Shown here piece by piece: positions 1-51,740 of a stretch of 51,740 nt of DNA. Positions within the stretch are counted from its first letter, which is position 1. Each line of letters opens with the position of its first letter. Where the stretch lies: positions 57,541 through 109,280 of the forward strand of contig PMYK01000041.1 of NCBI GenBank assembly GCA_003171255.1. The letters run 5' to 3'. Source of the DNA: Chloroflexota bacterium. Its GTDB lineage: Bacteria > Chloroflexota > Limnocylindria > Limnocylindrales > CSP1-4. The notes beneath the pieces are model-generated. The model was not told the DNA's origin and did not search any database. It saw only the letters and a program-made list of their open reading frames with translations. Position numbers and translations under genes: made by a program.

Positions 1-269
1 CCCCACTCGGCGTTGGTGTAGCCGATCTCCTTGACCGTGTCGCGGACGACGGCCTGGAAATCCACGTATGTCGACGTGCTGATCTCGCCGAGCACCAGGA
101 CCAGACCGGTCGTCGTGGCAGTCTCACAGGCCACCCGGGCGTTCGGATCCTCGGCCAGGATCGCGTCCAGAATCGCGTCGGAAATCTGGTCGCACATCTT
201 GTCGGGATGACCTTCGGTCACCGACTCCGATGTGAAGAGGTACTGCGCGTCGTCGAGAAGGCTGGTCAT
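1..269 (-). CDS. metK: S-adenosylmethionine synthetase, N-terminal part (cut by window edge)
   Basis: This is the first ~90 residues of methionine adenosyltransferase, the cytosolic enzyme that makes S-adenosylmethionine from ATP and methionine. The translation begins [20 protein letters not shown] and continues [15 protein letters not shown], the family's hallmark N-terminal motif (SESVxEGHPDKxxDQISDA), whose His and Asp bind ATP and Mg. The ATG at 267-269 is preceded by a GGGGAG Shine-Dalgarno. The gene runs off the left edge, so completeness cannot be judged. ahcY lies upstream on the same strand, so SAM synthesis and recycling of its by-product S-adenosylhomocysteine sit side by side, but a 412-nt gap suggests metK has its own promoter. 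Confidence 0.97.
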
Positions 270-329
270 GGTTCTCCCCGGGGCGCCGCATCCGGCGCTC
301 GAATGATTGGGTCGTCAGCTCCAGCCCGA

Positions 330-340
330 AGGTTAGCATG
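330..340 (-). promoter_or_regulatory. Candidate extended -10 promoter of metK
   Basis: On the minus strand the bases read CATGCTAACCT: a TG dinucleotide one base before TAACCT, the extended -10 arrangement. Transcription from it would give a 5' leader of roughly 55 nt. No good -35 is visible 17 bases upstream. This rests on sequence pattern only. Confidence 0.3.
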
Positions 341-421
341 CGACGGCCACCCGTTCGGCCGCCCGGCCGGGGCCGGCCGAGGCCTGGAGCACGGGAATCC
401 GAGCACGCCGGCTCGTCTTGA

Positions 422-576
422 CCGAGTTCGCGTTCATGCGTCCCAGGACTACTATCGAACTGCCGAGCCACGCGGAGCCCGTCTAGAGGCCCGAAACGAC
501 CCCCATCAGTCGCCTGGCGCATATTCCACAGGTCGAGGCGAGATAGTAGTCACGTGGCGCATGTTCGAGAAGTCGG
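422..576. repeat. 35-bp imperfect inverted repeat upstream of metK
   Basis: The arm at 422-456 and the reverse complement of 542-576 match at 27 of 35 positions by eye, including a perfect 10-mer GACTACTATC and a CATGCG block. The arms are separated by 85 nt. Each arm contains TACTAT, a plausible -10 hexamer, pointing inward on opposite strands. It could be a pair of related promoters, two operator sites for one regulator, or ends of a small decayed element. Confidence 0.6.
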
Positions 577-681
577 GCGGCTCAACGCCTCGAACAGATC
601 GTCATGGACGGCGGTAGCCCCAGCCTACGCCAGGCGTGCTTGGAGCGAGCGTCAGCGCAGCCGACAGCTACGATCGGCCGA

Positions 682-2001
682 TCAAGTCCCGTGCTGCCAG
701 GAGGCGAGGTACTCGGCCTGTTCGGGCGTAAGCGGATCGAGGACGATGTTCAGGGCCGCCAGCTTGAGCCGGGCCACTTCCACGTCGATCGTCTCCGGGA
801 CGTCGTAGACGCCCTTCGCCAGGTCCTTGTGCTTGCCCTTCAGGTACTCGGCCGCGAGCGCCTGGTTGGCGAAGCTCATGTCCATCACGGACGCCGGGTG
901 CCCTGCCGCGCAGGCCAGGTTCACGAGGCGGCCTTCGGCGAGGACATGGATGCGCTTGCTGTCGATCACGTACTCAACCACATTCTCACGGACTTCGCGG
1001 ACCTTGCCTCCGGCCAGCTTCGTGAGCGCCGGGATGTCGATCTCGACGTCGAAGTGGCCGGAGTTGGCCATGATCGCTCCGTCGTGCATGACCTTGAAAT
1101 GCTCGGCCCGGATAACGTGGATGTCGCCCGTGGCCGTGACGAAGATGTCGCCCCAGGGCGCCGCCTCGCCGATCGTCATGACCAGGTTGCCGTCCATCAG
1201 CGCTTCGAGGGCGCGGACCTGGTCGACCTCGACCACGGCGACCTGCGCACCCATGCCCCGGAACCGAGAGGAGATGCCCTTGCCGCACCAGCCGTAGCCG
1301 GCAACGACGACGTGGCGGCCGGCGATCAGCAGGTTGGTGGCGCGCATGATGCCGTCGAGCGTCGACTGGCCCGTGCCGTACCGGTTGTCGAAGAGGTGCT
1401 TGGTCAGGGCTTCGTTCACGGCCACGACCGGATAGCCGAGGGCGCCGTCGGCGGCCATCGCCTTGAGGCGGATGACGCCGGTCGTGGTCTCCTCGGTCCC
1501 GGCAAAGATCTCCGTCAGCTGGTCGCGGCGCTCCTGATGGATCAGCGTCACGAGGTCGCAGCCGTCGTCCATGGTCATATGCGGCCTGATGTCGGCGGCG
1601 GCATTGAGGTGGCGGTAGTAGGTGTCTCGATCGGCACCGTGGCGGGCGTAGGTGGAGATGCCGTACTCCGCGACCAGCGCGGCTGCCGTCTCATCTTGCG
1701 TCGACAGCGGGTTGGAGGCGCACAGCACCACTTCCGCTCCTCCGGCCTTGAGGGTCCGGACCAGGTTCGCGGTTTCGGTCGTGACGTGGAGGCAGGCCGC
1801 CAGGCGCAGGCCCTCCAGCGGGCGCTCACGCTCGAATCGCTCGCGGATCAGCCGCAGAACCGGCATCTCGCGCTCCGCCCATTCGATCCGGCGCTTGCCC
1901 TCGGCGGCGAGACCGAGGTCGGCAATGTCGTGACCAGGCAAGCTGGACTTGCCGGCGCCGGACCCGGCTGCCGGTGTTGTTGACTGGGTCGGGATAGCCA
2001 T
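682..2001 (-). CDS. ahcY: Adenosylhomocysteinase
   Basis: Cytosolic NAD-dependent S-adenosylhomocysteine hydrolase, 439 residues, which splits SAH into adenosine and homocysteine and so relieves product inhibition of methyltransferases. The sequence is full length for the shorter bacterial type. Recognisable family blocks include [47 protein letters not shown], the NAD-binding [11 protein letters not shown] (about residues 233-243) and the C-terminal [19 protein letters not shown]. The start ATG is 6 nt after the stop of the upstream GNAT gene, so the two are probably co-transcribed. The long gap to metK argues against a single transcript with it. Confidence 0.97.
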
Positions 2002-2007
2002 GCGACT

Positions 2008-2868
2008 TCAAGACTCCTTGCGAGCGAAAATACGGCGGAACGTCCCCGTCCAGCCGCTCCATGGCGGCTCGGTGCGATGGATCAGCCGCTCTTCGAATGT
2101 CAGGCTGACCTGGTAGCCGAGGCGTCGATAGGCAGCCAGGGCGGGCGGATTATCCGCCCGGACGTTAAGCACGACCTGGTCGCAGAACCGAAGCAGGTCC
2201 GCGGTCACGGCACCGGTCACCGCAGTAGCGTAACCGCGTCCGCGGAAGTCGGCGTGGGTCATCACATTCCCAACCACGGCCAGCTTTGCGGCGCGGCTGA
2301 TGACGTGGGTTCCCGCGGCCGATACGAGCCTGCCCCCCACGCGAATGCCGAAGTACAGCCCATCGGTGATCGCACTGGCCGGCAGCCACGATGCGAAGCC
2401 GAGCTGGTAGAGGCGATTGAGCTCGCCGATCTCCACCGGCAGGAGCCGCTGGACGTCCGCCGGAAAGGGCCGGAAATGGGCCGAGTCAACCCACATTCGA
2501 AGCATCGCCGGCCCCGCCTCCACCCGGTAGTTGGACGCGAGGGCGGCCAGATGCTCCCGCTTGGCGGCGACGTAGGCGGCACGTGGCTTGATGATGTTCG
2601 ACAAGACGGCAGCGATGCCCGCGTTGTCGCCCATGACGAAGATCGGCTGCGGCGAGTAGCCCGCGTACTGGAGGACGACGGCGATCGGCTGGCCGGCCGC
2701 GAAGGCCACTCCCCAGCGAGTGCGGAGAAACTCCCGATCGTCGAGATCGCACAGCGCATAGGCCGAGTAGAGTCGATCGGTCTCCAGAAAGGCTCTCAGC
2801 ATCGACCGATCGGCCGTCTCCGTCGCCACTATGGCCTGCTCGCGACGACTGACGGCGCCCGAGGTCAC
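2008..2868 (-). CDS. GNAT-family N-acetyltransferase
   Basis: A 286-residue protein with a C-terminal GNAT fold. The acetyl-CoA binding motif A appears as VMTHADFRGRGYATAVTGAV near residues 202-221, followed by LNVRADNPPALAAYRRLGY, the usual motif B with its NPxAxxxYxxLGF pattern. The N-terminal ~130 residues resemble the extra domain of two-domain GNATs, but I cannot name a substrate. A GTG start at 2868 is used here with only a weak Shine-Dalgarno; the internal ATG of MLRAFLETD is an alternative. It is directly upstream of ahcY (6-nt gap), which suggests co-expression rather than a known pathway link. Confidence 0.85.
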   Translation of the reverse strand: MTSGAVSRREQAIVATETADRSMLRAFLETDRLYSAYALCDLDDREFLRTRWGVAFAAGQPIAVVLQYAGYSPQPIFVMGDNAGIAAVLSNIIKPRAAYVAAKREHLAALASNYRVEAGPAMLRMWVDSAHFRPFPADVQRLLPVEIGELNRLYQLGFASWLPASAITDGLYFGIRVGGRLVSAAGTHVISRAAKLAVVGNVMTHADFRGRGYATAVTGAVTADLLRFCDQVVLNVRADNPPALAAYRRLGYQVSLTFEERLIHRTEPPWSGWTGTFRRIFARKES

Positions 2869-2963
2869 GAACGTCCACCCGCGGGGACGCCGAGGCCGGA
2901 TCCGGCACCCAAGGAACTTGATTCGACGCCGCAGCCCGAGGCTTTCACGAAACCATCCGTGGA

Positions 2964-3485
2964 TCAGTACTGGATGACGCTCGTCGTCTTGTAGCCCTGG
3001 AGTCGTTCGCGGCCCTTGAGGAACAGCAGCTCCACGAGGAAGTCCAGCCCCACGATCTGGCCCTGCAATCGCTCGACGAGCTCCATGGTCCCGCGGACAG
3101 TTCCGCCCGTGGCGAGCAGATCGTCGACGATCAGCACTCGCTGGCCCGGCCGGATTGCGTCCTTGTGGATCTCGAGGGTGTTGGAGCCGTACTCCAGGGC
3201 GTACTCCACCGATACGGTTTCGGCTGGAAGCTTGCCCAGCTTTCGGACGGGAATCAGTCCCGCGTGAAGCTGGTAGGCAATCGGACCACTGAAGATGAAA
3301 CCGCGCGACTCCATCCCGACCACCAGATCGACGTTCATGTCGCGGTACGGCTCGATCATCTGGTCGATGGCGTCCTTGTAGGCGGCCGCATCCTTCAGAA
3401 GGGTCGTGATGTCGTAGAACAGAATGCCCGGCTTCGGGAAATCGGGAATCTCGCGGATCTTGGCGCGCAGGTCCTCGGCTGGCAT
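2964..3485 (-). CDS. apt: Adenine phosphoribosyltransferase
   Basis: Cytosolic purine-salvage enzyme making AMP from adenine and PRPP; 173 residues, the normal family length. The start MPAEDLRAKIREIPDFPKPG is the classic Apt beginning, and the PRPP-binding signature VLIVDDLLATGGT is at about residues 117-129. GMESRGFIF (57-65) is another family block. The ATG at 3483-3485 was chosen over a longer open frame because it begins exactly where the family does. With ahcY nearby, which releases adenosine, salvage of the purine moiety is a sensible neighbour, although a 95-nt gap separates apt from the GNAT gene. Confidence 0.97.
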   Translation of the reverse strand: MPAEDLRAKIREIPDFPKPGILFYDITTLLKDAAAYKDAIDQMIEPYRDMNVDLVVGMESRGFIFSGPIAYQLHAGLIPVRKLGKLPAETVSVEYALEYGSNTLEIHKDAIRPGQRVLIVDDLLATGGTVRGTMELVERLQGQIVGLDFLVELLFLKGRERLQGYKTTSVIQY

Positions 3486-3580
3486 GGTCGAGGCGATCCT
3501 CCAGGCATACGGCGGCTGGTTTCGGCAGGCGAAGTCTACCGCAGCGCCGGACCCCCCACGAGCGCGCCGGTGTCGAAACC

Positions 3581-5863
3581 CTACGGGATGTGCGGCGAAC
3601 CAGGAGCCAATGCCGGTCTTGCCCAGGCGTCGAGTATGGCCACCAGCTGGGCGTCGATCGCGGGCCCGAGGCTGGTCGAGAAGGTGGCCGTCAGATGATG
3701 CTCGTCGCGCCACATGATCATGTTGTCGAGCACGACAGGGCAGTTGCCTGTCCCAGGGCAAATCTCGGGGGTAAGGTCGATCAATCGCGCGCCGGTCCCA
3801 TCGGCGGCGATGTCCTCGCGAGTGCCCATCGCCGAGCCGAAACCCACCCTCTGGCTGTACTCGCACTTTCGGTAGTCGGACAGATACGAGGAGAGGCAGT
3901 CCGGGACCTTCTCGTTTGTCGGGAGCGGCGGGTCTTTGATGATCACGACGCGCTGGCCTGCCGGGAGCTTCTGGATCATCCTCACGAGCGCCTTGCCTTC
4001 GGCAGTGGCGTTCTCTTCGGCGCCGTTGTCGGTGAAGATCCAGCGGCTCATCGAGATGATGACCAGGTCGGGCGGGCTGTTCTGGAGTTTGCTCACGACG
4101 TTGTTGTTCCAGGCCATGCACTCGGGATACGGGACGGAGGGCGGCCCGTAGTACACCAGATCGTTGAAGTCCAGGAACGAGCAGTCGATCTTGAGGTAGG
4201 GAATCAGCTTCCAGCCATGAGCCTTGGCCACCGCGTCGACCCCAGGGAACAGCGCCGAGGCATGGGAGTCACCGACGAGAGCGACCGTATAGGTGCCGCT
4301 GGGGTTGCCGTAGACGCAATTGCTCGAAGTATTTGGAGCGGTGGTCGCCTTCCACCCGAGACAGTTGTCATGCCAGGGCTGCTCGTAGTCGGTGGCGGCC
4401 TTGCCGAGAGAGGGACGAATCGCGCTCGTGACCGCATATGAACTGGGCGGCCCCGAGCTCGGACCGGGCGTCAGGGCGGGGGTCATCTCCGGGATCGGTG
4501 TCGGCGTCGCATCCGTGAGGGTGGTCCGCGGCGCGAGCGAGGACATCGTCGGCGTCGGGCTGGGCGTCGCGGCAACGGCGGGAGTAGGGGTCGACGAGGG
4601 GTCGGGGCCGTCCAGCGCCGCCAGCGCGGACTGGGCCCCAAAGTCGAAGGTCGTCCCAACCAGGGCGACGGCGAGCATGACCGCCACGCCGGCCATGACA
4701 ACTCGGCTCGGGCGCGGAAGCGGGATCACACCCCGTCTGAACGGCTCTTCGACGAGGGCCCAGCTCAAGAACGCCACGGGGATGGAGAGCCCCGCCAGCG
4801 CAAGGGCCTGGCCAGAGGAGAGCCAGGGCTGAAGGGGTGTCGTCAGATACAAACCGCCCAGGACGAGCACCGGCCAATGCCACAGGTACAGCGAGTAGCT
4901 GATCTTTCCGAGGAATCTGATCGGGGGCAGCCGCAGCAGAATGCCGGGGCCCGACCGCTCGGTGCCGGAGGCGATGAGGAGGACGCCGGCAACGGTCGGG
5001 ATGAGCGCCGCCGTGCCCGGATACGGCGTGGCAACCGAGTCGATCACGAATGCAGCGGTGATCAGAGCCGCCAGCGCGGCCCAACCGGCGAATGCCAGGG
5101 TCTGCTTGATCGCGCTCCGAATTACCTTCGGCAGCAGATCGAGCGACCCGGACCCGATCGCAAGGAGGCCGCCGGCGCCGAGCTGCCAGGCACGGGTGGG
5201 CAGCATGTAGAACGCCGTCGACGTCGACGAGTAGGTGAGCGTGAGGCTGGCGATGAACGACACCACGACCACCACGGTCAGGGCCACGGCCGCGCCCGGG
5301 CGAGGCCACTTCCAGGCCACAAGTGCGAGCAGGGCCGGCCAGATGAAGTAGAACTGCTCCTCCACCCCGAGCGACCAGAAGTGCAGGAACGGCGAATAGC
5401 TGACCGGGTTGAAGTAGTCGGTGGTCATCGCGAAGCGGATGTTCGCGACCGACAGGGCGGCCGATGCTGCGTCCTGCATGACCGACGACCGGTTCACGAG
5501 CGTGACCAGCCCATTCGCGAGCGGGATCGTGATCAGCAGCGTGACGGCCGCCGCAGGCAGGATGCGCCTGACGCGGCGGGCGTAGAAGCGCGAGAAGCCG
5601 ATCCTGCCGGTCCGCTCTCGCTCACGGATAAGCAGCCCCGTGATCAGGAAGCCGGAGACGACGAAGAAGAGATCTACGCCGATGAACCCGCCGGTGAGCT
5701 GCGTCGAAGCCTTCGATAGAAGGCCGGCGTGGAAGAGCACGACGAGCGAAACGGCGACGCCGCGAAGCCCCTCGATATCGGGACGGAAGCCGTCCTTCTC
5801 GCCCGCGCCGCTCTTCTGTTTCTGATGAGCGACACCCGATATCGCCTTTTCCGAACGATGCAT
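3581..5863 (-). CDS. Membrane acyltransferase (family 3) fused to SGNH hydrolase-like domain
   Basis: A 760-residue OafA/YrhL-type protein that transfers acyl groups, usually acetyl, to cell-surface polysaccharide. The N-terminal half is an acyltransferase-3 domain: FRPDIEGLRGVAVSLVVLFH with the conserved His near residue 45, GGFIGVDLFFVVSGFLI, FYARRVRRILPA, SPFLHFWSLGVEEQFYF, and about ten hydrophobic segments up to residue ~400. A Pro/Thr/Ser-rich linker (about 420-475) leads to an extracytoplasmic SGNH-like domain with the Ser in VALVGDSHAS (about 531-536) and the Asp/His pair in DEHHLT (about 720-725). The ATG at 5863 follows a GGAAGG Shine-Dalgarno, so it is preferred to an upstream in-frame start. 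The polymer it modifies is unknown. Confidence 0.93.
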   Translation of the reverse strand: MHRSEKAISGVAHQKQKSGAGEKDGFRPDIEGLRGVAVSLVVLFHAGLLSKASTQLTGGFIGVDLFFVVSGFLITGLLIRERERTGRIGFSRFYARRVRRILPAAAVTLLITIPLANGLVTLVNRSSVMQDAASAALSVANIRFAMTTDYFNPVSYSPFLHFWSLGVEEQFYFIWPALLALVAWKWPRPGAAVALTVVVVVSFIASLTLTYSSTSTAFYMLPTRAWQLGAGGLLAIGSGSLDLLPKVIRSAIKQTLAFAGWAALAALITAAFVIDSVATPYPGTAALIPTVAGVLLIASGTERSGPGILLRLPPIRFLGKISYSLYLWHWPVLVLGGLYLTTPLQPWLSSGQALALAGLSIPVAFLSWALVEEPFRRGVIPLPRPSRVVMAGVAVMLAVALVGTTFDFGAQSALAALDGPDPSSTPTPAVAATPSPTPTMSSLAPRTTLTDATPTPIPEMTPALTPGPSSGPPSSYAVTSAIRPSLGKAATDYEQPWHDNCLGWKATTAPNTSSNCVYGNPSGTYTVALVGDSHASALFPGVDAVAKAHGWKLIPYLKIDCSFLDFNDLVYYGPPSVPYPECMAWNNNVVSKLQNSPPDLVIISMSRWIFTDNGAEENATAEGKALVRMIQKLPAGQRVVIIKDPPLPTNEKVPDCLSSYLSDYRKCEYSQRVGFGSAMGTREDIAADGTGARLIDLTPEICPGTGNCPVVLDNMIMWRDEHHLTATFSTSLGPAIDAQLVAILDAWARPALAPGSPHIP

Positions 5864-6037
5864 CCCACGTCCTTCCGGTGGTCGCCGTGGCGCGGGGTGC
5901 GACGGAACTGACCGGCTACCCGTGACGAACCCCATCGGGGTCCAGACCGTGTCCCTCAGACGCGGACCGGTCATAGGTTACGCGATAGAGCAATCCTGGG
6001 GGGCGATCGACCGTCCCCAGGCCGCGCGGATCAGCGA
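5864..6037 (-). other. Intergenic region between mfd and acyltransferase gene
   Basis: This 174-nt gap holds no supported gene. On the minus strand, CGCGTAACCTATGACC could supply a TAACCT -10 for the acyltransferase gene, the same hexamer as the candidate metK -10. No clear terminator for mfd was seen. Confidence 0.3.
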
Positions 6038-9000
6038 TCAAGCCCCGGAACCGCCCTGTGCTGCGGCCGCTCGTTCGCGTTGGAGCCGCTGCTCTTCGGC
6101 CGCGGGGAGGAGTCTCGAGACCACAGACTGAGCCATGGTCCATGCCCGGACGGGGTCCCGGGGCAGCCGAATGCGGGCCTGGTTCGAGCCGAAGCGGACG
6201 ACGTCGCGGCCCATCGGGGCCAGTGCGCGCATAGCAGCGGCACGCGACAAGGTCCCGAGCCGGACCACGAGCTCGCCCTCCTCGCGCGAAATGGACGCGA
6301 TGCCGGCGTTCTCGGCGGCCATCCTCAGCTCCACCACCTCGAGCAGCCGCAACACCGGCAACGGCAACGGCCCGAACCGGTCCAGGAGCTCCTGGCGGAA
6401 CGCGGCCAGCTCGCCGGCCGTGCGGACGCGCCCGAGGCGACGGTACAACTCGAGCTTCTGGGCAGTCTCGGGGACGTAGGCGTCCGGCAGGTGCGCGTCT
6501 ACCGGCAGATCGACCACCGCCCCGGGGCGTTCGATCTCGGCCGGCCGGCTCTCGAACTCGGCCTTCTGCTCCTCGACCGCCTCTGCCAGCAGGCGCGTGT
6601 ACAGGTCGAAGCCGACTGCGGCGACGTGGCCGTGCTGCTCCGCGCCGAGAATGTTGCCGGCGCCTCGGATCTCGAGATCCGAGAGGGCGATCTGGAACCC
6701 GGCTCCGAGCTCGGAGGCATTGAAGATGGCCTGGAGCCGTTTGCGGGCCACGTCCGAGAGCTTCTCGCGGCGCCTGTAGAGCAGATAGGCGTAGGCGCGG
6801 CGAGACGACCGACCCACGCGGCCGCGAAGCTGGTACAGCTGGGCCAGGCCCAGAGTGTCGGCCCGGTCGATGATGATCGTGTTGGCGTTCGGGATGTCCA
6901 GGCCCGACTCGATGATCGTGGTGCAGACCAGGACCTCGGTGGCGCCGCCGGAGAAGGCAATCATCACTCTCTCGAGCTGTCCTTCCGGCATCTGGCCGTG
7001 GCCGACCGCGATCCGCACGCCCGGCAGGAGCGCCCGCAGCTGCTCGGCCTGGGCCTCGATCGTCTCGACGCGGTTGTGGACGAAGAAGACCTGGCCGCCG
7101 CGGTCGAGCTCGCGCAGGATCGCGTCTCGAACGAGGCCTGTGGAAGCCTCGGCGACCCGCGTCTGGATCGGCAGCCGATCCTCGGGCGGAGTCTCGATCA
7201 GAGACAGGTCGCGGACGCCGGCCAGGGCCAGGTTCAACGTTCGGGGGATGGGCGTCGCGGACAGCGTCAGGACGTCGACCTCGCGGCGCAGCTTCTTGAG
7301 GCGCTCTTTCGCCGCCACCCCGAAGCGCTGCTCCTCATCGACGATGACCATGCCCAGGTCGCGGAACCGGACGTCCTTGCTCAGCAGGCGATGCGTGCCG
7401 ATGACGAGATCGACAGAACCGCTGTCCAGCCCCTCGATCGTCGATTCCTGCTCTTGGGCGGGCACATAGCGCGACAGGAGCCGGACCGTCACCGGGTAGG
7501 CCGCGAACCGCTGGCTGAAGGTGGCGTAGTGCTGCGCCGCGAGAACCGTGGTCGGCACCAGCACCGCGACCTGCCTGCCTCCCTGGATCGCCTTGAACAC
7601 ACCCCGCAGGGCGACCTCGGTCTTGCCATAGCCGACGTCGCCGACAACCAGGCGGTCCATCGGCCGACCGGCCTCCATATCGAGCTTGACCTCCGCCGTG
7701 GCTCGCAGCTGGTCGAGCGTTTCCTCGTACGGGAACGACGCCTCGAGCTCCTGCTGCCAGGGTGTATCGGGCGGAAAGGCGAAGCCGGGTGCCGCGGCAC
7801 GGGCGGCGTAGATCTCCAGGAGCTCCTTGGCGAGGTCGGTGACGGCGCGCTTAACCCGCTGCTTGGTGCGCAGCCATTCCGCTCCGCCGAGCTTGCTGAG
7901 GGCCGGATTCTCCCCACCCGAGTAGCGGCTGATGCGGTTGATCTGCTCAACGGGCAGGAAGATCTTGTCGGTGCCGGCCAGGCTCAGTTCCAGATAGTCG
8001 CGTTCCTCGCCGGAGACGCCGCGGCGGAGCATCCGTTCGTAGCGAACGATGCCGTGATCTATGTGCACGACTAGGTCGCCCTGGGTGAGCCGCTCGAGTA
8101 CGTCGCGCGGAACGACCCGCCTGAAGGCCTTGGGCCGCCGGACACGGACGGAGCCGAAGAGCTCGCGGTCGGTGACGAACACGAGCCCATCAGGGCCTCC
8201 GCCGAAGCCACCGTTGAGGCTCCGACCGATCAGGGTCCGCGTTGCCGGTGCGGGGGCCTCGGAGAGCCGATCGACTACGGCCGTTGGCAGGTCCTGCTCG
8301 GTCAGCAGATCGGCCAGGCGGGGCGCCTGATCGGAAGCCACCACGACGCGATCGCCATCCGCCGTCCAGCCCGAGATGGTCTGAGCCAGACGCGCCGTCC
8401 TGGCGGGAGGCAGTGCCGGCTCGCGCCAGCCGAACAGATCGCCCATCGGCGTGCCGCCGCCGGTCGGTTCGGCCGCCTCCGACTCCCAGGTCAGCTCGAG
8501 AGTCCGGCCGCGCAGCAGACGTGTCTTCCACTCGCGCTGGGGCAGGTACGCCGCCGGCCACGCGTTGGGCAGATCGGCGGCCGTCACAAGCTCGGTGCGA
8601 CGCTCTTCCGCCTGGCGCCACAGGAAGTCGGCCGCATCGGCGATGTCGCCGGGCTCATCGAGGACGAGCAGGGTGGACAGCGGAACGTGGTCGAGTCCGG
8701 TCGCGGGACACAGGACGGCCGCCCAGACCTCGGCCGCATCGCCCGTCTCGAGGGCTCGAGCGGCGGCGACGGCGTCGTGGACGTGGCCGGAATGCGCCCC
8801 GAGCTCGCCCGTCCCGACGCGCACGCCTTCTTCGAAGCGGGCCAGGTCGGCCGTCAGGCGGTCCGGAAGCCCGGGCGAGCGACCCGGCAGGCGGGCCACG
8901 CGGGCACGAATCTCCGCCACTCCGCCGGGCGGCACCAGGAACTCACTGGCGGGCAGCAGAACGACTTCGTCGATGCTGCGGACGCTGCGCTGGTCGGCGG

Positions 9001-10018
9001 GGTCGAAGACGCGCATCGAATCGATCTCGTCGCCGAACAACTCGATCCGGATCGGCAGCGGTGCGGCGGACGGAAACACGTCGACGAGTCCGCCACGCCG
9101 GGCGAACTCGCCACGGCCGGCAACTTCGAGCACCGGGTCGTAGCCGAGAGCGAGGAGCTCATGGAGCAGCTTGTCCTGTTGGATGCGGGCACCTACCCGC
9201 AGCCTGCGCGGCTCGGCCGGCACTTCCTCCGGGTCGAGCGTGTGTTGGAGCAAGGCCTGAACGCTCGCGACGAGGACTCGGGCCCGCCCCGAGCGCCACG
9301 CCGCAAGGGCCGCCACGCGGGCCGCGGTCTCGTCCCGCACCAGCTCGCTGCGTTCGTACGCGAGGGCCGTGCGAGGTTCCAGCACCACGACGGCCTCGGG
9401 ATCGCCGAGCCAGGCCTGCAGCTCCTCGGCTACGCGGTCGCCGATCTCGGAGTCGCGGGCTACCCAGCACAGCCGCTCGCCCGCGGCCGTCGCGGCCATC
9501 GCCGAGCCAGCGGTCTTGATTGCCTCAGGGCGCGCAGGATCGCCGAGAACCAGGGCGGCGGCAAGGAATGTCTTTGCCCCGTGCGGGACCGAGGCCAGTG
9601 ACGCGTGGCGGCCACCGCCCGGCAGCAGTCCGGCCTCCACGCCAAGCCGCCCGCGCAGAGTGGCGAAGGCACCGCTGGCGTGGAGCAGCGGCGGCAGCAC
9701 ACCGAGGTCCGGCAGCCTCCGAGCAGCCGGCCCGGAGCCGGAACCGGCGGCTGCCGCTACTTGACCTGCCGTCGCTCTGGCGGCCTGGGCCGCCTGGTAC
9801 GCAACCTTGATCTCTTCGTCGACGTGACGCTCCTGGCCGCGCCGGCCGCGGCGGGTCGGAGTGGCAGGGTCCTCGGGCTCGACCGGGAAGTCGGGGTCCC
9901 CATCGGCCCGCGTGGCTCCGTCCGGCAGCCCAAGCCCGTCTGCGCCCAGGGGGTCGGCTGCGCCGCTCAGCGCGGCATCGATCTGGCGGCGAAGCGACCG
10001 ACCGCCACGGACGCTCAT
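6038..10018 (-). CDS. mfd: Transcription-repair coupling factor
   Basis: A 1326-residue ATP-driven translocase that pushes stalled RNA polymerase off damaged DNA and recruits UvrA. Domains run in the family order: a UvrB-like N-terminal module (about 105-360), the RNA polymerase-interacting domain beginning LTQGDLVVHIDHGIVRYERM (about 644-663), helicase motifs with Walker A GDVGYGKTEVALRG (about 793-806) and the DEEQRFG box (about 894-900), followed by TLSATPIPRTLNLAL, and a TRCF C-terminal domain. About 100 N-terminal residues are low-complexity and longer than usual, so the true start could be internal. Its ATG overlaps the pth stop as ATGA, indicating translational coupling. Confidence 0.97.
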   Translation of the reverse strand: MSVRGGRSLRRQIDAALSGAADPLGADGLGLPDGATRADGDPDFPVEPEDPATPTRRGRRGQERHVDEEIKVAYQAAQAARATAGQVAAAAGSGSGPAARRLPDLGVLPPLLHASGAFATLRGRLGVEAGLLPGGGRHASLASVPHGAKTFLAAALVLGDPARPEAIKTAGSAMAATAAGERLCWVARDSEIGDRVAEELQAWLGDPEAVVVLEPRTALAYERSELVRDETAARVAALAAWRSGRARVLVASVQALLQHTLDPEEVPAEPRRLRVGARIQQDKLLHELLALGYDPVLEVAGRGEFARRGGLVDVFPSAAPLPIRIELFGDEIDSMRVFDPADQRSVRSIDEVVLLPASEFLVPPGGVAEIRARVARLPGRSPGLPDRLTADLARFEEGVRVGTGELGAHSGHVHDAVAAARALETGDAAEVWAAVLCPATGLDHVPLSTLLVLDEPGDIADAADFLWRQAEERRTELVTAADLPNAWPAAYLPQREWKTRLLRGRTLELTWESEAAEPTGGGTPMGDLFGWREPALPPARTARLAQTISGWTADGDRVVVASDQAPRLADLLTEQDLPTAVVDRLSEAPAPATRTLIGRSLNGGFGGGPDGLVFVTDRELFGSVRVRRPKAFRRVVPRDVLERLTQGDLVVHIDHGIVRYERMLRRGVSGEERDYLELSLAGTDKIFLPVEQINRISRYSGGENPALSKLGGAEWLRTKQRVKRAVTDLAKELLEIYAARAAAPGFAFPPDTPWQQELEASFPYEETLDQLRATAEVKLDMEAGRPMDRLVVGDVGYGKTEVALRGVFKAIQGGRQVAVLVPTTVLAAQHYATFSQRFAAYPVTVRLLSRYVPAQEQESTIEGLDSGSVDLVIGTHRLLSKDVRFRDLGMVIVDEEQRFGVAAKERLKKLRREVDVLTLSATPIPRTLNLALAGVRDLSLIETPPEDRLPIQTRVAEASTGLVRDAILRELDRGGQVFFVHNRVETIEAQAEQLRALLPGVRIAVGHGQMPEGQLERVMIAFSGGATEVLVCTTIIESGLDIPNANTIIIDRADTLGLAQLYQLRGRVGRSSRRAYAYLLYRRREKLSDVARKRLQAIFNASELGAGFQIALSDLEIRGAGNILGAEQHGHVAAVGFDLYTRLLAEAVEEQKAEFESRPAEIERPGAVVDLPVDAHLPDAYVPETAQKLELYRRLGRVRTAGELAAFRQELLDRFGPLPLPVLRLLEVVELRMAAENAGIASISREEGELVVRLGTLSRAAAMRALAPMGRDVVRFGSNQARIRLPRDPVRAWTMAQSVVSRLLPAAEEQRLQRERAAAAQGGSGA

Positions 10019-10701
10019 TCGCCCCCTGCGGGCGGCTTGGGCTTGCGCCAGCCGGTCTTCGTGCGCCGTATGCCGTCGGGTCCGGGCGGGCCGTCGACCG
10101 CGCCCGGTGGCGCCGACCGCTCGTCGTCGTCGGGCCGCAGCTCGAACGCGTTGAAGTGATTCGCGGCCTTGCTCGTGCCGTCACGGGCCCAGGCTTCGAC
10201 CGCGTCGGCGGCGGCGTCGAGCAGCTCGGACAGTCGGACTTTCTCGCCCCGCCCGAACTGGCTCAGAACGTGGTCGATGGCATCACCGCCGGGCTCGCCG
10301 ATCCCAACGCGAAGCCGGCTGAACTGCTCGTTGCCCAGCTCGCCGATGATCGAGCGCAGGCCGTTATGGCCGCCGGCGCTGCCGCCTTCGCGGAACCTGA
10401 GCTTGCCGAATGGCAGGGCAAAGTCGTCACACACGACCAGGATCTCGGCCAGCGGCGCGTGTTGCCGGGCCAGCACCTTGCGCACCGCAAGCCCCGACTC
10501 GTTCATGAAGGTAAGCGGCTTGACCAGCAGCAGATCCAGGCCGCTATACCGACCCTGGACGATCGCCGACGCGTCGCGCGTTCGGCCCTTCCCGGACCAG
10601 CCGGCTCGGTCGGCCAATCGGTCGAGGACCATCCAGCCAATGTTGTGGCGCGTCTTCTCGTACTGGGCGCCGGGGTTCCCCAGGCCAACGACGATCTTCA
10701 C
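10015..10701 (-). CDS. pth: Peptidyl-tRNA hydrolase
   Basis: Cytosolic esterase that releases tRNA from peptidyl-tRNA that drops off ribosomes; 228 residues. VKIVVGLGNPGAQYEKTRHN at the N-terminus carries the conserved Asn and catalytic His, and VCDDFALPFGKLRFREGGSA followed by GGHNGLRSI contains the catalytic Asp and the GHNG motif. I chose the GTG at 10701 because GGAG lies 5 nt before it and the family begins here; an ATG 13 codons upstream is possible. The C-terminus has about 40 extra Pro/Arg-rich residues. The stop overlaps the mfd start (ATGA). The pth-mfd pair is conserved in many Gram-positive bacteria. Confidence 0.96.
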   Translation of the reverse strand: MKIVVGLGNPGAQYEKTRHNIGWMVLDRLADRAGWSGKGRTRDASAIVQGRYSGLDLLLVKPLTFMNESGLAVRKVLARQHAPLAEILVVCDDFALPFGKLRFREGGSAGGHNGLRSIIGELGNEQFSRLRVGIGEPGGDAIDHVLSQFGRGEKVRLSELLDAAADAVEAWARDGTSKAANHFNAFELRPDDDERSAPPGAVDGPPGPDGIRRTKTGWRKPKPPAGGE

Positions 10702-10849
10702 CGCTGCTCCGACGTGTGCCGCCGCGCTCGAGCGCGACACGCAAAACTAGCCCTGATCCGAGTCCGGAGGGCCTGTGGCGGATGGTATCAGGACCTGCGA
10801 GTGGCCGAGCCAAACCAGCTAGCGCACCGCACCCGGTCAGGCGCCCCGG

Positions 10850-11602
10850 CTAGCCCTCGAGCGTCGCCTGGTCCGAAGCAGACCCTGGGATCCGTACCTG
10901 TTGACTGCCGCCGCCGTCTGACGCGCCGTGGTTGTCATGACCCGGCAGCGACGCCAGCACGCCCTGCTCGAGGGCTCGCATGGCCGCCTCTTCGACGGGC
11001 TCGGCGTGGTCCCAGCCGCAGATGTGGAGCGAGCCGTGTACGGCGAGCAGGAGCAACTCCTGCGCGGCCGACCAGCTCACGTCGCCCGTCTGCCCACCGC
11101 GTCCATCCGCGGCTTGGGCGATGGCTCGTTCCACGGACACGATGATGTCGCCGAGATGCGCACGCAGCCCTGGCGGTAGGGCGAAGGCCTGCTTGAGAGC
11201 GGCGGCCACCCACGGGTCGCGCTGGACCGCGGTCCCCCGCTCGTGTGGCGGAAACGCCTCAGGCGGCAGGAACGGGAACGACAGCACGTCGGTGGCGCCC
11301 GAGGCGCCCATGTGCGTGGCGTTCAGCGGAACCATCTCGGAGTCGGTCGAGAGAACCACGCCGATGGAGGCCGGGCCCGGAGCGCCGGCAGCTGCCAGAG
11401 CGGCCCGGACGGCGGCCGCCACACGATGACGGGAGGCGACATGCGGCACTCCCGGTCGGATGGTCACGTCGATCCGGAATGGCGGGAGATAGACCGAAGA
11501 CGTGTCGCCCTCGACCTCGTCGAACGACGCCAGAATCGGGTGGGTCATCGAACCACCCGCCGGTTGGTCGGCCGAATCCAGTCGTTCATCTGTCCGAGTC
11601 AT
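10850..11602 (-). CDS. ybeY: Endoribonuclease YbeY (rRNA maturation factor)
   Basis: Zinc-dependent endoribonuclease implicated in 16S rRNA 3'-end maturation and ribosome quality control. The metal-binding signature HGSLHICGWDH (residues 189-199) matches HGxLHLxGYDH, and TDVLSFPF (104-111) is the other family block. At 250 residues it is longer than the usual ~150: extra length comes from an N-terminal stretch, a loop at about 112-148 and a Gly/Ser-rich tail after about 220. The start is uncertain; an ATG at codon 19 follows GGTGG and may be the true one. It lies 62 nt downstream of pgpH, the same neighbour as in Bacillus. Confidence 0.94.
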   Translation of the reverse strand: MTRTDERLDSADQPAGGSMTHPILASFDEVEGDTSSVYLPPFRIDVTIRPGVPHVASRHRVAAAVRAALAAAGAPGPASIGVVLSTDSEMVPLNATHMGASGATDVLSFPFLPPEAFPPHERGTAVQRDPWVAAALKQAFALPPGLRAHLGDIIVSVERAIAQAADGRGGQTGDVSWSAAQELLLLAVHGSLHICGWDHAEPVEEAAMRALEQGVLASLPGHDNHGASDGGGSQQVRIPGSASDQATLEG

Positions 11603-11664
11603 GGATCGGCGTTCGGCCGGCGCGAGCCGGCCTTTCGTTCCCCATGTCGGTTTCCGCTCCTTCG

Positions 11665-13806
11665 CTATCCCAGGCCCTTTTCGCGCCGCGACTCGAGTTC
11701 GACGACCTTGTTCTGTGGATAGGCGATGCGCTGGTGGTACATGCCCAGGAGCTGCCCGACGAAGGCCTCTCGAATATTCTCAAGATCGCGGATCGTGAGG
11801 TCGCATTCGTTGAGCTGACCGTCGCTCAACCGCTCCTGAATGATCTGGCTGACCATCACCCGTATTGTGGCCTCATCGCGGCTCGACAGTGAGCGCACCG
11901 ACGCCTCGACGCCGTCGGACAGCATGAGGATCGCGGCTTCGCGCGACTGGGGCTTTGGTCCGCCGTGGCGGAAGGGGCGCTGATCGACCGCGTCGGCGGC
12001 GGCCTTCCCGGCGCGAGTCTCCTGGCCACCGAACGGCTGCGCCGCTGCCTCGCGCGCCCTGCCGTACACGGAACCCATGATGGCCGTGCCGTGGTGCTGC
12101 GGGATGAAAGCGATCAACGGCTTAGGCAGCCGGGCCTTGTAGGCCAGGTCGATCCCATCGGCCACGTGCTGCTTGAGGATGGTCGCCGAATCCTCCGGCT
12201 CGAGCTGGTCGTGGATGTTCTCGCCGCTGGCCTGGTTCTCGATGAAAGCCAGCGGGTTGGCCAGTTTGCCGATGTCGTGGTAGTAGGCCGCGGCTCGCGC
12301 AAGCAGCGGATCCGCGCCTATCGCCGATGCCGCCCGCTCCGCCAGGTTGCCGACCATGAGCGAGTGATGGTACGTGCCGGGCGTCTCGATGAGCAGCCGG
12401 CGCAGCAGCGGCTGGGACGGATTGGCGAGCTCGAGCAGCTGGGAAGGGGTCAGGATGCCGAACAGGTTTCCGAGAAGGGAGAAGCTGCCCAGAGTGATTA
12501 CGGTGGCGATGAGGGCGCCGCCAATCGCCGCCGCCCCCAGCTGGAGCATGCCGGTTATGTCGTGCAGGCCAAGGAGCTCGAAAGCACCCACGACCGCAAT
12601 GTCCGCCACCGCAACGGCCAGACCGGCCTGAACGAAGAAGTGCTGTCGCTCGCCCTTGCGGATGGCCAGGATCCCGGCAAATCCGCCAAGGAAGACATAG
12701 GCGGATTGCTCGATCGACGAGCCGCTAACCGGGCCGGCCAGTACGGCCAGCAGCGCGACCATGACGATGCCAACGCCGGAGTCGAGCAGGAGGGTAAGAA
12801 GCATGCCCGAGGCGGCGGTTGGAACCAGATATGGCAGCCAGGCCCGACCGCCCGGAAGCTTCACCGCGAGAACCGACACCACGAATATCAGGCCGACAAG
12901 GAGCAGCGTCGGGCTGCGGTGCCAGTACTCCGGCCTGAACCGCCACAGCCAGCCAAGCAGGAGAGCCGCGACCACGGTCCCGAGCAGTATCCAGGCCGCC
13001 GCATTGCCCCAACCTACCGTCGACTTGTCCAGACCAAAGAAGCGGACCTGGACCATGTCCTGTTCGGTGATGAGGTGGCCCTGGTCGACGATGACCTGAC
13101 CTGCCTGAAGGGTGTCCTGGCGGTCGTTGGCCGGATCGGCTCTGGCCCGGTCCTGGGCCTGCTGCGTTAGCGTGGCACTGACCGAGGAGTTGACCGTTAC
13201 GAGCGGCGACACGAGCGCGGTTACCAGCTGCTGCTCCGACTGGCTCAAACCTGCCGGCATCTGCCCGGCGACCACGGTCGGTATCTCGGCTACGGAGTGT
13301 ATTTCCCGGCGCTCTCCGTCGCCGAGGAGTTGCACCGCGGCCTGCTCGACCGCCGGCCAGCGGGCGGGATCCAGCCCCTCCAGGATCGCCATCGGGCCGG
13401 TCGCGAGGGCCGGTAGGGCCGCTTGAAGCGCGGCATTGCGTGCGTCGGCGGTCTTGCCGGCACGGAACGCGTCGTCCACCGGGATGAGATCCGTTTGTAG
13501 GCTCGAAACCTGGAGGCTCGCAAGATTGTCCGCGCGGCTCTGACTGAAGTCGTACTGGGGTGCAACGGCGGCGGCCGCAGCGTCCTGCGCCTGCTTGGTC
13601 GCGGTCGGATCGGGTATCGAGGCGGCGCGGGGAGCCCGAATGACAGATTGGGCGATGGTTCCGGAGGCATAGCTGGGTCTCGCGGTCGTCAGGTCGCTGG
13701 CGACTCCGGCGGCAAGCGCGGCTGCGATCAGGAAGGCCGCAACGACTAGCCTGAGCGCGTCTCGCCGGCCGAACGGGCTGGGTCGTTCGTGCGGCTCCCT
13801 CAGCAT
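11665..13806 (-). CDS. pgpH: 7TM-HD membrane phosphohydrolase, PgpH-like c-di-AMP phosphodiesterase
   Basis: A 713-residue membrane protein of the 7TMR-HD class, whose studied members hydrolyse cyclic di-AMP. One N-terminal membrane segment (about 18-36) is followed by an extracytoplasmic domain (40-265), about seven transmembrane segments (270-455), then a cytoplasmic HD domain. The HD residues are visible: TPGTYHHSLMVGNLAE with His480/481, and YYHDIGKL with His-Asp at 510-511; later QHHGT adds further metal ligands. It lies 10 nt after yqeY and 62 nt before ybeY. In Bacillus, phoH sits just before this gene; it is missing here. Function is by family, and the exact nucleotide substrate is inferred. 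Confidence 0.92.
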   Translation of the reverse strand: MLREPHERPSPFGRRDALRLVVAAFLIAAALAAGVASDLTTARPSYASGTIAQSVIRAPRAASIPDPTATKQAQDAAAAAVAPQYDFSQSRADNLASLQVSSLQTDLIPVDDAFRAGKTADARNAALQAALPALATGPMAILEGLDPARWPAVEQAAVQLLGDGERREIHSVAEIPTVVAGQMPAGLSQSEQQLVTALVSPLVTVNSSVSATLTQQAQDRARADPANDRQDTLQAGQVIVDQGHLITEQDMVQVRFFGLDKSTVGWGNAAAWILLGTVVAALLLGWLWRFRPEYWHRSPTLLLVGLIFVVSVLAVKLPGGRAWLPYLVPTAASGMLLTLLLDSGVGIVMVALLAVLAGPVSGSSIEQSAYVFLGGFAGILAIRKGERQHFFVQAGLAVAVADIAVVGAFELLGLHDITGMLQLGAAAIGGALIATVITLGSFSLLGNLFGILTPSQLLELANPSQPLLRRLLIETPGTYHHSLMVGNLAERAASAIGADPLLARAAAYYHDIGKLANPLAFIENQASGENIHDQLEPEDSATILKQHVADGIDLAYKARLPKPLIAFIPQHHGTAIMGSVYGRAREAAAQPFGGQETRAGKAAADAVDQRPFRHGGPKPQSREAAILMLSDGVEASVRSLSSRDEATIRVMVSQIIQERLSDGQLNECDLTIRDLENIREAFVGQLLGMYHQRIAYPQNKVVELESRREKGLG

Positions 13807-13816
13807 CGGGCTACCG

Positions 13817-14278
13817 TCACGATCCTGCGGCGCGAGCTGCCAGCAGCTGGGTCACGATCTGGCTAACGACCTTCCCATCTGCCCGCCCACGAGTCTTCGG
13901 GGAGAGCCAGCCCATGACCTTACCCATGTCGCGCGGAGACGCGGCGCCGGTCTCGGCGATGGCCTGGTCGATCAGCGCCCGAACTTCGGCTTCCGACAGC
14001 GGCTGCGGCATGAACTCGGAGATGACCTTGATCGCGGCCTCTTCCTTGACCGCGAGGTCCTCTCGGCCACCGCCACGGAATGCGTCAACGGACTCATGAC
14101 GAACCTTGAGCTCGCGGCTGAGGACGCCGATCATCTCGTCGTCGGCGAGGCCGTGTTTGCCTTCCTTCTCGGCGCGCTGAACGGCCGCCAGCACCATGCG
14201 AAGCGCATCGCGGCGCATGGCGTCCTGAGACCGCATGGCGGCCTTCAGCTCTTCGTCGAGTCGATCACGGAGAGACAC
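13817..14278 (-). CDS. yqeY: GatB/YqeY domain protein
   Basis: A 148-residue helical protein homologous to the C-terminal tRNA-binding tail domain of GatB; its cellular role is not settled. The sequence starts VSLRDRLDEELKAAMRSQD and contains LRMVLAAVQRAEKEG, QPLSEAEVRALIDQAIAETG and DMGKVMGWLSPKTRGRADG, a pattern typical of the family. The GTG at 14278 follows GGAG by 8 nt and matches the usual family start; an upstream ATG would add 33 unlike residues. It lies between rpsU (76 nt) and pgpH (10 nt), as in the Bacillus rpsU-yqeY arrangement. Confidence 0.93.
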   Translation of the reverse strand: MSLRDRLDEELKAAMRSQDAMRRDALRMVLAAVQRAEKEGKHGLADDEMIGVLSRELKVRHESVDAFRGGGREDLAVKEEAAIKVISEFMPQPLSEAEVRALIDQAIAETGAASPRDMGKVMGWLSPKTRGRADGKVVSQIVTQLLAARAAGS

Positions 14279-14354
14279 CGGTGTGGCTCCTCGGGGCGGG
14301 TTGCGCGCTCTGCAGCCGTGGCCGCGCACCCCTTCGACGGCGTGACTGGTCTCG

Positions 14355-14540
14355 CTAGCTCTGCTGCTGGCGAGCAACCTTCTTGCGCTTGGCTTCCTTG
14401 CGCTTGCGCTTCACGCTCGGCTTCTCGTAGTGCTCGCGGCGACGGGCCTCGGCAAGGATGCCGCTCTGCTGGATCTTCTTATTGAACCGGCGCAGGGCAC
14501 TCTCGAAGCTCTCGTTTTCACCCACACGAACTTCTGCCAA
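14355..14540 (-). CDS. rpsU: 30S ribosomal protein S21
   Basis: Small-subunit protein bS21, 61 residues, basic at its C-terminus ([18 protein letters not shown]). [20 protein letters not shown] is the family's N-terminal signature. The start is a TTG at 14540: it is preceded by a very strong Shine-Dalgarno, AAAGGAGGTGAT, at proper spacing, whereas the next upstream ATG would add 40 residues unlike any S21. A TACACT hexamer about 95-100 nt upstream on the minus strand (14636-14641) is a possible -10. It heads the rpsU-yqeY-pgpH-ybeY cluster. Confidence 0.95.
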
Positions 14541-14699
14541 TCCGGAAATCACCTCCTTTGGGGCTCGTACGCGATCGCGACTTGGCATCAAGCTCTTGAG
14601 AGCATGCGCCAACCGCCCGTGGACAGAGCCCGCGAAGTGTAGCCCGTCAGTCGTTGCCACGTCTACAAGCGATGGCGGGTAGCAATGTCGAAGGATTGA

Positions 14700-14727
14700 T
14701 TGATTTGGAGGCGGCGAAAAGTACGAT
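14700..14727 (+). promoter_or_regulatory. Candidate promoter of lipoprotein gene
   Basis: TTGATT at 14700-14705 and TACGAT at 14722-14727 are separated by 16 bp and precede the lipoprotein start by about 50 nt. It is one of the better -35/-10 pairs in the window, and diverges from the rpsU side. Confidence 0.45.
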
Positions 14728-14776
14728 TCCTTGCGTCACCTCGGAATTCGGGGGGGCACGTTGAATGGGGGAGAGC

Positions 14777-15631
14777 ATGTCCGGTCAGGTCGCGTCCTGT
14801 TCCCACCGATTCAGCCCGCCGCTGAGGCTGCGCGCTGGTACGGTCGGGCTCATCGCATTGCTCACGCTGCCCGGCTGCACTACTGCCAGCAACCGGCCCG
14901 GCGCCTCACCTACACCGGTCTCTCCGACCGCCGCCACCAGCCCAGGACAGGTCCAATCGCCCGCGGCGGCGACGACTGCCACTACCCCGGCACAGGTCCA
15001 GCCACCGGCGGCGCCGACCGCGTTGCACGAGTGGGTCGACGAAACTTCGAGTCGGTCCGTCCCAGCGTACTTCGAATGGACGCCCCCGACGGGGACGATC
15101 AGCGGCTACTACTTCTGGATCAAGGGCGCATACACGTCCGATGTAACCCCGCCGCCGTCAGTCTGCGGACCGAAGTGGGAGAAGCTCCCCGCCTCCGCGA
15201 CGACGCTCATGATGGAGAGCGTGCAGGCCGAGCCAAACGCGTTCATCTGCGCCTACAACGACGCCGGCACATCGCCCACGGTCGAGTTCCCGCAAGACAC
15301 TCCCTGGGCGGCTGCCCAGCCCACAATCCCGGGAGCGCCGGCCGCCTTGGACGCATATCTCGACGCGACTGGAGGCGGCACGTATCCGGCCGAGCTTCTC
15401 GACTGGGTCGGCCCTCTGGAAAGAGTCACCGGCTTCTACATCGAGATCTGGCACGGCGGCGGAGACATTCCGGCGCCGACCGCTTGCGACCCGAGTTGGA
15501 CGAAGCTTGCCGCCTCGGCTCGGACCTACACGATTCCTGCCGTGGAAGAGCTGCCTTCGGTCTTCATCTGCGCGTTCAACGACGCAGGCATCTCGCCTAT
15601 GGTGAAGTTCCCGACTCCAGAGCAGGAATGA
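14777..15631 (+). CDS. Lipoprotein with two homologous Cys-containing domains
   Basis: A 284-residue surface lipoprotein of unknown function. Basic residues then GTVGLIALLTLPGC give a signal peptide with a lipobox (lipidated Cys34). A Thr/Pro/Ala linker (35-82) follows, then two tandem domains of about 90 residues: 83-172 and 191-279. They align clearly: GYYFWIK/GFYIEIW, VCGPKWEKLPASA/ACDPSWTKLAASA and FICAYNDAGTSPTVEFP/FICAFNDAGISPMVKFP. Each has two Cys, likely a disulfide, and the length suggests a fibronectin-III-like beta sandwich. The ATG at 14777 follows GGGGGAG and is preferred to the ATG at 14765. It stands alone behind its own promoter, so no partner is suggested. Confidence 0.85.
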   Translation: MSGQVASCSHRFSPPLRLRAGTVGLIALLTLPGCTTASNRPGASPTPVSPTAATSPGQVQSPAAATTATTPAQVQPPAAPTALHEWVDETSSRSVPAYFEWTPPTGTISGYYFWIKGAYTSDVTPPPSVCGPKWEKLPASATTLMMESVQAEPNAFICAYNDAGTSPTVEFPQDTPWAAAQPTIPGAPAALDAYLDATGGGTYPAELLDWVGPLERVTGFYIEIWHGGGDIPAPTACDPSWTKLAASARTYTIPAVEELPSVFICAFNDAGISPMVKFPTPEQE

Positions 15632-15711
15632 AGGCCACGATCCCAAGCCGAAGAGGACCCGCCTGAGGCTACTGGATCTGCAGGTCGCGCATCGCCGCCT
15701 CTGACCTTCGC

Positions 15712-15724
15712 TACGATGGCGGCA
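15712..15724 (+). promoter_or_regulatory. Candidate -10 giving a leaderless acyl-CoA synthetase mRNA
   Basis: TACGAT (15712-15717) is followed by seven bases and then an in-frame ATG at 15725. If it is a -10, transcription would start at or next to the initiation codon. No Shine-Dalgarno is present before that ATG, which agrees. Confidence 0.35.
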
Positions 15725-17443
15725 ATGGATCGATTGGACAGCCTGCTCGACATCATCGACCAGGGCGAGGATCGCTACGGCGACCGATTCGCCTTCGGGA
15801 TGCGGAGTGACGACGGCTCGACCGAGCACTGGACCTACCGCGAGTTGAACCGGCGCAGCCGGATCATCGCCTGGCGGTTGCGAGCGCTGGGCCTCCAGCC
15901 GGGCCATCGGCTCCTGGTCTGGACGCCATCGAGCCCGGCCGTGCCAGCCCTGCACTTCGGGGCCATGCGAGCCGGCGTTGCCGTGGTGCCGCTCGACCTT
16001 CGCATGTCATCGGGCGCAATCGAGCGGATCGTGGCCCGTGCCGACGCCCAGCACCTGGTACTCGGCACCGGCCGCGACACGCCCGATCCGGCCGACGCGC
16101 GCCTCGAGCACTTCCCCCGTTCGATTGTCGAGCGGCTCGCGGATGAGCCGGACGGCACCTTCCCGGTCGACTGGGAAGCTCAGGTCGGCGCCTGGCCACG
16201 ACCCCAGGGCAGCGACATCGCCGAGGTCGTGTTCACGTCCGGGACCACTGGGGAGCCAAAGGGCGTGGTGCTGACGCACTCCAACCTGATCGGGACGCTC
16301 GACGCGGCACACAACCTCCTCCCTGAGCAGGAGCATCGCGCGGTCTCGCTCCTGCCCCTGTCGCATCTGCTCGAGCAGGTGGCAACGGTCTTCTACGCGA
16401 TGAGCGTCGGCGCTCACGTGCTGTACGTCCGGAGCCACAACCCGCGGGTCATCTTCGAGGCGATCCGCGACCACCGGACGACCACGCTGGTGCTGGTGCC
16501 TCAGGTCATGGATCTCTTCTGGGCTGCGATCGAGCGGGAGGTGGCGGCACAAGGCCGGCTGGGCGTGTTCAACGGAATGCGCCGGGTCGCGCGGCGGCTT
16601 CCCTACCCCGTCCGACGCCGTCTCTTCGCACAGGTCCACCGCCAGCTCGGCGGCTCGCTGAACCTGATCGTCTCGGCAGCCGCATTCCTGCCGCCCTCGC
16701 TCCAGCAGGCCTGGGAGGACCTGGGGGTCGTCGTCATGCAGGGCTACGGCGCCACGGAGTGTGGAGTGGCTTCGGCCACGAGTCAGACCGACCACGGCCT
16801 CGGCACCGTCGGCCGGACGATCCCGCCGGTGGAGGTGAGGCTAGCCGACGACGGCGAGATTCTGGTCGCCGGCCCCACCCTGTTCGGCGGCTACTGGCGC
16901 GACCCGGCCACGACCGCCGCCTCGTTCACCGCCGACGGCTGGTACAGGACCGGAGACATCGGGCGGCACGACGAGAGCGGCCACCTGATCCTGATGGGTC
17001 GCAAGAAGGACATCATCGTCCTGCCCAACGGGCTGAACGTGTATCCGGAGGACGTCGAAAACGCCCTGCGAACGGCGGGCATACGCGATGCGGTGGTCGT
17101 GGAGACTCGGCCCGGGCGGATCGAGGCGGTCGTACTGGCGCCGGGCGCACCGGTTCTGCCCCAGCCTGGCGAGCCGCCCGATGCCACGCGCGCCCCCGAG
17201 ATCGATGACCCGGCCGCGGTACGGGCGGAGATCGACGCGGCGATCAAGGCCGCCAACCGGACGCTGGCCGCGCATCAGCGGGTAGTCGGTTGGCGGCTCT
17301 GGGCGGACGCCGACTTCCCGCGGACCCACACGTTCAAGGTTCAGCGCGACCGGGTCCGGATCTGGGCGGTGATCGACGAGCCACTTCCCGTCCGCGAAGA
17401 AGGCCACTCTCCGGCGGGCGGCCGTCGGGGCAATCGCCGATAG
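15725..17443 (+). CDS. Long-chain fatty acyl-CoA synthetase (AMP-forming)
   Basis: An ANL-superfamily adenylate-forming enzyme of about 572 residues that would activate a fatty acid with ATP and CoA. The AMP-binding P-loop FTSGTTGEPKGVVLTH lies near residues 170-185, QGYGATECG near 339, the TGDIGRHDESG motif near 415, and GRKKDIIVLPNGLNVYPEDVE near 430-450, which includes the domain hinge. The C-terminal Lys is probably in THTFKVQRDRV. The family match is strong; chain length specificity is not visible. ATGs at 15716 and 15725 are both in frame; I prefer 15725 because the first overlaps a likely -10. It converges with the HIT gene, 21 nt away. Confidence 0.93.
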   Translation: MDRLDSLLDIIDQGEDRYGDRFAFGMRSDDGSTEHWTYRELNRRSRIIAWRLRALGLQPGHRLLVWTPSSPAVPALHFGAMRAGVAVVPLDLRMSSGAIERIVARADAQHLVLGTGRDTPDPADARLEHFPRSIVERLADEPDGTFPVDWEAQVGAWPRPQGSDIAEVVFTSGTTGEPKGVVLTHSNLIGTLDAAHNLLPEQEHRAVSLLPLSHLLEQVATVFYAMSVGAHVLYVRSHNPRVIFEAIRDHRTTTLVLVPQVMDLFWAAIEREVAAQGRLGVFNGMRRVARRLPYPVRRRLFAQVHRQLGGSLNLIVSAAAFLPPSLQQAWEDLGVVVMQGYGATECGVASATSQTDHGLGTVGRTIPPVEVRLADDGEILVAGPTLFGGYWRDPATTAASFTADGWYRTGDIGRHDESGHLILMGRKKDIIVLPNGLNVYPEDVENALRTAGIRDAVVVETRPGRIEAVVLAPGAPVLPQPGEPPDATRAPEIDDPAAVRAEIDAAIKAANRTLAAHQRVVGWRLWADADFPRTHTFKVQRDRVRIWAVIDEPLPVREEGHSPAGGRRGNRR

Positions 17444-17464
17444 GCAGCTGCCCGGAACCTCGTG

Positions 17465-17812
17465 TCAGCCGGGAGGCCAGCTCATGTGGCGGCCGCCGAG
17501 CAAGTGGACGTGAAGGTGGTCGACGGTCTGGCCGCCGTTGCGGCCGACGTTGACGACCAGCCTGTAGCCGTCCTCCGCGATCCCTTCCCGGGTCGCCAGC
17601 TCAGTCCCGACGGCGCAGATCTTGCCGATCAGATCGTGATCCTTCGCGGTGACATCGCGGACCGAAGCGATGTGCTTTCGCGACAGGAGAAGGATGTGCG
17701 TTGGTGCCTGCGGGGAGATGTCGCGGATCGCGACCACCGAGTCGTCGGCGTAGATCTGGGCCGAGGGCAGCTCGCCCGCAACGATGCGGCAGAACAGGCA
17801 GTCGGACGGCAT
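17465..17812 (-). CDS. HIT-family nucleotide hydrolase (HINT-like)
   Basis: A 115-residue histidine-triad protein, the usual length of HinT phosphoramidases that hydrolyse AMP-linked substrates. The triad is HLHVHLLGGRH with His99, His101 and His103. CLFCRI near the start (Cys5, Cys8) plus downstream His is the zinc site seen in many bacterial HIT proteins. The ATG follows GGGAG by 6-7 nt. It is transcribed towards the acyl-CoA synthetase, with no evident operon partner. Confidence 0.95.
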   Translation of the reverse strand: MPSDCLFCRIVAGELPSAQIYADDSVVAIRDISPQAPTHILLLSRKHIASVRDVTAKDHDLIGKICAVGTELATREGIAEDGYRLVVNVGRNGGQTVDHLHVHLLGGRHMSWPPG

Positions 17813-18072
17813 TGCGCGCTCCCTGATGCTCTCTGAGGGCGGCCCATGATGGCTGCGTCGATCTTGCTACTTGCGAGCCGGCTTCGCCAGGGGTTCGTAC
17901 GCAGGCCGTCTGACCATGCAGGCCGATCGCCGCCGGGTGGACCGCCAGCAAACGCCCCGGAGGTTCGGTCGCGGGCCGGCGGCTCGATCGACTCGGCCGG
18001 TGGATTGGACGAGTTCGCGGTGCATGGCGATCTAGAATTGGGGCCAGGAGGCGACGCTTTGGACGCCCGAGG
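17813..18072. other. Intergenic region between divergent HIT and BNR genes
   Basis: 260 bases with no supported gene. A TAGAAT at about 18035 on the plus strand could serve as -10 for the BNR-repeat gene, but no matching -35 was found. Confidence 0.3.
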
Positions 18073-19518
18073 GTGAAACTCCGCCGCAAGTCGGTTCTGG
18101 CCGCGACCGCGAGCCTGGTTGCAGCTGCCGCATTCGTCGGGTCCGTGCTGCTGGCCATGACCTCGGCCACGGCGGCGATCGCCGCCCCCAGCCCCTCGCG
18201 GTACGCGACCACCACGCCGTCGGCAGTCCGGGCAACCCCAACCGCCACGCTCGATCCTATTCACAGCCCCGGCCAGAGCCCCAGTCCGACTGCCGCCTCG
18301 CCGTCCGTCTCGCCAACTGCCAGGCCCGCGCCGACGGTTCGCGAGTCGCTCGTGGCGCAGGGAACGGAGCCAAGCATCGCGGCCGATCCGTTTCACCCCG
18401 GAGTCGTGGCTATCGTCTCCGAAAACCTCGTCATGACCGCCGAGCGGAGCGGCTGCAGCAGGCCGGCCGTTCGCATCTCCAAGGATGGCGGCGTCACTTG
18501 GGGAGCGGCCGTCTACCCCTGGCGAGCGCAGTGCCAGGACGTCCACTCGGTCCTTGCCTGGGGCCCCGACTCGCGCCTCTGGGTCGGCGACGCAGTGGGC
18601 GCGACCGACGGCGTGGTGGTGTCCGTGACTCACAGCGATGACCTCGGCAAGACCTGGTCGGTGCCCTGGGTGCAGCACTTCACCAATGGCTGGTCCGGAT
18701 GCTTCCCGGCCATCACAGCCGACGACTGGCCCGACAGCCCCAACTTCGGAACGGTCTACGTGGCCTACAACTGGCTGCCCGACAACTTCGGACCTGCCGT
18801 CGCGGTCATAGCATCCCGGGACGGCGACAACTGGGTCCACACCGAAGTGACCCTGGACTCGCTGCCCGACTACCCGTATTCCTGGCGGATCGGATATCGA
18901 ATCCAGGCCGCGCCCGACGGCACGGCGCTTGTTTCGTTCTACGAGAGCAACCTCAGGCTCTGGAACCCCGCCAACATGCTCGATGAGGGTCCCGCGACGA
19001 ACATCGGACGGATGGGCTTCGAGGTCGCCCGGGTGCACTTCGAAGGCAAGAGCCTGTCGGTCGACAAACCCTACTGGGCTGCGAACGTCGACCACACCGA
19101 AGCCCAATGGCAATCGGCGCTCGCGATCGACGACTCCGGACAGGCATGGCTCGTAGTCGAGACCAATGACCACATCGCCCTTGGCCGGCTCGACGGGCGG
19201 TGGCGGGAGTTCTCGGTCAGCGGCCAGAGCAGCTTCAAGCCCTCGCTCGCCATAAGCGGTCGGACCATCTTCGTCGGGTGGCATGCCTCGGACGACGATG
19301 GCATGGTTCGGACCTATTACACCCTGAGCTACGACGGTGGCCAGACGTTCTCGCCGCCGGCCCTGATCAGTGCCGTCGCGTGGAATCCGCGATCTGCGGA
19401 CGTCATGAACGGCGTCGGCTTGCGCGAGAATGCCGACTTCGGCGGCGGGGTCGTCTACTACGCCTACGGCGACGCGCGATCTGGCCTCGCCATCTACATG
19501 GCGGCGATCAAGCCCTGA
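18073..19518 (+). CDS. Secreted BNR/sialidase-fold protein with Asp-boxes
   Basis: A 481-residue exported protein of unknown substrate. The N-terminus has basic residues and a hydrophobic stretch (about 8-36, ending in Ala-rich sequence) suited to a signal peptide or membrane anchor, followed by a Pro/Ser/Thr linker to about residue 92. The rest looks like a six-bladed propeller with Asp-box repeats: SKDGGVTW (136-143), SDDLGKTW (188-195) and SYDGGQTF (419-426). The arginine triad and catalytic residues of true sialidases were not identified, so a glycosidase activity should not be assumed; photosystem-stability-type or exo-alpha-sialidase-like annotations are both possible. The start is GTG with GAGG adjacent, so the initiation site is only fairly sure. 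Confidence 0.8.
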   Translation: MKLRRKSVLAATASLVAAAAFVGSVLLAMTSATAAIAAPSPSRYATTTPSAVRATPTATLDPIHSPGQSPSPTAASPSVSPTARPAPTVRESLVAQGTEPSIAADPFHPGVVAIVSENLVMTAERSGCSRPAVRISKDGGVTWGAAVYPWRAQCQDVHSVLAWGPDSRLWVGDAVGATDGVVVSVTHSDDLGKTWSVPWVQHFTNGWSGCFPAITADDWPDSPNFGTVYVAYNWLPDNFGPAVAVIASRDGDNWVHTEVTLDSLPDYPYSWRIGYRIQAAPDGTALVSFYESNLRLWNPANMLDEGPATNIGRMGFEVARVHFEGKSLSVDKPYWAANVDHTEAQWQSALAIDDSGQAWLVVETNDHIALGRLDGRWREFSVSGQSSFKPSLAISGRTIFVGWHASDDDGMVRTYYTLSYDGGQTFSPPALISAVAWNPRSADVMNGVGLRENADFGGGVVYYAYGDARSGLAIYMAAIKP

Positions 19519-19521
19519 GCC

Positions 19522-19559
19522 GTGCCGGGAGCGGTGCCGAGGGGCTCGCACCCGGGCAC
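19522..19559. terminator. Imperfect GC-rich hairpin between convergent genes
   Basis: GTGCCGGG (19522-19529) can pair with CCCGGGCAC (19551-19559) with one bulge. It lies right after the BNR gene stop and before the prmA stop on the other strand, so it could end transcription from both sides. There is no T-run. Confidence 0.4.
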
Positions 19560-19587
19560 AGGTCGCCCGGCGAGAGCAGCGCTGACG

Positions 19588-20634
19588 CTAGACCGCGATC
19601 GCCTCGAGAGCCACCCAGTCCTCTTCGGCCCAGCGACGGCCCAGCCGCAGCCCCGCGGCCTCGAAGGCAGCACACACGTCACCCTCTCGGTCGCGGAAGA
19701 TGCCCGAGGCGAGGATCCGGCCACCCGGCGTCAGCTCGGCGCGGAGCGGCCCCGCAAGCTGGACCAGCAGCGATGCAATCAGGTTGGCCAGGACCAGATC
19801 GAAAGGGCCCTCGCCGGTTGGGACGCTGCCCTGGCGAACACCAAGCTTGCGCGTTTGAGCGTTGCGTCGGGCGTTGGCAACGGTCGCCTCGACCGCGATC
19901 GGGTCCGTGTCCACGGCCAGGATTTCTCGGGCGCCAAGCTTCGCGGCGGCTATGGCGAGGATGCCGGACCCGCAGCCTACGTCGACGACGCGGGCGGTGC
20001 CGCCCCGGCCCAGGCCCCGCGCCAGAAGCCCCTCGTCGGCGAGGATTTCGAGGGCCCCGAGGCACAGCCGCGTGGTTGGGTGAAGGCCCGTCCCGAAGGC
20101 CATGCCCGGGTCCAGTGACAGGACCACGTCGTCGGGGTGCTTGGTATGGCGCCGCCAGGTCGGCCGTATCACCAGCCGCCGACCCACCCGCAGCACCGGG
20201 AAGTGGCTCTTCCACGACTCGGCCCAATCGTCCTCGTGGACCAGACGCGTCTGCAGGTCGCCGATCGGACGCAGCCCAAACGCCTGCAGGTGTCCCAGCG
20301 CAGTGGTCGCATCCCATATCGCAGACTCGACCGCCGCCGGATCGAGGCCGGGCAGATAGGCCCGCACGATCGCCGGCTTGGTTCGGTCGACGACGGCGCC
20401 GAGCCCTTCGTCGATCAGCCCGAAGCCCGGCTCGACGCTGGTGCCGCCTGGCGCGAAGCGGGTCAGTATCTCGCTGACTGCCTCAACGGCCTCGATGTCG
20501 GCCGCCACCGACAGCTCGACCCAGACGCCGGGCCCCAGCGCGCCGAGATCGGCCGCGACGGCGTCGGGCTGTGCGACGCCCACGGGCTCGCCGCCGATCG
20601 GTGACCCGCCGTCCGTCCCCCTAGCCGAGGGCAT
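19588..20634 (-). CDS. prmA: Ribosomal protein L11 methyltransferase
   Basis: SAM-dependent enzyme that trimethylates ribosomal protein L11; 348 residues, slightly longer than usual because of an N-terminal extension. LDPGMAFGTGLHPTTRLCL (about 174-192), SAM-binding VVDVGCGSGILAIAAAKLGA (about 216-235) and VLANLIASLL are hallmark blocks. The ATG at 20634 lies within the last codons of dnaJ (14-nt overlap), so the two are translationally coupled; a GTG slightly downstream is an alternative start. The dnaJ-prmA pair is a recurrent neighbourhood in many bacteria. Confidence 0.95.
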   Translation of the reverse strand: MPSARGTDGGSPIGGEPVGVAQPDAVAADLGALGPGVWVELSVAADIEAVEAVSEILTRFAPGGTSVEPGFGLIDEGLGAVVDRTKPAIVRAYLPGLDPAAVESAIWDATTALGHLQAFGLRPIGDLQTRLVHEDDWAESWKSHFPVLRVGRRLVIRPTWRRHTKHPDDVVLSLDPGMAFGTGLHPTTRLCLGALEILADEGLLARGLGRGGTARVVDVGCGSGILAIAAAKLGAREILAVDTDPIAVEATVANARRNAQTRKLGVRQGSVPTGEGPFDLVLANLIASLLVQLAGPLRAELTPGGRILASGIFRDREGDVCAAFEAAGLRLGRRWAEEDWVALEAIAV

Positions 20635-21748
20635 CTTTCATCCGATCGATGATCCCGCCTGTGAGCACGGTCTCGCCCGACTCCGCCGCCAGTTCCTCGA
20701 GCAGCTGACGCCCGCGTTTCGAGAGCTTCGTCGGGACGTTCACGTGGACCATGACGTGCAGATCGCCGCGGGTGCCCGGCCGTCGCAGGTGAGGGACGCC
20801 TCGACCCCGAAGCCGGATCTCGGTGCCCGGCTGAGTCCCCCCACGAACCTCCAGCTCTTCGTCGCCCTCGATGGTCGGGATTCGAGTCCGAGTCCCGAGG
20901 GCGGCCTGCGCGATCGAAAGCTGCAGGTCGTAGAAGATCTCCGTTCCATCGCGGCGCAGGAAGGCGTGGGGAGTCACGTGCACGGCCACGTACAGGTTGC
21001 CGGCCGGACCGCCGCGCGGACCGGCCTCGCCCTCGCCGGAGAGTCGGATCTGGTGGCCCTCGTCGATGCCGGCGGGAATGGTGACGCGGATCTTCTTGCG
21101 GCGCTGGGTGCGCCCGTCGCCGCGGCACGCCTGGCAGGGCGAGTCGACGACGCGACCCTCACCATTGCAGCGGGTGCAAGCCGTTACGTTCACCATCTGC
21201 CCGAGCATCGTCTGGCGGACGCTCCGGACCTCGCCGCGGCCTCCGCAAGCGGAACATGCCACTTGCGAGCTGCCGGGCGCGGCCCCGGTTCCGGAGCAGG
21301 TCGCGCAGCGGTCGAGCAGGTCGAACTCGATCTCCTTCTCGATGCCTCGGACCGCCTCCTCGAACACGATCCGGAGGTCGTAGCGCAAGTCCGAGCCGGA
21401 CTGGCGCCGGCCTCCCCGACGGGCGCCCGTGGCGGCACCGCCCATGCCCGCGAAAAAGGCATCGAACAGATCCCCGAACCCAGCGAACCCCTCGCCGAAG
21501 GGCGAGCCTGCCCCGCCCATGTCGTGGAGGCCAGCCCGGCCGACCATGTCGTACACCTGCCGCCGCTGCGGATCGGACAGGACCTGGTACGCCTCGTTGA
21601 TCTCCTTGAACTTATCGCCGGCGCCGGCCTCAGTGCTGACGTCGGGGTGCCACTGCTGAGCGAGCTTGCGGAAAGCGCGCTTGATGTCCGCGTCGGACGC
21701 ATTGCGGTCCACGCCCAGGATCTCGTAGAAGCTGCGCTCGGTTGCCAT
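20621..21748 (-). CDS. dnaJ: Chaperone DnaJ
   Basis: Cytosolic Hsp40 co-chaperone of DnaK; 375 residues, full length. The J domain is at the N-terminus with ATERSFYEILGVDRNASD and the HPD tripeptide in LAQQWHPDV. A Gly/Phe-rich region (GSPFGEGFAGFGDLF) follows, then a zinc region with four CxxCxGxG motifs: CATCSGTG, CSACGGRG, CTRCNGEG and CQACRGDG. The C-terminal substrate-binding domains end in EETVLTGGIIDRMKDALG-like sequence. Unlike hrcA-grpE-dnaK, which lie at 26-29.7 kb, dnaJ is separate, and I saw no CIRCE in front of it. The ATG has a weak Shine-Dalgarno. Its 3' end overlaps prmA. Confidence 0.97.
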   Translation of the reverse strand: MATERSFYEILGVDRNASDADIKRAFRKLAQQWHPDVSTEAGAGDKFKEINEAYQVLSDPQRRQVYDMVGRAGLHDMGGAGSPFGEGFAGFGDLFDAFFAGMGGAATGARRGGRRQSGSDLRYDLRIVFEEAVRGIEKEIEFDLLDRCATCSGTGAAPGSSQVACSACGGRGEVRSVRQTMLGQMVNVTACTRCNGEGRVVDSPCQACRGDGRTQRRKKIRVTIPAGIDEGHQIRLSGEGEAGPRGGPAGNLYVAVHVTPHAFLRRDGTEIFYDLQLSIAQAALGTRTRIPTIEGDEELEVRGGTQPGTEIRLRGRGVPHLRRPGTRGDLHVMVHVNVPTKLSKRGRQLLEELAAESGETVLTGGIIDRMKDALG

Positions 21749-21836
21749 CTGGTTGAGAAGGATACGAGACGAGCGAGCTGGGCACGTTCCGGCACCGGCA
21801 CGATCCCGCGGCGCCGGCCAGTCGGCGGCAGTCGCC

Positions 21837-22646
21837 CTATGACTGGAGCAGTTTGCCCAAGCGACGCGAGGTGATGGCCAGTCCAATCAACCCCATGGCC
21901 ACCAGGTAGGCCAGGTCGATCAGCAGCGTGGCATCGGGCGTGCCGGTGGTCAGGGCCCGGATGAGATGGACGCCCCGATACAGCGGCGTCGCCTGAACGA
22001 ACGCCTGGAGCGCCGGTGGATAGCCGTCGATCGGGTAGAACGTGCCCGAGAACAGGAACATCGGCATGATCGCCAGCTGCATGAAGTCAAAGTCGCGCCA
22101 GTGCCGGACGAACGTGGTGGCGGCCAGGCCCGCCCCGGCGAAGCCGAAGCCGACGACCATTGCCGCCGGGAAGGCGAGCAGCCCGAGCGGCGAGCTCACC
22201 AGCCGGAAGCCGGCCAGGCCAAGAACCACGATCACCGCCAGGAACCCGACGGCGTACAGGCTGCCACGTAGCAGGGCCCACATGACCTCGCCCCGAGCGA
22301 TGTCGTTGAGCGACATCGGCGTCGCGATGATCGCGTCGTAGAGCTTCGCGTACTTGAGCTTGAAGAAGAAGTTGTTCGAGGTCTCGTAGATCGCGCCGTT
22401 CATCGCCGAGCTGGCGAGCAGCGCGGGCGCCACGAACACCACGTAGGGAACGCTGCTGCCGTCCGCGAGCGGGACGTTGCCGATCAGCGCGCCTACCCCG
22501 AAGCCCATCGAGAAGAGGTAGAAGAGCGGCTCGAAGAAGCCCGAGAAAATGACCATGAAGGTCCGCCGGTAGACGAGCAGGTTGCGCTCGACCAGTCGTG
22601 TGGGGCGGGCGAGGGCGAGCGGTGGTGCGATCCGGATGGTCAGCAT
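21837..22646 (-). CDS. ABC-2 type transporter permease
   Basis: A 269-residue inner-membrane protein of the ABC-2 (NodJ/DrrB-like) family with about six transmembrane segments. The segment MPMFLFSGTFYPIDGYPPALQAFVQATPLYRGVHLIRAL is the characteristic C-terminal ABC-2 region with its FSGTFYP. It starts immediately after the stop of the previous permease (TAG then ATG), so the two are co-translated and probably form a heterodimer served by the ATPase gene upstream. Such exporters move drugs, lipids or polysaccharides; the substrate is not evident. Confidence 0.93.
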   Translation of the reverse strand: MLTIRIAPPLALARPTRLVERNLLVYRRTFMVIFSGFFEPLFYLFSMGFGVGALIGNVPLADGSSVPYVVFVAPALLASSAMNGAIYETSNNFFFKLKYAKLYDAIIATPMSLNDIARGEVMWALLRGSLYAVGFLAVIVVLGLAGFRLVSSPLGLLAFPAAMVVGFGFAGAGLAATTFVRHWRDFDFMQLAIMPMFLFSGTFYPIDGYPPALQAFVQATPLYRGVHLIRALTTGTPDATLLIDLAYLVAMGLIGLAITSRRLGKLLQS

Positions 22647-23459
22647 CTAGACGACCAGCCTGCGTCGGAAGGTGATCCGTCCGGCCCACAGACCGGCGAG
22701 GGCGACGGCGACCAGAGCCGCGACGTGAACCGTCAGACCGACTGGATCCACCTGTCCGAGAGCGAGCGACCGGGCCGCCGCGACGCCGTGATAGAGAGGC
22801 GTGATCCAGGCCAGCGGCTGCAGGAAGAGCGGCAGCCTCTCGATCGGGAAGAACGTGCCCGAGAACAGGAACATTGGGGTGATGCCGAACCGAAACAGGG
22901 CGGTGAAGCCCCCATCTCCGGTCTGCGTGGCGGCGAAGGCCATGATTGGGGCGGCGAAGGCGAGGGCCGTCAGGACTGCAACTGGGACCGCCAGCACCAC
23001 GAGCGGCGATGCGGCCGCGCCCAGCAGGACGATGACCACCAGGAAGAGCACGGACAGGAGCGTCGCCCGAAATCCGATCCACATGAGATCGCCGACGAGC
23101 AGGTCAAGCGCGCCGATCGGCGTGTTGAGGGCAGCGAAGTAGGTCTTGTCCCAGTGGATCTTGCCCATGATCGGCCAGGCGGCCTCGAAGGCGCCGGCCA
23201 TCATCGCCTGCGTGACGAGCAGTGCGGGAGCGATGTAGTCGAGATACGGCACGCCACCGGGAACGCCGCCGTTGCGATTCACGTACAGCCCAAGACCGAT
23301 GCCCATGGACACGAGGTAGAGGAACGGCTGCGACAGCCCGGACAGCAGATAGCTGTACCAGCCGCGCCGGAAGACGAGCAGATCGTGCTCCAGGACGTGC
23401 AGCGAACGTCGCGAGGCGATCGCTCCGGGTCGTGCCCGGCGCAGGCCCGTGATCGTCAT
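22647..23459 (-). CDS. ABC-2 type transporter permease (partner)
   Basis: A 270-residue paralogue of the following permease. It shares SGLSQPFLYLVSMGIGLG near the N-terminus and ITPMFLFSGTFFPIERLPLFLQPLAWITPLYHGV near the C-terminus. Its ATG (23457-23459) overlaps the ATPase stop by one base, so translation is coupled. I used this ATG rather than a much longer frame upstream, which only mirrors the ATPase gene. ATPase plus two unlike permeases make a complete exporter. Confidence 0.93.
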   Translation of the reverse strand: MTITGLRRARPGAIASRRSLHVLEHDLLVFRRGWYSYLLSGLSQPFLYLVSMGIGLGLYVNRNGGVPGGVPYLDYIAPALLVTQAMMAGAFEAAWPIMGKIHWDKTYFAALNTPIGALDLLVGDLMWIGFRATLLSVLFLVVIVLLGAAASPLVVLAVPVAVLTALAFAAPIMAFAATQTGDGGFTALFRFGITPMFLFSGTFFPIERLPLFLQPLAWITPLYHGVAAARSLALGQVDPVGLTVHVAALVAVALAGLWAGRITFRRRLVV

Positions 23460-24421
23460 CAATCGACCAGGCTGCGGCCGGTGAGGCGGAGGAATACGTC
23501 CTCCAGGGAGCTGCGCCGTACGAGGACGCTGGCCGGACGGAGTCCGCGTTCGTAGGCCGTGGCCGCCGCGGCCTCGCCATCCTCTGTGTAGACCAGCACT
23601 CGATCCGGGAGTTGCTCGATGCGCTCCGCCAGGCCCTCGAGCCGGCCGTCGAGGTACGACGAGTCGTCGGTCTCGTCGTCGGCCCTGCGGAAGCGCAGCT
23701 CGAGCACTTCTCGGGTGACGTACCTGTCGATGAGTTGGCGGGGCGACCCCTCGGCGACGATGCGGGCCTGGTCCATGACCACCAGCCTGTCGCACAGCTG
23801 CTCGGCCTCATCCATGTAGTGGGTGGTCAGACAGAGCGTGACGCCGCGCTGCTTGAGTCGGTACAGCCGATCCCATACGAGGTGGCGGGCCTGAGGATCG
23901 AGACCGGTCGTGGGTTCATCGAGGAGCAGGAGCGAGGGCTCGTTGATGAGCGATCGAGCGATGACCAGGCGGCGCTTCATGCCGCCCGACAGCGGCTCGA
24001 CCCTATCGTCCGAACGCTCGGACAGCTGGACGAACTCCAGCAGCTCCTTCGCTCGTCGTCGAGACTCGGCCCACGACAGGTCGAAGTAGCGACCGTAGGT
24101 CAGGAGGTTCTCCAGAACGCTCAACTCGCTGTCAAGTGTGTCCGCCTGCGGCACAACGCCCAGCCGGGCCCGGATCCGAGCGCCATGCTGGGCCGGATCG
24201 AGTCCGAACACTGTGAGTTCGCCGGAGGTCACGGGCGAGACGGTACCGATCATCCGCATCGTCGAGGTCTTGCCGGCACCGTTCGGGCCAAGGAAGCCGA
24301 AGGCCTCGCCCGGAGCAACATCGAAATCGATTCCGTTAACGGCCGTGAACGAGCCGAAGCACTTCGTCAGACCGCGGGCATGGATGAGCTGCTCAGTGAC
24401 GGGTGGGGTTGTTTCTGGCAC
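23459..24421 (-). CDS. ABC transporter ATP-binding protein (exporter type)
   Basis: A 320-residue ATPase of the DrrA/NodI/CcmA class that powers the two downstream ABC-2 permeases. Walker A GPNGAGKT (about 45-52), signature LSGGM (about 144-148) and Walker B LLLLDEPTTGLDP (about 164-176) are intact, with the switch His in CLTTHYMDEAEQL. The C-terminal ~90 residues form the DUF4162-like extension typical of this class, ending SLEDVFLRLTGR. The start is a GTG at 24421 just after GAGG; spacing is short, so it is a moderate-confidence start. The substrate is unknown. Confidence 0.95.
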   Translation of the reverse strand: MPETTPPVTEQLIHARGLTKCFGSFTAVNGIDFDVAPGEAFGFLGPNGAGKTSTMRMIGTVSPVTSGELTVFGLDPAQHGARIRARLGVVPQADTLDSELSVLENLLTYGRYFDLSWAESRRRAKELLEFVQLSERSDDRVEPLSGGMKRRLVIARSLINEPSLLLLDEPTTGLDPQARHLVWDRLYRLKQRGVTLCLTTHYMDEAEQLCDRLVVMDQARIVAEGSPRQLIDRYVTREVLELRFRRADDETDDSSYLDGRLEGLAERIEQLPDRVLVYTEDGEAAAATAYERGLRPASVLVRRSSLEDVFLRLTGRSLVD

Positions 24422-24462
24422 GCCTCGATGGTACCGCCGGCGGCCTGTGGTGATGTCCGCGG

Positions 24463-24479
24463 CGACGGTCGAACCGTCG
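24463..24479. promoter_or_regulatory. 17-bp palindrome in the divergent region
   Basis: CGACGGT-CGA-ACCGTCG is a perfect 7-bp inverted repeat with a 3-nt centre, located between the divergently transcribed ABC exporter and zinc-ribbon genes. It could be an operator or a small hairpin. No regulator gene is adjacent to link it to. The rest of the 24422-24647 gap holds a possible TATCAT -10 near 24617 for the plus-strand gene. Confidence 0.35.
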
Positions 24480-25960
24480 GCGGGGATCACCCTCGGCGGT
24501 GGCCATGGGCGATCACGCAGCGGCGCGACGCTGACTTGCGCGCTCCGCGGGCACAAACCATCGCGCAGCGGGTCCTGGGACGATCTGGCCGTGGAAATGG
24601 AGGGTGCCGGGGCGCATATCATCGTCGAGTACCAGCAAGGGTGAGGCGTGGAAGAATTCTGGGTCTGTCCGCACTGCCGTTCCCTAAATCGGGCCGGGTC
24701 CGGCAAGTGCTACAGCTGCAAGAACAAGTACGGCAGCAAACCGCGTGAAGACACCGCCAAGAAGGCGGCGGTGGCTCCCGCGCCGGCACCGGCGCGTCCG
24801 ATACCCACTCCGGAACTGGGCTCCAGGCCCGCCCCGGCACCCCACTACACACGACCGGTGGCCCTGGCACCGGCCTCGGCTGGCGCAGGCGCCGTGATCG
24901 GGGCGAGCCATGAACGCCATTCGCTCAACCCAATCTCCGCTATCCGCCGCCGCGCCGCTTGGTGGCTTGCCATGCGCCAGTCCGTCTCTGTCGGCTGGCT
25001 CGGCTACCTGACCACGGTGCTGCTCGCGCTGGTCCTGACCATGGGTACGATCCTGATCCTCCTGGCCATGCCGGCTACCACTCATCTGCTTCAGCATGGA
25101 AACCTGAGCGCGGCCTTGGCTCAGCTGACCACGAGCCAGCATGGACAGCTCCGAATGCTGTCGATCGCTTTGGGGGCCGTCGGAGTCTTGACGCTGCTGT
25201 GCTTCTCCGCCTTCCTCGGCCTGACCACGCACAACGCCACAGGCCTCGGCGCCGACCAGCCGATTCTCACGCCGTATGAAGCCGGAACCTGCTGGGCCGG
25301 ACTGCTCTGGACTCAGGTACGCATCGCTGTGGGGTTGATCGTTCCGGCGGCCCTCATCTGGCGCGGCTTCGCCATACCGGGCCTGGTGGCGGCAATCGTG
25401 GCAATCGAGATCGCCCATCGCCACCTCGAGGACCTGGGCGGGTGGCTGGCCCGGCCGGGCCGGCATCTGCCCGACCTCTACGTGAAGCTCGGCGTCGGTG
25501 GCTCGATCTCGTCGCCTCTGGCCTCGTTCTGGCTGGTTTGCTTCCGTATTGCGAACGTGCTGCTCGTGGTTTGCAGCACCGTGCCGGCTCTCCTGCTGAG
25601 TGCATTCGTGGCACTCGCAATCGCCGATCGAAGCGACGTCGTCATCTGGCAGGCCACGGGCCTCGGACCGGCACAGCTTGGGGTCGCCGTGCTGGCGGTC
25701 GTCGCCCTGGGGTCGTCTGCCCTCTGCGTGGCGTTGCTCGTGCCCGTCACCCTGGGCCTCACGCAGCGCCAGCGGACGCGCAGGACGATGGTTCGAGTCG
25801 GCCGGTCGAGGTCCTGGGTCGCCCGCCCGGGCGAGGGCGGCTACGCTCCAGGATCACCGACTCTCGCGACGCGCTACGCCGAGTACGACGACGAGGACCG
25901 AATCGTCGAGCGGGTTCCATCCTACGGCGACTCCGCGGCCGGATTCCCCGGCCCGGGCGG

Positions 25961-26020
25961 CCCGGGGTTTGGCGGCCCGGGGTTTGGCGGCCCGGGGTTT
26001 GGCGGCCCGCGGTTCGGGGA
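25961..26020 (+). repeat. 15-bp tandem repeat encoding Gly-Pro-Gly-Phe-Gly
   Basis: GCCCGGGGTTTGGCG occurs three times perfectly (25961-26005), followed by one degenerate copy to 26020. It is in frame in the zinc-ribbon gene and gives a GPGFG repeat. Such units expand and contract easily by slippage. Confidence 0.9.
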
Positions 26021-26041
26021 CGCGGTTCAAGGAGCCCCGGA

Positions 26042-27976
<1,935 letters not shown>

Positions 27977-28008
27977 CTATAGGTGCTCCTCGTTTGATCG
28001 GTTCTGTG

Positions 28009-28620
28009 TTAGTTGGCGTGTGAAGTGGTGTCGCCCGATCCGGTCGCGCCTGCGGCAACCGCCACCAGGGCAGGTCGCAGAACTCTGTCTCGGACTCGGT
28101 AGCCGCGCTGAACCTCGGCCACGATTTCGCCGTCTGATCGGCCTGTGGCCGGGACGCTGGCGATCGCCTCGTGTTCGCGCGGGTCGAAGAGTCGGCCGAG
28201 CGCCTCGATCGGAGTCACTCCCTCGCTCTCCAGCAGGGCCCGCAGCTTGCGGTCGAGCAGGACGATCCCCTCGATCCAGGCCACTCCCATGAGCTCGGCG
28301 GGCATTGCTTCGAGCGCCCGATCGAAGTCGTCGGCGAGGGCCAGCAGCTTGCGCAGGACCGACTCGCTGGCCAGTCCGAATTCGCGCTCGCGGTCCTCCG
28401 CCGTGCGTCGCTTGAAGTTGGCGAAGTCGGCCGCGGTGCGCTGGAGCGCGGCCAGGTGCTCGGCCGCGAGGGCCTTTGCCGTTTCGAGCTGGGCCTCGAG
28501 CTCCTCGACCGTCGCGTCGCCCGACGCCGGCCCGGGGTACGGGCTATCGGCGGGCTGACCGGGCCAGTCACCCGCGGCGCCGCGGTGATGAGTTCGGCTG
28601 TGGGTCGGTCGATCAGGCAT
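28009..28620 (-). CDS. grpE: Nucleotide exchange factor GrpE
   Basis: Dimeric co-chaperone that releases ADP from DnaK; 203 residues. A disordered N-terminus leads to a coiled coil (TVEELEAQLETAKALAAEHLAALQRTAADFANFKRRTAEDRE, about 37-78) and the beta-wing domain with VLRPALVAV near the C-terminus. The family signature region is FDPREHEAIASVP and VAEVQRGYRVRDRVLRPA. The start overlaps the hrcA stop by 8 nt. Confidence 0.96.
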   Translation of the reverse strand: MPDRPTHSRTHHRGAAGDWPGQPADSPYPGPASGDATVEELEAQLETAKALAAEHLAALQRTAADFANFKRRTAEDREREFGLASESVLRKLLALADDFDRALEAMPAELMGVAWIEGIVLLDRKLRALLESEGVTPIEALGRLFDPREHEAIASVPATGRSDGEIVAEVQRGYRVRDRVLRPALVAVAAGATGSGDTTSHAN

Positions 28621-29686
28621 ATAGATGCTCCACCAACTCGTTCATGAGCCCCGAGACGAACTCGACAGAGGCGATCGCTTGGGCATACGGCATACGCGTT
28701 GGTCCGAGAACGCCGACTACGCCGATGGCGCGGCCGACCCGCCCGTAAGGTGCCAGGACGAGCGAGACGTCCTGCATCTCGAGCGGTCCGTTCTCGTGGC
28801 CGATGTAGATCTGGATGCTGCCGGCTCTAGCTACGCTCTCGACGAGCGAACCGAGGTAGCTCCGGTTCTCCAGGGCGGCGAAGACCTGCCGGACCTTTTC
28901 GCTGCGGTCGAACTCCGGAGCAGCCATGACGTTGAGAAGGCCATCGCTGAAGAGATCGTCGATCAAGGCCGCGTCGAACTCGCGCATCGTCCGCACCAGC
29001 CCCTCTCCGATGCGGCAGAGCAACTCCAGGTCGTCGGACTCGCCCTCGCCCCGCGGAAGATCGGCCAGGGCAGTGTCTATCTCATCGGCAGTGCGCTCGA
29101 TGGACAGCACGTTCAGCAGTCCAGATACTCGGTCCAGCTGGTCCTGGTCCGTGGAGTTGGGCAGGTTCTGGAGGGTTTGCTTCATCGTCCCTTCGCGGAA
29201 GAGAACCACCAACAACGCCAGGCGATCCTGGACGCTGACGAGGTCAACGCGCCGAACGCGTGCCGCCTGCGGCTTGGCGGTCGTGGCCAGGCCCGCGGTG
29301 CCGGTGTTGGCGGCCAGCGTGCTCGCGGCGAGGCGGAACCAGTGTTCGCTCGCGAATTCCACCTGGCCGAACTGGTGACGGATCATGCGCTGCTCTACCT
29401 GCGGAATGGACCACTCGTCGGCCAGGACCTGGACGTAGTAGCGATAGCCCGCGTCCGTGGGTACACGCCCGGCCGAGGTGTGAGGATGCGAGAGAAGGCC
29501 CATCGCCTCGAGGTCGGACAGGATGTTGCGAACGGTCGCACTGCTGACGCCGAGGGGGTAGTGCGTAACGAGCGAACCCGAACTGACGGGCGTCGCCGAG
29601 AGAACGTATTCGTCGATGACGGCCCGCAGGATTTCGCCCGATCGGGCGTCCAGCGAGCCGATGGTGCGGCGTGGCCGTCGCGCCAT
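28613..29686 (-). CDS. hrcA: Heat-inducible transcription repressor HrcA
   Basis: DNA-binding repressor of class I heat-shock genes that binds CIRCE operators and depends on GroEL for folding. The 357-residue protein begins ARRPRRTIGSLDARSGEIL with a winged-helix domain: VSSGSLVTHYPLGVSSATVRNIL and LEAMGLLSHPHTSAGRVPTDAGYRYYV are family hallmarks, and IGHENGPLEMQDVSLVLAPYG lies in the C-terminal domain. I prefer the ATG at 29686, preceded by GGAG at good spacing, to the ATG four codons earlier. First gene of hrcA-grpE-dnaK, directly behind the CIRCE elements, so it regulates itself. Confidence 0.97.
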   Translation of the reverse strand: MARRPRRTIGSLDARSGEILRAVIDEYVLSATPVSSGSLVTHYPLGVSSATVRNILSDLEAMGLLSHPHTSAGRVPTDAGYRYYVQVLADEWSIPQVEQRMIRHQFGQVEFASEHWFRLAASTLAANTGTAGLATTAKPQAARVRRVDLVSVQDRLALLVVLFREGTMKQTLQNLPNSTDQDQLDRVSGLLNVLSIERTADEIDTALADLPRGEGESDDLELLCRIGEGLVRTMREFDAALIDDLFSDGLLNVMAAPEFDRSEKVRQVFAALENRSYLGSLVESVARAGSIQIYIGHENGPLEMQDVSLVLAPYGRVGRAIGVVGVLGPTRMPYAQAIASVEFVSGLMNELVEHLYA

Positions 29687-29813
29687 TGCTGACTCCATTT
29701 CCCCACAGGTTTGCGGTCGAAGCTCGTGAATGGTGTCCGGCGCGGCGTCGGCCCGGAGGCTGAGGGTCCGCGACCGGCTGCCGATCCCCGATTCGGCCTG
29801 GCTCCGGTGGTCG

Positions 29814-29840
29814 TTAGCACTCTCACTGTGCGAGTGCTAA
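29814..29840. promoter_or_regulatory. CIRCE operator, perfect consensus
   Basis: TTAGCACTC-N9-GAGTGCTAA matches the HrcA-binding CIRCE consensus at every position. It sits about 130 nt before the hrcA start and controls hrcA-grpE-dnaK. Confidence 0.97.
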
Positions 29841-29857
29841 CTTGCTTTTGGGGGATG

Positions 29858-29884
29858 GTAGCAGTCTCACTGGCAGAGTGTCAA
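29858..29884. promoter_or_regulatory. Second, degenerate CIRCE-like element
   Basis: GTAGCAGTC-N9-GAGTGTCAA differs from CIRCE at four of 18 arm positions, and its spacer shares TCACTG with the perfect copy 44 bp away. It looks like a duplicated, decayed operator, on the upstream side for hrcA. Confidence 0.7.
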
Positions 29885-29921
29885 CGGTCGGGCTCGACCG
29901 GCCGATCAGCTGCTGGACATG

Positions 29922-29956
29922 CATCGAGGCCGGAAGACAAGCTTCCGGCCTCGATG
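29922..29956. terminator. Strong hairpin downstream of the sugar permease gene
   Basis: CATCGAGGCCGGAAG pairs perfectly with CTTCCGGCCTCGATG (15 bp) around a 5-nt loop. It lies 35 nt beyond the stop of the sugar permease and upstream of hrcA's operators, so it separates the two operons. There is no clear T-run, as expected in a high-GC genome. Confidence 0.8.
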
Positions 29957-29990
29957 AACTGCGCCGATTGAGTTGTCGAAGCGAGTGGCT

Positions 29991-31370
29991 CTAGACGCGG
30001 GCCATGCTCCCAGACGTTGTTGACCGTCGTGCGAGTGCGTCGACGGAAACGGCCGCCAGAAGGACGAGACCGGTGGCGATGTACTGGTACTCCACCGGCA
30101 TTCCGAGGAGGAACAAGCCGTTGTAGATGGCCCCGATGGTTAGGCCGCCAAGGAGGCCGTGGATCGCGCGACCGCGACCGCCCATCAGGCTCGTGCCACC
30201 GATGACCGCGGCAGCGACGGCAAAGAGCACGTACTGACCGCCGTTGATGTTGGTGGTGATACCACCCAGCTGGGAGACATAGATGATGCCGGCCAATCCG
30301 GAGATGGCCGAGCAGATCACGAAGGCCCAGGTGCGGATGGAGTTCACACCGACGCCGGCCCGGCGGGCCGCTTCCGGGTTGCCGCCGGTCGCGTATACGT
30401 GCCGTCCGAACTGGGTCCTCTCGAGGAGAAGCGTGGCGCTAGCTACGACAGCGAGAACGAGCGGAACGACCCACGGCACGCCGATGATCGCCAGGCTGCC
30501 GTGGCTACGGTTGACGTTGCAGATGGCCAGAACCGCGATGCCCGCAATGGCGATGAAGGCGACCTTGGCGACGGTCAGACCGATTGGCGGGGCGACCAGC
30601 CCACTGCGACGTCGTTCGTGGTCACGCATCCACATCGAGCCGCCGATGACCAGGACGATGACCCCCAGGCCGACCCAGCTGAACAGGACGTCCAGATAGG
30701 AGTAGACGATGCCGTAGATGTTCACCTGCGCCGGCACGACGGTGCTTGTGACGGAAACGCCACCGGCCGGGCCCAGGAGGATGATCATGACGCCGAACCA
30801 GAACATCTGGCCGGCCAGCGTGACCACGAACGACGGCAGCTTGAGTTTGGTGATGATCAAGCCGTGAAGGGCGCCAATCAAGCCGCAGACAGTGAGCGCT
30901 GCGATGATCGCGCCCCACCAGGGCCAGTTGTGCAGATAGTCGGAAGGCGCCGCCTGAGGTTGAACCAGCTCAGCGGTCACAATGCCGCCGATGGCCGCGA
31001 CGTAGCCGATCGACAGGTCGATCTCGCCCAACAGCAGGACGAAGATCTCGGCGACGCCCAGGACGATGAAGACGGCGCTCTGTGCAAACAGGTTGACCAG
31101 GTTGCCGGAGCTTAGGTAGACGTGATTGGGCGAGATGAGCTGGAAGACCAGGATGGCCACGACCAGGGCCGCGACAACCGGCAGAACGCCGGCATCACCG
31201 CTCTTGACGCGGACGAACCAGCCCCTCAGATACTCGCTGAGGCTCTGGGCCATGATCTCCGGCGGGATGACATCGACCGCGGCCGCGGTGAGGTCCGGCG
31301 CCAACTCGGCCTGCGCCGCCAGGTCGTCGGAGGCCTTGCTGCCCCCGCGTTCGTCATCGAGTCCAGGCAT
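29991..31370 (-). CDS. Sugar ABC transporter permease (XylH/RbsC type)
   Basis: Integral membrane subunit of a CUT2-class monosaccharide importer; 459 residues with about ten or more hydrophobic segments. The cytoplasmic EAA-like loop is LPSFVVTLAGQMFWFGVMII and TQFGRHVYATGGNPEAARRAGV is the standard CUT2 block, followed by GGTSLMGGRGRAIHGLLGGL. The ATG at 31370 follows GGGAGGAAC. It starts 2 nt after the ATPase gene's stop, so is co-translated. It is xylH-like, but the sugar is only inferred from its neighbours. Confidence 0.93.
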   Translation of the reverse strand: MPGLDDERGGSKASDDLAAQAELAPDLTAAAVDVIPPEIMAQSLSEYLRGWFVRVKSGDAGVLPVVAALVVAILVFQLISPNHVYLSSGNLVNLFAQSAVFIVLGVAEIFVLLLGEIDLSIGYVAAIGGIVTAELVQPQAAPSDYLHNWPWWGAIIAALTVCGLIGALHGLIITKLKLPSFVVTLAGQMFWFGVMIILLGPAGGVSVTSTVVPAQVNIYGIVYSYLDVLFSWVGLGVIVLVIGGSMWMRDHERRRSGLVAPPIGLTVAKVAFIAIAGIAVLAICNVNRSHGSLAIIGVPWVVPLVLAVVASATLLLERTQFGRHVYATGGNPEAARRAGVGVNSIRTWAFVICSAISGLAGIIYVSQLGGITTNINGGQYVLFAVAAAVIGGTSLMGGRGRAIHGLLGGLTIGAIYNGLFLLGMPVEYQYIATGLVLLAAVSVDALARRSTTSGSMARV

Positions 31371-31372
31371 CG

Positions 31373-32233
31373 TTAGTTCCTCCCTCGGGCCGAGCCGGAA
31401 GTGCCGACCTCGCGGGCTGACCCGCCGGTCGTCATGAAGTCCACCACGGTCTGCCTGTCGAAGGCCGAAATGCGATCCTGGGCGACCATTCGGCCCAGAT
31501 GAAGCACGGCAATCCGATCGGCGATCTCGAAGACGTCGTTGAGGTTGTGGGAGATGACCATCACGGCCAGGCCGTGGTCCTTGAGCGACTTGATGAGGTC
31601 CAACACCATTCTGGTTTGGGCCACGCCAAGGGCCGCCGTGGGCTCGTCGAGCAGCACCAGCTTGGAGTTCCACATGACGGCCTTGGCAACCGCCACCGCC
31701 TGGCGCTGACCGCCTGAAAGCGTGGCGACGGGCTGGCGAATGGAGCGCACTGTGGTCACGTGCAGGCCGGCGAGCGTCTCTGCGGCAGATCGCTCCATGG
31801 AGTCCTCATTGAGGAAGAGGCCGTTCAGCCTCTCGCGACCAAGGAACATGTTCTGGACGATGTCCAGGTTCTCGGCCAGGGCGAGGTCCTGGTAGACGGT
31901 CTCGATGCCAAGCGAGGCTGCGTCCCTCGGGCTCCGGATGTGGACCGGCCGGCCATCCCAGAGCATCTCTCCGTGGTCGGGCTGGTGAATGCCGGCGATG
32001 GTCTTGGTCAGGACGGACTTGCCTGCGCCGTTGTCTCCGCACAGCGCGGTCACCTGTCCGGCCGGGAGGTCCAGATCGACCTGGAACAGCGCCTGGACCG
32101 CACCGAAATGCTTGCTGATGCCCCGCAACTGGAGCAGTGGCTCTGCCCCGTCCGACGCATTCGCAAGTGCCGGCCCACCTGGGGCCAGAGCACTTCTGGT
32201 GAGCCCCTCCTGCCCCGATACTTCCATTGCCAT
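31373..32233 (-). CDS. Sugar ABC transporter ATP-binding protein, single-domain
   Basis: ATPase of the CUT2 sugar importer, 286 residues. Walker A GDNGAGKS (about 66-73), Q-loop VYQD (about 113-116), signature LSGGQ (about 172-176), Walker B KLVLLDEPTAALG (about 191-203) and the His switch in VMVISHNLNDV are present. Typical XylG/RbsA proteins are about 500 residues with two ABC cassettes; this one has only one, so it should work as a homodimer, as known in several high-GC lineages. It lies between the binding protein (190-nt hairpin-rich gap) and the permease (2 nt). Confidence 0.93.
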   Translation of the reverse strand: MAMEVSGQEGLTRSALAPGGPALANASDGAEPLLQLRGISKHFGAVQALFQVDLDLPAGQVTALCGDNGAGKSVLTKTIAGIHQPDHGEMLWDGRPVHIRSPRDAASLGIETVYQDLALAENLDIVQNMFLGRERLNGLFLNEDSMERSAAETLAGLHVTTVRSIRQPVATLSGGQRQAVAVAKAVMWNSKLVLLDEPTAALGVAQTRMVLDLIKSLKDHGLAVMVISHNLNDVFEIADRIAVLHLGRMVAQDRISAFDRQTVVDFMTTGGSAREVGTSGSARGRN

Positions 32234-32308
32234 GACTCCAATCTGCGTTCGCGCTGTTCGGTCGGGGTACCTTCGTGACCACCCGAGAAGTGGTGTTTCG
32301 GGCCCGTC

Positions 32309-32411
32309 TTCAGGCCCAGTCCTGAAAAGTGCCGTGTCGCACCCGCGAGGTGCGAGTGCGACACGGCGAGGTCGCGATAACCCGATGCGCTAATGCGTAT
32401 GCGCTATCGCG
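32309..32411. repeat. Cluster of intercistronic hairpins between binding protein and ATPase genes
   Basis: Three inverted repeats are packed together: TTCAGG/CCTGAA at 32309-32326 with a 6-nt loop; GCCGTGTCGCAC/GTGCGACACGGC at 32331-32367, a perfect 12-bp stem; and CGCGATA/TATCGCG at 32373-32411 with further pairing inside. In binding-protein operons such structures usually stabilise the first gene's mRNA or partly stop transcription, so that binding protein exceeds ATPase and permease. Confidence 0.75.
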
Positions 32412-32423
32412 GCCGACTAGCGT

Positions 32424-33653
32424 CTACTTGATGCCAGCGGCGGTGCAGACATCGGCACCGACGGCGGCGCAAAGCGTTACCGGGTCAATTGCCTTGTCCT
32501 TGATGACCGTGGCCTCCATGTTCGCCGAAGTAACCCAGTAGGGGGTTAGCAGAACGGCCGGCTCGGTGACGGCGGTGTTGGAGGGATCAGTGGTGGTGCC
32601 ATTGACGAGGGCGGCGGGAGCCGTCTGGCCGGCGCGCAGGTAGGTGGCCAGCGCGACAGCTGCCTGGGCCTCGAGGTAGATCGGCTTGTAGACCGAGCCG
32701 CACTGCCAGCCCTGGAGGACGTATTCCATACCGGTGAGAGTGGCGTCCTGACCGACGGTCGGGACCTTCTTGGCGGCAACACCAGCGCCCTTGAGGACGG
32801 TGATGACAGCGCCGGCGAGGCCGTCGTTGGCCTCAATGGTCGCGTTGATTGCGGTGTTGGCGGTGTACGCCTGCTGGAAGATGGCCTGGCCCTTGGCGTT
32901 GTCCCATCCGGGGGAGAGCTGCTCGTGAACAAGGGTCATGCCGGCGCTGTTGGTGGCGCCATCAGCAACCTGGGCAACGGACTGGCCCCAGACCACCGAG
33001 TTGTAGCCCTTGGCGAAGTCGATCGCGTTCGGGTCGGTGTCCTGGCCGCCGTCGACGGTGAAGACCTTCGGGCTCGTGATGCCCCACGCGGTGACGCAAT
33101 CCATGAAGCCCTGGCCGATCAGCTTGCCAACCTGAACGTTGTCAAAGCTGACGTAGTAGGTCTTGTCGCCCTGGAAGGTGGCGCGGTCGTAGCTGATCAT
33201 CGGGATGCCGGCCGCTGCGGCCAGCGCCTGGATCTGCTTGCCGGTCGGTCCGTCGAGCGGGTCCACGAGAAGGACCTTGGCGCCGGCGGTGATATCGGCC
33301 TGGGCGATCGTGACCTCGGTGTTGGTTGTGCCGGAGGCGTTATCGATCTTGTAATCGGACGCGGCATAGCCAGCGGCGTCGAATGCCTGCTTGAGATACG
33401 GGGCGTCATAGGTGGTGTACCGCGCCGACGTAGTCACGTCGGGCAGGATCACGGCTACCAGGCCGCTGCCACCGACGCTCTTGAGCTGCGCCATGGCAGA
33501 GAAGCTGGCGTCGAAGGACGTGACGCTGATGCCGGCCCCGGTCGCACCGGAGGCAGCTGCCGGCGCGGTGGGAGTGGCCGTCGATGACGAGCAGCCCGCC
33601 ACGATCGCCGCTACCGCGACGATGGACGCTGCGAGTTTCCGAGTGTTCAACAA
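32424..33653 (-). CDS. Sugar-binding lipoprotein (XylF/periplasmic-binding type)
   Basis: Extracellular solute-binding lipoprotein of a CUT2 sugar importer; 409 residues. The signal peptide LNTRKLAASIVAVAAIVAGC has a lipobox with Cys21. The mature part is a type-I periplasmic-binding fold: VAVILPD, YDAPYLKQAFDAAGYA, LVDPLDGPTGKQIQALAAAAG, GIPMISYDRA and NDGLAGAVI, the latter matching the D-xylose/sugar-binding family. The start is a TTG at 33653 beside GGAGATGAGGAG; a second TTG follows directly. It is the first gene of the transport operon and lies downstream of the ROK repressor, which suggests control by it. Confidence 0.9.
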   Translation of the reverse strand: MLNTRKLAASIVAVAAIVAGCSSSTATPTAPAAASGATGAGISVTSFDASFSAMAQLKSVGGSGLVAVILPDVTTSARYTTYDAPYLKQAFDAAGYAASDYKIDNASGTTNTEVTIAQADITAGAKVLLVDPLDGPTGKQIQALAAAAGIPMISYDRATFQGDKTYYVSFDNVQVGKLIGQGFMDCVTAWGITSPKVFTVDGGQDTDPNAIDFAKGYNSVVWGQSVAQVADGATNSAGMTLVHEQLSPGWDNAKGQAIFQQAYTANTAINATIEANDGLAGAVITVLKGAGVAAKKVPTVGQDATLTGMEYVLQGWQCGSVYKPIYLEAQAAVALATYLRAGQTAPAALVNGTTTDPSNTAVTEPAVLLTPYWVTSANMEATVIKDKAIDPVTLCAAVGADVCTAAGIK

Positions 33654-33726
33654 CTCCTCATCTCCTCTTAAGATGTTTCGTGACGCCTATCTGGCTTGGT
33701 CAGCCGGATGTCTGGGCGTTCTACCA

Positions 33727-33746
33727 GGCGACGCGTCTGCGTCGCC
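33727..33746. terminator. Hairpin after the ROK repressor gene
   Basis: GGCGACGC-GTCT-GCGTCGCC is a perfect 8-bp stem with a 4-nt loop, 20 nt past the ROK stop. It suggests the repressor gene ends here and the binding-protein gene has its own promoter in 33654-33726. Confidence 0.6.
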
Positions 33747-33766
33747 CCGGACGATCGGGCCTGGCA

Positions 33767-35071
33767 TCACCTCCTTGCCGGTTCGGCCTGGGGTTCCGAT
33801 TGCCCAACACGGGGCGCCCGTCTGGGAAGCCACCGGTCGGGATCGACCCGGGCGGAATCGCCCGCAAGCGGGCCAATCGTCGGGTCGTAGAGGGTCGGCG
33901 CCAGCGCCAGCTCGGCAGCGCCGAGCAGGAGCGTGTTGGCACCGAGAAGGGCCGTCGTCAGTTCGACCATGGCGCGCGGCGCCGGCAACGCCCGTGAGTC
34001 GAGCTCCCGGACGACGGCCTCCCTGACATACGCGAAGATGCGTGAATAGAGCCCTCCCAGGGCAACGCGGGTCGGGTTGAACACGTTTACAAGACCCGCC
34101 AGTCCAATGCCGAGCCAGCGACCCGACTCGGCCAAGGCCGCGAGAGCAACCTTGTCGCCTCGATCGGCCGCAGATAGAAGATCGGCAAGCGCGCGCGTGC
34201 CACCAAGGGGATCCCGCCCAGACCGACGAAGAAGTGCTTCCTCGCCCACCTCAGCCTCCCAGCAACCGCGAGCGCCACAATGGCAAAGATTACCGTTCGG
34301 GTCCACAGTGATGTGGCCGACTTCGCCAGCATACCCTGCCGCTCCAGTTAACGAGCGGCCGCCCACGACGATACCAGCCCCAATCCCGCCTTCACCCCAC
34401 AAACAGATGAAATCGTTTGACCCGCGGCCAGATCCGCGCGAATGCTCCGCGGAAGCGGCCAGGCTGGCGTCATTGTCTACGAATACGGGAACGTTGAGGT
34501 CCCGGAATTGCTCGTGGATAAGGCTTCCCAGCGGCACGTCCCGCCAGCGGAGGTTGGGGGCATGATGGAGATGCCCATCTTCAGCACGAACAGCACCCGG
34601 AACGGACACACCGATTGCGACGACGCGCGGTCCATCGCTCAGCCCTGCGAGCAGCGGCCCGGCAAGGCTCTGGAGCTCGTTCACGATTTGGACAGGATCC
34701 GAGTTGGCCAGAGAGCGATCGCGCCGCGTCGAGCTGATGACCGCGCCCCCGAGGCCGATGACCGCAGCGCCGATCCAGTCGGTAGATAGGTCGATGGCCA
34801 GCGCTCCAGGTCCGTCGCGTCGCAGTTCCACGACTGGAGATGGTCGTCCGGGCGCCTGTGGCAGGCCCTTGGTCCGACTTCGTTCCCAGACGAGCCCGCG
34901 TCCGGACAGCTCCCCGATCAGCGACGCGACGGTGCTGCGGTTGAGGTTCAGTTCAGCCGCGAGTTCCGACCGGGACAGCGGGCCGCCAAGATGCAGCTCG
35001 CGCAGCATCCGGCTCAAGTTTCGTCGACGAATCTCGGCCTGAGCGACTCCACCTTCGCCAGGGATAGCCAT
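33767..35071 (-). CDS. ROK-family transcriptional repressor (XylR-like)
   Basis: A 434-residue sugar-responsive repressor. The N-terminal winged-helix domain is clear: AEIRRRNLSRMLRELHLGGP and LSRSELAAELNLNRSTVAS (about 32-51). The C-terminal half is a ROK/glucokinase-like ligand-binding domain with FVDNDASLAA and the zinc motif CHCGARGCWE (263-272) with its partner His253. It lies just upstream of the sugar-transport genes on the same strand, so it probably controls them and itself. An operator-like repeat is located 62 nt before its ATG. The inducing sugar is probably a pentose or hexose; I cannot tell which. Confidence 0.92.
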   Translation of the reverse strand: MAIPGEGGVAQAEIRRRNLSRMLRELHLGGPLSRSELAAELNLNRSTVASLIGELSGRGLVWERSRTKGLPQAPGRPSPVVELRRDGPGALAIDLSTDWIGAAVIGLGGAVISSTRRDRSLANSDPVQIVNELQSLAGPLLAGLSDGPRVVAIGVSVPGAVRAEDGHLHHAPNLRWRDVPLGSLIHEQFRDLNVPVFVDNDASLAASAEHSRGSGRGSNDFICLWGEGGIGAGIVVGGRSLTGAAGYAGEVGHITVDPNGNLCHCGARGCWEAEVGEEALLRRSGRDPLGGTRALADLLSAADRGDKVALAALAESGRWLGIGLAGLVNVFNPTRVALGGLYSRIFAYVREAVVRELDSRALPAPRAMVELTTALLGANTLLLGAAELALAPTLYDPTIGPLAGDSARVDPDRWLPRRAPRVGQSEPQAEPARR

Positions 35072-35414
35072 CGGCAGTCGTTCCTCGTTGGGCCCGAGTG
35101 TGAGACCGGTCGACCGATTGGGCGGGCAGTAATAAACAAACTCGTTTAGCGGAAGATACAACAAATATCTCCCGGGCGACAACCCTGCGATTTGTGGTGG
35201 ACAGGGCCTATTGGTGCAGGTAACCACGATCGAGAGGCCGATTCTTGCCTCACCAACGGGTCGTGATCGGGCGTCCGGACGAGTGGTCGACAGTGCCGGT
35301 CGGGCTGGTGCGGATCTCCGTCCTTGACACGCCACATGGGCCGGAGGCGAGACAGAGGCACCCACCGCAGAGGGATGCAGATCGGCCGGGTTGAGGCGAA
35401 GGGTGGGCCCAGCC
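35072..35414 (-). other. Upstream region of the ROK gene
   Basis: 343 nt without a supported gene between hemW and the ROK repressor. It contains the operator-like repeat at 35133-35148. A weak TGAGGC/GCCTCA pair near 35394-35418 could be part of the end of hemW's transcript. Confidence 0.35.
35133..35148. promoter_or_regulatory. Candidate ROK operator
   Basis: TAAAC-AAACTC-GTTTA is a perfect inverted repeat in an A/T-rich island that stands out from the GC-rich background. The T/A-rich repeat with TAAAC/GTTTA arms resembles operators of XylR-type ROK regulators. It lies 62-77 nt upstream of the ROK gene's start, fitting autoregulation. Confidence 0.5.
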
Positions 35415-36737
35415 TCACAGGAGGCGGGCGAATAGCTCGTTGCTCAGGAGCCGGCCCTTCGTGGTTAGCCGCAGGCGAGGCTCGCCATCGGCATCCGCGT
35501 GTTCGAGCAGCCCGGCCGACTCGGCCCAGTCCAGAACGCCCGACAGCGGTGGTCGCGCGGCCGCAGCCTCGGGGATGCCGGAGTCGAGGCGCAGGGCGAG
35601 GATCAGCTGCTCCGCAGCCGCTGTTTCGGCCGTGAGGACCTCGCAGCCGCCGGGGGGCAGACTGGATGCCGGGCCGGACCCCGGCTGCGCTGCCGTAGCG
35701 CCGGCTCGGCCTCGTTCCGGGACCAGGGCGGCTACGTAGGGCCCCATTGCCGCGGCATTCCACCGGCGCGTGACCCCATTGAAGGCGTGAGCTCCCGGAC
35801 CGACGGCCTCGTAAGGCGCCCGCTGCCAGTAGGCCAGGTTGTGGCGGCTCTCACGACCGGGCCGGGCCCAGTTGGAGATCTCGTAGCCTCGCCAGCCGTC
35901 GGCCGCGAGCAGGTCCGTCGCCCGGCCGTACTGCTCCGCCGCACGATCGTCGTCCTGATCGGTCCGAGCCCGCTCGCGCCAGCGGCGCGCGCCCGGCGCA
36001 GTCGGCAGATGGTCGCCATCTATGCCGGTAATCCCCTCCTCGTCGGGATCGTCGAGGGTCAGGGCGTAGAGCGAGAGATGGTCGGGAGAGAGGGCCAGGG
36101 CTGCATGCAGGGTCGCTTCCCAGGCAACAAGCGACTGGCCGGGTATGTCGTACAGCAGATCCAGGTTGACCGAGCCGATGCCCGCCGCCCGTGCCCCGGC
36201 AAGGGCCGCGGCCACGTCCTCCGGGGAGTGGTGCCGGCCGATGCGTCGGAGCTCGCCTGCATCCATGCTCTGCGCACCGAACGAGATTCGCGTCACCCCG
36301 GTTCGACGGAAGGCGGCCAGGTCGCCACGCTCGTCGGGGCCCGGGTTGGCCTCGATGGTCACCTCCGCATCCGGGGCGACGCCGAACCGCGCCCGAGCAA
36401 CGGCCATCAACCGCTCGAGCCACTCTGCGGGGACCAGCGACGGGGTTCCGCCACCGAAGTAGACGCTGCGGAGCGGCGGTCGGTCGGGCCCGAACCCGAT
36501 ATCCAGCTCATCTGCACGGAGTTCCAATTCGCGGCCGACGGCTTCGTAGAGACGCTCGGTTCGGGCTCGCGGCCCGCGGGCATCACCGCCGGCGTAGACG
36601 ACGAAGTCGCAGTAGGGGCAGCGAGCGACGCAGAAGGGCAGGTGGACGTACAACGCCACCGGGGGTTGAGGCTCTCCGTATGCCGGGAGGGCCTCACTCG
36701 TGGCCCCAGCGTCCGAGTGAGGCCGGATTTCGTTCAC
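35415..36737 (-). CDS. hemW: Radical SAM protein HemW (haem chaperone; coproporphyrinogen dehydrogenase-like)
   Basis: A 440-residue radical SAM protein. The cluster motif CVARCPYC (Cys36, Cys40, Cys43) has the HemW spacing, and VYFGGGTPSLVP, VTIEANPGP, RISFGAQSM, NLDLLYDIPGQS and EISNWARPGRESRHNLAYWQ follow in order. HemW proteins deliver haem rather than perform the HemN reaction. The GTG start is at 36737 (VNEIRPHS), without a long extension before the CxxxCxxC. A disordered insertion (about 345-375) precedes the C-terminal winged-helix domain. A downstream gene of lepA and CPBP, on the same strand (53-nt gap), which matches the common lepA-hemW neighbourhood. Confidence 0.93.
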   Translation of the reverse strand: MNEIRPHSDAGATSEALPAYGEPQPPVALYVHLPFCVARCPYCDFVVYAGGDARGPRARTERLYEAVGRELELRADELDIGFGPDRPPLRSVYFGGGTPSLVPAEWLERLMAVARARFGVAPDAEVTIEANPGPDERGDLAAFRRTGVTRISFGAQSMDAGELRRIGRHHSPEDVAAALAGARAAGIGSVNLDLLYDIPGQSLVAWEATLHAALALSPDHLSLYALTLDDPDEEGITGIDGDHLPTAPGARRWRERARTDQDDDRAAEQYGRATDLLAADGWRGYEISNWARPGRESRHNLAYWQRAPYEAVGPGAHAFNGVTRRWNAAAMGPYVAALVPERGRAGATAAQPGSGPASSLPPGGCEVLTAETAAAEQLILALRLDSGIPEAAAARPPLSGVLDWAESAGLLEHADADGEPRLRLTTKGRLLSNELFARLL

Positions 36738-36790
36738 GTCGCCAGCGTAGCCCGTGCGCTGCCGGAGCGCGGCCAGGCTCCAGGCTGGGA

Positions 36791-37702
36791 CTACCGCGCG
36801 CTCCGCCGCTCTGGCTGCGGCCTGGCTCGCCCGCTGCCACGGACTCGGGCCACGATGCCCCGTGAACGACCGGCCTCGGCCGCCCGTCGTTCGGCGCGAT
36901 CGACGAAACCCGAAAGCTCGATCTGCTCGGCGAAGCCTTGAGATTCTGCGCCACGACCCGGGACGAGCGGCCGTCGGGTGTCCTGCCAGCCCTCGGGCAG
37001 CCGACGCCTCGCCTCGAGCTCGTCCGGCTCGTTGCCGGCAGGGGGGACCTGCCCGGCGTGGCCGGTGCACACGAACAGCGCGAACGAAGCAACGGCGTGG
37101 CCGATGATGGCCGCGCCGATCCCGCCGGTCGCGAGCGTGGCCCAGCCGAATACCAGACCCATGCCGAGCGACACCAGGAGCAGCGAGCGGTGCCGCCCCG
37201 GCGCAGCCGAGCGCGTGACCAGGACGTAGCCCAGGGCCGCGACCAGGATGGCGACGCCGTCGGGCAGCCCGATCGCGACCAGCGTCCCGAGCAGCGCTCC
37301 GCGAAAAGCCGCCTCATCGATGAGGGCCGTGGCAATGGAGTTGAGAGCCGCGCCCGGATAGGCCGCGGCCGGCGGGTACCGGAGATACCCGTAGCGCAAC
37401 CAGGCGAGCGCCGCTGCCTGCGCCAGGCCGAGAGCGGCCAGGATCGCCCCGAAAAGGAGGACGTCGGATCGGTGCCCGACCAACAGGAACAGCACGTCAT
37501 GCGGCTGGGGGTGGACGATGTAGAGCGCCGCCACGAGTGCCAGACCGATCAGGTACCAGGAGAGTCGCGTCAAGAAGCCGCGCCGGCGTCGGCCCGGCTC
37601 ATCGAACTCGGCCGTGCCGAACCGGCCTGCCTCGAGGCGCAGCAACATCAGGACCATGAAGAAGCCGGAGGCGATGAGGACCCGGACCGTTTCGGCCGTC
37701 AT
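36791..37702 (-). CDS. CPBP-family intramembrane protease-like protein
   Basis: A 303-residue membrane protein with about seven hydrophobic segments (residues 5-20, 40-60, 75-100, 120 onwards) and a basic, disordered C-terminus from about residue 210. [17 protein letters not shown] resembles the CAAX/CPBP first motif (EExxxR, here DEAAFR) and [12 protein letters not shown] the HxxxN/B region, so a type-II CAAX-like fold is likely though the motif is not perfect. Bacterial members are often bacteriocin immunity or membrane proteases; function here is unknown. The ATG overlaps the lepA stop (ATGA). Confidence 0.7.
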
Positions 37703-39510
37703 ACCTCGTCCATTCGAAGAACCGCCAGGAACGCTTCCTGCGGGATCTCGACGGACCCGACCCGCTTCATGCGCTGCTTGCCCTCTTTCTGCTTCTCGAG
37801 CAGCTTGCGCTTGCGGGTGATGTCGCCGCCGTAGCACTTGGCCAGGACGTTCTTGCGCATTGCCGCGACGGTCTCGCGGGCGATGACGTTGGAACCGATG
37901 GCGGCCTGGACGGCGATCTCGAACATTTGCCGCGGGATCAGGCCACGCAGTCGATGGACCAGCTCGCGGCCGATCGCCTGGGCCCGGTCTCGGTGGACGA
38001 TGACCGACAGGGCGTCGACGGGCTCGCCCGCGACGAGGACGTCGACCTTGACCAGGTTGGCGGCTCGGTAGCCGATCTCCTCGAAGTCCATCGATGCGTA
38101 GCCCTGAGTTCGAGTCTTGAGCTGGTCGTAGAAATCGACGATGACCTCGCCGAGCGGCAACTCGAAGTTGAGCAGGACGCGCTTCGGGTCGAGGTACTCC
38201 ATGCCCAGGAACGCCCCGCGCCGGTTCTTGGTCAGCTCCATGAGCGTGCCGATGTAGGTGGAGGGTGTCACGATCCCGAGCTTGACCCAGGGCTCGAGTA
38301 TCTCCTCGATCTGGCCGGCATCCGGCATCTTTGAAGGGTTGTCGACCATGATGGTTCCCTGCCCGTTGATGAGCACCACCTGGTATTCGACCGAGGGCGC
38401 CGAGGCGATCAGCTCCTGGCCGAATTCGCGCTCGAGCCGCTCCTCGACGATCTCCATGTGGAGCAGGCCCAGGAACCCGCAGCGGAAGCCAAAGCCGAGC
38501 GCGACCGAGCTTTCGGGTTCGAACGAGAAGCTGGCGTCGTTGAGATGCAGCTTCTCCATCGCGTCGCGCAGGTTCGGATACTCGGAGCCGACGATCGGGT
38601 AGATACCCGCGAAGACGAGGGCTTTGGCCGGCTGGTAGCCTGCCAGCGGACGGTCCGCCGGGGCGGCGACGGTCGTGACGGTGTCGCCCACCTGCGCCTC
38701 GCGCACGCTCTTGAGGCCGGTGGCCACGTATCCCACATCGCCCGCCCGCAGCTCCGGCATGGACACTTGCTGAGGCTTGAAGAAGCCCAACTCTATTAGC
38801 TCGGCCTCTGCTCCGGAACCCATGAGGCGGATGTTGTCGTGGGCACGCAACGTGCCCTGGGCGAGCCGGACGTAGACCACCACGCCCTTGTAGGCATCGT
38901 AGTGCGAGTCGAAGATGAGGCCCTGAACCGGCGCGTCCGGGTCGCCCTTGGGTGGCGGAATGCGCTGCACGATTGCCTCGAGGATCTCTGCCACTCCGGT
39001 GCCGTCCTTGGCCGATGCCAGCAGCACTTCCTCGCGTGGCATAGCCAGGACGCTCTCGAGCTCCTCGATGACCACATCGGGCTGGGCCGAAGGCAGGTCG
39101 ATCTTGTTTAGGACGGGGATGATCGTCAGGTTCTGCTTGAGAGCGAGGTGGACGTTGGCGAGCGTCTGAGCCTCGATCCCCTGGGTGGCGTCGACCACCA
39201 GGATTGCGCCTTCGCAGGCCTGCAGGCTGCGGCTGACCTCGTAGCTGAAGTCGACGTGGCCGGGGGTATCGATCAGATTGAGGCCGTACACCAGGCCGTC
39301 GGCGGCGGTGTATTCGAGCCGCACCGCCCGGGCTTTGATGGTGATGCCGTGCTCCTTCTCCAGGTCCATGGAGTCGAGCATCTGGCTCGTCATCTGCCGC
39401 GCGTCGACGGTGTGGGTCAGCTCGAGCAGCCGGTCGGACAGGGTCGTCTTGCCGTGGTCGATGTGGGCGATGATCGAGAAGTTGCGCAGCCGGTCTTGCG
39501 GAATGGTCAC
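37699..39510 (-). CDS. lepA: Elongation factor 4 (LepA)
   Basis: Ribosome-associated GTPase of 603 residues that acts on stalled or mis-translocated ribosomes. The G motifs are [20 protein letters not shown] (G1), GITIKARAV (G2), [14 protein letters not shown] (G3) and PVLNKIDLP (G4), and the LepA-specific C-terminal domain ends [20 protein letters not shown]. Length and domain order are normal. The stop overlaps the next gene (ATGA), giving a lepA-CPBP-hemW cluster on the minus strand. Confidence 0.97.
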
Positions 39511-39590
39511 GCGTTGGAGTTTAGCGGGGACGGCCGCTCAAGCAGGCGATACGATTCGGGGTGGCATCAATCGACGGAATGGAGGGCGGC

Positions 39591-40088
39591 ATGACGACCG
39601 GCGACGACTGGCGGGCGGATCGGATCGGGGCGGCGCTGCGGGGCGAGAACCCAAACGTACTGCGGCGGCTGAACCGCAGCTTCGCGGTCATGGGCGACCC
39701 GCAATTCCTCCCCGGCTACTGCGTGCTGCTCGCGGACGATCCCCAGATCACGCGGCTGAGCGACCTGGCGCGGCAGGCTCGCCTCCTGTACCTCGCCGAT
39801 CTCGATCGCCTGGCCGAAGCCGTCGAGATCGCGTGTCGCGGTCTGGACCCGGCCTTTCGGCGCGTCAACATCGAGATCCTCGGCAATAGGGACGCGTTCT
39901 TGCACGCGCACGTATGGCCGCGGTATGACTGGGAGCCGCCGGAACTCGTCGGCAGGCCGGTATGGCACTACCCACAGGAGTGCTGGAGCGACGCAGGGTC
40001 GGCGCTGGGCCCGCAGCACGATCGGTTGAGAGCCGCCCTCGTCGACGCGCTGGACGCGCTCACAACGTCGGCCGACACTCCCGCCTGA
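39591..40088 (+). CDS. HIT-like diadenosine-polyphosphate hydrolase family protein
   Basis: A 165-residue protein of the HIT fold. NIEILGNRDAFLHAHVWPRY resembles the active-site region of Ap4A-hydrolase-type HIT proteins (His-x-His-x-His), but the third His position is Trp (LHAHVW), so only two of the triad His remain. FAVMGDPQFLPGYCVLL is the usual strand pair before the active site. ATG at 39591 follows GGAGGG and is preferred; a GTG at 39561 lies 5 nt after a TACGAT -10-like hexamer, so a leaderless start 10 codons earlier is possible. Function is uncertain; nucleotide binding is probable. Confidence 0.75.
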   Translation: MTTGDDWRADRIGAALRGENPNVLRRLNRSFAVMGDPQFLPGYCVLLADDPQITRLSDLARQARLLYLADLDRLAEAVEIACRGLDPAFRRVNIEILGNRDAFLHAHVWPRYDWEPPELVGRPVWHYPQECWSDAGSALGPQHDRLRAALVDALDALTTSADTPA

Positions 40089-40128
40089 CTAAACCCGGCC
40101 GTGCCCAGACTTGCACGCGGCTTGGTGC

Positions 40129-40166
40129 GGGACCCCAGGTCGCCACCGCCCTGGCGACACGGTCCC
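40129..40166. terminator. Bidirectional hairpin between convergent genes
   Basis: GGGACC/GGTCCC flanks an inner perfect stem GTCGCCA/TGGCGAC with a 6-nt loop. It lies between the stops of the HIT-like gene and the DUF4332 gene, so may end both transcripts. Confidence 0.65.
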
Positions 40167-40180
40167 GAGGGCTACTCCAC

Positions 40181-40582
40181 TTAGTACTGGACGATCCGCG
40201 GCAGCGTCTTGGCTTCCTGGATCCAGGCTGTGACCATCTCCACGGTGGGCAGGCGACGGACGAGGTTGCGGGCCGCGTTCGCTTCGGCGAGGGTCTCGGT
40301 GAGGTTGACGGCGTTGCGCTGAGCCAGCTCCGGCACGGTGTCGACGCCGGCGACCTCGAGCAGGTCGGAGTACTCCGAGCCGATGCCGTTGATGCGATAC
40401 AGGTCGACGCGGTTGACCCACTTGAGGATGAAAGCGTGGCCGATGCCCGACGCCTTCTCGAGCTCCTCGCGACCCTTTTCGGTGGCGCCCCGCTCGAGCA
40501 GATCGTCGGTCGTTCTCACTCCGACGGCTTCGAGCTGTTCGGCATAGACGGGGCCGATCCCCTCGACATCGATGACCTTCAC
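40181..40582 (-). CDS. DUF4332 helix-hairpin-helix protein
   Basis: A 133-residue protein whose sequence KVIDVEGIGPVYAEQLEAVGVRTTDDLLERGAT and RINGIGSEYSDLLEVAGVDTVPELAQRN are two helix-hairpin-helix-like units (GIGPxYAExLxxxGV), the DUF4332 pattern. Such units usually bind DNA or mediate protein contacts; no activity is known for this family. The start is a GTG at 40582, with GGAGG 6 nt before it, rather than a longer frame. It stands alone, convergent with the HIT-like gene and divergent from rpsT. Confidence 0.85.
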   Translation of the reverse strand: MKVIDVEGIGPVYAEQLEAVGVRTTDDLLERGATEKGREELEKASGIGHAFILKWVNRVDLYRINGIGSEYSDLLEVAGVDTVPELAQRNAVNLTETLAEANAARNLVRRLPTVEMVTAWIQEAKTLPRIVQY

Positions 40583-40742
40583 TGGATCCTCCAGGTGGCA
40601 GCATTCGTTTGTATGCCCGGCGATTATGCGGCCTGTAGAGCTCTGCCCGACAGTACCGAATTGGTGCTGCCGACCACGATTTCCCCCGCCTGATCCCCGA
40701 AGGCCGACTTCGGTCACGCGCCTGCGCGTGTACACAGGACTC

Positions 40743-40751
40743 TGCTACCAT
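40743..40751 (+). promoter_or_regulatory. Candidate extended -10 of rpsT
   Basis: TGCTACCAT is a TGnTAnnnT extended -10, 71 nt before the S20 start. An 8-bp palindrome GTGTACAC lies just upstream at 40728-40735. No strong -35 is seen. Confidence 0.4.
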
Positions 40752-40822
40752 CAACCGTCGCGTCAGTCGGCCCAGTTTCGGTTGCCTGTCGCCTTCCTTC
40801 TGCAGCATAGAGGTCTTCGAAC

Positions 40823-41611
40823 TTGGCCAAGACGCCCCGAGGCTGGACCGGCGCCCGCACGCCGTCAGCGATCAAGCGGGTCCGCCAGGCAGAGCGCCGG
40901 CGGGCCATCAATCAACCGCGCAGGAGCGCGGCGAAGACGTACGCCACGAACGCCATCAAGGTCGCCAGCGGCGCCAGCGAAGGCGATACCGCGACCGCGT
41001 TGGCCGAGGCGATGAGCGCGCTCGACAAGGCCGCGAAGGTCGGGGCGATCCACCCCAACAACGCCGCCCGCCGCAAATCGCGCCTGGTCCTCAGGCTGAA
41101 TGCCCTGGCCGCGGGAACCGCGGTGCAGACCACCCGCGCGACCAAGACCACGGGCTCCGCCGCAGCCGTCAAGGCCGCACGGACCCGCATCGCCTCCGGC
41201 AAGGCCACCAAAGCAAAGGGCCCGCAAACCGCCGCCGGCAAGGCCAAGGCCGCACTGTCGAGGACGGCACGCGCGGAGACCACTCCGGTCGCCGCGGCTC
41301 CAGCCGCTCCGAAGGCCGCCGGCAAGGCTGAGAAGCCCGCGACCAAGTCTCCGGCGAAGGCCGCCGGCAAGGCTGAGAAGCCCACGCCTAAGGCCGCGGC
41401 CAAGGCTCCGGCTAAGGCCGCCGGCAAGGCTGAGAAGCCCGCGGCGAAGGCCGCCGCCAAGGCTCCGGCTAAGGCCGCCGCTAAGGCTGAGAAGCCCGCG
41501 TCAAAGGCCGCCGCCAAGGCTCCGGCTAAGGCCGCCGCCAAGGCTCCGGCTAAGGCCGCCGCCAAGGCTGAGAAGCCCGCGGCGAAGGCCGAGAAGAAGC
41601 CCAAGGGCTAA
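40823..41611 (+). CDS. rpsT: 30S ribosomal protein S20 with long histone-H1-like tail
   Basis: A 262-residue protein. Residues 1 to about 95 are bS20: SAIKRVRQAERRRAINQPRR, TNAIKVAS and KAAKVGAIHPNNAARRKSRL are the family blocks. S20 normally stops there (about 85-95 residues). Here a linker (97-160) leads to about 100 residues of repeated Lys/Ala/Pro such as KAPAKAA, AEKPA and AGKAEKP, resembling the tails of histone H1 or mycobacterial HupB. The start is TTG with AGAGGTC upstream, chosen because it yields MAKTP. The tail is very basic and should bind RNA or DNA; no function is known. A strong hairpin terminator follows. Confidence 0.92.
   Translation: MAKTPRGWTGARTPSAIKRVRQAERRRAINQPRRSAAKTYATNAIKVASGASEGDTATALAEAMSALDKAAKVGAIHPNNAARRKSRLVLRLNALAAGTAVQTTRATKTTGSAAAVKAARTRIASGKATKAKGPQTAAGKAKAALSRTARAETTPVAAAPAAPKAAGKAEKPATKSPAKAAGKAEKPTPKAAAKAPAKAAGKAEKPAAKAAAKAPAKAAAKAEKPASKAAAKAPAKAAAKAPAKAAAKAEKPAAKAEKKPKG
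41308..41600 (+). repeat. Degenerate tandem repeat coding the Lys/Ala/Pro tail of S20
   Basis: Related units such as AAGGCTGAGAAGCCC and AAGGCTCCGGCTAAGGCCGCC recur about every 24-45 bases throughout the 3' third of rpsT. They are in-frame, imperfect and probably prone to length change. Confidence 0.85.
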
Positions 41612-41635
41612 GCTCCCGCGCACTCGCACCAATAC

Positions 41636-41661
41636 CGGGCCAGGTCGAAAGACCTGGCCCG
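41636..41661 (+). terminator. rpsT terminator
   Basis: CGGGCCAGGTC-GAAA-GACCTGGCCCG is a perfect 11-bp stem with a GNRA tetraloop, 24 nt past the S20 stop, followed by TTCGATT. Confidence 0.85.
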
Positions 41662-41699
41662 TTCGATTCCGGGGCACCAGGGCAGCCCCAACGCCCGAG

Positions 41700-41762
41700 C
41701 TGGCCACGGCGATAATCCCGCCGCCGCCGGCCGTGGTCACCACCCAGTCAGGCAAGCCGTAG
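41700..41762 (+). pseudogene. Probable 3' remnant of a third SGAT-type small gene
   Basis: One frame reads LATAIIPPPPAVVTTQSGKP and then a stop. Its end, AVVTTQSGKP, matches the end of the second small protein 0.9 kb downstream (AVIVKTTQSGKVVP), allowing two short gaps. No start codon or upstream coding part of such a gene is left between it and the rpsT terminator, so it looks like a truncated copy. Chance similarity of a short Pro/Val-rich stretch cannot be excluded. Confidence 0.4.
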
Positions 41763-41952
41763 CTGACGCTGCGCCAGGACCCGGCGGCCGTCTGGTCTCA
41801 CCTGAGCAAGCTCCACCGAACGTCCATAGCGCCTCCTCTGCCGCTTCACGGTCGTTCCACGCCCAGGGCCGAGATTCATTCTCGGCCCGACGGCCCGAAT
41901 CGCGAAGAGCGCAGGTAATGGGTCGCCAGACTTCGATAGGCAGGAGATCGCG
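41763..41952 (+). other. Upstream region of the ApbE/ferric-reductase operon
   Basis: 190 nt with no supported gene. It should contain the operon's promoter, but no clear -35/-10 pair is visible. Confidence 0.3.
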
Positions 41953-42255
41953 ATGAACTCGATCCATCGCTTGGGTGTGACCATCGCCGGCGTCGCCACG
42001 ATTGCCACAGTGGCCGGGGCCTTCGTCGTGCAGGGCTACGCGGCCGCACAGCAGACCACGTCCCAGGCAACCGCGACGATCGGAACGCCGGCGGCGACGG
42101 CGTCGCTCGGCCCGGAGATCGTGTACGTCAACCCGGTGCAGTCCCCGCAGGTCATCCACGTCACGAAGACACAGCCTCCGGCTCAGCAGCCACCGGCGAT
42201 CCACGTTGTCGTGCCGTCCGTTCACGGCGACGACAATGGTGGCGGCGACAACTGA
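41953..42255 (+). CDS. Small membrane-anchored protein, SGAT-family paralogue
   Basis: A 100-residue protein of unknown function, first gene of the cluster. An N-terminal hydrophobic segment (about 8-28: VTIAGVATIATVAGAFVV) is a signal anchor, so the rest should lie outside the membrane. The outside part is rich in Thr/Ala/Val/Pro and His/Asp at its end (HGDDNGGGDN). It resembles the next protein in spacing: AQQTTSQAT here against AQQAVSGAT there, then EIVYVNPVQ against ITYIQLQ, and VIHVTKT against VIVKTTQ. GGAG lies 6 nt before the ATG. Its stop overlaps the next start by one base (TGATG). Confidence 0.75.
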   Translation: MNSIHRLGVTIAGVATIATVAGAFVVQGYAAAQQTTSQATATIGTPAATASLGPEIVYVNPVQSPQVIHVTKTQPPAQQPPAIHVVVPSVHGDDNGGGDN

Positions 42256-42674
42256 TGGACGATCCGAACTTCGCCCGACTCGAGCCGCCTCCCCTGGTGC
42301 GGCGGGCGCCCTCTCCGCCTGTCACCCACGCCCCAAAGGCCAGGCCTGACCCGAAGCCGATGCGACTCGCGCTTGGTGCGGCAGGACTCGCTGCGCTGTC
42401 GGCCATCGTTACGGGAATAGTGGTGCCGCCCAGGGCAGTGCTGCTCCCGCCGGCGAACGCCCAGCAGGCTGTTTCGGGCGCAACCGGGGCGTCGATCGCG
42501 ATCCAGCGGCCGATCACCTACATCCAGCTACAGGCAGGCCAGACGGCGCCTCCAGGAGCCAAGGTCATCGACCCGGCGGCGCCTAAGCCGGTCACGGTCG
42601 TGACTACAGTTCCCGCGCCTGCGCAGAAGGCCGTCATCGTCAAGACCACGCAATCTGGCAAGGTCGTGCCGTGA
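42255..42674 (+). CDS. Small membrane protein with SGAT flavinylation-like motif
   Basis: A 139-residue protein of unknown function. A Pro/Arg-rich cytoplasmic N-terminus (1-35) precedes one transmembrane segment (about 37-57), with the C-terminal part outside. There, AQQAVSGATGAS (residues 69-80) contains the SGAT core that ApbE uses to attach FMN to Thr in NqrB/NqrC/RnfG-type proteins (Dxx[S/T]GAT); the usual Asp is Gln71 here, so the motif is degenerate. The remainder, to TTQSGKVVP, is Val/Thr/Pro/Ala-rich. It overlaps the ApbE gene by GTGA, strong evidence for a functional pair. No FMN_bind domain is visible. Being an FMN carrier is an inference. Confidence 0.75.
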   Translation: MDDPNFARLEPPPLVRRAPSPPVTHAPKARPDPKPMRLALGAAGLAALSAIVTGIVVPPRAVLLPPANAQQAVSGATGASIAIQRPITYIQLQAGQTAPPGAKVIDPAAPKPVTVVTTVPAPAQKAVIVKTTQSGKVVP

Positions 42675-43711
42675 TCACCAAGCGAGACCTTCGAGGTTCG
42701 CGGCCGCTCGGGCGGGGGCGCGACAACGCCCAGCCGACCGTGTCTCCCCTCTGGGGGCCCATTTACGGCACGACCACGAGCGTCGAGCCGATCGTCCCGT
42801 TCAGCCACGCCGCCTTCTCGATGGGCGGCCGGCTCGTGCTCCACCTCGACGCAGACGACGAGCGTCGCGACGAGGCCGGCGCCGCGACCGCGTTCGTGGC
42901 CGAGCGGATTGGGCGCTGGGCGGCGCGGATTACCAGGCACTCGGAGACGTCCGACCTTTCGGTCCTCAACTCGGATCTGCGCGACGAAGTCCCCCTCCGC
43001 CCGACTCTTGCCGCCGTCCTCAGAGCCGGACGCATGATCACCGAGTCGACGGAAGGCTTGGCGGACATCACCCTCCTCGACGCCCGCCTGGCAGCCGAGG
43101 GGCTGGCCGACGAACCGAACGATCGGTTCTCGCACGCCTTCGATTGGTCACTGGTGTCCCGTCGTCGCGGTTCGGCGGTGGTGCGCCGCCAACCCGGCCT
43201 GCGCTTCGACCTCGACGGCGTGGGCAAGGGCTGGATCGCCGATCGGGCCCTCCGTCTCCTTTCCGAGTGGCCGAGCGCAATAGTCGATGCGGACGGCGAC
43301 CTCGCGATCCGCTGCGCCCCGGGCAAGACCTGGGAAGTCGCGGTGGACGACCCGCGCACACCCGACACGTCCCTGGCCGTGCTGCGCCTGACGGCTACGA
43401 ATGGCGTGCCCGGTCAGTGGGGAGTGGCCACCTCCGGAACCTCGATACACCGCTGGATCGTGAACGGGGGCCTGAGTCACCACCTCATCGACCCTCGCAC
43501 CGGCAGGCCGGCCGCCACCGATGTGGTTCAGGCGACGGTGATTGCCGGTTCCGCGCTCCGCGCCGAAGGGCTCGCCAAAGCTGCGGTGATAGCCGGCAGC
43601 TACGAGGGACTCGCCCTCCTCGAGCGCGCTCGCGTCCGGGGCGCCGTCATCTTGACCGACAAGGGCGAGGCCGTCGCCCTGCCCCAGACACTCGCCCTGC
43701 TGGGCAACTGA
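42671..43711 (+). CDS. apbE: ApbE-family FAD:protein FMN transferase
   Basis: Enzyme family that moves FMN from FAD to a Thr (or Ser) in a target protein, usually outside the membrane. All key blocks are visible in 346 residues: HAAFSMGGRLVLHL (46-59), LRFDLDGVGKGWIADRA (177-193), AIVDADGDLAI (203-213) and ATSGTSIHRW with HHLIDPRTGRPA (253-281), the metal/FAD site. There is no signal peptide or lipobox, unlike most ApbE enzymes, so it may act in the cytoplasm or be exported in an unusual way. GTG start overlaps the preceding stop by 4 nt; the ferric-reductase-like gene follows at 10 nt. Acceptors are probably encoded just upstream. Confidence 0.92.
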   Translation: MITKRDLRGSRPLGRGRDNAQPTVSPLWGPIYGTTTSVEPIVPFSHAAFSMGGRLVLHLDADDERRDEAGAATAFVAERIGRWAARITRHSETSDLSVLNSDLRDEVPLRPTLAAVLRAGRMITESTEGLADITLLDARLAAEGLADEPNDRFSHAFDWSLVSRRRGSAVVRRQPGLRFDLDGVGKGWIADRALRLLSEWPSAIVDADGDLAIRCAPGKTWEVAVDDPRTPDTSLAVLRLTATNGVPGQWGVATSGTSIHRWIVNGGLSHHLIDPRTGRPAATDVVQATVIAGSALRAEGLAKAAVIAGSYEGLALLERARVRGAVILTDKGEAVALPQTLALLGN

Positions 43712-43721
43712 GGAGACCACC

Positions 43722-44597
43722 ATGTTCCCTCTCGAGCCTGACCGGCCGCCTCTGCCTCTTCGACCGCTCGCCGACCCGGCGGCGCGCCAATCCGGGCCAC
43801 GCCCGACCAGGGCCGGCGGCCCGGTCTACCGCGGGCTGCCCAGACTGGTGCGCCTGGCCATGTGGGTCATCGCAGCCCTCGTCATAGGTGGCGTCCTTGG
43901 CGCAACAGCGCCGACCGCGCTTCGACGTCTCGGTGCGGTCGCCGCGCTCCAGCCGGGCCTCCTCGCGTGGTACACCGTGCGCGCCCTCGGCTTCCTCGCC
44001 TACCTCGTCGTGGCCGGCTCGGTCCTGTACGGCCTGCTGCTGTCGACCAAGATCCTCGACGCGATAGCCCACCGGCCCGTGAGCTTCGCACTGCACAAAG
44101 ATCTGGCGGTAGTCGGCTTCGTACTGGCCGCCCTCCACGCCGTCATCCTGTCGGCGGACCAGAGCTTCGCCTTCACGCCGCGCGCGATCCTCGTCCCGTT
44201 CGCTTCGCCATACGCGGCGACGTGGGTCGGAATCGGCCAGCTGACCTTCTACGGCCTCGCGGTCGTGACGGCGAGCTTCTACGTTCGTCGCCAGATCGGC
44301 CAGCGGGCGTGGCGCCTGCTCCACTACCTGACATTCCTGGTGTTCATCGGCGCGATCGGCCACGGCGTGATGTCCGGCTCCGACAGCGGGTCGGTGTGGG
44401 CCTTCTGGCTGTACCTGGTGCCCGGCGCCGCCGCCGTATTCCTGCTCGTCTACCGGATCGTCGTCTCCATCTCCGCTCGGTTCTCGCGATCCGAGTCGGC
44501 GCGGCCGGTCGGCCAGAGCCCGTTGATCACCCGCGCTCCACTCGCATTCCCGGGCAGCCGCGTCAACGCCGACCGCCCGGGACCGACGCTTGACTAG
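43722..44597 (+). CDS. Ferric-reductase-like di-haem membrane protein
   Basis: A 291-residue membrane protein of the ferric reductase/NOX transmembrane (PF01794-like) type with about six to seven hydrophobic segments. Two pairs of His are spaced as haem ligands: His125/His139 (ALHKDLAVVGFVLAALHAVI) and His201/His214 (WRLLHYLTFLVFIGAIGHGV), so two haems b across the membrane are likely. There is no C-terminal FAD/NAD(P)-reductase domain, unlike FRE/NOX proteins; electrons would have to come from or go to separate flavin carriers, which fits the ApbE gene 10 nt upstream. GGAG lies 7 nt before the ATG. MsrQ is a possible functional analogue. Confidence 0.88.
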   Translation: MFPLEPDRPPLPLRPLADPAARQSGPRPTRAGGPVYRGLPRLVRLAMWVIAALVIGGVLGATAPTALRRLGAVAALQPGLLAWYTVRALGFLAYLVVAGSVLYGLLLSTKILDAIAHRPVSFALHKDLAVVGFVLAALHAVILSADQSFAFTPRAILVPFASPYAATWVGIGQLTFYGLAVVTASFYVRRQIGQRAWRLLHYLTFLVFIGAIGHGVMSGSDSGSVWAFWLYLVPGAAAVFLLVYRIVVSISARFSRSESARPVGQSPLITRAPLAFPGSRVNADRPGPTLD

Positions 44598-44627
44598 CAC
44601 AACCCCGCCGCTCCAAGGAGGTCTTCA

Positions 44628-45452
44628 ATGCCTCGTGAAGTCGCGACGAGGGCCCAATTGATGGACGGAACTAGCTCTGCTGCGCCATTAGCCGCCCCGC
44701 TGAGCTATCGTGTGCCCATGGGATCCCGGATTCTCGTCGCCGATGACGAGCCTCATATCCGAGAGGTCGTTCGGGCCTACCTCGAGCGAGAGAGCTACGA
44801 GGTGCTCGAGGCACCCGATGGCGAGGTCGCCCTGACGCTCGCGCGAACGGCCGGGCTGGACCTGCTCGTGCTCGATGTGATGCTGCCTTTGCGCTCCGGT
44901 TTCGACGTCCTGCGCGCACTGCGCAGCGAGGGATCGAATGTCGGAGTGGTCATGCTCACCGCCCGGGACGACGTCATCGACCGGGTGGCGGGCCTGGAAC
45001 TCGGCGCCGATGACTACGTCACCAAGCCGTTCGAGCCACGTGAGGTAGTCGCCCGAGTAGGGGCCGTACTGAGGCGCTTCGGTCGACCAGCCGGCAGCGC
45101 TGCTACCGGCTCCACGGATGAGGCTCCGCCTCCGCGGCCGACCATCCTCTTCTTCGATCTCATTATTGATTTGGATGCTCGAGACGTCTCGCACGCAGGG
45201 GCGAGCGTGCCGCTGACTCGAACCGAACTCGACGTCCTGGCTGCGCTCGCAGAGCAGCCCGGCAGGGTCTGGACGCGCGAGCAGATCGGCCAGCGGGTCT
45301 TCGGCGAGTCGTTCGACACCTTCGACAGGACGATCGACAGCCACGTCAAGAACCTCCGCGCCAAGCTGGGCCTCCGAGGAGACGGCGGATCATACGTGGA
45401 GACAATCCGGGGCGTGGGGTATCGAGCCGCCCGCCCGGTCGACCAGGCCTGA
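44628..45452 (+). CDS. OmpR/PhoB-type response regulator
   Basis: DNA-binding response regulator of 274 residues. The receiver domain has the acidic pair in ILVADDEPHI, the phospho-acceptor Asp in LLVLDVMLP (Asp83), TARD and the Lys in YVTKPFE. The winged helix is at the C-terminus (TRTELDVLAALAEQPGRVW, TIDSHVKNLRAKLG, YVETIRGVGYRA). Two starts are in frame: 44628 with a perfect AAGGAGG Shine-Dalgarno, adding 30 residues, and 44718 (MGSRILVADDE), which matches the usual family start and lies 6 nt after a TATCGT. It is 30 nt after the ferric-reductase gene and 16 nt before the kinase gene. Confidence 0.95.
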   Translation: MPREVATRAQLMDGTSSAAPLAAPLSYRVPMGSRILVADDEPHIREVVRAYLERESYEVLEAPDGEVALTLARTAGLDLLVLDVMLPLRSGFDVLRALRSEGSNVGVVMLTARDDVIDRVAGLELGADDYVTKPFEPREVVARVGAVLRRFGRPAGSAATGSTDEAPPPRPTILFFDLIIDLDARDVSHAGASVPLTRTELDVLAALAEQPGRVWTREQIGQRVFGESFDTFDRTIDSHVKNLRAKLGLRGDGGSYVETIRGVGYRAARPVDQA

Positions 45453-45468
45453 TGCCGGAAGAGGGGAC

Positions 45469-46719
45469 GTGAGCCTGCGCTGGCGAATCGCCATCGGGTT
45501 CGCCCTCGTTGCGCTTGCCACTGCCGCCGTAATCGCCCTCGCTACGCCACCGATCGTGAACCAGGGTTTCTCAGACATCGACACCGACAACGATGGCGGT
45601 CAGCCTATCGCCACTGCCCTCTCACCCGCGTCGAGTGGCGACGGCGAGTCCGGCGACGTAGCCGGGCAGGCGACTTTGGCCGCCACTGCAGCGGCGCCAC
45701 ATCCCGCCGTGACTCCAGCCCCGGCGCCGGCCGCCGGCCCGTTGAACATCGGTCACGCCCAGCAGATCACGATCATCCGGCTACTCCTGGCTGCCGTCGC
45801 CGCGGCCGCCGTCGCGTCCATGTTCGGTCTGCTCGCCGCGGGCAGGCTCGTGCGACCGCTAACCCAGTTGGAGAAGGCTGCTGCCGCCGTCGCCCGCGGG
45901 GACCTCGGTCGGCGGTCGGGTATGGCGGGGCGGAGCGATGAGTTCGGACAGCTGGGCCGCACCTTCGACTCCATGGCCGCCGAGTTACAGGCGGCCGATG
46001 AAACCAGGCGCCACTTTCTCCAGGACGCGGCCCACGAGCTCAAGACACCGCTGGCGGTCATCGACGCCACCTCCAGCGCGATCCTCGACGGCGTCTACAC
46101 GCCCGAGCGCCGCCACATCGAGACCATCCGCGACCAATCGCGCGTCCTGGCTCGGATAGTGGACGACCTCCGGACGATCAGCCTGGCCGAAGGAGGGCAC
46201 CTTCCCCTTGAGCGCCGCCGGCTCGACGTCGGGGCTGTGCTCGAGTCGGTCGCCGCGGGCTTCGAGGCCCGTGCCGCAGGCAACTCGATCACGCTCTCGG
46301 TCGATGCCGCGCAGGGGATCGTTGTCGAGGCGGACCCGGATCGGCTCCGCCAGGTCATCGGCGCTCTCGTCGACAACGCCCTGCGCCACACTCCGGAGGG
46401 CGGCTCGGTTCGCGTGACCGCCAGCGCATCCGGCCCGCACGGGGTCATGGCAGCCGGCCGAGTCGGTCCCCCGAAGCCCGTCGTTCGGCTGGCCGTCGAG
46501 GACACTGGGTCGGGCATTCCGGCCGAGTCCCTGGCGCGCATCTTCGAGCGGTTCTACCAGGCCGATCCGTCGCGAAGCCGCGGTACGGGAACGAGCGGCC
46601 TCGGACTGTCGATCGTGCGAGCGCTCGCCGAGGCCCACGGCTGGCGCGTGGGCGCGGAGAACCGGGCCGAGGGCGGCGCTCGACTCTGGATCGAGTTGCC
46701 GGCTATCCGTCTCGCCTGA
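45469..46719 (+). CDS. Membrane sensor histidine kinase
   Basis: A 416-residue kinase partner of the preceding response regulator. Membrane segment 1 (about 8-28) and 2 (about 101-124) frame an extracytoplasmic Ala/Pro/Gly-rich sensor region of about 70 residues that has no recognisable fold. HAMP follows (RLVRPLTQLEKAAAAVARGD, about 126-175), then the H-box FLQDAAHELKTPLAVI with His189, N-box DRLRQVIGALVDNALRHTPE, and G-boxes VEDTGSGIP and GTSGLGLSIV. GTG start after GAGGGGAC. Its position suggests it may sense redox or flavin/haem status, but that is inference. Confidence 0.95.
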   Translation: MSLRWRIAIGFALVALATAAVIALATPPIVNQGFSDIDTDNDGGQPIATALSPASSGDGESGDVAGQATLAATAAAPHPAVTPAPAPAAGPLNIGHAQQITIIRLLLAAVAAAAVASMFGLLAAGRLVRPLTQLEKAAAAVARGDLGRRSGMAGRSDEFGQLGRTFDSMAAELQAADETRRHFLQDAAHELKTPLAVIDATSSAILDGVYTPERRHIETIRDQSRVLARIVDDLRTISLAEGGHLPLERRRLDVGAVLESVAAGFEARAAGNSITLSVDAAQGIVVEADPDRLRQVIGALVDNALRHTPEGGSVRVTASASGPHGVMAAGRVGPPKPVVRLAVEDTGSGIPAESLARIFERFYQADPSRSRGTGTSGLGLSIVRALAEAHGWRVGAENRAEGGARLWIELPAIRLA

Positions 46720-46837
46720 CGCCGCTGGAACGGCTCGCTCGCCGCAAACGCTCGCGCAGGGGGCCCAGGCTGGGAGGCCGACCAGACGTGCCGTAGTATC
46801 TGCATCGCATCCACTGCCGATCGCATGGAGGAATCCA

Positions 46838-47452
46838 ATGTCGGGCTGGGGTACAAGTCCTCCGGGGTTCGACCCACTCGACCCGCTCGGCCAGGGCGGA
46901 GAGGAGAAGTTCGAAGTCATCGAGCTTGTCGGGCCGCACCTGCGCGTGACGGGCAAGATCTCGCTTCTTCGGTTCGGTCGCCTCTCGGACCTGATCAACC
47001 ACAACCGCGGCTTCGTCCGACTCACCGACGCTCGGCTGCTGCGGCGCAACGGCGAGCCGACGAACCTTGTCGTGCCCGAGCTGATGGTCAACCAGGACGA
47101 GATCACGTTCGTAGGCCAGAGCGCTGAAGACGCCTCGGCGGCCCCGACCGGCCCGGTCGGAGGCATGGACCGGCCGCTCATGGAGCGAGTCCCGCGCCAG
47201 CTGGTCATATTCACCGCCGGCCACACCCTCACCGGCACGATCTTCGCGTTCGTGGAGACGGACATCGCCAACTTCGTCGACACCGCCGAGCCGCGCTTCG
47301 TTGCCCTGGTCGACGTCACGGCTCGTTCGCTGGCCGATCGCCGGGTCATCAGCCACTTCGGCCTAGTCCTGGTCAATCGCACGCAGATCACCGCCGCGTC
47401 GTTCCTCGAGAAGGCCGGCGGCGCCAACGAGACGGGCGTGGCCGTCGAGTAG
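46838..47452 (+). CDS. Duplicated-domain protein of unknown function
   Basis: A 204-residue soluble protein with two weakly similar halves: residues 27-92 (FEVIELVGPHLRVTGKISL, RFGRLSDLIN, GFVRLTDARLLRR, LVVPELMVNQDEITFV) and 120-188 (RQLVIFTAGHTLTGTIFAF, TDIANFVD, RFVALVDVTARSLA, ISHFGLVLVNRTQITAASF). The shared pattern, a beta strand pair, a short helix with DLIN/IANFVD, an RFVxLxDV strand and a VNxxxIT strand, suggests an internal duplication. I do not recognise a named family. ATG at 46838 follows GGAGGA by 5 nt. No obvious partner; it lies after the two-component system on the same strand (118 nt). Confidence 0.75.
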   Translation: MSGWGTSPPGFDPLDPLGQGGEEKFEVIELVGPHLRVTGKISLLRFGRLSDLINHNRGFVRLTDARLLRRNGEPTNLVVPELMVNQDEITFVGQSAEDASAAPTGPVGGMDRPLMERVPRQLVIFTAGHTLTGTIFAFVETDIANFVDTAEPRFVALVDVTARSLADRRVISHFGLVLVNRTQITAASFLEKAGGANETGVAVE

Positions 47453-47643
47453 ACTCGGGCCGCCGCTGGTCCAGCCGCCGGAGATTGAATTCGGGCGGTG
47501 CATTGGAGCCGGAGGGGCAACGAGCGGGGGCCGATCATCGTGGCCGAGCTGCGACGCACGCTCTCCGAGTCGGAGTTGGCGCGGCAGACGGTGGCTATTT
47601 GCAGCCGTGGACCCTCTCGAGTTGACGGACTCAGCCGAGGATT
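47453..47643. other. Intergenic region between converging genes
   Basis: 191 nt with no supported gene. No convincing terminator was found; only a 5-bp CCGCC/GGCGG pairing near 47477. Confidence 0.3.
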
Positions 47644-48363
47644 TCAGCCCCTGTCCGGCTTGACCGCACGCAGGTGGAGGAACAGCGGCAGCCGCTGCCA
47701 GCGATGAAGGATCCGCCCGGGAGTCGTGTCGGGGATCTCGACGAGCCGCTCGACCAGCAGGCCCGCCGCTTCGATCGCTCCGAAGTAGTCCTGCAGAGGG
47801 CGGTGCTCGCTGGTGAACGTCATCCTGAGGCCACTACGCTCAAACGTGTCCGCGTAGCGGCGCCGCTCAAAGTACGAGCCGTGGATGACGAAGGCGGCAT
47901 CGGGCTCCAGTGTCTCGAAACCGCCGGCCGAGTTGATGGGGTGGACGATCGCCAGACAGAGCCGCCCGCCCGGGACGAGCACCCTAGCCATCTCTCGAAC
48001 CGCTGCCGGCATGTCGTCGATGTCCTGGAGAGACATGAACGCCGTCGCGAGGGGTACGGATTCGTCGCCGAACGGGAGGGCCGCCGCGTCGGCCAGTCGG
48101 TAGTCACCGGCCGGATCGGCGGCCCTGGCGTGCTCGATCAGCGTCGGGGAGGCGTCGACGCCACGGACGGAGTAGCCACGCTTCTTGAGGTCGCGGGCCA
48201 GCCGGCCTTCTCCGCAGCCGACGTCCAGGATGTCGCACGGAGCCGGTGGCAGCAGCTCGAAGAAGCGCTCGGCGTGGAACCGCCAGTAGCTGTCATGGCC
48301 CGGGGTCCGGGCCCACGCGATCCAGTTCGCGGCTTCGGCTTCCCAGGCGTCGCGCATGTTCAT
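47644..48363 (-). CDS. Class I SAM-dependent methyltransferase
   Basis: A 239-residue Rossmann-fold methyltransferase of the UbiE/Methyltransf_11 type. The SAM site is CDILDVGCGEGRLARDLKKRGY (about 44-65) with GVDASPTLIEHAR; ADAAALPFGDESVPLATAFMSLQDIDD and REMARVLVPGGRLCLAIVHP are the usual motifs II and III. The substrate is unknown. ATG at 48363 is preceded by GGGAGGG; another ATG two codons later is equally possible. It stands alone. Confidence 0.9.
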   Translation of the reverse strand: MNMRDAWEAEAANWIAWARTPGHDSYWRFHAERFFELLPPAPCDILDVGCGEGRLARDLKKRGYSVRGVDASPTLIEHARAADPAGDYRLADAAALPFGDESVPLATAFMSLQDIDDMPAAVREMARVLVPGGRLCLAIVHPINSAGGFETLEPDAAFVIHGSYFERRRYADTFERSGLRMTFTSEHRPLQDYFGAIEAAGLLVERLVEIPDTTPGRILHRWQRLPLFLHLRAVKPDRG

Positions 48364-48510
48364 CGGCGATCCCTCCCAGGTTGACGGACACGTCTCGGCA
48401 GACGCCGGCGAATGATGCCTGGTCGACGCGGCGCGGTAAAGGCCAACGCCTGGCACGGACTTCCGACCTGGAGCTTCCGGGCAGCCGCGGAACGGCTTGA
48501 CCTCACCTAG

Positions 48511-48540
48511 AAGCGGCCGGCCCCGAAGGACCGGCCGCTT
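48511..48540. terminator. Terminator of the gap-pgk-eno operon
   Basis: AAGCGGCCGG pairs perfectly with CCGGCCGCTT around a 10-nt loop (30 bp in all), 31 nt beyond the eno stop on the minus strand. It may also stop transcription from the other side. Confidence 0.8.
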
Positions 48541-48570
48541 TGGCGATTGACCGGGCGATGGTGCGGGCCG

Positions 48571-49893
<1,323 letters not shown>

Positions 49894-51087
49894 CTACTTT
49901 CGATCGAGCAGGATGGCGACGCCGGGCAGCTCCTTGCCCTCGAGGAATTCCAGCGACGCGCCGCCGCCCGTTGAGATATGGGTCATCTTGTCGGCCAGGC
50001 CCTGCTGCTCGACCGCGGCAACGGAGTCGCCGCCACCGACGACGACCGTCGCACCCGCCTGGGCCCGACCCGCCAGGAAGCGGGCGATCTCCTTTGTTCC
50101 GACCGAGAAGGACGGGATTTCGAAGACGCCCAGGGGGCCGTTCCAGAAGACGGTCCTGGCCGGCTCGAGAGCCTTGCGCATTGCTTCGATGCTCTGCTTG
50201 CCGATGTCGACGATGTTCCAGGAGGCCGGCACCTTGTCCGCGGCGAGGGTCTTGTACTCGCTGCCCCGGGTGACTTCCTTGGCCACGACCACATCGATGG
50301 GCAGGATGATCTTGGTGCCGTGCTTGGCGGCAGACTCCATGATCGCCTTCGCATCCTCGACGCGATCCGGCTCGACCAAGCTCTTTCCGACTGCCTTGCC
50401 TTGCGCGAGCATGAACGTGTTGGCCATGCCACCGCCGATGACGAGGATGTCGACCTTGTCGACCAGGTTGCGCAGGACCTTGATCTTGCCCGAGACCTTG
50501 GCGCCGCCGATGATCGCGGCGAACGGGCGTTCCGGGTTCTCCATGAGCTTGCTGAGGAACTCGATCTCCTTCTCCATCAGCAGACCCGCGTACGCCGGCA
50601 GGATATGGGCAATCCCCTCCGTTGAGGCGTGGGCGCGATGCGCGGTGCCGAAGGCGTCGTTGACGAAGACGTCCGCATAGCTCGCCAGGGCCTTGGCAAA
50701 CACTGGATCGTTCTTCTCTTCCTCGGCATGAAATCGAAGGTTCTCGAGGAGGATGCATTCGCCAGGCTTGAGGCGGTTGATTGCGTCTTCGGTGCCGGCG
50801 CCAAGGGCGTCGCCCGTGACCGGAACGGGCATCTTGAGCAGCTGCGACAGGCGCTCGGCAACGGGGCGCAGGCGCATGCTGTCCTGGACCTTGCCGTCGG
50901 GACGGCCGAGGTGGCTGGCCAGGATGACGATCGCGCCCTGGGCCAGCAGCGACTTGATCGTCGGCAGGGCGGCCACGATCCGGCTGTCGTCCGTGATCCT
51001 GCCATCCTCGAGGGGAACGTTGAAGTCGACGCGGACGAAGACGCGCTTACCTGCCGCGTCCAGGTCCCGGATGGTGAGCTTGTTCAT
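49894..51087 (-). CDS. pgk: Phosphoglycerate kinase
   Basis: Cytosolic glycolytic kinase that makes ATP from 1,3-bisphosphoglycerate; 397 residues. VFVRVDFNVPLEDGRITDD, ILASHLGRPDG, LLENLRFHAEEE, VNDAFGTAHRAHAS, AAIIGGAKVSGK, VIGGGMANTF, FWNGPLGVFE and VVGGGDSVAAVEQ appear in order, including both nucleotide- and substrate-binding motifs. Middle gene of the glycolytic operon: gap ends 78 nt upstream and eno starts 12 nt downstream. Confidence 0.98.
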   Translation of the reverse strand: MNKLTIRDLDAAGKRVFVRVDFNVPLEDGRITDDSRIVAALPTIKSLLAQGAIVILASHLGRPDGKVQDSMRLRPVAERLSQLLKMPVPVTGDALGAGTEDAINRLKPGECILLENLRFHAEEEKNDPVFAKALASYADVFVNDAFGTAHRAHASTEGIAHILPAYAGLLMEKEIEFLSKLMENPERPFAAIIGGAKVSGKIKVLRNLVDKVDILVIGGGMANTFMLAQGKAVGKSLVEPDRVEDAKAIMESAAKHGTKIILPIDVVVAKEVTRGSEYKTLAADKVPASWNIVDIGKQSIEAMRKALEPARTVFWNGPLGVFEIPSFSVGTKEIARFLAGRAQAGATVVVGGGDSVAAVEQQGLADKMTHISTGGGASLEFLEGKELPGVAILLDRK

Positions 51088-51116
51088 CTTGACCTCGGGC
51101 TTGGCTGAGGCGGCGC

Positions 51117-51143
51117 GGGGCCGACGAGATCGTCATCGGCCCC
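51117..51143. repeat. Intercistronic hairpin between gap and pgk
   Basis: GGGGCCGA pairs perfectly with TCGGCCCC (8 bp); an inner palindrome GACGA-GA-TCGTC allows an alternative fold. It lies in the only sizeable gap in the operon and might reduce read-through or mark a processing site, so that gap mRNA exceeds pgk/eno mRNA. Confidence 0.55.
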
Positions 51144-51165
51144 GTTCCGACTTACGAAGCGATCG

Positions 51166-51740
51166 TTAGAGGCGCTCGGCGATGAACTTGGTCAGGTCGG
51201 CAACGCGGCAGCTGTAGCCCCACTCGTTGTCGTACCAGGACAGGACCTTGGCGAACTTGCCGGTCCCGCCGATGACCATGGTCAGCGCGGAGTCGATGAT
51301 CGAGGAGCGAGAGTCGGCCTTGAAGTCCATCGAGACGAGCGGCTCGTCGCTGACGCCGAGGATGCCCTTGAGCGGGCCTGCAGCGGCCGCCCGGAAGGCA
51401 TCGTTGATCGCCTGAGCGGTGGTCTCGTCGCGGAGATTGACGGCGAAGTCGACGATGCTGACGGTGGGGGTCGGGACGCGCAGGCTGAAGCCGTCGACCT
51501 TGCCCTTGAGCTCCGGGATGACGAGTGCCAGGGCCTTGGCGGCGCCGGTGGTCGTCGGGATCATGTTGAGGCCGGCCGAGCGGGCGCGGCGCGGATCCTT
51601 GTGGGCAACGTCCAGGATCTTCTGGTCGTTGGTGTAGCTGTGGATCGTGTTCATCAAGCCCTTCTCAATCCCGAACGAATCGTTCAGGACCTTCGCGAAC
51701 GGCGCCAGGCAGTTGGTGGTGCAGCTGGCGTTGCTGATGA
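51166..51740 (-). CDS. gap: Glyceraldehyde-3-phosphate dehydrogenase, C-terminal part (cut by window edge)
   Basis: C-terminal ~190 residues of the NAD-dependent glycolytic dehydrogenase. The catalytic motif [18 protein letters not shown] lies just inside the right edge, followed by [66 protein letters not shown] and [13 protein letters not shown] near the C-terminus. The frame runs through the window edge, so the N-terminus is missing. First of three glycolytic genes in the operon. Confidence 0.98.

Follow-up and report, generated by a model that had tools for sequence, protein, structure and literature searches.

The protein substrates of ApbE, the FAD:protein FMN transferase, carry the motif D-x-x-[S/T]-G-A-[S/T]. 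The closest described systems are the MsrQ-like flavinylation clusters, in which a gene for an FMN-binding-domain protein is typically present and the haem protein often bears a NAD domain (Meheust et al. 2021, PMC8238504; Huang et al. 2024, PMC11334425); in the papers searched, MsrQ-like systems appear with FMN_bind partners, not with tail-tagged carriers. Flavin attachment close to a protein terminus has been described for some FMN_red proteins, whose flavinylation sites lie on an unstructured C-terminal extension and whose flavin is thought to return to the folded flavin-binding domain (PMC11334425), and for a C-terminal flavin tag which is functional with ApbE in the laboratory (PMC12052999). 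The 2021 survey, from which genes without a signal peptide were dropped, also lists "orphan" apbE genomes, for which no substrate is known (PMC8238504). Among the papers listed in literature searches, which did not extend to bioRxiv or to supplementary files, no account of tail-tagged ApbE substrates was found; this does not prove their absence.

The locus considered here occupies positions 41953-46719 of the window (the whole stretch of 51,740 nucleotides that was analysed, from a Chloroflexota genome), where an ORF check of the sequence found six ORFs, all on the + strand, as claimed in the initial annotation: two small anchored proteins (P1 and P2), an ApbE, a ferric-reductase-like protein (FR), a response regulator (RR) and a histidine kinase (HK). 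That annotation is accurate on two overlaps, 1 and 4 bases long, and on gaps of 10 and 16 nt, while its 30-nt gap before RR is doubtful; in 12 of the 12 genus loci compared, the sequence CTATCGT, followed after 6 or 7 nt by ATG, stands ahead of a conserved RR start, M-[GT]-[ST]-[RK]-I-L, and the RR start is therefore placed at 44718 and the FR-RR gap becomes 120 nt. The corresponding gap in relatives measures 71 to 1306 nt and often contains a ferredoxin gene. The TATCGT element of the window (44706..44711, 6 nt before the RR start, and conserved in the same 12 loci) is promoter-like and of the leaderless type. RR (44718..45452) matches Response_reg and Trans_reg_C, and HK (45469..46719, GTG start, with a short and variable extracytoplasmic loop) matches HAMP, HisKA and HATPase_c, the Pfam composition of an OmpR/EnvZ-type two-component pair.

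Among 20 other genomes of the genus, a close ApbE homologue is present in 14, a distant ApbE match only in two and none in four; the order P1-P2-ApbE-FR-RR-HK is kept in 11 of 14 loci (L035-L045), and in L034, L007 and L046 the contigs end too soon to show the full gene order. The co-occurrence of the six genes, proposed as a check, thus holds where the cluster is present and does not extend to the four genomes without ApbE. The description of the locus as a minimal module that has a two-component system of its own goes too far, since in other lineages the core consists of P1-P2-ApbE-FR and the RR-HK pair has its own promoter-like element; P1, P2, ApbE and FR are the conserved core, while RR and HK are kept in the genus.

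ApbE (42671..43711, GTG start) belongs to its family both by its PF02424 score (1.1e-40, 140.3 bits, the curated cut-off being 25.6) and by its fold (model pLDDT 88.9), with ApbE/Ftp/FmnB structures as its Foldseek matches under E 1e-16 (the best at 5.7e-22); NCBIfam returned only weak, below-cut-off families. No signal peptide is seen, and a hydrophobic stretch ahead of the ApbE core occurs in one of 199 sequences. In ApbE proteins the Thr four places after the Asp of the active site is a Mg ligand. The catalytic triad is Asp-Ser-His (PMC12052999); in an alignment of 15 sequences of the present type Ser255 and His271 are invariant, the Asp is replaced by Glu299 in at least 90%, and an invariant Lys, K303, takes the place of the Thr. 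E299 and K303 (43565..43579) align, by comparison with 6nxi, with Asp285 and Thr289 of Vibrio cholerae (6nxi chain numbers plus 16, in agreement with Ser241/His257/Asp285 of the review). Across the 187 loci of the survey described below, the K303 position is Lys in 148, Thr in 14 and unassigned in 25.

FR (43722..44597), which adjoins apbE, is a di-haem ferric-reductase-like membrane protein of the MsrQ/NOX/STEAP type without a flavin domain; its match to PF01794 (E 1.7e-5, 25.3 bits) falls just below the gathering cut-off of 28, and its model contains six helices that are each at least 20 residues long. The His pairs claimed for it are confirmed, H125/H139 and H201/H214 being the sole invariant His residues in 16 sequences. 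No Foldseek match was obtained at E below 0.001 (the best, at E 0.02-0.06, are NOX and STEAP), and NCBIfam has no family for P1, P2 or FR. The FR alignment also contains a loop, HGxxSG[ST]D[ST], which was considered as a candidate flavin site. In genus relatives FR is followed by a ferredoxin gene and, in some of them, also by a ferredoxin-NAD(P) reductase gene.

P1 (41953..42255) is a small single-span protein with a Gly/Asp-rich acidic C-terminus, GDDNGGGDN. An anchored ORF with an acidic tail lies upstream in 93 of 173 loci (76 of 173 under a stricter rule), as against 11 of 554 anchored ORFs on the opposite strand, and since the feature that recurs is an acidic/His tail, P1 is unlikely to carry flavin, a role for which support was not found; it may be a metal- or cation-binding partner. 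For one P1-like relative, NCBIfam gave many weak matches which look like chance coiled-coil matches.

The likely target of ApbE is P2 (42255..42674), through its C-terminal end KTTQSGKVVP and with no folded FMN-binding domain. The protein spans the membrane once, near its N-terminus (N-in/C-out by charge), and no domain is recognised in its tail, which is rich in Pro, Ala, Thr and Ser; in Pfam neither P1 nor P2 reached any family cut-off or matched PF04205. The predicted flavinylation site, T131-T132-Q133-S134, is encoded at 42645..42656 (Ser134 codon 42654-42656), with five residues after the tail Ser, and the TTQSG end is present in all 16 genus P2 copies aligned (the window copy plus 15 others, drawn from 14 loci). 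Compared with the ApbE substrate motif, the window tail matches in its [S/T]xxS spacing; the Gly-Ala and the Asp do not match.

The recurrence of such tails was surveyed in loci collected by ApbE-profile searches, which favour the best profile matches: 240 ApbE matches gave 199 below 90% identity, of which 12 were dropped for short upstream sequence, leaving 187 nonredundant loci, from which the FMN_bind neighbourhoods L069-L090 are excluded. In this set, where ORFs are uncurated frames running simply from start to stop and many genomes are incomplete, an anchored ORF lies just upstream of apbE in 168 of the 187 loci and ends in [ST]..S.{0,5} in 150 of the 168. In the loci L123, L166 and L169 the tail belongs to an ORF whose hydrophobic stretch, as called, is weak or missing. 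The same end is produced in 15.5% of cases when the last 30 residues of these 168 ORFs are shuffled and occurs in 9.3% of 1826 other anchored ORFs from the same loci; a stricter ORF filter gives 121 of 134, against 10.8% of 836 others. Other spacings are less frequent ([ST]S 76, [ST].S 91, [ST]...S 58, [ST]....S 56 of the same 168) and likewise exceed their frequency after shuffling (34-54% vs 15-16%), because P2-type ends are rich in Ser and Thr. Twelve residues further in, 19 of the 168 ORFs show the pattern (shuffle 10%); Thr occupies the acceptor place in 13 (shuffle 13%), Ser is the very last residue in 74 (shuffle 3%), an [ST]GxS tail occurs in 40 (shuffle 2%), and an exact [ST]GA[ST] tail in three (shuffle 0.3%), all reading SGAS. 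The preferred spacing, [S/T]-x-x-S, is that of the ApbE motif [S/T]GA[S/T]. Most tails differ from the known motif: Asp is missing at -3, Gly-Ala is usually missing too, and Ser stands instead of Thr. The tail is found in 137 of 155 loci with FR adjacent and in 13 of 32 without (Fisher p 3e-8), 18 of the 155 having no tail by the automatic rule. After removal of the last 12 residues, the 150 tail-bearing P2 bodies are grouped by BLAST into 56 clusters of dissimilar sequence. Tail clusters occur in Chloroflexota and also in another sample at phylum level; examples come from records under the labels Isosphaeraceae, Acidobacteria, Solirubrobacterales and Armatimonadota, and less clear ones from those under Myxococcales and Alicyclobacillus; the samplings meant for two phyla (from Solirubrobacterales and from the "Acidobacteria" genome) drew the same genomes, and so the second sample counts as one phylum and there is doubt about labelling L157 "Acidobacteria".

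On the reading we favour, with a probability of roughly 0.6, P2 would be the ApbE substrate, carrying FMN on the Ser of its C-terminal [S/T]-x-x-S; this FMN, held outside the membrane by a flexible leash, would be reduced by the di-haem FR. ApbE would move FMN from FAD onto the serine at or near the P2 C-terminus (Ser134 of TTQS); since ApbE has no signal peptide and the P2 tail is predicted outside, this attachment would have to take place in the cytosol, before export of P2, and the FMN_bind/ApbE pair encoded elsewhere in this genome looks alike on this point. Given the single N-terminal span and the lack of a recognised domain in the Pro/Ala/Thr/Ser-rich tail, the FMN would then sit on a presumably disordered external leash. 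FR would pass electrons across the membrane on its two b haems to the tethered FMN, and from there they would reach an outside acceptor, most likely ferric iron or another oxidised metal; the acidic tail of P1 may collect metal ions there. The cytosolic donor in genus relatives is probably the ferredoxin encoded after FR, in some with the ferredoxin-NAD(P) reductase. The annotated proposal that the small proteins receive flavin from ApbE and hand on electrons of the haem protein is well supported for P2, by a C-terminal tail it had not named, and not for P1. Several of the results given above weigh against the favoured reading: most tails depart from the known motif, other spacings too exceed their shuffles, some loci with FR adjacent have no tail, and the active site of this ApbE is not that of the tested enzymes.

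Other explanations must be weighed. The P2 tail might stay unmodified and act as a docking or quality-control signal for ApbE or FR, the flavinylated protein being another one, such as the single FMN_bind protein of this genome (G000:C35), whose presence makes the outcome of the annotation's own refuting condition a mixed one, the genes being co-conserved where present. This protein bears a typical DTVSGATYTSDGY site and most P2 tails differ from DxxSGAT; it adjoins a flavin-domain ferric reductase on another contig, and the genome also encodes another ApbE (G000:C34), which bears the usual A-D-x-x-x-T signature in its active site and has counterparts beside FMN_bind genes in several relatives. 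In the sampled tail-cluster genomes (those behind loci L171-L295 only), FMN_bind coexists with the cluster in 28 of 94, as a docking role would allow, and is undetected in the other 66; it is also absent from 148 of 240 Chloroflexota genomes matching the ApbE profile of this cluster and from 7 of 7 genomes reached via loci in records that bear the labels of other groups. A strict negative link is not found in Chloroflexota, where the tail cluster does not predict FMN_bind absence (Fisher p 0.70); in the other sample p is 0.057. As the genome has a second ApbE of the usual type, 66 of the 94 genomes have no detectable FMN_bind, the preferred spacing coincides with that in the flavinylation motif and SGAS is the exact reading of three tails, we consider a purely docking tail unlikely.

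Still less probable is that this ApbE subfamily has lost its transferase activity, serving as an FAD-binding cytosolic flavoprotein that feeds FR or as an FAD hydrolase, with P2 in a structural role: the E299/K303 substitutions, the missing signal peptide and an FR devoid of its own flavin domain would suit it, but the catalytic Ser and His are invariant, the ferredoxin and reductase genes after FR in relatives could supply the electrons, and the conserved P2 tail would be left unexplained. As for the internal VSGATGAS of the window P2, it matches [ST]GA[ST] perfectly, and 1.8% of shuffled tails contain such a match, but it occurs in one of 17 P2s chosen by their TTQSG end, an end shared by all the genus copies aligned; it is accordingly not the conserved site, was rejected as the flavinylation site, and such a role seems very improbable.

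With slightly less assurance than for P2 itself, though still at better than even odds, the survey suggests a widespread new class of ApbE substrates, anchored and largely unfolded, with FMN on a serine at the C-terminal tip, a Glu/Lys-site ApbE and a bare di-haem reductase as electron arm. If this is true, it would represent a so far unrecognised and widespread route for carrying electrons out of cells, would provide a concrete, testable substrate for many "orphan" apbE genomes, and would imply that a folded domain may not be necessary in a flavin carrier; the laboratory flavin tag would become a natural device, and a new ApbE active site with a short Ser-accepting motif would be on offer for protein labelling.

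Compared with known systems, the cluster resembles the MsrQ-like ones in having apbE beside a six-helix PF01794 di-haem protein and in the passage of electrons to an extracytosolic covalent FMN, here predicted; it differs in that there is neither an FMN-binding-domain gene nor a NAD domain on FR, a tail-tagged small protein replaces the carrier, and ApbE has no signal peptide. With the G000:C35/G000:C34 system of the same genome it shares a haem protein of the same Pfam family, an N-terminally anchored carrier and an ApbE without an obvious signal peptide; the G000:C35 carrier, unlike P2, has a folded FMN_bind domain with an internal SGAT, its reductase has its own FAD/NAD domains, and the G000:C34 ApbE, besides its A-D-x-x-x-T, is missing a middle part of the profile. 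Finally, as in ApbE flavin-tagging and in the FMN_red extensions, FMN is predicted on a Ser/Thr of a terminal stretch; flavin-tagging, however, is laboratory-made, and FMN_red proteins have the folded flavin-binding domain which P2 lacks.

All six open reading frames of the module (41953–46719, + strand) put forward by the initial annotation are present as described, and a Pfam search of the six proteins supports the assignment of ApbE, the response regulator (RR) and the histidine kinase; the ferric-reductase-like membrane protein (FR) scores 25.3 bits against PF01794 (cut-off 28), while the two small anchored proteins, P1 and P2, reach no Pfam cut-off and match no NCBIfam family. An ApbE homologue is present in 31 of the 61 genomes searched, including the window's own (2.56 Mb, 55 contigs); among the 20 other genomes of the genus it is close in 14, distant in two and not found in four. 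Co-occurrence in relatives is observed at 11 loci (L035–L045), where the six genes keep the same order, with three further genus loci interrupted by contig ends. Tandem duplicates occur in two genus members (P1 twice in L034 and L035, P2 also twice in L035). Upstream of the module, the ORF at 40823–41611 carries a long repeated Ala/Lys-rich tail (KAEKPAAKAAAKAPAKA...) and presumably resembles ribosomal protein S20 with an extension. Ahead of RR, CTATCGT followed by 6 or 7 nt and ATG is found in 12/12 genus loci compared (TATCGT to ATG at 44706–44720 in the window), and the RR start is therefore placed at 44718; the same conserved element suggests that RR probably has its own promoter at TATCGT, which we take to be of the leaderless type.

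In the genus, P2, the predicted ApbE substrate, ends with TTQSG plus three to five residues in 16/16 aligned copies, the rest of the protein being variable; in more distant families the upstream proteins differ and their ends follow one pattern (TRSSR, TRSS, TGSS, TGGS, RTRGS, SGGS, TRQSGKP, TKPSGG), SGAS being found in three cases. An anchored ORF ends close to the apbE start in 168 of 187 nonredundant apbE loci, and 150 of these 168 terminate in [ST]..S plus at most five residues; as controls, this tail pattern occurs in 9.3% of 1826 other anchored ORFs of the same loci, in 15.5% of the shuffled ends of the 168 and in 19/168 when placed 12 residues further in, four other spacings scoring 56 to 91 of the same 168. 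Because the 150 P2 bodies, deprived of their last 12 residues, split into 56 BLAST groups, the common feature of these proteins is the tail and not the body. In a stricter set, flanking Lys/Arg predict an N-in orientation in 108/123, and Pro, Ala, Thr and Ser abound in the part following the span (median 81 residues). On a looser look, some loci without a tail call do show one; Alicyclobacillus L166 and L169 end with TTSASRW and TSSSASSP and Myxococcales L123 with VTRASR, in ORFs having, as called, a weak hydrophobic stretch or none. At L068, a Thr-type ApbE is preceded by a protein (8413–8799, − strand) in which SGTT occurs three times ahead of the terminal SSGGS; a single unfolded chain might here bear several flavin sites.

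The ApbE model (pLDDT 88.9) agrees with solved ApbE structures; Ser255 and His271, equivalent to V. cholerae Ser241 and His257, are invariant in 15 sequences, and V. cholerae Asp285 and Thr289 align with Glu299 and Lys303. According to an automatic signature, the Lys303 position is Lys in 148 of the 187 loci and Thr in 14, with 25 unassigned, tails being present at 126/148 Lys-type and 9/14 Thr-type loci; a hydrophobic stretch within 45 residues before the ApbE core is seen in 1/199. A different ApbE branch with an EGEALAK signature (L208, L209 and L214) lies directly behind an ORF of ~495 codons, and neither FR nor a tail protein was found at these three loci.

The possibility, raised by the initial annotation, that a protein with FMN_bind (a folded FMN-binding domain) is the only ApbE target has in its favour that the genome does contain one, on contig G000:C35, after a flavin-domain ferric reductase; against it, a second ApbE with the usual signature is present (G000:C34), and of the 240 genomes matching the ApbE profile among 400 Chloroflexota, 148 are without FMN_bind. 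The domain was likewise not found in 7/7 genomes reached via loci labelled as other groups. Sampled tail-cluster genomes are without FMN_bind in 46/71 cases in Chloroflexota and 20/23 in the other sample, the association with its absence not being significant (p 0.70 and 0.057, respectively).

As for the partners of P2, alignment of FR reveals exactly four invariant His, in keeping with the His pairs noted initially, and its model shows six long predicted helices; fold matches are weak, NOX and STEAP reductases leading. A P1-like anchored protein with an acidic/His tail lies upstream in 93/173 loci, accompanied by a tail protein in 89 of the 93 (control: such tails in 11/554 opposite-strand anchored ORFs), and one of them (L115) has a PepSY domain. 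At L111, VVTRQSG immediately precedes the acidic terminus of a P1-like protein encoded ~630 nt ahead of the ApbE core, which might hint at a common origin of P1 and P2. Between FR and RR, relatives L036–L044 hold a ferredoxin gene (Pfam domain Fer4), and L036 and L044 additionally a ferredoxin-NAD(P)-reductase-like gene (FAD_binding_6/NAD_binding_1); in the window and L045 neither is found at this place. Outside the genus, such genes are seldom found near the cluster: when every locus with 1800 nt of downstream sequence is counted (133 in total), ferredoxin occurs in 12 and reductase in four. The window's genome encodes a ferredoxin homologue (59% identity) on contig G000:C55, while the reductase match, on G000:C31, is weaker.

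Most likely, electrons would pass from ferredoxin, or another cytosolic donor, into the FR haems, thence to an FMN on the tip of P2, whose flavinylation is proposed here, and finally to an acceptor outside. Our best guess for this last step is metal reduction, because of the P1 tail and of the link to iron of MsrQ-like systems described in PMC8238504. As far as the literature searches show, including the portions of PMC8238504, PMC11334425 and PMC12052999 compared, the P2-type substrate form and the ApbE subtype are not described; the module itself is of a kind already known, that of ApbE-based extracytosolic electron transfer.
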